27,661 bases of DNA from a virus. The translations under genes and the position numbers were made by a program. A model generated the notes under the pieces. That model had not been told where the DNA came from, did no database searches, and worked only from the letters and a program-made list of their open reading frames with translations. Positions 1 to 27,661 of this stretch are shown here, piece by piece. Position 1 is the stretch's first letter, and every line of letters begins with the position of its first letter. The stretch lies in the IMG/VR virus record IMGVR_UViG_3300005613_000337, positions 1 to 27,661 of that record; one strand, 5' to 3'.

Positions 1-507
1 TAGATTAAAAGAAATTGCATCATTCTCAATTTCATCGGTATGATATTGGCTGTTTTTAGTATGTCTTTCATTTTCTTTCTTTTCTTTCTTTTCTTTTATT
101 GCATTGCTGTTGCTTTGCTTTTGTAATGCGTCCGCATTGCTGTTGCTTTTCTTTTGCTTTGCCCATCTTGTACGCGCTGCATCTCTTGCTTGTTCAGATT
201 TAGCTTCTTTCAAATCCATACGTCTTTTTAATGAATGTGAAAAAAAGTTGCTGCCTGAAATAATAAACAAGTTAAAATCAAAAATTATAGACTTAATTTT
301 ATCCTTATCGCATCTTAATTCAAATGCAATTAAATCTAAATCGCATTCAAGTTCGTATGTAGATGAGTCTCTAAGCATTTCGATTAATGCCCAATAAATA
401 CCGTAACCTTCCCAACCGTATTTAAGTCGGAGTTTTAGTATTTTTTCGTCACTTCTTGAATTAGAATCGTGACTAAAATAAAAAGCTTCTTTTGGCATGG
501 TGTCCAT
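1..507 (-). CDS. DUF4373 (Lin1244/Lin1753-like) replication protein, 3' end beyond window
   Basis: The frame is open from position 507 to the left edge (169 codons, no stop), so the C-terminus is outside the window. The N-terminus, from MPKEAFYFSHDSNSRSDEKI on, followed by KYGWEGYGIYWALIEMLRDS, matches by memory the DUF4373 / Lin1244-Lin1753 N-terminal domain of phage DnaD/replication-initiator-like proteins. After about residue 105 the protein becomes a low-complexity linker rich in K, E, S, N and A (KSNSNAD, QSNSNAI, KEKKEKKEN), probably leading to a C-terminal domain. The start may be the ATG at 507 or the one three codons on at 498; both lie inside a repeated ATGGACACC sequence. The role in replication initiation is inferred from the family. 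It is the last gene of the leftward DNA-metabolism block. Confidence 0.8.
   Translation of the reverse strand, partial: MDTMPKEAFYFSHDSNSRSDEKILKLRLKYGWEGYGIYWALIEMLRDSSTYELECDLDLIAFELRCDKDKIKSIIFDFNLFIISGSNFFSHSLKRRMDLKEAKSEQARDAARTRWAKQKKSNSNADALQKQSNSNAIKEKKEKKENERHTKNSQYHTDEIENDAISFNL
101..155. repeat. Two 22-bp near-identical direct repeats next to a polypyrimidine tract (candidate origin)
   Basis: Positions 101-122 and 134-155 share 21 of 22 bases (gcattgctgttgctt core), offset by 33 bp, i.e. 11 codons of the replication gene. Beside them, 71-97 is an unbroken 27-base pyrimidine run on the plus strand. Iterons plus a strand-biased AT-rich tract inside the linker of an initiator gene resemble the lambda origin inside gene O. 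Only two copies are present and they also encode a simple Ser-Asn-Ala linker, so an origin role is inference. Confidence 0.4.
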
Positions 508-607
508 TTTTTAAAAGTATAAACCCCCTACCACGTAGGACACCACTCGAAACGCTTCGGGGGGTATTATTAAAATTCAAATTTAAGTCTATTGGATTGG
601 TGTCCAT
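498..607 (-). promoter_or_regulatory. Structured leader with two alternative 8-bp pairings over the replication gene start
   Basis: Plus-strand TGGTGTCCAT occurs at 498-507 and again at 598-607, exactly 100 bp apart. Between them, 538-545 is GGACACCA, the exact complement of the first 8 bases of both. In the minus-strand RNA the middle segment can pair either with the upstream copy or with the downstream copy, which contains the start codon of the DUF4373 gene. A small hairpin (CCTAC/GTAGG, 527-539) and a C5/G5 pairing (524-528 with 560-564) add structure. This is an unusual G/C patch in an AT-rich genome. The two pairings are mutually exclusive by base-pairing logic; any regulatory effect is inference. 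Confidence 0.4.
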
Positions 608-655
608 GTATCAAAGATACTATTTTTCGATGAATTGCTCTTTACTTTCGGTTAA
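578..655 (-). promoter_or_regulatory. Operator-promoter element G (upstream of DUF4373 gene)
   Basis: Proximal site ttcgatgaa is at 626-634 and distal site ttcggttaa at 647-655, start-to-start 21 bp as in the other elements. Both lie inside the 3' end of the HTH gene ending at 620. The -7 box is uncertain: TAAATTTG (585-578) gives a 40-bp spacer instead of 28-29, while TATCTTTG (619-612) matches the consensus but lies only 6 bp away. This is the least regular member of the set. Confidence 0.5.
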
Positions 656-859
656 TTCTTCTAAAGTGTATTGAGCAACTTTTACATCTTCGTTAAATTG
701 GTTTTTAACATTTATCATTTCAGTTTTAATATTAAAACCATCTTCACGTAATAAGTGAACAACCGCTGCAAGTCGGTAAATGCCTAAATGTTTCCATGCT
801 TCTAAAGGTTGAATTGGGTATTCTTCCAACCATGCTTTTAATCTTTCTTTTTGTGTCAT
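620..859 (-). CDS. Small helix-turn-helix protein
   Basis: 79 residues. The pattern RLKAWLEEYPIQPLEAWKHL, then GIYRLAAVVHLLREDGFNI, then a short beta-like tail (AQYTLEE), is that of a winged helix-turn-helix family common in phage replication and early regions, recognised from memory. It is likely a DNA-binding protein, either regulatory or replication-associated. It sits one base after the preceding gene (861-1160) in the same leftward operon. Its last codons carry both sites of operator element G, so 3' coding sequence and control of the next gene overlap. It is one of two candidates in the window for the regulator of the repeated operators; there is no direct evidence for that. Confidence 0.7.
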   Translation of the reverse strand: MTQKERLKAWLEEYPIQPLEAWKHLGIYRLAAVVHLLREDGFNIKTEMINVKNQFNEDVKVAQYTLEELTESKEQFIEK

Positions 860-860
860 T

Positions 861-1160
861 TTACTTAGTATTAAATTGATTTTGATAAAAGTTAAAAAAT
901 TCTCTTAGTTGTTTTTCACTATTGCCGTGTGATATTCTTAGCACTCCACGCTCTTTCTCTAAGTACCAATAATATTGCAAACCACCGTTTTTTAAGGCTT
1001 TTAGTTTTAGCTTTCCGCTATGAATCTCTTTGTACTCAAATTGATATTTAGTCTTTAAATTAACACAATGGTTTTGTAATATTCGCCTTAGCAGCTCGTG
1101 CATTCTTAGTTCTTTTAATCGTTGGTTTAAAAGTCGTATTTCTTTGGTTAAGTCAGTCAT
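861..1160 (-). CDS. Hypothetical protein, operon with HTH genes
   Basis: 99 residues, not recognised. The N-terminal 30 residues (LTKEIRLLNQRLKELRMHEL) look like an amphipathic helix or short coiled coil. The remainder is basic with aromatic residues (LQYYWYLEKERGVLRISHG) and ends in a predicted helix (EKQLREFFNFYQNQF). No catalytic motif, signal peptide or membrane segment is visible. The start at 1160 overlaps the stop of the XRE gene by four bases, the usual coupling in this operon, which supports it. Its position between two DNA-binding proteins suggests an early or replication-accessory role, but no function can be given. Confidence 0.7.
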   Translation of the reverse strand: MTDLTKEIRLLNQRLKELRMHELLRRILQNHCVNLKTKYQFEYKEIHSGKLKLKALKNGGLQYYWYLEKERGVLRISHGNSEKQLREFFNFYQNQFNTK

Positions 1161-1402
1161 ACTTCTTTTGGTTTAAATTCGAAAGGCATCTGTAAACATT
1201 GACACCACTTTAAAAACTCGGTTATTCTCGGCTCTGAGTGACCACTCTCCCAACGTGAGAGAGTGGCTGTATTAACTCCTATATCGTCCGCTACATCAAA
1301 TTGAGAATAGCCCATTTTATAGCGTTTAATAATCATTCTTTCGATAATGCTTTCACCTTTGCTTGTTTGCATTATGCGCGCTATGTTGGTAGTTACTTGC
1401 AT
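1157..1402 (-). CDS. XRE-family HTH transcriptional regulator
   Basis: 81 residues with one helix-turn-helix of the Cro/CI (XRE) type around residues 26-65. The core GYSQFDVADDIGVNTATLSR, followed by WESGHSEPRITEFLKWCQCL, has the expected S-Q-x-x-V-A spacing, the ATLSRWE recognition-helix pattern and the following P-x-[IL] helix. There is no extra domain for ligand or oligomerisation, so it is a minimal DNA-binding unit. It starts on the last base of the methyltransferase stop codon, hence is translationally coupled to it. A regulator next to a methyltransferase could control that gene, as in restriction-modification C proteins, or be the phage's early regulator. Both are inference. Confidence 0.85.
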   Translation of the reverse strand: MQVTTNIARIMQTSKGESIIERMIIKRYKMGYSQFDVADDIGVNTATLSRWESGHSEPRITEFLKWCQCLQMPFEFKPKEV

Positions 1403-2412
1403 TAGAATAACGCTAATTGGTTGTCATCTTGATAACGGCTATTAACTTCTTTCATGTTTCTAATAGCTTGTTTAAAATAGCTTTCTTTTAACTCAATACC
1501 TATTGCCCTACGACCTAAGCTAACAGGGCTGTAAACTTCACTACCAACCCCCATAAATGGAGTTAACACAACTTCGTTAGGGTTAGTGTATAATTCAACT
1601 ATTCGGTCTATTACATCAAGCTGCAAAGGGTGTACGTGCTTTTCGTCATCTTCTTCCTTAGCTTCTTTGTATTGCAATACTTCATCAATACGCACATCAT
1701 CCCAAACAGCAGAAGCGTAACGCTGCCAAATGTAATGCGATAGCTTATTGCTTTTTGCATCTTCCCATCCTTTGTACTTTGTGTTTAAATGCTCCCAAAG
1801 TGTTTCAGAATTGTAATTAGTATCGTTTGCATTGTTGTAAGCCTGTAAAATATTAGGTAAAATAGGTGTAGCACCTGCGTACCATTTAAAGCCTGTTTCG
1901 TGCGTTACAGGTACTTGATTTTCGCCTTTCTTTGTAAATATTAGCATATAATCAGGCATTGCAGTAAAACACCTTGTAGAATCTTCTACTATAAACTTGT
2001 GCATTAAAGATTGCACCATTGTACGCATACGAACCTTTAAAGGCTCTTTCCAAATGGTTATACGGTTGCGATATTCAAAGCCGTACTTTTCATGTATGCG
2101 AATAATCTCATGTGGGAAATCCCAAAGTCGCGAAGTGTTATCGAAAACATCAGTACAATGTACGGCATTAATTCTGCCTTTTTTTGTTACCCGTGCCATT
2201 TCTTTAACAAGGTAATCGTATTGCTCAATAAATTGTTCTTTGCTTTCGCAGTTGCTAAAATCGCGGTGGTCGCTTGAATAATTGTACAGCCCCGCAAAAG
2301 GTGGTGAGTAAACACTTAGGTCAATACTTTCGCTTTCAAGTGTTGGTAATACTTCCATGCAATCAGAATTATAGATTGCGTAATTGTCTGTTACTAATTG
2401 ATTTTTTACCAT
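1402..2412 (-). CDS. DNA methyltransferase, beta-class order (N4-cytosine or N6-adenine)
   Basis: 336 residues. The catalytic motif IV reads SPPF at residues 36-39 (context DLSVYSPPFAGLYNYSSD). The SAM-binding motif I comes near the C-terminus, at about 284-292 (TPFMGVGSE), followed by GRRAIGIELKESYF. Motif IV before motif I is the beta-class order of exocyclic-amino methyltransferases. The serine in SPPF is more typical of N4-cytosine enzymes, whereas most N6-adenine enzymes have D/NPPY, but residue alone does not settle the base. No restriction endonuclease is nearby, so it looks like an orphan methyltransferase protecting phage DNA. Its start overlaps the helicase 3' end by seven bases, so the two are probably made together. 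Confidence 0.9.
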   Translation of the reverse strand: MVKNQLVTDNYAIYNSDCMEVLPTLESESIDLSVYSPPFAGLYNYSSDHRDFSNCESKEQFIEQYDYLVKEMARVTKKGRINAVHCTDVFDNTSRLWDFPHEIIRIHEKYGFEYRNRITIWKEPLKVRMRTMVQSLMHKFIVEDSTRCFTAMPDYMLIFTKKGENQVPVTHETGFKWYAGATPILPNILQAYNNANDTNYNSETLWEHLNTKYKGWEDAKSNKLSHYIWQRYASAVWDDVRIDEVLQYKEAKEEDDEKHVHPLQLDVIDRIVELYTNPNEVVLTPFMGVGSEVYSPVSLGRRAIGIELKESYFKQAIRNMKEVNSRYQDDNQLALF

Positions 2413-3779
2413 TTTGGTTTTATTATTTTTTGATTGAATTCTTTTGTTTGCTCTTTATAAATTGAATTAACGTTTTGAGTTAGTTGATTGTAAAGGTCTT
2501 GAGCTTTTTGGGTTTTTTCTTTAATAGCGTCTAAAACTCTTTTCATACCATCGCTAATAACCAAATCAACTACTACTTCATTTTTTTGTCCAAATCTCCA
2601 AAACCTTCTTATAGCTTGGTAGTATTGCTCATAACTCCATGTAGGAAAAAATACAGTATGATTGCAATGTTGCCAATTCAAACCAAAAGAAGTCATTTTT
2701 GCTTTTGTTATAATTCTCTCAATTTCACCTTTACTAAACGCTATTAATATTTCTTCTTTTTTATCAATTGACATTGAACCAATAATTTCAACAGCATCAG
2801 TATCTAATGACTTTAAAATAGCACTTTCATTGTTTGTATTACACCAATAAACAGAAGTTTTGCCATTTGCTAATTCAACAGCTTTAGTACATCTTTTTTC
2901 TTCTGTCATTTTTTGCTCGTGTCTAACTTCTGTCATCGTTCGAGCTAATGGAACTACTAATTGATATTGACCATAAGCATCTATTAAGCTATTATTCTCA
3001 ACTTCGTGCGTATTTGTTGTAAGTTTTGGTAGTTTATATCTGTCATTTGAATAACCTAAATCAGAAGGCATTTTAACCATTATAGACCATTGATTAACCC
3101 ATGCAAAAAAGTCATTTTCAGCGTGGGGCTTTAAATAGTACTTGCTACCTATATTTCTATTGTTGCTATCTATACTGTTTTGGTTACTTCTAAAGAATTT
3201 TGTTAGCATATCCATATAACCCATATACCCTAATGCTTCGGAGCTTGTGCCTAACTCGATGTAATCATTTGGCGAAGGTGTGGCAGTACTTAAAAACCTA
3301 TAAGGTACTTTCTTAATAAAAGCAGTTATCGCGCCTTTAATCTTTCCATCAAAGTTTTTTAGTATGCTGCTTTCGTCAAGTATTACACATTCAAAATCTT
3401 TACTATCGAAGTAGTGCAAACGCTCATAATTACACACTACTATTTTTTTGGTGTGCTTACCTGTTTTAGAATACTCAATGTCATCAATACCTAACTTTTC
3501 AGCTTCGATAATAAACTGAAAAGCAACCGCTAAAGGTGTAAGTATTAATACCTTTTTATTTGTGTGGTTTATAATGTTTTTGGCTATGCTGATTTGCATC
3601 AATGTCTTACCTAAACCCGTGTCAGCAAATATGGCAATACGCCCTTTTTGTACTGCTTTTTCTATGATGTGCGCTTGAAAGTCAAAAGCAATGTCAGGGA
3701 TATAATTAGCTTTAAAGCCAAAGTTACCCGTGCTATGCTGTTTAGCTTTTAAGAACTCTTGATAGTTCATTTCTTGCAT
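2406..3779 (-). CDS. SNF2-type superfamily 2 DNA helicase/translocase
   Basis: 457 residues. Motif I (Walker A) is ADTGLGKT at 52-59, motif II DESS at 135-138 (a DEAH-type variant), motif III STATP at 164-168. In the C-terminal lobe, motif V lies near KMTSFGLNW (361-369) and motif VI reads QAIRRFWRFGQ at 388-398. The QxxRRxxRxGQ form is characteristic of SNF2-like proteins. It is an ATP-driven DNA translocase, probably for phage replication or recombination. It is the first gene of a unit (helicase, methyltransferase, two HTH genes and a hypothetical) started by operator-promoter element F, just upstream. The start at 3779 was chosen because it follows the A-rich leader at a normal distance; an ATG three codons on (MNYQEF) is possible. 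Confidence 0.9.
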   Translation of the reverse strand: MQEMNYQEFLKAKQHSTGNFGFKANYIPDIAFDFQAHIIEKAVQKGRIAIFADTGLGKTLMQISIAKNIINHTNKKVLILTPLAVAFQFIIEAEKLGIDDIEYSKTGKHTKKIVVCNYERLHYFDSKDFECVILDESSILKNFDGKIKGAITAFIKKVPYRFLSTATPSPNDYIELGTSSEALGYMGYMDMLTKFFRSNQNSIDSNNRNIGSKYYLKPHAENDFFAWVNQWSIMVKMPSDLGYSNDRYKLPKLTTNTHEVENNSLIDAYGQYQLVVPLARTMTEVRHEQKMTEEKRCTKAVELANGKTSVYWCNTNNESAILKSLDTDAVEIIGSMSIDKKEEILIAFSKGEIERIITKAKMTSFGLNWQHCNHTVFFPTWSYEQYYQAIRRFWRFGQKNEVVVDLVISDGMKRVLDAIKEKTQKAQDLYNQLTQNVNSIYKEQTKEFNQKIIKPKW

Positions 3780-3804
3780 TATTTTAATCTGTTTTTGATT
3801 TGTT

Positions 3805-3870
3805 CAAATGTAAATTGATAAAAAAGCCCTAAACATTTATTTCGATGAATAGGGCTGTTGCTTCGATGAA
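3805..3870 (-). promoter_or_regulatory. Operator-promoter element F (helicase-methyltransferase operon)
   Basis: The -7 box TACATTTG (3812-3805) is followed upstream by a 28-bp spacer, proximal site ttcgatgaa (3841-3849) and distal site ttcgatgaa (3862-3870). Both sites match the consensus exactly, start-to-start 21 bp. The distal site abuts the stop codon of the SSB-like gene. No clear TTG -33 element is visible in the spacer, which suggests an activator-dependent promoter. Confidence 0.75.
3820..3856 (-). terminator. Intrinsic terminator enclosing an operator site
   Basis: The stem is AGCCCTA/TAGGGCT (3825-3831 with 3850-3856), 7 bp, followed on the minus strand by six T residues (3825-3820). 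It would end transcription after the SSB-like gene. Its loop contains the proximal TTCGATGAA site of element F, so one stretch of DNA serves as both terminator and operator. Confidence 0.7.
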
Positions 3871-4143
3871 TTAAAAAGGTAAAATATCGCTATCGCCTTG
3901 TGGAGCTTGTGCATTATTTGCACTACTTGTATTTTGCCCCCATGTTTTACCGTTACCTAAATAAATGTCATCTTCTTGACTGTCTTTAGGCTTTTGCACC
4001 TTAATCCAATGTGTGTTACCATATTGGTCTGCTCCATCTTTTCGCTCACCTATTACAATGTTTAGGTACTTGCCTTTTTGCCCTACTACTATTTTATCCT
4101 TTGGAATTTTAGTAAGGTCAATTGATGCTGTAATTACGCTCAT
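3871..4143 (-). CDS. SSB-like single-stranded DNA-binding protein (putative)
   Basis: 90 residues. A compact N-terminal region of about 65 residues is rich in K and beta-prone segments (KIVVGQKGKYLNIVIGER, NTHWIKVQKP, DDIYLGNGKTWG). Then comes a flexible N/A/Q/S linker and an acidic hydrophobic tip, DSDILPF. The tip closely resembles the D-D-x-I-P-F tail by which bacterial SSB recruits partner proteins. The fold cannot be proved to be an OB fold from sequence alone. The neighbours (YqaJ-type nuclease and partner on one side, helicase on the other) support a role in ssDNA handling during replication or recombination. It is the last gene of its transcription unit, with a terminator right after it. 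Confidence 0.6.
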   Translation of the reverse strand: MSVITASIDLTKIPKDKIVVGQKGKYLNIVIGERKDGADQYGNTHWIKVQKPKDSQEDDIYLGNGKTWGQNTSSANNAQAPQGDSDILPF

Positions 4144-4337
4144 ATTGTTGAATTTATTTCGTGACTGTTTTTATAATCCGCCAAAAGTCTATTTTTCTTC
4201 ATGTTTTCGCGGGCTATGTTTACCTGATTAATTCGGTGCTTTTTTCTTAATCGTGCTTCTATCTTGCAACACAACATATCAAAAGCCTGTGTAAAGGCAA
4301 CTATTAAAGCTGCCATGATTAACATAAAACTTATCAT
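4140..4337 (-). CDS. Small membrane-anchored protein
   Basis: 65 residues, not recognised. Residues 1-23 (MISFMLIMAALIVAFTQAFD) form one hydrophobic segment, either a membrane anchor or an uncleaved signal sequence. The rest is a strongly basic helical tail (KIEARLRKKHRI, MKKNRLLADYKN), which by the positive-inside rule would face the cytoplasm. ATGA overlaps couple it to both neighbours: its start overlaps the stop of the 53-aa gene, and its stop overlaps the start of the SSB-like gene. Function unknown; a membrane-associated partner for replication is only a guess. Confidence 0.6.
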   Translation of the reverse strand: MISFMLIMAALIVAFTQAFDMLCCKIEARLRKKHRINQVNIARENMKKNRLLADYKNSHEINSTI

Positions 4338-4495
4338 TGATAATTTTTTAAAATTTCGTTTATTCTCTTTTTATCTACATAGCCTTTTTTACAGTTTTCT
4401 AACTCTGTTAAAAGCATTTCTATTCGTTCTTCATAACGGCTCACCAAATCGGTTAGTAGTTCGTTCTTTTTACGTTCTGTTAATAGTTCAATCAT
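4334..4495 (-). CDS. Small helical hypothetical protein (53 aa)
   Basis: A 53-residue frame, MIELLTERKKNELLTDLVSR onwards, ending ILKNYQ. It is almost wholly alpha-helical with a heptad-like pattern of leucines (LLTERKKNELL, MLLTELE) and is rich in E and K, hence a possible coiled coil. The start overlaps the end of the preceding gene by eight bases and the stop overlaps the next start, which fits the tight packing of this operon and is the main reason to believe it is translated. No function can be assigned. Confidence 0.6.
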   Translation of the reverse strand: MIELLTERKKNELLTDLVSRYEERIEMLLTELENCKKGYVDKKRINEILKNYQ

Positions 4496-4688
4496 TCGGG
4501 TTAATTATTGTCGGTTTAGGAGTAGGTATATGCTTCTCCACTTCAATCGTTTTAATACGCTTTATCTTACGTTCTAACGCACTCAATTTGTATTCCAAGT
4601 ATAAACCTATACAAAGGGTAATTAAAACGCTAAATATCGAAATTCTTATAAGCGCAAACCATGCGGCTTTATAGTTTGATTTTGCCAT
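4488..4688 (-). CDS. Small single-pass membrane protein with Pro-rich tail
   Basis: The internal ATG at 4688 was chosen (66 residues). The longer frame from 4760 would overlap the preceding gene by about 70 bases more. Residues 7-33 (AAWFALIRISIFSVLITLCI and beyond) form a membrane segment. A short helical basic region (LERKIKRIKTIEVEK) follows, then a proline-rich end (HIPTPKPTI). A short stem plus Pro-rich tail after one membrane span is reminiscent of spanin-like lysis proteins, but no lysis gene lies beside it and the context is DNA metabolism. The function is left open. Confidence 0.55.
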   Translation of the reverse strand: MAKSNYKAAWFALIRISIFSVLITLCIGLYLEYKLSALERKIKRIKTIEVEKHIPTPKPTIINPND

Positions 4689-4827
4689 ACTTCTTTTTAG
4701 TAAAGGTGTTAAAATAAAATTCCATGTTTTCGTAAGTTTCAAAGCCCCTAACTCGCCCATCGGGGTAGATTATTTTAAAAGGAAATAGGTTTCGCTTATG
4801 GTTAAAGCTTAATATGTCTAACTTCAT
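4669..4827 (-). CDS. Hypothetical protein (52 aa)
   Basis: The start at 4827 was preferred over 4854 because its ATG overlaps the exonuclease stop codon as ATGA, the coupling used throughout this operon. The 52-residue product (MKLDILSFNHKRNLFPFKII...) is basic and aromatic-rich, with FPFKIIYPDGRVRGFETYEN suggesting a small beta-rich domain, and ends KKKYGKIKL. No known motif. Its position directly after the nuclease makes a recombination accessory role possible, but nothing in the sequence shows it. Confidence 0.55.
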   Translation of the reverse strand: MKLDILSFNHKRNLFPFKIIYPDGRVRGFETYENMEFYFNTFTKKKYGKIKL

Positions 4828-5417
4828 ATTAAAGTATTTATGAACTCTCTGCACTCTTTTACTCTTTCGTAGATGCTCAAAATTGCATCATTATCGCGCT
4901 CAACTTTAAAGCTCTTTATCTTGTACTTATCGTCAACATTATCGTAGCTCTGTGCATATTGGTCAAGCTCTTCAGGTGTGTCTAAAAGTACATAATCAAC
5001 ATACGCCACGTTGCGACCTGTTAAAGCCATGTAGCCCTGCATTTGCCACCAATAGCCCTTATCTACTTCTTGCTCGAATAAAGGAAAAGTAAAGCAATCC
5101 CATGAGCATTTAGTGTCGCGTATTTCTTTTGGTGTAATGATATCGGGTGTTCCTGTTAAGTAATCGCTTTCAAAATGCTTTTCGTTTTTTACCAAAAAGT
5201 CGTAATGATAGTAATTTTCTACAAAGGCTATTGCGCTCATTTCAAGTTGAATGCCTTTATCAAGATACTTTGAATAGATTTGTTTACGTGTGCCGTATAT
5301 CCGTTCTTTTAGCCATGTTTCGCAATAAGCTTGAGCCGTTTTACTTAACTCGCCTTTTTTGCGGCTATTGGTCATTATATCGCCAATAGCCGAGCATCTT
5401 ATTTTAAATTCTCGCAT
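4824..5417 (-). CDS. YqaJ/lambda-exonuclease-like PD-(D/E)XK nuclease
   Basis: 197 residues. The PD-(D/E)XK core is visible: D92 in LTGTPDII, then D101-T-K103 in RDTKCSWD, with a glutamate near residue 59 (GIQLEMSAI) as the likely first acidic ligand. The Q-x-Q-x-Y motif typical of the YqaJ/RecB-like group follows as WWQMQGYMAL at 123-132. The family resects double-stranded ends 5' to 3' for single-strand annealing recombination. The preceding gene (5399-5866) is a plausible partner and the SSB-like gene lies downstream. It overlaps the preceding gene by 19 bases. The family call is strong; the direction of digestion is inferred from relatives. Confidence 0.85.
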   Translation of the reverse strand: MREFKIRCSAIGDIMTNSRKKGELSKTAQAYCETWLKERIYGTRKQIYSKYLDKGIQLEMSAIAFVENYYHYDFLVKNEKHFESDYLTGTPDIITPKEIRDTKCSWDCFTFPLFEQEVDKGYWWQMQGYMALTGRNVAYVDYVLLDTPEELDQYAQSYDNVDDKYKIKSFKVERDNDAILSIYERVKECREFINTLI

Positions 5418-5866
5418 AGCTTTTGTTCTATTTCGTTGGTTAACACAAATCTCATTTTAACTTGCTCTAATGTGGCTGTTTTCTCTTTTAAGGCTTTTAC
5501 AACACTTTGCCATTTAGGGTGATTTTGGTTAAGCTGTGGTAAATCGCAAATCCTAACAGCATCCATCAACTGCCCAAATGCTTTTATTTGCTCAACTCTA
5601 ACCGCTATCTTTTCATTAACCCAATCTTCAATGTAAGGAGTCTTTAAAAGCTCTGTAATAGCTTTAGAGTTGGTAGTGTTTAATATCATAGGTTTAGCAT
5701 TTTCAACGAAGTGACAAACGCTGCAAAGCTCTTTACTTTTGCTTTGTTGGTTGTAAACTTCTTCTTGCCTTACTTGCTTAATTGTAAGCAATTTTATTTC
5801 GTTAGGCTGAAAATCCCATGCGCCTAAGTAATCTGGGTTCTGTAATTTTTTCCAATGTGTTTTCAT
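5399..5866 (-). CDS. Phage protein paired with the exonuclease (putative recombination partner)
   Basis: 155 residues. The opening THWKKLQNPDYLGAWDFQPN and the segment KPMILNTTNSKAITEL, then TPYIEDWVNEKIAV, belong to a family I recognise from phages, often near YqaJ-like nucleases, but with no proven function. The N-terminal 110 residues look beta-rich, which would suit an OB-like nucleic-acid-binding fold. The last 40 residues form a helical tail (ALKEKTATLEQVKMRF). Cys48 and Cys51 (CSVC), with H52, are too few for a clear zinc site. By context it could be the annealing or ssDNA-binding partner of the nuclease. Confidence 0.65.
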   Translation of the reverse strand: MKTHWKKLQNPDYLGAWDFQPNEIKLLTIKQVRQEEVYNQQSKSKELCSVCHFVENAKPMILNTTNSKAITELLKTPYIEDWVNEKIAVRVEQIKAFGQLMDAVRICDLPQLNQNHPKWQSVVKALKEKTATLEQVKMRFVLTNEIEQKLCENLK

Positions 5867-5867
5867 C

Positions 5868-6137
5868 TTACTTCATTATTAATTTGTCCGCAAAAGTTTT
5901 AATTGTGTTCTTAGCGTTTTTGTACGCTTCCATAAACTCGGCTTTGTTGCTCTTTTCGTAGTTGTTAGTTTCTACAATCATTCGCTTCCAATGGTCAATA
6001 GGAAAACGCCTTTTTGTTTCCATTATATCAGCTGTACCATCTACATAATTTGCTACTGTCATTTCACGGCAAAAGCTACCATCTTTTAATATACACATTT
6101 GGCTGCCTGTTGCTTTGCTTTTAAAATAAATTTCCAT
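5868..6137 (-). CDS. Hypothetical early protein (89 aa)
   Basis: 89 residues, not recognised. The N-terminal half is beta-prone (MEIYFKSKATGSQMCILKDG, then MTVANYVDGTADIME) and contains RRFPIDHWKRMI. The second half is a charged helix (EKSNKAEFMEAYKNAKNTIK). It starts one base after the stop of the 43-aa gene and ends one base before the next gene, so it belongs to the unit begun by element E. No membrane segment or catalytic motif. Being the second gene of the recombination unit hints at DNA metabolism, no more. Confidence 0.6.
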   Translation of the reverse strand: MEIYFKSKATGSQMCILKDGSFCREMTVANYVDGTADIMETKRRFPIDHWKRMIVETNNYEKSNKAEFMEAYKNAKNTIKTFADKLIMK

Positions 6138-6138
6138 T

Positions 6139-6270
6139 TTACTTAAATTTTAAAATTGTTTTCTCAAATGACTCTTTACTAAACTTTGTTTTACGGTATT
6201 TCTTGTATGCGTTATAAGCTGCATCTAATCCTAACTTGTGGTAAATTTTAATTATTTGTGTTATAGTCAT
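6139..6270 (-). CDS. Small basic protein (43 aa), first gene of recombination operon
   Basis: Frame of 43 codons: MTITQIIKIYHKLGLDAAYN onwards, then AYKKYRKTKFSKESFEKTIL and KFK. It is helical and strongly basic (11 Lys in 43 residues by my count), consistent with nucleic-acid binding. It is the first frame after operator-promoter element E. The distance from the -7 box to the ATG (18 nt) and the A-rich leader match the other element-driven genes, which is good evidence that it is translated. It abuts the 89-aa gene. Confidence 0.6.
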   Translation of the reverse strand: MTITQIIKIYHKLGLDAAYNAYKKYRKTKFSKESFEKTILKFK

Positions 6271-6288
6271 TTGTTTGATTTAATGATT

Positions 6289-6354
6289 CAAAAGTATAGT
6301 TAAAGCCTACTCACCTTAATTTATTTCGATGAGTAGGCTGTTTTATTCGATTAA
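6289..6354 (-). promoter_or_regulatory. Operator-promoter element E (recombination operon)
   Basis: The -7 box TACTTTTG (6296-6289), a 28-bp spacer, proximal site ttcgatgag (6325-6333) and distal site ttcgattaa (6346-6354), start-to-start 21 bp. The distal site overlaps the TAA stop codon of the upstream 64-aa gene. The leader AATCATTAAATCAAACAA to the ATG resembles those of elements B and D. Confidence 0.75.
6304..6339 (-). terminator. Hairpin (10-bp perfect stem) overlapping element E
   Basis: AGCCTACTCA (6304-6313) pairs perfectly with TGAGTAGGCT (6330-6339) across a 16-base loop that holds most of the proximal operator site. On the minus strand the T tract after the stem is short (TT then AAC), so termination may be partial. 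The placement is equivalent to the terminator in element F. Confidence 0.55.
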
Positions 6355-6545
6355 TTGTTATTTAAAAACTCTTGCAAGTATTTAGGATTCCAATTCTCTT
6401 CCGTGTCAATCTCAGGAAATGGTTTAGATTGCGCTTCTTTCATTGCTCTTTCGTGTGGGAAGTATGGACTCCAATAATCGTAAACTTCTCTTTGCTCAGG
6501 TGTTAAGGCTGCTCTTTCTTCTCTTTGTTGCTTGTAACTTTTCAT
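6351..6545 (-). CDS. Hypothetical protein (64 aa)
   Basis: 64 residues, not recognised. It is strongly charged and helical at the start (SYKQQREERAALTPEQREVY), with a middle YWSPYFPHERAMKEAQSKPF and an acidic-aromatic end (EENWNPKYLQEFLNNN). It looks like a soluble small phage accessory protein. It lies 12 bases after the preceding gene, with an A-rich leader (AAACAAACAAG) directly before the ATG. It is the last gene of the element D unit and its stop codon is part of the distal site of element E. Confidence 0.55.
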   Translation of the reverse strand: MKSYKQQREERAALTPEQREVYDYWSPYFPHERAMKEAQSKPFPEIDTEENWNPKYLQEFLNNN

Positions 6546-6557
6546 CTTGTTTGTTTT

Positions 6558-6770
6558 TTAATTATTTGCTTTATATCTTGCTATTAATTCCGCTTCCAAT
6601 TCTTTTAACTCGTCAGCTTTAGCGCAAGCATAGTTTAAATGCTCTCTTGCAGCGTGAACTCGTTTCGCTTCTAAATGCTCCATAGCTGATTTTGTAGCGT
6701 ATTTTTTTGCTCTAACTAATTTGTTTGCTTTTTCTGCAAGTTGTTCGGTGGTTAAATTGCTAAGTGTCAT
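6558..6770 (-). CDS. Small coiled-coil protein (70 aa)
   Basis: 70 residues, almost entirely helical, rich in Ala, Glu and Lys with regularly spaced Leu/Ala (LTTEQLAEKANKLVRAKKYA, then LKELEAELIARYK). It may be an antiparallel helical hairpin or coiled coil. No catalytic motif. It is the first gene after operator-promoter element D, with leader CATCAAACAAAAACAAAATAAG before its ATG shared in style with the other elements. This makes it an early or middle accessory gene of unknown job. Confidence 0.6.
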   Translation of the reverse strand: MTLSNLTTEQLAEKANKLVRAKKYATKSAMEHLEAKRVHAAREHLNYACAKADELKELEAELIARYKANN

Positions 6771-6795
6771 CTTATTTTGTTTTTGTTTGATGACT

Positions 6796-6861
6796 CAAAT
6801 ATAAAAAGGCGCATCAATCGACACGCCTTTTTTAGATAAACTGCAATATACTTTCGACTAA
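6796..6861 (-). promoter_or_regulatory. Operator-promoter element D
   Basis: The -7 box TATATTTG (6803-6796), a 28-bp spacer, proximal site ttagataaa (6832-6840) and distal site ttcgactaa (6853-6861), start-to-start 21 bp. The distal site overlaps the stop codon of the 42-aa gene (6858-6860). The sites are degenerate, but the geometry is identical to E and F. Confidence 0.65.
6803..6832 (-). terminator. Intrinsic terminator whose T-tract runs into the -7 box
   Basis: AAAAAGGCG (6803-6811) pairs with CGCCTTTTT (6824-6832) with a 12-base loop. The minus-strand T run after the stem leads straight into the TATATTTG box of element D. It ends the unit containing the metallophosphoesterase and small membrane genes. 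The terminator occupies the whole spacer between operator and -7 box. Confidence 0.75.
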
Positions 6862-6986
6862 TCGTCTATTTTACTCGCTAAAAATAAAGACAATGAGTAA
6901 AATGTTTCATAAATACGACTTAAAATGGCTAAAGGTATTGTAACCAAAAAAACGGTAACAAGCAATAAGATGTAAACTACTTTCAT
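6858..6986 (-). CDS. Tiny single-pass membrane protein (42 aa)
   Basis: A 42-residue frame: MKVVYILLLVTVFLVTIPLA, then ILSRIYETFYSLSLFLASKI and DD. Residues 3-22 are a clear membrane segment, followed by a short amphipathic helix. The ATG overlaps the previous stop as ATGA, and it is the last frame before a strong terminator, both supporting translation. A tiny one-span protein could be a lysis, exclusion or membrane-tethering factor; nothing distinguishes these. Confidence 0.55.
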   Translation of the reverse strand: MKVVYILLLVTVFLVTIPLAILSRIYETFYSLSLFLASKIDD

Positions 6987-7135
6987 ATTTTAACCGATTT
7001 CAACACCCTTACTTCTGCGCCTAAGTTGTTTTGTAATGCTCTCCTTTTGCCTTCATATTCTGCGTAGTATCTATTCAAAGCAGGTATTAAGAATTGCCTA
7101 AGCTCTTGGTCAACTTTAATATCTACTTGCCACAT
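6983..7135 (-). CDS. Small hypothetical protein (50 aa)
   Basis: A 50-residue frame beginning MWQVDIKVDQELRQFLIPAL and ending VRVLKSVKI. The centre (LNRYYAEYEGKRRALQNNLG) looks helical. Its start overlaps the 3' end of the membrane-protein gene by 13 bases and its stop overlaps the next ATG. The overlaps and lack of gaps are the main evidence. Not recognised. Confidence 0.55.
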   Translation of the reverse strand: MWQVDIKVDQELRQFLIPALNRYYAEYEGKRRALQNNLGAEVRVLKSVKI

Positions 7136-7509
7136 AATAATTTACTTTTAAAAGTTACATAAGTAAAGTTAAACACTACTAATCCCATTGCATAAGATAA
7201 GCCCGCTAACATCACGTTTAAATCAAAAGCATATAAGCATAAGGCAAATACTATTGAGTGCCTTAGAAGCCCCGCAAAGTGCCACCAATCAGTAAATGCA
7301 ACCAATAAAGAAGCACTTAAAAAAAACTTCTCTTTGTACTTTGCTCCTACTAACTCGTGATATGCTTTATAAATAGGGTGTAAAGTCTTAATATCTTCAA
7401 AAGGTTGTTTATACTTATTGCGACAATTAAAGCCCTTACCTGTGCTTAAAATCGCATCTTGCAAACCTTTAGCGGCGAAGTAGCTAAATACCAAAAGCGT
7501 TATTATCAT
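7123..7509 (-). CDS. Multi-pass membrane protein (128 aa)
   Basis: The start at 7509 (MIITLLVFSYF) was chosen over 7575 because the longer frame would overlap the preceding gene by about 90 bases. Hydrophobic segments lie at about residues 1-16, 62-75, 84-103 and 104-120, so three or four membrane spans. Between the first two is a soluble loop of about 45 residues with Cys29. An odd aromatic cluster, TDWWHFAG (73-80), precedes the third. The product is not recognised. It sits in a group of four small genes, three of them membrane proteins, behind the metallophosphoesterase. Lysis, superinfection exclusion or host takeover are all possible. Confidence 0.6.
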   Translation of the reverse strand: MIITLLVFSYFAAKGLQDAILSTGKGFNCRNKYKQPFEDIKTLHPIYKAYHELVGAKYKEKFFLSASLLVAFTDWWHFAGLLRHSIVFALCLYAFDLNVMLAGLSYAMGLVVFNFTYVTFKSKLLCGK

Positions 7510-7666
7510 TATCGTCTTTTTTAGTGATGTAAAGGTAAAAATGAAACCACAATGTAACCATGATGTACCCTGCAATTATGACAAATCTTGGTGAATCTGT
7601 TTGAATGAAAGCTATGGTTAAAAATACATAGGCTAAAAATGTTGTTATGTAAGGTAAGTATCTCAT
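7484..7666 (-). CDS. Two-span small membrane protein (60 aa)
   Basis: The start at 7666 (MRYLPYITTF) was preferred. The frame extends to 7687, but there it would begin with TTG inside the metallophosphoesterase 3' end, whereas the ATG sits one base after that gene's stop. Two membrane segments, about residues 5-21 and 27-47, are joined by a short loop (IQTDSPRF), with an acidic polar tail (KKDDNDNNAFGI). Size and topology would suit a small holin-type or exclusion protein, but there is no endolysin near it. Confidence 0.6.
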   Translation of the reverse strand: MRYLPYITTFLAYVFLTIAFIQTDSPRFVIIAGYIMVTLWFHFYLYITKKDDNDNNAFGI

Positions 7667-7667
7667 A

Positions 7668-8687
7668 CTATAAACATTTACCGGCAATTATTCTAAAGTT
7701 ATCGACTTGAAATGTACCATCTTCAAAGCTCTCAACCGTTGCAGCTCCGTGATTCCATTTGATGTAGGCTAAAGGTGAGTAGTCAGGTGTTAACGTACAT
7801 AAACAACCTGTACTAAATACGCCTATTTTATCCCCTTTACCTGTGCCTTGATGATGTGTACTTGTTTGGTGAAAATGCCCTAACATGGTGCTGCAAAGCA
7901 TTTTGTTAAACATACCTTTTGCAGGGTTTACAGGTGAATAAGTGCCGTATATTTCATGTCCGTGCATGATAGTTAATTTGCCCAATCTTGCTATTCTTGA
8001 ATCGCTTATGTACGTTATGTCATTTGTAGCCAACTCTAAAACATTTTCTAAATCAAAAGTGTTTAGGTGGCTCAACTTATCTGCATTTTTCCAAAGGTGT
8101 AAACGCCATCTATTCTCATGGTTGCCAAACTTGTAGTAAACTTTATCAAATAAAGTATTAACGTAATTTAAAAATTGCTTAGTTTGGTTTATCTCGGTTT
8201 CTATGGTAAACGTTTTTATTAAACGCGGGTCAGTAGTAAATCGAGTTGTCCAATAGTTATCCATTACATCGCCATTTAAATACAACTCGGTGCAACCTTG
8301 TTCAATGCCATAATCTAAAGCACTTTGCAAAGCTTCTTCATCGTGAAATGGTAGATGTATATCACTAAGAACAAGGTACTTTTTACCTGTTGGCAAAATA
8401 AAATCCTTTTTATCTTGCGCTAAACTTTGGGGCAACTTGTGCGCTTTTTGCCCATGTTCAATAGTGCTTTTTAAGGTGTAAGGGCTGTTAGGGCTTGAAC
8501 CGTCACCCTTTGCGCCTGTGTAACGTCTTACGCATTCTCGGGCATCTTCAACATCTTTAAAAAGGTCAGGATAGTCTTTGTAAATTAATCGCGCTAAACC
8601 TTTCTTTGAAATTTGCCCTTCGCGTAATTGGGTTTCATAGTCCTTAACGAATTGTAAAACGATTTCGCCTTTTTGTAAAATCGGCAT
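7668..8687 (-). CDS. Calcineurin-like metallophosphoesterase
   Basis: 339 residues. The five metal-binding blocks are in order: D109-x-H111 (VLSDIHLPF), GD at 139-140 (YLNGDVMDNY), GNHE at 188-191, H242/H244 (MHGHE) and GHFH at 270-273. The N-terminal 60 residues (KGLARLIYKDYPDLFKDVED, then ARECVRRYTG) form a helical domain seen in phage members of this family, possibly DNA-binding. Substrate unknown; relatives act on nucleic-acid phosphodiesters or phosphoproteins. It is the first gene of the unit driven by element C and directly follows the structural block, so it marks the switch from virion to non-structural genes. Confidence 0.9.
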   Translation of the reverse strand: MPILQKGEIVLQFVKDYETQLREGQISKKGLARLIYKDYPDLFKDVEDARECVRRYTGAKGDGSSPNSPYTLKSTIEHGQKAHKLPQSLAQDKKDFILPTGKKYLVLSDIHLPFHDEEALQSALDYGIEQGCTELYLNGDVMDNYWTTRFTTDPRLIKTFTIETEINQTKQFLNYVNTLFDKVYYKFGNHENRWRLHLWKNADKLSHLNTFDLENVLELATNDITYISDSRIARLGKLTIMHGHEIYGTYSPVNPAKGMFNKMLCSTMLGHFHQTSTHHQGTGKGDKIGVFSTGCLCTLTPDYSPLAYIKWNHGAATVESFEDGTFQVDNFRIIAGKCL

Positions 8688-8709
8688 AGGTATTTATTTA
8701 TAGTTAGTT

Positions 8710-8776
8710 CAAAATAAACTAAATGTGATACTATAAAAATCAATAATTCGACAAATAGCGGCATATTAAAGATTAA
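8710..8776 (-). promoter_or_regulatory. Operator-promoter element C (metallophosphoesterase unit)
   Basis: Proximal site ttcgacaaa (8747-8755) and distal site aaagattaa (8768-8776), start-to-start 21 bp; the distal site overlaps the TAA stop of the 71-aa gene. The spacer to a weak -7 box (TTATTTTG, 8717-8710, one mismatch to TAnnTTTG) is 29 bp. It is recognisable mainly from spacing and placement. No terminator hairpin is visible in 8688-8772. Confidence 0.5.
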
Positions 8777-8988
8777 TCACCAAACTTTCGCTTTAAATAC
8801 TTTCTTACAAAAAAAGAAACAGCCGTTAAAGCTATCGCACTACATACGCTTAACAGAAATCCTAAGATGCTATTAATAATATCTTGTGTGCTAAAGTATA
8901 TAACATTAGCACCTACACTACCGACCCCTACATCTTTTAATTCATCTGCTAACTGAGCCTTTAAGCTAATAATCTGTGATAACTTCAT
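8773..8988 (-). CDS. Small membrane protein at end of head block (holin candidate)
   Basis: 71 residues. A polar N-terminal half (LSQIISLKAQLADELKDVGV) is followed by one strong membrane segment at about 38-61 (INSILGFLLSVCSAIALTAV) and a highly basic end (VRKYLKRKFGD). One span with a basic C-terminal tail at the end of the late block would suit a class III-like holin or a membrane factor for assembly. No lysin is present to support the holin idea. Its ATG overlaps the stop of the connector gene by one base. Confidence 0.6.
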   Translation of the reverse strand: MKLSQIISLKAQLADELKDVGVGSVGANVIYFSTQDIINSILGFLLSVCSAIALTAVSFFVRKYLKRKFGD

Positions 8989-9512
8989 TAAACCATTCCT
9001 AAGAGATTAAAAGAACTATTTCCACCGCTTATACTTACGCCACCGTTAGCGTAACCTTCAAAACCACTTTGGTCTGCTCTATCAATTATGTACTGTTTAA
9101 TCCAATTCTCGTAAGTATTCTTATAGCCTTGCCATTGCATAATGCGCCTTTGTATTGCCTTATCTTCGCTTTGCCCTTGTTGTGGGTTAAAGTTTACAAT
9201 ACCTGCGTTACCTACTTGATAGGCTATCTCTTCAAGTGCGCTAACTCCTATACTCCAATACAAGAAAGGCTTAACACCGCTTGCTAATAAGGTATTTAAC
9301 ACACCGCTTGTAGTTGCGTTGTAACCACTAATATTAATAGTGCCATCATTCATCCAACCACTCGCCACAACATCATCATAATACCCGCTTGACATAACAG
9401 GGCTTAACTGTTGCAGTTGCACCGCTTCGATTATTGGCGTTACAAAAGCTTCATCTAATCCTTGATGAATAGGTAAATTATTGATTACCTGACTTGCTGT
9501 TATTAGTGCCAT
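8988..9512 (-). CDS. Putative head-tail connector/adaptor
   Basis: 174 residues. The N-terminus ALITASQVINNLPIHQGLDE, helical stretches around VKPFLYWSIGVSALEEIAYQ, and a Gly/Ser/Asn-rich tail (GYANGGVSISGGNSSFNLLG) resemble Bacteroidota phage proteins encoded next to the portal that serve as connector or adaptor. The assignment rests on position (directly after the portal, 35-base overlap), size and predicted all-helical core, not on a sharp motif. Confidence 0.55.
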   Translation of the reverse strand: MALITASQVINNLPIHQGLDEAFVTPIIEAVQLQQLSPVMSSGYYDDVVASGWMNDGTINISGYNATTSGVLNTLLASGVKPFLYWSIGVSALEEIAYQVGNAGIVNFNPQQGQSEDKAIQRRIMQWQGYKNTYENWIKQYIIDRADQSGFEGYANGGVSISGGNSSFNLLGMV

Positions 9513-10803
9513 TTGTTGTTTTTAAAAGTTCGTCATCTTCTGCCATTTCTCGCGGCTGCCCTAACTCTTCTCTTTGCTCCTTAATTCCTAACACTAACTT
9601 AGGGTCAATACCATCAACTTTACTTACAGGTGGAATAGTAGGTATTTTAAACGGCTCGTTAGGTGCGCCAATAGTTCGCTCAAATAGATAATTATACCAT
9701 CTAAATTTAGCTTGTCGAAATGGTATACTTTCAGTTGCTTCAAATAGTTCCCACTCTGTTATAAGTTGTTGATTGCTTCCTAATTGACCATTAGTTGTAA
9801 TACTTGCAAGGCTCTTGGTCATGTTGTGAGCCTTTAATATATTTCTTTCAGCTCTTTCGCTTTCTGCATGAAATTGACCATCTGTAGTTCTATCAACTCT
9901 TTGCAAAACAGCAGGTTTGCCATCTATTGGGTCAACAGTTTCAATAATAAATCCACCGTTATTGCCTTCGCCTGTATGTTGGTCTTTTATTTCGTTCTTA
10001 GCTTCTTCAAATTCTTTTTGGTCTTTTACGTTTTTAAATACAGTCATTACCATATCAGCACGAAAGCCATTATCAAACTCATCTAAATTATACTTGCTAA
10101 TTCTATATTCAATGTCAATATCATTAATAGCACTTACATAATGTGGTCTGCCATAGAATTGACTTCGCGGGTCGTAGCTTTTAAAATGAGCAATTGACCT
10201 TTCGTAAGGTTGCTCCGTGCCATCTATGTTTTTGACTATACCAAAGTTTGGAAAAGAAGGGTAAAAGATAGGTTGATAATACTTAGGGTCTGTGTTGTAC
10301 TTTGTCCAATCCCCACTATACCAATAACCTTTAGTTTTTTCCATTTGAACTTTTTTAGAAGCTCTAAAACCTTGCGGAGTTCTATGGTAAAATTGATATT
10401 CGTTTTGACTTATCTTTACTATTTCAATATAGCTGTTTCCTGCCCAATCGGTATCTTTAAAATCCTTGCTTACCAAATCTTGCAAACTTTCACCATATGC
10501 GTTTAACTCGCTATGTGTGTTTAACCACGCTTCATCTTCTGTGGTAATTCCTTTGCCTAAAAAAAAGTTTAACCGCTTATTTAAACAATCGGCATGAGTT
10601 GTTGAGCGCAATGCTCTAAGTGCTAATTGCTCTAAGTAAAGGTTGTTGTATTTACCATTCTCAGGATAACACAAAACCCAATCTTTAGCATCTTGCTTAT
10701 GTGGAGCTTCTTGTGGTTGTGTTGTTACCTGACCGCCTAAATCAGTTTGACCATAAGAAAGGTTGTAAACATCTACCTTGCTATTACTTAGGATTAGCTT
10801 CAT
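9478..10803 (-). CDS. Phage portal protein
   Basis: 441 residues, a usual size for HK97/SPP1-type portals. Family-like features are an N-terminal region with LALRALRSTTHADCLNKRLN, the core DWAGNSYIEI with FYHRTPQGFR, then SIAHFKSYDPRSQFYGRPHY followed by VSAINDIDIEYRISKY, and a C-terminal helical region (FEATESIPFRQAKFRWYNYL). The F/Y-G-x-P-x-Y segment followed by a long helix is the typical portal signature. The last 40 residues are polar and disordered-looking (KTTNGTNNSKSGNQ). It forms the dodecameric DNA gate at one capsid vertex. It lies downstream of the capsid gene with a terminator between, the reverse of the common order. Confidence 0.85.
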   Translation of the reverse strand: MKLILSNSKVDVYNLSYGQTDLGGQVTTQPQEAPHKQDAKDWVLCYPENGKYNNLYLEQLALRALRSTTHADCLNKRLNFFLGKGITTEDEAWLNTHSELNAYGESLQDLVSKDFKDTDWAGNSYIEIVKISQNEYQFYHRTPQGFRASKKVQMEKTKGYWYSGDWTKYNTDPKYYQPIFYPSFPNFGIVKNIDGTEQPYERSIAHFKSYDPRSQFYGRPHYVSAINDIDIEYRISKYNLDEFDNGFRADMVMTVFKNVKDQKEFEEAKNEIKDQHTGEGNNGGFIIETVDPIDGKPAVLQRVDRTTDGQFHAESERAERNILKAHNMTKSLASITTNGQLGSNQQLITEWELFEATESIPFRQAKFRWYNYLFERTIGAPNEPFKIPTIPPVSKVDGIDPKLVLGIKEQREELGQPREMAEDDELLKTTNGTNNSKSGNQ

Positions 10804-10945
10804 ATCTCTCTACAAATTTATTTCCTTCTTCAAAGATAAGTTTCAATTGTTTTTGACTGCAAAGCGATAACGTGCGTTTAAATTGACCATAATAAGTCAT
10901 ACCGCCACATCCTTTTTTTGGTCTGTATTTATATTTGATTGCCAT
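10784..10945 (-). CDS. Small basic protein upstream of portal (53 aa)
   Basis: The start at 10945 (MAIKYKYRPKKGCGGMTYYG) was chosen. The frame is open up to 10978, but those codons lie inside the terminator hairpin. The 53-residue product is strongly basic at the start (KYKYRPKKGCGG), then helical (SQKQLKLIFEEGNKFVERYE), and overlaps the portal start by 20 bases. It is not recognised. Small genes of this type are common beside portals in Bacteroidota phages, but a role is unknown to me. Confidence 0.6.
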   Translation of the reverse strand: MAIKYKYRPKKGCGGMTYYGQFKRTLSLCSQKQLKLIFEEGNKFVERYEANPK

Positions 10946-10952
10946 ATCTAAT

Positions 10953-10987
10953 AAAAAAGGGTGAGCGAATAACAACACTCACCCTTT
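10953..10987 (-). terminator. Strong intrinsic terminator between tail tube and portal genes
   Basis: AAAGGGTGAG (10956-10965) pairs perfectly with CTCACCCTTT (10978-10987) across a 12-base loop, followed on the minus strand by six T (10958-10953). No promoter-like TAnnTTTG box lies between it and the downstream start at 10945, so the portal and connector are probably expressed by read-through. Confidence 0.8.
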
Positions 10988-11011
10988 CGGTTTTATTGGG
11001 TATAAGGAGTA

Positions 11012-11539
11012 TTAACTCTCAGGATTAGCACCTGTGTACTCATAGGCACTAACAATGTCACGGCAAGTAAAAGTTAAGGTTGCCATCTTAGCATCTCCAA
11101 GTGCTTGACCTGTTGCTATTGCAATTCCTGTAAGTCTTACTCTACGTTTCGCGTATGTTCCAACCATCCACCAACGATTATTAGGTGTGCCGTTATTTGG
11201 GTCACCGTTATCCTTTAACAAGGCTACCAATTCACAAGTATTCTTATACTCTTCGATTTGGTTTCTTATCGCTGTGGTTAGATTTGGAACAGGTACGGTA
11301 ATTGTGTGAACATCAACAAAAGTTCCGTTCTCTTCTTCTGCTGCTACTTCCCATGTTATTTGTTCATCATCAGTTTGAATCTCAACAAATGTACCTGAAA
11401 TGGTAGCAGACGTAATTTGACCACCTGCACGGGTAAAAGCTGAATCTGCAACACCCGAAGCAGTTGCAAAATAAATCTTTTGAACGCCACCGAATGCGCC
11501 TTTGTCGTTACAGTTAGTTGTTATTGCTGCTATTGCCAT
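11012..11539 (-). CDS. Major tail tube protein (putative)
   Basis: 175 residues. It is beta-rich, with alternating hydrophobic strands (GGVQKIYFATASG, ITSATISGTFVEIQ, QITWEVAAEEENGTFVDV), the segment NRWWMVGTYAKRRVRLTGI, and a closing strand MATLTFTCRDIVSAYEY. This layout and size fit siphovirus tail tube proteins, and Bacteroidota tube proteins often start with a conserved C/N-D-K/N-G pattern as seen here (TNCNDKGAFGGVQKIYF). It sits immediately after the capsid, before a terminator, with other high-copy virion genes. The call is moderate; a head decoration protein is the main alternative. Confidence 0.6.
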   Translation of the reverse strand: MAIAAITTNCNDKGAFGGVQKIYFATASGVADSAFTRAGGQITSATISGTFVEIQTDDEQITWEVAAEEENGTFVDVHTITVPVPNLTTAIRNQIEEYKNTCELVALLKDNGDPNNGTPNNRWWMVGTYAKRRVRLTGIAIATGQALGDAKMATLTFTCRDIVSAYEYTGANPES

Positions 11540-11549
11540 AATTCAGATA

Positions 11550-12566
11550 TTAAAAGAAGTAAGCTAAAGAAATTAATTTTGGAGTTCTAACCTTTGCACC
11601 ACGAACCGTCTGAGTTCTCATTCTCAACTTCTGCTCGTCTATGTTGTACCAAGTTTCAAGGCTTGTAGAATCAACACCGTAGTCTGTACCAATTACCAAG
11701 TTATCTTGAGTTGTTAAAAGTCCTAAGTGGTTACCGCTAACAGTTAAAAGAGTGCTTAGTGGATTGTCTGCATTGGCTAAATCTCTTTCCCACTCTAATA
11801 CTTGAATAACAGGGATACCATTAAATGCAAGTGTATTCATGCCATCTAATACCATCATGTTGGCCATTTCAGTTCCAAGGTTACGGAGTGATGCTTCGTA
11901 GTTTTGGTAAATTGTAGGGCTAACCAAGTATCTTAAATCAGCTTTGTTTCTACCACGTAAGGTAATATCTGAATCGTCATACATGGAAGGTAAGATAGTG
12001 TCAATAGCTGCATCTGTGTTAAGTGCGCTACCTGTTGTGTAACCGCTTATAGTTGTCTTAGTGATGTTGCCACCGTTGCCATTGTAAAGCATATCTAAGA
12101 ACAAACCATCGTAAGAACCGAACACGTCAACACCTGATGCGTAAACACCAAACCAATCACATGAAATCATGTTGTCAATGGTTTTATCTACAAATTCAGA
12201 AATCAAGAAATCAGCTAAAGGAGTTCCGCTTAAATCAGCTCTACCTACACCGTTGCCCAATACTGCGCTCCATGCGTTAGTGCTGAAAGTTGTCCATGCT
12301 TGCTCACCTTCTGATTTAATTTCTTTTACTTCTAAAGTGTTGTCAGTGATGGTAATAGCTCCCGAAGTTGTGAAACCCGCGCTATTTCCACGCTTTAACA
12401 CATCGTTAAAACCTGTTGAATCGTATAAGTTAAGCTTGTACTTAACATTGTCGTAAGTAGTAACAGCAATGTTATGAGTGCTGCTTACGTACTTATTAAC
12501 GTAAATTTCCAATAGTTCGTCACCTGCGAAACTATGGCTAAATGATACTGATGCTGCGTTTGCCAT
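11550..12566 (-). CDS. Major capsid protein (HK97 fold, putative)
   Basis: 338 residues, a normal length for HK97-fold capsids lacking a fused delta domain. It has a central region with helices typical of the spine (LADFLISEFVDKTIDNMISC), P-domain-like strands and the segment RGRNKADLRYLVSPTIYQNY. The C-terminal end is VIGTDYGVDSTSLETWYNID, then RTQTVRGAKVRTPKLISLAY. The clinching context is the directly preceding ClpP-type protease with scaffold-like tail. No N-terminal propeptide is obvious; it begins MANAASVSFSHSFAGDEL. Sequence-only recognition is weaker than for the protease. Confidence 0.8.
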   Translation of the reverse strand: MANAASVSFSHSFAGDELLEIYVNKYVSSTHNIAVTTYDNVKYKLNLYDSTGFNDVLKRGNSAGFTTSGAITITDNTLEVKEIKSEGEQAWTTFSTNAWSAVLGNGVGRADLSGTPLADFLISEFVDKTIDNMISCDWFGVYASGVDVFGSYDGLFLDMLYNGNGGNITKTTISGYTTGSALNTDAAIDTILPSMYDDSDITLRGRNKADLRYLVSPTIYQNYEASLRNLGTEMANMMVLDGMNTLAFNGIPVIQVLEWERDLANADNPLSTLLTVSGNHLGLLTTQDNLVIGTDYGVDSTSLETWYNIDEQKLRMRTQTVRGAKVRTPKLISLAYFF

Positions 12567-12572
12567 TGCTGC

Positions 12573-13637
12573 TTATTTTTTGTTTTTGTATTGTGCGATT
12601 TTTTGCGCTCTTGCTTGTACTGCTTCGTATTCTTTCTTTTTTGAATCACTAAAGCCACCAAGTAAAGATGCTTCTAATTTTTGTTTTTCAGTCATTACAA
12701 CTTGCTCTTCGTCTGATGTGCCTTTATCATCGCTTACCGCAACTACAGGCGCACCATTGTTTTTTATTGTTTCTTGCAACTCTGCGTTTTTAGCTTTTAA
12801 TGCTTCCAACTCTTCAGCTTTGTTTTTCAAAAGCTCTTCTCTTTCCGCTTCAAGTTGGGCTTTAGCTTCTCGCTCTGCCTGCAACTTGGCTTCATACTCA
12901 GCCTTTACAGGCTCAGTAATCTCATTCTTGATTGCTTCTACTTCGCTTTTATTGCTTAGTCCAAAGAAATCTCTCATTTGTTCTACGAATGATTTACTTT
13001 CCAATTTATTATTATTTAATGTATTAAGCACTTCTTTAGGTGGGTTATAACGTGCTGCAAGCTTCATAATGCTCTCATTGCTTACGTTCTTTTTACCTTC
13101 TCTATATCTTGATGCAAACCCCATTTCAACTGTTTCTTTTGCATCCATCCAAGTAGTAGCATTCATTAAGCTTAGAATTTCTTCTTTGCTTTTGCCCTTC
13201 TTGTTATTGCTTACATAAATATCGGCTAATGAACCGCCAACCTTATCAAGCATATCCGCAACCTTTCGCATTTCGTCTGCATTACCCATCGCAACGGTTA
13301 AAGGGTCGTGAATCATCATTAGACTACCTTCTTTCATTGTAATGGTAGAACCTGCTTGAGCGATAACGCTTGCCATGCTTGCTGCTAATCCATCAATTTC
13401 AACCTTTACACTTCCTTTGAAATCTTTTAGATAGTTGTAAATAACAAGCCCTTCAAATACAGAACCGCCACCACTATTAATACTAACCTTAATTGATTTG
13501 GGTTGTGCTTTTTCAATTTCAGCAATAACCATCTCGGCACTCGTGCCACCAAAGTAAGCTCCAAGCTCATCTATTTCACCGTGAACTCTTAGAGTGAGTT
13601 CGTTAGATGCTTCGTTTTTGATTAAATAGTTTTGCAT
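12573..13637 (-). CDS. ClpP-type (S14) prohead protease fused to a scaffold-like coiled coil
   Basis: 354 residues. The protease domain spans about 1-185. INSGGGSVFEGLVIYNYL is at 53-70, the catalytic Ser87 lies in GLAASMAS, His110 in MMIHDP, and the likely Asp is D139 (GGSLADIY). From about 210 to 300 there is a long charged coiled coil (KAEYEAKLQAEREAKAQLEA onwards) typical of an internal scaffold fused to the protease, then a short C-terminal domain ending AQKIAQYKNKK. It cleaves itself and the scaffold during capsid maturation. It is the first gene of the head block. Its ATG lies only 6 bases after a TATATTTC box, so the mRNA may be almost leaderless. Confidence 0.9.
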   Translation of the reverse strand: MQNYLIKNEASNELTLRVHGEIDELGAYFGGTSAEMVIAEIEKAQPKSIKVSINSGGGSVFEGLVIYNYLKDFKGSVKVEIDGLAASMASVIAQAGSTITMKEGSLMMIHDPLTVAMGNADEMRKVADMLDKVGGSLADIYVSNNKKGKSKEEILSLMNATTWMDAKETVEMGFASRYREGKKNVSNESIMKLAARYNPPKEVLNTLNNNKLESKSFVEQMRDFFGLSNKSEVEAIKNEITEPVKAEYEAKLQAEREAKAQLEAEREELLKNKAEELEALKAKNAELQETIKNNGAPVVAVSDDKGTSDEEQVVMTEKQKLEASLLGGFSDSKKKEYEAVQARAQKIAQYKNKK

Positions 13638-13643
13638 ACGTTC

Positions 13644-13651
13644 GAAATATA
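13644..13651 (-). promoter_or_regulatory. Late-type promoter box TATATTTC (head block)
   Basis: TATATTTCG on the minus strand, ending 6 bases before the protease ATG. The same TATATTTCG occurs before the first gene of the tail block (23198-23191). It differs from the TAnnTTTG boxes in its last base and has no TTCGATGAA pair at the usual distance. Confidence 0.45.
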
Positions 13652-13664
13652 AAATAGCTTTATA

Positions 13665-13672
13665 TAACTTTG
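13665..13672 (+). promoter_or_regulatory. Plus-strand promoter box TAACTTTG
   Basis: It matches TAnnTTTG exactly, 9 bases before the ATG of the only plus-strand gene. It stands back-to-back with the head-block promoter in a 44-bp divergent region. Confidence 0.5.
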
Positions 13673-13681
13673 TTATAATTT

Positions 13682-14020
13682 ATGAAAACGGTAATTAGCA
13701 AACAAGGTATTGACCTATCAGATGCAAAGACTGAAAAGGTAGGAAAGGATAATAGATTAATGACCATTGCAGGGGCTTTTTTACTTTGCTTTATCCCATT
13801 AGGTAGCGTTGTGATGCTTATTAACGCTTATATCTGTTTTACCCGAACTTATGTAATGGTATTTCATCATGATGGTATGCAAAACAATGAACTTTACAGG
13901 CAATTAAATCAAGATGAAATAAAACATGAACGTATTAACTCTTACATCTATTTAGTAGCTCTTTTATTTTCAAGAGTGCTTCCCGTTGGCTATTATCTTA
14001 TGCACCATAATTTCGCTTAG
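13682..14020 (+). CDS. Lone plus-strand small membrane protein
   Basis: 112 residues, not recognised. There are two membrane segments, about 26-52 (MTIAGAFLLCFIPLGSVVML onwards) and 86-107 (SYIYLVALLFSRVLPVGYYL). Between them is a polar loop of about 33 residues (FHHDGMQNNELYRQLNQDEI). It is the only convincing gene on this strand. It fills a stretch of about 330 bases with no minus-strand frame, has its own TAACTTTG box, and overlaps the 3' end of the convergent gene by 51 bases. An independently expressed membrane protein dropped between tail and head blocks resembles a 'moron', often a superinfection-exclusion or lysogenic conversion gene. That role is inference. Confidence 0.65.
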   Translation: MKTVISKQGIDLSDAKTEKVGKDNRLMTIAGAFLLCFIPLGSVVMLINAYICFTRTYVMVFHHDGMQNNELYRQLNQDEIKHERINSYIYLVALLFSRVLPVGYYLMHHNFA

Positions 14021-14212
14021 GTTCTTATCATTAGCCAACTTTGCAACTGCATCACCGCTTCGCATACTTCTCAAAAGCCTATAATATTCTTCTCTTATTA
14101 GGTGGTTTCTAACTGCTTTCTCATTAAGATACCCTGCTTCGTAAAGTGCATGAATATCTAATTTACCTGTCAGGCTTACAAAGTAATTTAACTCCCTATC
14201 GCTTAAAATCAT
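13970..14212 (-). CDS. Small helical protein with HTH-like end
   Basis: 80 residues, all-helical in appearance. The C-terminal part, KLANDKNLSEIMVHKIIANG, has the spacing of a helix-turn-helix, preceded by LIREEYYRLLRSMRSGDAVA. The start at 14212 overlaps the tape-measure stop by four bases. It is the last gene of the tail block and is convergent with the plus-strand gene. It could be a DNA-binding regulator or a structural helper with a fortuitous HTH pattern. Confidence 0.6.
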   Translation of the reverse strand: MILSDRELNYFVSLTGKLDIHALYEAGYLNEKAVRNHLIREEYYRLLRSMRSGDAVAKLANDKNLSEIMVHKIIANGKHS

Positions 14213-16356
14213 AATGTGCTATTTACTTCTACTGTGTTAATTCCGTTTTGCATTGCCGTTGTTACAGGTATTTGCAAGACTGTTTTTTGTTGCATCATTG
14301 CCATTTCAATAGCCTTTAATTGCTCGCTCTCTAACTGTTTATTCATTATACCACTCATTGAAGGTATAAAGCTTGTTAAGCCGCCTGTTTCAAATTTCTT
14401 GCCGCCCCCCGCTTGATTAATGGCTGACAATATCGGCTTAAACATTAATGTACTTCTTTTATTAATAATTGCTTCGCCCCCTTCTGCTTCGTGTATTCTA
14501 CCCCCTACTTTGAACTTAACACCACCTTGAGCATGACTTGCACCTTCAAACATTCCACCTTCTGTAAGACCACCTTGAGCAAATTGTGAAGTTACATAAG
14601 CCTTTGCACCTTGCACCGCACCAATTAACAAAGCGTTTAATGCTGCTACCCTTGCTACTGCACTCGCTCCAAAGGTTGCAACTGCATCAGGTTGAGCTAA
14701 TGAAATACCTGTTATCTGTGCGCTTAGTACAGGTATCATACCTTGCAAAGTATCAAGCAATCCTAAAAGTAGTATCTTTTTAAAGTTTTCAATACTTGTT
14801 GCTCCACTACCTACCATCTCACCAACTGCTAATGCGATACCTTCAAATGATTGTGCGCCAACTCTACCCAACTTTAACAAAGTAACTTCATAATCTATTG
14901 CTGCTCTATTCATGTTGTTATAAGCCTCAACTGTTACGGCTTCTCTTTCAATTGTAGCTTCTGTTAATTCTTCTGTTATTGCTAACTCTTCACTTATAGC
15001 AACTGTTCTTCTCTTTATTACACCCGCAACACCGCTTTTTTTGGCAGTTGCTTCTCTCTTGTTTTGTAGCTCATTGAGTTTTGTCGTTAAGGTTCTTTCT
15101 AACTTTAAAGCGTCACTTTGAACATCATTAAATCGTATGTATTCATCAACTAATTCTTTTAAATCATCTACCGTGCTTGGGTCTAATCCGATTTGGTCTA
15201 TTAAAACATTAGCTTTTGCCGCTGCTTCATCTAAAGTTGTAAATCCTTCATCTAATTGTTGCAATACAAAGTTTAATTTTTCACGCCCTTCGACTTCACC
15301 TAATATGTTTTGAATCTTTTGTTTTTGCGTTTGAATCTCCAAAGCGTTAAGCCCTTTTTGCAAATCAATGGCTTTTTGAATAGCGTTTATTCTTTCGTCT
15401 AATGTTTTATTCTCTTGTTCTGCAATTAGCTGTAAATCCTTTATTGCTCTTTTTGTATTAGCCCTTTGAGCGTTTAATAATATTTGCGCTTTTTCTAATT
15501 TAATTGCCCTTCTTTCAAGCTCACCTATTAATACTACTTCTCTTTCCAACTCATCTCCCATGCCTTTAAACGCATCTGTTAATCCTTCAACTGCACCTTT
15601 CCAATCTCCCCTAAAAAAATCAAAGATTGCTTTACCTGCAATGGTTAACCTTTCAATTAAAACATTTACAACTTGCCCTATTTGTTTAAATAGCACTCTA
15701 ATTGTTTCACCGCCTTCCCTTGTGCGACTAAAATAACTAACTACTGATGCTAACGCTATAACTAAAGCCCCTATACCCGTTGCAATTATAGCAAATCTTA
15801 ACAATTTTAGCATTTTGTTAGCTCCACCTATTGCCCCTGTTGTAGCTTGAACTGCTCGAGATGCTTGAGTAAATTGCGTTGTTACTTGACCAACATTAAC
15901 TCCCATAATGTTAAGTTGACCTGCTGCATCTTTTAAAGCTAATTGATAATTTCCTACATTACGAGTATGTACACCGTTAGTTGCATCTAACTTCTTGAGC
16001 CTACTGTTTATATCGTTTATTCGTTTGCCGTACCTTTCATACTCTTTTTGCCCTTCTTTAGTTGTTATGTTTATCTGCTTTTGCTGTCTTTTTAATTGAG
16101 CCATTTCAGCACTTAGAGAATCATAACTGCCTTCAACAGCACTTGCGCTTTTCGATAATGCTCTCTGACTCGTTGCAAGTTCTTTATTCTCTTGTTGCAA
16201 CTTCGTTATTTCGACAGCGTTTTCTTCATAGGCTTGTGAAAGCTCTTTTATAGATTCTTTGTTTTGCCTAATTCTAACGTTTAAAGCAGCCGCTTCTTTT
16301 AATGCAGCATCACCGCCCTTTACATCAAACTCGAATATTATCTTTTCTGTTGCCAT
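14209..16356 (-). CDS. Tail tape measure protein
   Basis: 715 residues. The first 140 residues are coiled coil (LSQAYEENAVEITKLQQENK, then RQQKQINITTKEGQKEYERY). A hydrophobic stretch lies at about 187-210 (LRFAIIATGIGALVIALASV). Long charged helices follow (KAQILLNAQRANTKRAIKDL), and then a Gly-rich end (GGLTEGGMFEGASHAQGGVK, then GGRIHEAEGGEAIINK) of the sort seen in phage tape measures. At about 0.15 nm per residue, the family rule of thumb, it would give a tail near 100 nm. It ends four bases into the next gene and follows the 1512-residue protein by one base. Confidence 0.85.
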   Translation of the reverse strand: MATEKIIFEFDVKGGDAALKEAAALNVRIRQNKESIKELSQAYEENAVEITKLQQENKELATSQRALSKSASAVEGSYDSLSAEMAQLKRQQKQINITTKEGQKEYERYGKRINDINSRLKKLDATNGVHTRNVGNYQLALKDAAGQLNIMGVNVGQVTTQFTQASRAVQATTGAIGGANKMLKLLRFAIIATGIGALVIALASVVSYFSRTREGGETIRVLFKQIGQVVNVLIERLTIAGKAIFDFFRGDWKGAVEGLTDAFKGMGDELEREVVLIGELERRAIKLEKAQILLNAQRANTKRAIKDLQLIAEQENKTLDERINAIQKAIDLQKGLNALEIQTQKQKIQNILGEVEGREKLNFVLQQLDEGFTTLDEAAAKANVLIDQIGLDPSTVDDLKELVDEYIRFNDVQSDALKLERTLTTKLNELQNKREATAKKSGVAGVIKRRTVAISEELAITEELTEATIEREAVTVEAYNNMNRAAIDYEVTLLKLGRVGAQSFEGIALAVGEMVGSGATSIENFKKILLLGLLDTLQGMIPVLSAQITGISLAQPDAVATFGASAVARVAALNALLIGAVQGAKAYVTSQFAQGGLTEGGMFEGASHAQGGVKFKVGGRIHEAEGGEAIINKRSTLMFKPILSAINQAGGGKKFETGGLTSFIPSMSGIMNKQLESEQLKAIEMAMMQQKTVLQIPVTTAMQNGINTVEVNSTL

Positions 16357-16357
16357 C

Positions 16358-19300
16358 TTAATTACCTTCTATTTTATAAATAATGTCGTAAGCATGAGAA
16401 CTCGTTGCATAAATATCTATTTGTGATGTGCTTAAAGTATTGAAATGCAAATCAGCATTACCACCGCCACCGTTTAAATTAATAACCATTGCACTTGCAA
16501 ATGTTATCTCATTAAAAATAGCCGTTCCGCTACTTGTCGCATCGTGTGTAGGATAAATAGTTAAAGTACCATCACCTGCTAAAGTTCCACTTCCTGTAAG
16601 TTGCTTGTAAGAGCTTCTTTTAACTCCTGATGTAGTGATATGCCAACCATCATTAATAACCCTGTCACCGCCTACGTTTAAGCTAAATTGACCTTGTTCT
16701 CTTACTACTTCAAATGCCGTTGCTCTTCCACTTGCAGAAGTACCACCCCCTACTTGGAATATTGCATCCGAATTAGTTTCGTTATACTTGCCAAATTGGT
16801 ATTGATTGCTCCAATACGTTTTTAAACCTTCGCCAAATTGAACGCTGTTGGATTTATTAGGTGCTTGATTACCTTGCCCAAAACCAACTCCGTAATAATC
16901 ATCATCAACAGGTTTAATATTTTCACCGCTTACCTGCGTCACATCAAAGCCACCGTTACTTGGTAAATCATTATTTGGCTTATGTGTTACCGGGTCAAAC
17001 TTCTTGCCACTTATAATATCAATCCAAGGCGTATTATTTGCAGGTATATCAAAAGTATAGTTAACTAACTTAATTAATTCAACTTGTGTAGGCTCATCAT
17101 TTAGCGGGTTGAAGTCTATAATTTGATTGATTAACCACCATGCACCATCTAAATATATCTTCTTATCTAATGGTCTTAAAGCTATGTCACGCTCATTCAA
17201 GTTAAGCCAATAGATTGAAGTAATACCATTCCAAATATTTCTATATTTAGGCTCGAAATAAGTTCTAAAAGCTCCATTTTTACCGTCAAAAGTATCCATT
17301 GCTAAACTTTGCCAAGTATCGCCACTCCTTGCCCTAAATACTAATCTCGGCAAGTATGCGTATTCTTGCACGCTATATTGAAAGCCTGCACCTACATTCA
17401 TTTTAAAGTTACCCGCTGCGTTCTTGCCTTCATAGTAAAGTATCCTATTAGTAGGTATCATACCACTACGCCCCCCGCTGTATTGAGTGCCATCCTTTGT
17501 GTTCCATTGAATGTTTGGAATACTTAAACCAAATTGACTCAAATCATAATCAACCGTTGCGGCAAATAAATGGTTTTCAATCGTGCGCCTTCCTTTTTTG
17601 TAGTTTCTCGGCAACTCTAAAAGGTAGCTTCCATAAGGCTCAATATCTTCATTCTGATTACCAAACTTTGTTAATTTAAAGTCGGTTTCATCATCCTTAT
17701 ACTTGTGTAATATTTCCCTGTTTAAATTATCACCTAAATAGGTGTTTTGCGCTTCTTGCGTTTGATTCCATTTTTCGCTCCAATTTAATTCACCGTTGTA
17801 AAAGTCATTGTAAGGCTCAAACTTTAACAACTTACTAAATGGGTCATAATATGCAATGATGTTGAAAATATCGGCAATACCTTTAAACACATCAAATACT
17901 GTTAACCCGTCTTTACTTACAGGCACATATTCGCTTAATGTAAGTGTTAAATCTTCTGTAATATCTCGCCTTATCTCACTTTTAAAATAGGCATTTGTTA
18001 AAGTGACATCTTCAATCCCTTTAAAATAAACCCTTATCACATCACCCCCTTGAGTTGCTATGTTACTTGTATCTATTTCAAGAGCTTCGCCACCTATTGT
18101 TTGCTCCGCTATATCTTGACCATTCATTTCAATACCAAATGTGCAACCGAACAAGGCAGCTCCTACCTTGCCATTTGCTAAGGCATCTATATTGGCATTG
18201 TCATAAGTCAAATCATCAAAGCCAAACTTTATTTTCATTTTAGCAGGGTTAGCTGCTACATAACCACCGCTTGCAGTATAATTAGGATTTGCTGTTGTTT
18301 CGGTAATTGGTAAATAAACCTTCGTACTTACTCCGCTTGCAGTAATAGCTAAACTTGCATCTTCAGCTTCAAATAAAGCATATCCGCTAACCGTTGCATA
18401 ATCAGCATCACTTAGCGACCAAAAGCCATTAAAAGGCATTACCAACCTACTTGCATAATCACTATCAAGCCACTCGCTTTCGTAACCTATTCCTGCACTT
18501 GCAAAACCTTTTTGAAGTATGTTCTTGATAAAAAAGCTCGGTGTAATATCTGCTAAATCAAAAGAGTTAAAGTTCTTGTTGCCCCAATCAATAGGTGCAA
18601 ATACTACATTTCCACTTGCTGCCGTATAATTCCAAGAATCTTCTACATTAGCCTGTGATAAGGTAAACGTTCCAAAGTCTAAACCGCTTACCATTATGTC
18701 ATCTAATGCAGTATATATATTATAATTATCACCTATTACGGTCATGTCATAGCCAGTTGCAATATCTTTTTTAAAGGTCTTTTCAACTTGACCTTTACCC
18801 CTTAGTATTTCAATTCCATTGCTTATAATTTCGCAATCTTTAGGCTCTTTTAATGTGCTAAAATCTGCGCTATTAGGGTCATAAACATAATCAAATAAGT
18901 CATTATTTCTTTGCGTTGCAGGTAGTCTAAACTTTTTAGAATAACTCGCATTAACTTGATTAAGGTTGTGAACATCTGTTACCTTAAACGTCAAACCTAC
19001 TACATTCTCAATCCCTTGAGCGTTAAAATCTACCAAAGTATTTGCAGCAGGTGAAAGGCTTTTTGGGTACATTACCAATCTATCCCATCTATTCCCTTGT
19101 TGACGTATATAATGACCGCTTGACTCAGTAAAACTCGTTACATTCATTTGATGTGCGTCTAACTCGGCTCTGTACACATCATAGTTATTAATCTCACCAT
19201 ATAACCCACTTGCAAGTAGCCATGTAGAACCATTAAAAACGTGTTTACCGTTGGCAAAATCAGTTAATAAAGTATATCCACTTGGTAATAAGCTTTCAGT

Positions 19301-20896
19301 TGGTACATCTTGCGTATTTACAATATGTGGTATAAATATATCATTTGCGCTTAAAGTATCTCGATACCTATGCCCACCGTAAATACTTTGCCAATCATAA
19401 CCGTAATTAGTTTGCCCTGCCACTTGTTGCCATGTGCCGCTTGCCGTTTGTCCGTTAATCTCTAAATGAACACCCGAACCGCTTACATCATACACATAAT
19501 TAGAACCATTTCCAAATATGCCTTCATTAAAGGTATACCAATTGCCATTATCTAACTTTATACCGTTACAACTACCCGAAGCCGTGCAAGCTATGTTATT
19601 ACCGCTAACTGTCCATTGAGCCGTTCCGTAAGTATCTGTAATTGTGCGCCCAACTACAGACCCGCTAACAGGAGTTAAATAACTATGAGTGTCAAAATAT
19701 GCCCCTTCATTATTTATCCTGTATGAGTTAAACATTTTTCGACCTGTGTTACTTAACTCATAACCAAATAAGCTATCATTTACACCATCTTTAGTAGGTA
19801 GGTAGGTGTTTAATACTTCTAATCTATAATTTTTAATATGTACTTTAGCATCAGTCGCAGGGTCATAACCACTATTCGCCCATAGGGTAATCCTAAAGTC
19901 AGTATCTGTTCCATTCTCCCCCCAAATAACAATATTCTCAATTGTTTGAATATTGGCATTAGGGAAGAAATAAAACCCATTTTGATAAACTAACCCATTA
20001 TTCTTTAAATCTACCCATGCTCTATTATAATTAGAGCTTGGCGGGAAATATAGGTCAAAAACACAGCGAACTAATGCCCCCTTTGGTATATTTGTAATTG
20101 GTATTGTTGTCTGTTCAATGAACAGATAAAAAAAACTATTCCCACTTAAGACATTACTTGGATTAACTTCTAACCCGCTTGCAGTATAGGCTACATCCCA
20201 ATCATTAAACCCCCCACTTGGATTATTTTGGTCAAAATATATATTAGTGTCTACACCTGTATAATTCAATGGTAATTTATGCAATCTACTGGCTCCAAAC
20301 TGCCCACCACTTGACCAATTAGAAGAGTTATATAAAATAGGGTTAAAATTATAACCTATCGAGTCACCGCTATATTGGCTTAAAGGTGCTTCGTTTTGTG
20401 TTGCTCTTAACCCACTTGCACTAATGTATGCGCTATTGCCTTCTGTGCTTATTAACGCTCTGCCTGTGCTTTCTTCACATAGCATTACATCAACTAACAC
20501 CCCGTTATCATAACGCTCTAAGTTCTTGTAATAATACCCACTAACAGGAGTTAAGGTTGTGCCACTTAACCCGCCTGTAATTGTAGTATATGACCAACCG
20601 CCGCCATCGTTAACCCATCCACTTAAAGACAAAGTACCCGCTACTCCATCACTCAAATCAATGGTAGTAGTGCCATCGCCTAACAAGCAATTATTACCTA
20701 CTCTTGCTCTATCTTCTCCAAGTTCGTCAATTAAATAAGTCTGCTCACTTGCTTCATCAAATAAAGGACTTTGAAATATTAAATGTTGAACGCCCCCAAT
20801 AGCTGCTTGATTATTATAAACATCACCCATAGGGTCATAGTTATCCAACTCATCAGCATTACCGTATCTTATTTGAAAGTCTAAAGCTCTACTCAT
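16358..20896 (-). CDS. Large baseplate/receptor-binding tail protein with LamG-like module
   Basis: 1512 residues, the largest product here. The N-terminal ~640 residues are beta-rich and studded with Ser-Gly turns. Residues 450-510 (GNWYTFNEG, then YVYDVSGSGVHLEING) match the LamG/ConA-like jelly-roll pattern, suggesting glycan binding. A second jelly-roll-like stretch lies near 220-365. From about 635 on (LTFKVTDVHNLNQVNASYSK, then KFRLPATQRNNDLFDY) the protein resembles baseplate hub/tail proteins of Bacteroidota siphoviruses. The C-terminus returns to short beta repeats (LTGSGTLAGDGTLTI, then GGGGNADLHFN). It probably sits at the tail tip and contacts the host surface. Boundaries are by eye. 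Confidence 0.7.
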   Translation of the reverse strand: MSRALDFQIRYGNADELDNYDPMGDVYNNQAAIGGVQHLIFQSPLFDEASEQTYLIDELGEDRARVGNNCLLGDGTTTIDLSDGVAGTLSLSGWVNDGGGWSYTTITGGLSGTTLTPVSGYYYKNLERYDNGVLVDVMLCEESTGRALISTEGNSAYISASGLRATQNEAPLSQYSGDSIGYNFNPILYNSSNWSSGGQFGASRLHKLPLNYTGVDTNIYFDQNNPSGGFNDWDVAYTASGLEVNPSNVLSGNSFFYLFIEQTTIPITNIPKGALVRCVFDLYFPPSSNYNRAWVDLKNNGLVYQNGFYFFPNANIQTIENIVIWGENGTDTDFRITLWANSGYDPATDAKVHIKNYRLEVLNTYLPTKDGVNDSLFGYELSNTGRKMFNSYRINNEGAYFDTHSYLTPVSGSVVGRTITDTYGTAQWTVSGNNIACTASGSCNGIKLDNGNWYTFNEGIFGNGSNYVYDVSGSGVHLEINGQTASGTWQQVAGQTNYGYDWQSIYGGHRYRDTLSANDIFIPHIVNTQDVPTESLLPSGYTLLTDFANGKHVFNGSTWLLASGLYGEINNYDVYRAELDAHQMNVTSFTESSGHYIRQQGNRWDRLVMYPKSLSPAANTLVDFNAQGIENVVGLTFKVTDVHNLNQVNASYSKKFRLPATQRNNDLFDYVYDPNSADFSTLKEPKDCEIISNGIEILRGKGQVEKTFKKDIATGYDMTVIGDNYNIYTALDDIMVSGLDFGTFTLSQANVEDSWNYTAASGNVVFAPIDWGNKNFNSFDLADITPSFFIKNILQKGFASAGIGYESEWLDSDYASRLVMPFNGFWSLSDADYATVSGYALFEAEDASLAITASGVSTKVYLPITETTANPNYTASGGYVAANPAKMKIKFGFDDLTYDNANIDALANGKVGAALFGCTFGIEMNGQDIAEQTIGGEALEIDTSNIATQGGDVIRVYFKGIEDVTLTNAYFKSEIRRDITEDLTLTLSEYVPVSKDGLTVFDVFKGIADIFNIIAYYDPFSKLLKFEPYNDFYNGELNWSEKWNQTQEAQNTYLGDNLNREILHKYKDDETDFKLTKFGNQNEDIEPYGSYLLELPRNYKKGRRTIENHLFAATVDYDLSQFGLSIPNIQWNTKDGTQYSGGRSGMIPTNRILYYEGKNAAGNFKMNVGAGFQYSVQEYAYLPRLVFRARSGDTWQSLAMDTFDGKNGAFRTYFEPKYRNIWNGITSIYWLNLNERDIALRPLDKKIYLDGAWWLINQIIDFNPLNDEPTQVELIKLVNYTFDIPANNTPWIDIISGKKFDPVTHKPNNDLPSNGGFDVTQVSGENIKPVDDDYYGVGFGQGNQAPNKSNSVQFGEGLKTYWSNQYQFGKYNETNSDAIFQVGGGTSASGRATAFEVVREQGQFSLNVGGDRVINDGWHITTSGVKRSSYKQLTGSGTLAGDGTLTIYPTHDATSSGTAIFNEITFASAMVINLNGGGGNADLHFNTLSTSQIDIYATSSHAYDIIYKIEGN

Positions 20897-22068
20897 TATC
20901 CTTTTTGCCTTCTTAATGCGTTTGCTAATTCATACTCAAATTGTACGTTAAACACTTCATTGCCTTGTATATTGCTTTCAATCAATAAAGAATCTGTAAG
21001 CAATACAATAGGTCTATATTGTGTACCTTCTTGCACCCATACCCCCGCGCTACTAAATAACTGTTTTAGCCAATTTAACTCATCTACTGAAATGTTTTGA
21101 GTACCTACCCTGAAACGTGTACTCATACTTGTATTTGGTCTAAACTTACCGTAACTTGTAATAGACTCATAATCTACTAAGGGTCTTTGCGAAATACTAC
21201 TTTCAATATCAATTGACTGCTCTTTAAATGCGTAACAAGTAAAGAAATCTAAAGCACCGTAATTGTTTTGAAATACAAATCTAACAGGGCTTATTCTAAA
21301 GCCTTTGTCAATGTTTACGCTTATTTGTTGAAATATTGTATTTGTTGTAACTGTTTCAAATTGTACTGTGTAACTTTCAGTATCACTATCTATTAAAGGC
21401 TGTGTACCCGTATTTAATGTAAGTGCATTTATATTGGTGTATCCTATACCTAAATAGCAAGTTTGGTTACCTAATGTAAGGCTATTAACTACGCCTGTTG
21501 CCATTATCCCTGCTGTATCTGTGGTAACCACTGTTACCTTTACATTCTCTTCATTGTTGTAAAGACTTACAAACTCGCTTTCACCTTCCCTTATTTCAAA
21601 TGTTGGCTTATCGGTCAATATTTTAGTACCGCTTATTGTAGTAAAATGTTCAGTTGCAACCAAACCACTATCACCCACATTTAACGCAGCGTTTACAATC
21701 CAATAACCGCTACTTGTTAAGGTATCCCCATCATTAAAAGTACCTGAACTTGTAAGTATCTTTTCTGTTGCTGTGATATAAAAATCTCTTATTGATAAGC
21801 CACTATTGAAATGCGTTTGGTTAGGTGTGATAATATCAATATCTGCCCTTAGATAATCTTGGATAAAAGTTCGCATATCAACCTGAAAGTTGTCAGTATC
21901 CCCAAACTTAGCCTGAACCGTTATGCTGTTTATTAGGTCGCTCGTTGTGTTATCGTATAAGCTAAACTCAACCGCTTCTAAATCGACCACGCTTGTTTCT
22001 ACTTCAAATAATACAGGTCTATAAGCTATATCGTAATCCGTTGGAGTTGTTATGCTTGTAAGTGCCAT
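20896..22068 (-). CDS. Distal tail protein (putative)
   Basis: 390 residues, beta-rich. The opening PTDYDIAYRPVLFEVETSVV, internal repeats such as ILTSSGTFNDGDTLTSSGYW, and the late segment FRISPVRFVFQNNYGALDFF, followed by YGKFRPNTSMSTRFRVGT, resemble Bacteroidota phage distal tail or baseplate proteins I have seen between tail-completion and hub genes. It starts on the last base of the gp10-like stop and ends on the first base of the 1512-residue gene. The function is inferred mainly from position and beta content; no catalytic motif is present. Confidence 0.6.
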   Translation of the reverse strand: MALTSITTPTDYDIAYRPVLFEVETSVVDLEAVEFSLYDNTTSDLINSITVQAKFGDTDNFQVDMRTFIQDYLRADIDIITPNQTHFNSGLSIRDFYITATEKILTSSGTFNDGDTLTSSGYWIVNAALNVGDSGLVATEHFTTISGTKILTDKPTFEIREGESEFVSLYNNEENVKVTVVTTDTAGIMATGVVNSLTLGNQTCYLGIGYTNINALTLNTGTQPLIDSDTESYTVQFETVTTNTIFQQISVNIDKGFRISPVRFVFQNNYGALDFFTCYAFKEQSIDIESSISQRPLVDYESITSYGKFRPNTSMSTRFRVGTQNISVDELNWLKQLFSSAGVWVQEGTQYRPIVLLTDSLLIESNIQGNEVFNVQFEYELANALRRQKG

Positions 22069-22544
22069 TATGCTACTACTGCTTTAATTAGTTCTTCTCT
22101 GTATATTGCCATTAAAGCCGTTCTAATTTGGCTTATTATCCTTTGCAAGTGTTCATTCATTGTATGCTCAATAAACTCGGTTCTTCGCCCATTGTTGGTA
22201 TATTGATAAGCTCCTTGTGTTGGGCTTCCTTCTCGCTTAATTGCAGTTGCGATTGCCCATGCCGCGCTATCTGCTTCTTTGCCGCTTGCTATACCTTTAA
22301 TCTCTACCCACTCTCTGATAGCTTCAACAGGTGGCATACTTCCCGCCTTTCTACCATCATTCACATATTGCAAGTAATCAAGGCCAAATATCTTTACGTT
22401 TAAATCTCTACCATTAAGCTCTGATTCTTGCCTAATAGATGCAACACCGCGACCGCTTGCATTGTGCCCTTGCTCTATGAACTCCCTTTGAAGCTCTTTA
22501 ACTAAATTATCTGCTATGTAATTAATTCTACTTAGCATTTCCAA
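22068..22544 (-). CDS. HK97 gp10-like tail/head-tail joining protein
   Basis: 158 residues. The middle motif LQYVNDGRKAGSMPPVEAIR, followed by EWVEIKGI, is the characteristic Y-x-x-x-G-R-x-x-G-x-M-P-P signature of gp10-like phage proteins. It is followed by AWAIATAIKREGSPTQGAYQ, the second conserved block of the family. These proteins act at the head-tail joint or tail completion. The start at 22544 overlaps the preceding gene by 13 bases. The family call is firm; the exact role varies between phages. Confidence 0.8.
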   Translation of the reverse strand: MEMLSRINYIADNLVKELQREFIEQGHNASGRGVASIRQESELNGRDLNVKIFGLDYLQYVNDGRKAGSMPPVEAIREWVEIKGIASGKEADSAAWAIATAIKREGSPTQGAYQYTNNGRRTEFIEHTMNEHLQRIISQIRTALMAIYREELIKAVVA

Positions 22545-22969
22545 TAGTTGGTAAAGTTTAAAGTCATTCTAACGCTTATGTATTGACTATTGCCAAACCT
22601 TAATATTTCGTTGTGTGATTGTTGCCCAACTATTGACCTTTGCAAGTTTCTATCATTCGTGCAAGCTGTATTAACCACACTTATAAGTGTATTCATTGCC
22701 GTATCCCATGCCGCTTGTTTTGTTGTTGTTTGGCGTTGTGTATCGTTGTACTTCTCTAATACGTATAAGTCTAAGGTGTAACCAATATCACCGCTACCAT
22801 GTCTTAACAAGCTCTCAGATGCTTGACCGCTAAAAGGTATTTGCAAAAATACTAACTCGCTATAAGCGTTTGAAGGCTTGTTTAAATCTTCGGCTATTGT
22901 ACCAAACAAAAACTCTTTGCTTAGTTCGGTGCAAGCTGTTTCTATTGCACTAACTATATTACTAAGCAT
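22532..22969 (-). CDS. Tail terminator/completion-like protein
   Basis: 145 residues. An N-terminal helix (IVSAIETACTELSKEFLFG) is followed by a beta strand ending in FLQIPFSG. The segment GSGDIGYTLDLYVLEKYNDT is a strand-loop typical of small tail-completion proteins. A helix (AAWDTAMNTLISVVNTAC) and a final strand pair (ISVRMTLNFTNYW) complete an alpha-beta pattern like that of tail terminator proteins. The neighbouring gp10-like gene supports this. No sharp motif, so moderate confidence. Confidence 0.55.
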   Translation of the reverse strand: MLSNIVSAIETACTELSKEFLFGTIAEDLNKPSNAYSELVFLQIPFSGQASESLLRHGSGDIGYTLDLYVLEKYNDTQRQTTTKQAAWDTAMNTLISVVNTACTNDRNLQRSIVGQQSHNEILRFGNSQYISVRMTLNFTNYWKC

Positions 22970-23177
22970 TAATAGAAGCTTTTAAATTGGTAACGTATGT
23001 ATTAAGGCTATCTTTTACGCTTTGCTTCATTTCAGGTATTGCGTTTGATGTGCCTTCTAATGGTGCTTGACTAATTAATTTAAAGAAATTGAAATATGAA
23101 ACGGTATCTATTTCATTCAACACTCTCTCAGCGTTTTCTATTTTATTTAAAATGGCTTTTAGCTCTTGAGTTGTCAT
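22962..23177 (-). CDS. Small helical protein, first gene of tail block
   Basis: 71 residues, not recognised. It has a helical N-terminus (TQELKAILNKIENAERVLNE), a central SYFNFFKLISQAPLEGTSNA and a helical end (VKDSLNTYVTNLKASI). It is the first gene after the terminator at 23201-23231 and the TATATTTC box, so it opens the tail operon. It overlaps the next gene by eight bases. Presumably a minor virion or assembly protein, from position only. Confidence 0.55.
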   Translation of the reverse strand: MTTQELKAILNKIENAERVLNEIDTVSYFNFFKLISQAPLEGTSNAIPEMKQSVKDSLNTYVTNLKASINA

Positions 23178-23190
23178 GTTGCATTTTTAC

Positions 23191-23198
23191 GAAATATA
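23191..23198 (-). promoter_or_regulatory. Late-type promoter box TATATTTC (tail block)
   Basis: TATATTTCG on the minus strand, 13 bases before the ATG at 23177, directly after an intrinsic terminator. It matches the head-block box (13651-13644). No TTCGATGAA pair is found at 28-29 bp upstream. Confidence 0.45.
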
Positions 23199-23200
23199 CT

Positions 23201-23231
23201 AAAAAAGCCCGTACTAATTAAAGTACAGGCT
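23201..23231 (-). terminator. Intrinsic terminator before the tail block
   Basis: AGCCCGTAC (23206-23214) pairs with GTACAGGCT (23223-23231), 9 bp with one G-T wobble in the RNA, 8-base loop, then six T on the minus strand (23206-23201). It ends the one-gene unit at 23259-23504. Confidence 0.8.
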
Positions 23232-23258
23232 CGGTGTAGCTATGAAGAAAAAAAGTTT

Positions 23259-23504
23259 TTACTTGTTGTTGAAGTATTCTTCAGTTTTAGGTTCTGCAAT
23301 AATTAAATCACATACAATGCTTTCTAAAGTCAATTTATTAAAAGTAAAGTCTTGCTCAATAAAAAATATTGTTTCGTCATAGTTTTGATTGTTATCCATG
23401 CAGTAAGCAATATGCTTATTTATTCTTTTAGCAATGTTTAAAGTTTGATTAGCGTTAAAGCCTTGGCTTGCGATTGTGTTAAGTGCGTTGTTAAAAGTGT
23501 TCAT
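23259..23504 (-). CDS. Hypothetical protein, single-gene unit (81 aa)
   Basis: The ATG at 23504 (MNTFNNALNTIASQGFNANQ) is the start. The frame opens further to 23528, but that first codon is the TTG of the -7 box and would lie before the transcript start. The 81-residue product is helical and acidic at the end (DLIIAEPKTEEYFNNK), with ITL-type spacing (TLNIAKRINKHIAYCMDNNQ, then ETIFFIEQDFTF). Not recognised. It stands alone between operator-promoter element B and a terminator, so it is independently controlled with the early/middle set although it sits between two virion-related regions. Confidence 0.65.
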   Translation of the reverse strand: MNTFNNALNTIASQGFNANQTLNIAKRINKHIAYCMDNNQNYDETIFFIEQDFTFNKLTLESIVCDLIIAEPKTEEYFNNK

Positions 23505-23525
23505 CTTTGTTTGTTTTTGATGATT

Positions 23526-23592
23526 CAAATATAAAACGCCTTACCCCTACTAAATCAATCATTTCGATGAACTAAACCAAACCTTCGATGAA
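23526..23592 (-). promoter_or_regulatory. Operator-promoter element B
   Basis: The -7 box TATATTTG (23533-23526), a 29-bp spacer, proximal site ttcgatgaa (23563-23571) and distal site ttcgatgaa (23584-23592), start-to-start 21 bp; both are exact consensus. The leader after the box (AATCATCAAAAACAAACAAAG) leads directly to the ATG at 23504. Confidence 0.75.
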
Positions 23593-23594
23593 TT

Positions 23595-23621
23595 AAAAAG
23601 CCCTGTCGTTAAACAGGGCTT
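23595..23621 (-). terminator. Intrinsic terminator after glycosyltransferase gene
   Basis: AAGCCCTG (23598-23605) pairs perfectly with CAGGGCTT (23614-23621) with an 8-base loop, followed by T5 on the minus strand. It ends the unit containing the GT9-like gene. Here the terminator lies just upstream of the operator pair rather than through it. Nothing else is seen in 23622-23654. Confidence 0.75.
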
Positions 23622-23654
23622 AAATCAAATCAAACAAACATCAAAACTAAAGAA

Positions 23655-24395
23655 CTACAAACTTAATATTAAATCGTTGACTCTATGCCATTCGCTTTGC
23701 ATTAAGTAAGTGCAATCTAACCCGCTATTCATACAACGTGGTAACTGTGTATTTTTCCAAAATACAAACATCTTTTTGTTCATTGCCCCTGCTGCATGGA
23801 TTAACCCCGTATCATTACCTATTACCAAACTTGCACCACTAAGCAAAGATAAAGCGTGTCTAACGTTGCCAATTCCTTTTGCGTAAGGTTGTAGCCATGT
23901 GTTACGCTGTAAGTCGTTTATACTGCCTGTAAATACTATTTCAAAGTTCTTTTTCTTACAAGCCTTAACAGCATTTAGCAAAGTAGCTAAATCAACTTCT
24001 TTTGTATCTAAGTATTGCCTTGACTCATTACCTGAGCCATGCACAATAACTACATAAGGCACTTTTGGTATGTCGTAACCTTTAGGCTTGTCAATATAGC
24101 ATCTTTGACCGTTCCACTTCTCACCGATTACATTCTCATAAATAAATTGATAATCGGGTTTATTGTTCCAATTAGTACCCGTTAAAACACTTGTAAATAA
24201 TGGCTTTGTATTTGGCTTTTTATCTAATGTATTAATAAACTCGCAATCTTTAAAACAATCCCTTACAAAGGGCAAATCAAAATAAACATCAATAGGATGC
24301 TTTTTAATTTGTGCTAAACGTTTAATAGCTGCTGTGCAGTTTATAAAATTACCTAATCCAAAGTTATGTATTTGATGTATCCACATTTTTTTCAT
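23655..24395 (-). CDS. Glycosyltransferase family 9-like (heptosyltransferase-like)
   Basis: 246 residues. The GT-B fold signature of the ADP-heptose transferase group is present: NFGLGNFINCTAAIKRL at 11-27 (the G-x-G-N/D loop), PYVVIVHGSGNESRQYL at 113-129, FEIVFTGSIND at 151-161 and the nucleotide-sugar block VIGNDTGLIHAAGAMNKKMF at 191-210. It is shorter than bacterial heptosyltransferases (about 320-350), so it is a compact phage form. It probably transfers a sugar to a virion protein or a host surface glycan. It follows the 23-codon oxidoreductase remnant by two bases and is the last gene of its unit. Confidence 0.85.
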   Translation of the reverse strand: MKKMWIHQIHNFGLGNFINCTAAIKRLAQIKKHPIDVYFDLPFVRDCFKDCEFINTLDKKPNTKPLFTSVLTGTNWNNKPDYQFIYENVIGEKWNGQRCYIDKPKGYDIPKVPYVVIVHGSGNESRQYLDTKEVDLATLLNAVKACKKKNFEIVFTGSINDLQRNTWLQPYAKGIGNVRHALSLLSGASLVIGNDTGLIHAAGAMNKKMFVFWKNTQLPRCMNSGLDCTYLMQSEWHRVNDLILSL

Positions 24396-24397
24396 TG

Positions 24398-24469
24398 TTA
24401 CTCGCGACTGCTTGCTTTGTTGTTAGGGGCGATGTAACCACCTGCCCCTATCAATGCGAATGTTTTCAT
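24398..24469 (-). pseudogene. 23-codon remnant resembling Gfo/Idh/MocA sugar oxidoreductase N-terminus
   Basis: The frame reads MKTFALIGAGGYIAP, then NNKASSRE and stop. The first 15 residues closely resemble, from memory, the N-terminus of WlbA/WbpB-type UDP-sugar oxidoreductases (MKNFALIGAAGYIAP, then RHM), i.e. the first strand and glycine-rich loop of a Rossmann fold. A working enzyme needs about 300 more residues. The ATG abuts the previous stop codon and the stop lies two bases before the GT9 start, so it is still translated in the operon. It may be the scar of a deletion, or a kept micro-ORF for translational coupling. The likeness rests on 15 residues. Confidence 0.5.
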
Positions 24470-24721
24470 TTAATACTTTGTTTTTGATATTAGTCCAAAC
24501 TGTAAGTTAAAGCATAGCCAATTTACTTCTCTATATTTATGCCAAAAACGTTCTTTTGTGTAATTTGGGTCATTGGTATCCATTCTAACCGTGCAAGGCT
24601 TTAATCTAAAATAAGGGATTATATCTATTTTACGTGTAATATAAACTCTTATTAAAAAAGGAATAGGTAAAAAGCTCAGGTAAACTGAGCCTTTAAAATC
24701 ATACATAAAAAACTGCTTCAT
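24470..24721 (-). CDS. Hypothetical protein (83 aa)
   Basis: 83 residues, not recognised. It is basic and aromatic-rich. The N-terminal 32 residues are hydrophobic in patches (GSVYLSFLPIPFLIRVYITR) and a second part contains RERFW-like aromatic-basic stretches (YTKERFWHKYREVNWLCFNL). A strand-rich small fold is likely. No catalytic motif. It lies between the 63-aa gene and the sugar-oxidoreductase remnant, 11 bases after the former, in the unit started by element A. No function can be given. Confidence 0.55.
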   Translation of the reverse strand: MKQFFMYDFKGSVYLSFLPIPFLIRVYITRKIDIIPYFRLKPCTVRMDTNDPNYTKERFWHKYREVNWLCFNLQFGLISKTKY

Positions 24722-24732
24722 AGTTAAATATA

Positions 24733-24924
24733 TTAAGCGTTACCAACTATAACGCCTGTTTCAGTAAAATCAATTACAAAATCTTGCAAAAGCATATCAT
24801 TACCTAAATCATCGCCTTTATAATTTTCAATAAATTTAATCATTGCATTAACATCACCTTTTAAAATTACTTGTGCTTGGTTTCCGTTTGATAGGTTGCA
24901 ATAAACTGTTAATGTGTTGTTCAT
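24733..24924 (-). CDS. Hypothetical protein, first gene of element A unit (63 aa)
   Basis: 63 residues: NNTLTVYCNLSNGNQAQVIL, then KGDVNAMIKFIENYKGDDLG, an acidic middle and DFVIDFTETGVIVGNA. The beta-strand, helix, beta-strand pattern suggests a small alpha-beta fold. It is the first gene after operator-promoter element A, with an A-rich leader of about 28 bases, and opens the unit that ends in the GT9-like gene. Not recognised. Confidence 0.6.
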   Translation of the reverse strand: MNNTLTVYCNLSNGNQAQVILKGDVNAMIKFIENYKGDDLGNDMLLQDFVIDFTETGVIVGNA

Positions 24925-24952
24925 TTTTTTACTTTTTGTTTGTTTGATAATG

Positions 24953-25018
24953 TAAAAGTATTAAACCAAACCAAACTACTAAACTATTTTAGACGAACTA
25001 CGCCAAAGCTTCGATAAA
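24953..25018 (-). promoter_or_regulatory. Operator-promoter element A
   Basis: The -7 box TACTTTTA (24960-24953, last base differs from TAnnTTTG), a 28-bp spacer, proximal site ttagacgaa (24989-24997) and distal site ttcgataaa (25010-25018), start-to-start 21 bp. Both are followed by the same four bases, ctac. The distal site abuts the stop codon of the frameshift product. No terminator hairpin is seen here. Confidence 0.65.
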
Positions 25019-25285
25019 CTACTCTTTTTCTTTGATGTAAAATAAAGCGGTTAAAGCATCAATAGCATTTGTTTTTAATACCTTATCCATTGTTCCAAAT
25101 ATACCACTTTGGCTTAATTCCATTAATGCACCATACCAAAAGCCGAAACGCATCATTCTGTTTTGCTTCTCTTGAACTTCCCTTTGAGCTTCTCTACTAA
25201 GTTTAGCCATTTTAGCCATATTGCTACGACCTTTGAATAAAGCTTTAAATCTCTCAGCGTAATCCGTTGCCATTTTTGAAGCAAA
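25019..25285 (-). CDS. -1 frame extension of the 25153-25800 gene
   Basis: An 88-residue extension reached if ribosomes slip back one base on the T9 run. It reads FASKMATDYAERFKALFKGR, continues with helical text (KLSREAQREVQEKQNRMMRF) and ends TALFYIKEKE. It has no good start codon of its own before residue 5 (ATG at 25273). The joined product would be about 260 residues (172 from frame 0 plus 88). The text looks genuinely coding: mixed composition, long amphipathic helices. A start at 25273 or a one-base homopolymer sequencing error are the alternatives. Confidence 0.55.
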   Translation of the reverse strand, partial: FASKMATDYAERFKALFKGRSNMAKMAKLSREAQREVQEKQNRMMRFGFWYGALMELSQSGIFGTMDKVLKTNAIDALTALFYIKEKE

Positions 25286-25800
25286 AAAAAAGCCTGCCAA
25301 ATGGTAAACATATCCACTTCAAGCCATTCACGCTCCCTTTGTAGTATTATTTCATCTTTTACTATTTCACCCTTCTTTTGAAACAATGTAGCACACATCA
25401 AGGCAAACCCTTCTAAATTTAGCTTTGCGCTTTTGTCTGTTGCTTCCTGTATTCTTTGCGTTTCACTCATTACAGCTTGCACCTGCTCAAAAGTGGCATC
25501 ACTCCACCAACTACCATCAATCCGTTTAATCATTTTCGGCAAACGATAACCGTTAATATCTTTTAGCTTTTGCTTTTCAGGTAAACTTTCAAACGTATCT
25601 AAAACCTTTGTAGCAAACTCTTTTAATTTTAAATAAGGTTGCGACTTTTTTAAATAGGTTTCGTCAACATCAAATAGAATTGAGCATAATTTAAATACCA
25701 ATTCGTCACCTTCCAAGTTCTGTATTTGGTGAGTCAATGTGTTGAATTGTCTAAGCGTTATAGACTGCCAACCTTCGAATATGTAACTACTACTCAACAA
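25153..25800 (-). CDS. Putative tail assembly chaperone-like protein (upstream frame)
   Basis: 215 residues. The pattern SITLRQFNTLTHQI, FKLCSILFDVDETYLKKSQP, INGYRLPKMI, ATFEQVQAVM, LEGFALMCATLFQKKGEIVK and MFTIWQAFFLLQKW resembles a group of phage proteins ending in a hydrophobic FFL segment, which I associate with tail assembly chaperones. In that class a -1 frameshift near the end gives a longer form, and a T9 run lies exactly there (25291-25283). The gene is, however, about 9 kb away from the tape measure, whereas chaperone genes normally adjoin it. The start overlaps the preceding gene by 11 bases. Confidence 0.5.
   Translation of the reverse strand: MLSSSYIFEGWQSITLRQFNTLTHQIQNLEGDELVFKLCSILFDVDETYLKKSQPYLKLKEFATKVLDTFESLPEKQKLKDINGYRLPKMIKRIDGSWWSDATFEQVQAVMSETQRIQEATDKSAKLNLEGFALMCATLFQKKGEIVKDEIILQREREWLEVDMFTIWQAFFLLQKWQRITLRDLKLYSKVVAIWLKWLNLVEKLKGKFKRSKTE
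25283..25291 (-). other. T9 slippery run, candidate programmed -1 frameshift
   Basis: In frame 0 the minus strand reads GCT TTT TTT TTG. This contains the T TTT TTT heptamer, a canonical X-XXY-YYZ slip site. Slipping back one base joins the 215-aa frame to the frame ending at 25019. Transcript slippage on the same run could give the same product. Confidence 0.5.
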
Positions 25801-26086
25801 TCTTATCAGCTTTATTAATTAACGCTCTTAATTGCTCTCGAATACCTTTGTAAGTGCTTGAGCCTTTACCTTCTCTTTGCCTTGCATCTACTATTTGACA
25901 AAGCAAACTATGAGAGCTTTTTAATTGGCTCAATACATCTTCCTTTGTTAGCTTAGGCTCATACTTTTTTCTTAGCTCTCTAATTATCTCAGTACGCTTT
26001 AAAGCATGGTAATTAGGCAAAGCCTTTACTTCTACCCTTTTGCGTAACTCAGGAACGCTTAATTGGCTTAATTCTGTTAAATCCAT
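25790..26086 (-). CDS. Small protein with Rho-N/SAP-like helical motif
   Basis: 98 residues. The N-terminal 40 residues (LSQLSVPELRKRVEVKALPN, then LKRTEIIRELRKKY) match the pattern of Rho-N/SAP-like helix-extended-loop-helix motifs, which bind nucleic acid: L-x-x-L-x-V-x-E-L-R, then K-R-x-E-I-I. The rest is helical and basic (RQREGKGSSTYKGIREQLRA). It overlaps both the glycosyltransferase before it and the chaperone-like gene after it by 10-11 bases. It may bind DNA, or be a minor virion component; the family suggests, but does not prove, nucleic-acid binding. Confidence 0.6.
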   Translation of the reverse strand: MDLTELSQLSVPELRKRVEVKALPNYHALKRTEIIRELRKKYEPKLTKEDVLSQLKSSHSLLCQIVDARQREGKGSSTYKGIREQLRALINKADKIVE

Positions 26087-26733
26087 ATTGATAAATGTTT
26101 TATTGCTCTTTGATAACCTTCTCTTACTTTTTCAATTGGTGCATCTTGCTCATTACCTGCACCGTAACTAAACAACGGATTAACGCTACTTAGCACCTTA
26201 TTAACCCACTTAACGCGCTTGCACTCCTTAACAGCATCTTTTAAAAAGTTGTAATCACCGCCTAACTTATTGCCAAACTTTGCAGAAGTAAACGAACCTT
26301 TACAAACTAAAAAACCAATTCCGCTAATATCACCAAACTTCACTAAGTTCTTTTTAAAGCTGTCTAATCTTGGTACTATTACATTGTTAGAAGCATTAAC
26401 ACGCCACAATATCAAATCATGTCCGTTACCTTGCTCCATTGCTATTTTAAGGCTGTTTGGCGAAGTATAGAAATCGTCATCATCAAGAAATGCGAAGTAA
26501 TCACCTTCTTTGCCTATGTTTTCAAGTGCCCAATCTAAGTATTCGTTGTAGTGTTGAAAGTCTGATTTGTTGAGCGTTACGCTTGTTATGCCTTGCACAT
26601 CTTCAAGGTAGGTAGGCAACACATTCTCACTAATAGTAATATGCTCACATTCTATTGATTGAGCTTGCACCGAATCGGTGCACACCTGAAACTTATTAGG
26701 TCTGTTGTTGGTTCGGGTTATTACGTAAATCAT
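26077..26733 (-). CDS. Glycosyltransferase family 2-like (GT-A)
   Basis: 218 residues. It opens with the GT-A strand and loop IYVITRTNNRPNKFQVCTDS and carries a clear D-x-D metal-binding site, FAFLDDDDFYTS, with DDDD at 84-87. After it come LILWRVNASNNVIVPRL and a likely acceptor region (GGDYNFLKDAVKECKRVKWV). Inverting transfer of a nucleotide sugar is expected from the family. It overlaps the next glycosyltransferase by four bases, forming a tight set of three. The acceptor is unknown: virion protein, host surface glycan or DNA are all conceivable. Confidence 0.85.
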   Translation of the reverse strand: MIYVITRTNNRPNKFQVCTDSVQAQSIECEHITISENVLPTYLEDVQGITSVTLNKSDFQHYNEYLDWALENIGKEGDYFAFLDDDDFYTSPNSLKIAMEQGNGHDLILWRVNASNNVIVPRLDSFKKNLVKFGDISGIGFLVCKGSFTSAKFGNKLGGDYNFLKDAVKECKRVKWVNKVLSSVNPLFSYGAGNEQDAPIEKVREGYQRAIKHLSIWI

Positions 26734-27374
26734 TTATTAAATGGCGTTTTAAACGTCTCTGCTCCACGAATACCACCCCACTTATTTATGTACCTTATAT
26801 GGTTCTTTCTAAACCGTTGTTCATTCTCTTTGGCTGCTTCTTCATCATGCTTTAGCACACCACTACCATAATGCTCAAATTCTAAATCAATCAACTCAAT
26901 GTTAATGCCCTTTAGCTTGCATTGATAACGAAAATCATTATCTTCAAAATAAGCACCTTCAAAGCCTTCGTCAAATGGTCTTAACGTGCCGAAATACTGT
27001 AAGATAAAAGTAGGGTTAACAGCGAATAAAGCGAAGTCAGGTTGACCGTCTTTTGTTTTAGCTGCTGCAATGCCGTGTTTTATAGCTGCATTCTTTAGCT
27101 CTGTAATGTCAGGGAATTGTATGTCTTGATTTGCTATAATACAATAACTATCCATTAACCTATCAGCCATTGAAATCGCATCGTTCCAAGCTCCCGCAAC
27201 TGAATTTACATCACGCTCAACAAATCGAGTTTTACCAAACAACTTATAAAGCTTTTCATCTTCTAAGTCAAAAGCATTTATAAAGCCGTCAGGTGGTGTT
27301 GGGCAACTATTAACACACTTCTCAAGCAACTCATAATTCTTTTGCTCACGTACATAAACGGGTATCGCTATCAT
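26730..27374 (-). CDS. Glycosyltransferase-like protein (GT-A)
   Basis: 214 residues. The N-terminus MIAIPVYVREQKNYELLEKC fits a GT-A strand and first helix. NQD at 82-84 within YCIIANQDIQFPDITEL occupies the place of the D-x-D metal site. The later EGAYFEDNDFRYQCKLKGIN carries the acidic E-D pair of the acceptor/catalytic region of family 2 enzymes. The end (EFEHYGSGVLKHDEEAAKEN, then RYINKWGG) is typical of phage and capsule rhamnosyl/galactosyltransferase-like proteins. It overlaps both neighbouring glycosyltransferases by four bases. Catalytic competence is likely but the first metal site is non-standard (NQD). Confidence 0.75.
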   Translation of the reverse strand: MIAIPVYVREQKNYELLEKCVNSCPTPPDGFINAFDLEDEKLYKLFGKTRFVERDVNSVAGAWNDAISMADRLMDSYCIIANQDIQFPDITELKNAAIKHGIAAAKTKDGQPDFALFAVNPTFILQYFGTLRPFDEGFEGAYFEDNDFRYQCKLKGINIELIDLEFEHYGSGVLKHDEEAAKENEQRFRKNHIRYINKWGGIRGAETFKTPFNK

Positions 27375-27661
27375 AATTCAATCAGCTTTATCATTTTATC
27401 CATCTCAATGCTCCATGTGTGTTCCTGCACCCACTCTAAAGCTTTTTCACATTCGCTCTCAGCACCATTGACATAAATCTCATTTAGCCAAAAACAGGCA
27501 CTCTCTATATTGCCCCTATGCCTACGCCTTGTGAAATCTCCTTTAGTATGCGTGTTATAGTCTTTATCAAGCTCATAGATGAACCCGCGACCTTCGCCGA
27601 GTATCTCAGATATGGTTGTATTCTTTGGAGCTAATACAGGGCAATATGCCGCCATTGCTTC
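27371..27661 (-). CDS. GT-B glycosyltransferase (GT4-like), C-terminal part only
   Basis: The frame is open to the right edge; the last codons read E-A-M-A-A, so the gene begins outside. EAMAAYCPVLAPKNTTISEI, followed by LGEGRGFIYEL, is the nucleotide-sugar-binding E-x7-E region of group 1 (GT4) glycosyltransferases. The first E is 27659-27661 and the second E is in SEIL. The last 60 residues form the closing helices (ECEKALEWVQEHTWSIEMDK). It is the first of three overlapping glycosyltransferase genes. The ATG at 27655 is internal and not the true start. Confidence 0.8.
   Translation of the reverse strand, partial: EAMAAYCPVLAPKNTTISEILGEGRGFIYELDKDYNTHTKGDFTRRRHRGNIESACFWLNEIYVNGAESECEKALEWVQEHTWSIEMDKMIKLIEL

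Follow-up and report, generated by a model that had tools for sequence, protein, structure and literature searches.

How can a stop codon, a terminator-like hairpin, an activator-type site and a promoter share some 70 bp, and do parts packed so tightly act on one another or merely lie side by side? The question is raised by three gene boundaries, named here elements D, E and F, of the virus record IMGVR_UViG_3300005613_000337. The window analysed comprises positions 1 to 27,661 of this record (27,661 bases; G000 in comparisons with relatives), and its genes, almost all on the minus strand, include those for a major capsid protein, a portal, a tape measure protein, a helicase and a methylase, assigned partly by inspection. 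An initial annotation had noted that the four features coincide in D, E and F, as they indeed do, and had interpreted them as a device coupling the end of one transcription unit to the start of the next. The explanation that we favour, with a probability of about 0.65, is that these elements are composite gene joints, where a LytTR-type tandem site, a promoter of the Bacteroidota type and a packed terminator would carry out independent functions.

The genomic context of the window can be partly reconstructed. Another contig (G015) overlaps it at both ends, with 98.6% and 86% identity, and the two together would thus make up a genome of about 37 kb. The phage collection searched held no near relative; the portal bears a remote resemblance to that of Nonlabens phage P12024S, the nearest isolate found, where no operators were detected. 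Phages having only the helicase in common with the window (988 kb) likewise gave no operator matches, and the helicase relatives (80 loci) were discarded as a conservation sample, since the gene is common to all of them and the element is present in none. A lone plus-strand ORF of 112 amino acids (13682-14020), apparently encoding a membrane protein, stands amid the otherwise minus-strand genome.

A tandem operator at a fixed distance from a promoter box

The operator is made of two 9-bp sites (TTCATCGAA or close to it) whose starts are 21 bp apart; the box TAnnTTTG comes 28 or 29 bp after the second site, so that the full motif reads TTCRTCGAA, 12 bp, TTCRTCGAA, 28/29 bp, TAnnTTTG. A weight-matrix scan of 17 phage contigs, a few of them near-identical, yielded 67 operator matches, against none on the same contigs reversed. 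A box matching in at least 5/6 accompanies 53 of these 67, and the remainder are neighbouring registers, element G or boxless pairs. Within the window, pairs at the 21-bp spacing scoring above 20 occur in elements A, B, D, E, F and G, compared with none in 20 shuffled windows, and one further plus-strand match, at 15226, lies inside a coding sequence and lacks a box. Eleven element classes (A to K) can be told apart in close relatives, and more exist in the distant phages G017-G019, whose elements have TTCGTCGAA as the proximal site. The promoter would be of the activator-dependent Bacteroidota type, with TAnnTTTG and no clear -33 element, and the motif as a whole offers a concrete candidate for promoters of this kind in Bacteroidota and their phages. 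An exact double-site scan of viral contigs was set aside (44 matches, mostly coding coincidences), and a literature search for the motif itself retrieved unrelated papers only.

All the elements of the window are read on the minus strand, and four of them (A, B, C and G) have no hairpin running through the operator. Element A (24953-25021) opens with a TAG stop codon (25021-25019), followed by the two sites (25018-25010 and 24997-24989) and the box TACTTTTA (24960-24953). Element B (23526-23621) carries an ordinary terminator stem (23621-23598) upstream of the distal site, and then the two sites (23592-23584 and 23571-23563), a 29-bp spacer and the box TATATTTG (23533-23526). Element C (8710-8776), kept in G005 and G007, is a weak one: its site pair (8776-8747) falls short of those scoring above 20, with a distal site TTAATCTTT (8776-8768) enclosing the TAA stop codon (8775-8773), a proximal site TTTGTCGAA (8755-8747) and a box-like TTATTTTG (8717-8710). 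In element G (612-655), kept in G001, G005 and G015, both sites (655-647 and 634-626) lie in the last codons of the ORF 620-859. There, a TAnnTTTG at 28 bp was looked for and is absent; the nearest box, TATCTTTG (619-612), is only 6 bp away from the sites, with an ATG close behind, a spacing at which protein binding may cause repression instead of activation.

The stop codon of the preceding gene abuts or overlaps the distal site in A (-3), C (inside), D (+1), E (+1) and F (-3), which, together with the position of both sites of G in the last codons of its gene, confirms the overlap described earlier for six elements. Between the box and the ATG, nearly all elements show an A-rich leader (ATCATCAAACAAACAAA or close to it; for example, 23525-23500 and 24952-24925 in the window), whose conservation may reflect a help for translation or for recombination.

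Hairpins through the operators and their likely role

Element F (3805-3873), conserved in G001 and G005, starts with a TAA stop codon (3873-3871) and the distal site (3870-3862). A 7-bp stem, AGCCCTA/TAGGGCT (arms 3856-3850 and 3831-3825), encloses the proximal site (3849-3841), flanking it just as the initial annotation had stated, and is followed by TTTTTTATC, with the T-tract at 3824-3819, and by the box TACATTTG (3812-3805). Element E (6289-6354), conserved in G001, G002 and G005, has a TAA stop codon (6353-6351) inside its distal site (6354-6346), a proximal site at 6333-6325 and the box TACTTTTG at 6296-6289. Its stem (arms 6339-6328 and 6315-6304) comprises 12 pairs, 11 of them Watson-Crick and one G-U, and the outer 10 are perfect; the perfect 10-bp stem reported before is therefore real, although it does not simply surround the proximal site, whose first six bases are part of the 5′ arm. 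The T-tract of E is weak (TTTAACTATAC), the stem being followed by TTTAACT only, which makes this element the weakest terminator of the three and counts against the favoured explanation. Finally, element D (6796-6861), conserved in G005 and, with a G-U pair, in G002, contains a TAG stop codon (6860-6858) inside the distal site (6861-6853), the proximal site at 6840-6832 and a 12-bp stem with a 4-base loop (arms 6831-6820 and 6815-6804), which, as previously noticed, fills exactly the 28-bp spacer and ends at the box TATATTTG (6803-6796).

The presence of the three hairpins was upheld when compared with shuffles of the same bases in which the operators were held fixed, with z-scores of -3.0 for D, -6.4 for E and -4.15 (-4.2 when rounded) for F. 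D and F combine strong, stable stems with T-runs directly behind, in the orientation suited to ending the upstream minus-strand genes, as in intrinsic terminators, and E has a stable stem with a weak T-run. One could argue that the hairpins are incidental, or that they act at the DNA level as cruciforms or as an extra symmetry for protein binding, a reading to which E, without a good T-tract, and the stem of class I, without any, would lend some credit. The stems and T-runs of D and F speak against it, and so do E and F when read on the plus strand, where no T-run lies directly behind the stems; we consider it very improbable. The class I stem (AAAGGCT/AGCCTTT) was examined as a fourth hairpin folded through an operator and rejected, being not above chance.

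Stem and operator are kept together in all the orthologs found (three phages for D, four for E and three for F), with changes such as U-A to U-G in E or G-C to G-U in D of G002. The relatives having these elements are close, with about 82-95% DNA identity, so that this conservation is limited evidence and another point against our explanation. The joint conservation of stem and operator, named as a check in the initial annotation, holds for D, E and F and fails for class I, where the stem is missing in three of the seven contigs (G003, G005 and G006), all of which retain the operator.

Would a protein bound at the operator alter the hairpin, or block the upstream polymerase, and thus co-regulate termination and the next start? 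The anatomy invites such a coupling: the proximal site lies in the loop of F and in an arm of E, the terminated 3′ end of D would fall inside the box, and a polymerase halted at the T-tract would cover the promoter, which makes mutual exclusion physically likely. However, operators without a stem through them are found in classes A, B, H, J and K and in all the classes of the distant phages, and the losses in class I left the operator intact. Hairpins at only some of the promoters do not point to a common control of termination, and with most classes devoid of a stem, the hairpin is better regarded as an addition to some elements than as a part of the switch. The coupling proposed initially finds no support here, and we deem it improbable; the initial interpretation is, overall, partly supported.

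A terminator independent of the operator and packed into a spacer of fixed length would be the simpler explanation for the anatomy of D, E and F. According to this explanation, the intrinsic terminator of the preceding gene would have been packed into the interval between operator and box, with the stop codon of that gene coinciding with the distal site. The hairpin would end the transcripts of the upstream unit and thus shield the promoter from read-through; most likely, regulator and hairpin work independently, which would leave units insulated from one another and exchangeable as cassettes. Such hairpins resemble the ordinary intrinsic terminators between tandem operons in that a stem and a T-run end the upstream gene, but differ in that the stem occupies the spacer between activator site and box, or encloses the activator site itself.

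The same module in bacterial genomes and the candidate activator

The strict pattern occurs in 66 contigs of a bacterial and archaeal genome collection, nearly all from Bacteroidota or Ignavibacteria, whereas about 2 contigs would be expected by chance (our own estimate, assuming uniform base composition). The spacer between site and TAnnTTTG is 28 or 29 bp in phage and bacterial genomes alike, which places the operator at a fixed position just upstream of the promoter. The pattern is confined to a small fraction of Bacteroidota (one out of 61 sampled genomes, that one being the seed itself), a rarity that weighs against the favoured explanation.

What stands behind the bacterial copies suggests a regulator. 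At one locus (L197), the first gene behind the element encodes a PF06580 histidine kinase, and the next one a LytTR-domain response regulator. A LytTR regulator also appears in the gene row or operon headed by the element at L157, L191 and L211, and the kinase at L181 and L218. At about 3 LytTR genes per Mb, the remaining loci (roughly 47) should by our estimate contain some 0.3 cases by chance, against three independent cases seen. The published binding pattern of LytTR proteins consists of 9-bp direct repeats separated by 12 bp, immediately upstream of the promoter (PMC6193735), and the phage elements share with the promoters regulated by these proteins the length of the repeats, the 12-bp gap and the upstream position. 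They differ in the repeat itself, TTCRTCGAA here versus the ACCRCTTAY-type repeats tabulated in PMC6193735, so that the match to the consensus is partial, and in the lack of a LytTR gene beside the phage copies: no PF04397 match was found in the 17 phage records. Both differences count against our explanation.

The 9-12-9 geometry, the module before kinase-LytTR operons and the lack of a LytTR gene in the phages lead us to take a LytTR regulator of the host as the most likely candidate activator of the phage elements. It would bind both repeats of the tandem site, which ends 28 or 29 bp upstream of the box, and recruit the RNA polymerase, suggesting a phage that may be wired to a sensor-regulator system of its host.

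A different regulator, encoded by the phage itself, can be envisaged: the Cro/C1-type HTH protein P0001 (81 amino acids; 1157-1402, minus strand) or the winged-helix protein of ORF 620-859. The gene for P0001 lies downstream of element F, with those for the helicase and the methylase in between, the protein is 95-98% conserved in G001, G005 and G015, and a remote relative lies behind a methylase gene of G018, a distant phage with the same operators. However, the two HTH proteins differ in their putative recognition helices, whereas the operator is nearly unchanged, and operator and spacing are also found in bacterial genomes before LytTR operons. Moreover, the usual Cro/C1 operator is a palindrome, unlike the 9-12-9 direct repeat. 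We regard a phage-encoded regulator as unlikely. The occurrence of a small Cro/C1-type HTH gene after the methylase gene in both the window phage and G018 (L143, 750-950), with an identity of only 28%, is an observation in its own right.

Terminators packed into the spacer are also found in bacteria, which indicates that phages did not invent this layout. One Bacteroidales group provides 16 species in which the element comes after yebC (identified from its sequence), and the spacer is filled, as in D, by a terminator stem; two pairs of this stem are changed on both sides, and the covariation score was reached in one out of 500 shuffles. A second bacterial locus (L174 and L211) shows an unrelated stem at the same place. 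Beyond that group, in the wider genus, family and order, many species have an ordinary terminator after yebC and no operator, so that the terminator there belongs to the upstream gene, a further argument against coupling. The fixed spacer of 28/29 bp would simply happen to suit a stem and a T-run. Stemless bacterial elements show a weak T-rich, -33-like stretch whose place is taken elsewhere by the stem, and its loss would make the stem-bearing promoters more dependent on their activator. In a Saprospiraceae contig (L182), an inverted repeat of about 15 bp near the element, detected by eye only, apparently encloses both sites, a more extreme version of the arrangement in F.

Gene joints and the exchange of accessory genes

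The 67-bp element is 76-100% identical between orthologs, and the 100 bp downstream often fall to the level of unrelated elements (mean baseline of 0.67). Within a class the upstream gene is nearly constant, and different genes follow: six behind A (in eight contigs), four behind H, five behind I and three behind D, with the families g3 and g11 each found behind both A and H. The upstream side can also vary, as in G002, where element E is 96% identical, stem included, but the preceding gene is unrelated and ends on the same stop codon inside the distal site. Judged from these comparisons, the elements are gene joints, with different small genes slotted behind the same joint in related phages. 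The common operator, box and A-rich leader could provide short homologies for the exchange of accessory genes.

A similar association is described for the promoter early stem-loops (PeSLs) of T4-like phages (Arbiol 2010; Comeau 2014; both as cited in PMC4503421), composite promoter-terminator motifs located at gene boundaries at which related phages shuffle their accessory genes. Both systems share a compact promoter and stem-loop at gene boundaries, repeated genome-wide, and the exchange of accessory genes. They differ in the phage group, in the Bacteroidota-type box and in the tandem activator site, which is the constant part here, as well as in the stem-loop, present only in some elements and folded through operator or spacer. 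Promoter and stem-loop share one short intergenic element in D, E, F and B, not in A, H, J and K, and the elements do lie at the boundaries of exchanged genes. Instead of the early T4-type promoter of a T4-like myovirus, we find a Bacteroidota-type box in a genome of about 37 kb, with a portal only remotely like that of P12024S. Besides the T4-like phages, this is another phage group with promoter-terminator elements marking the sites of accessory-gene exchange.

More tentatively, and somewhat short of even odds, this family of Bacteroidota phages could use a LytTR regulator of the host to run about a dozen promoters through portable joints made of stop codon, terminator, operator, promoter and leader, where a small gene between two joints would be an insulated unit expressed when the sensor system of the host is active.

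In BLAST comparisons of related phages, the blocks of homology stop at or close to elements (25018, 6354 and 23638 in the window, and the loci L145 and L147), two of them exactly at the start of a distal site (25018 and 6354), which identifies the elements as mosaic boundaries.
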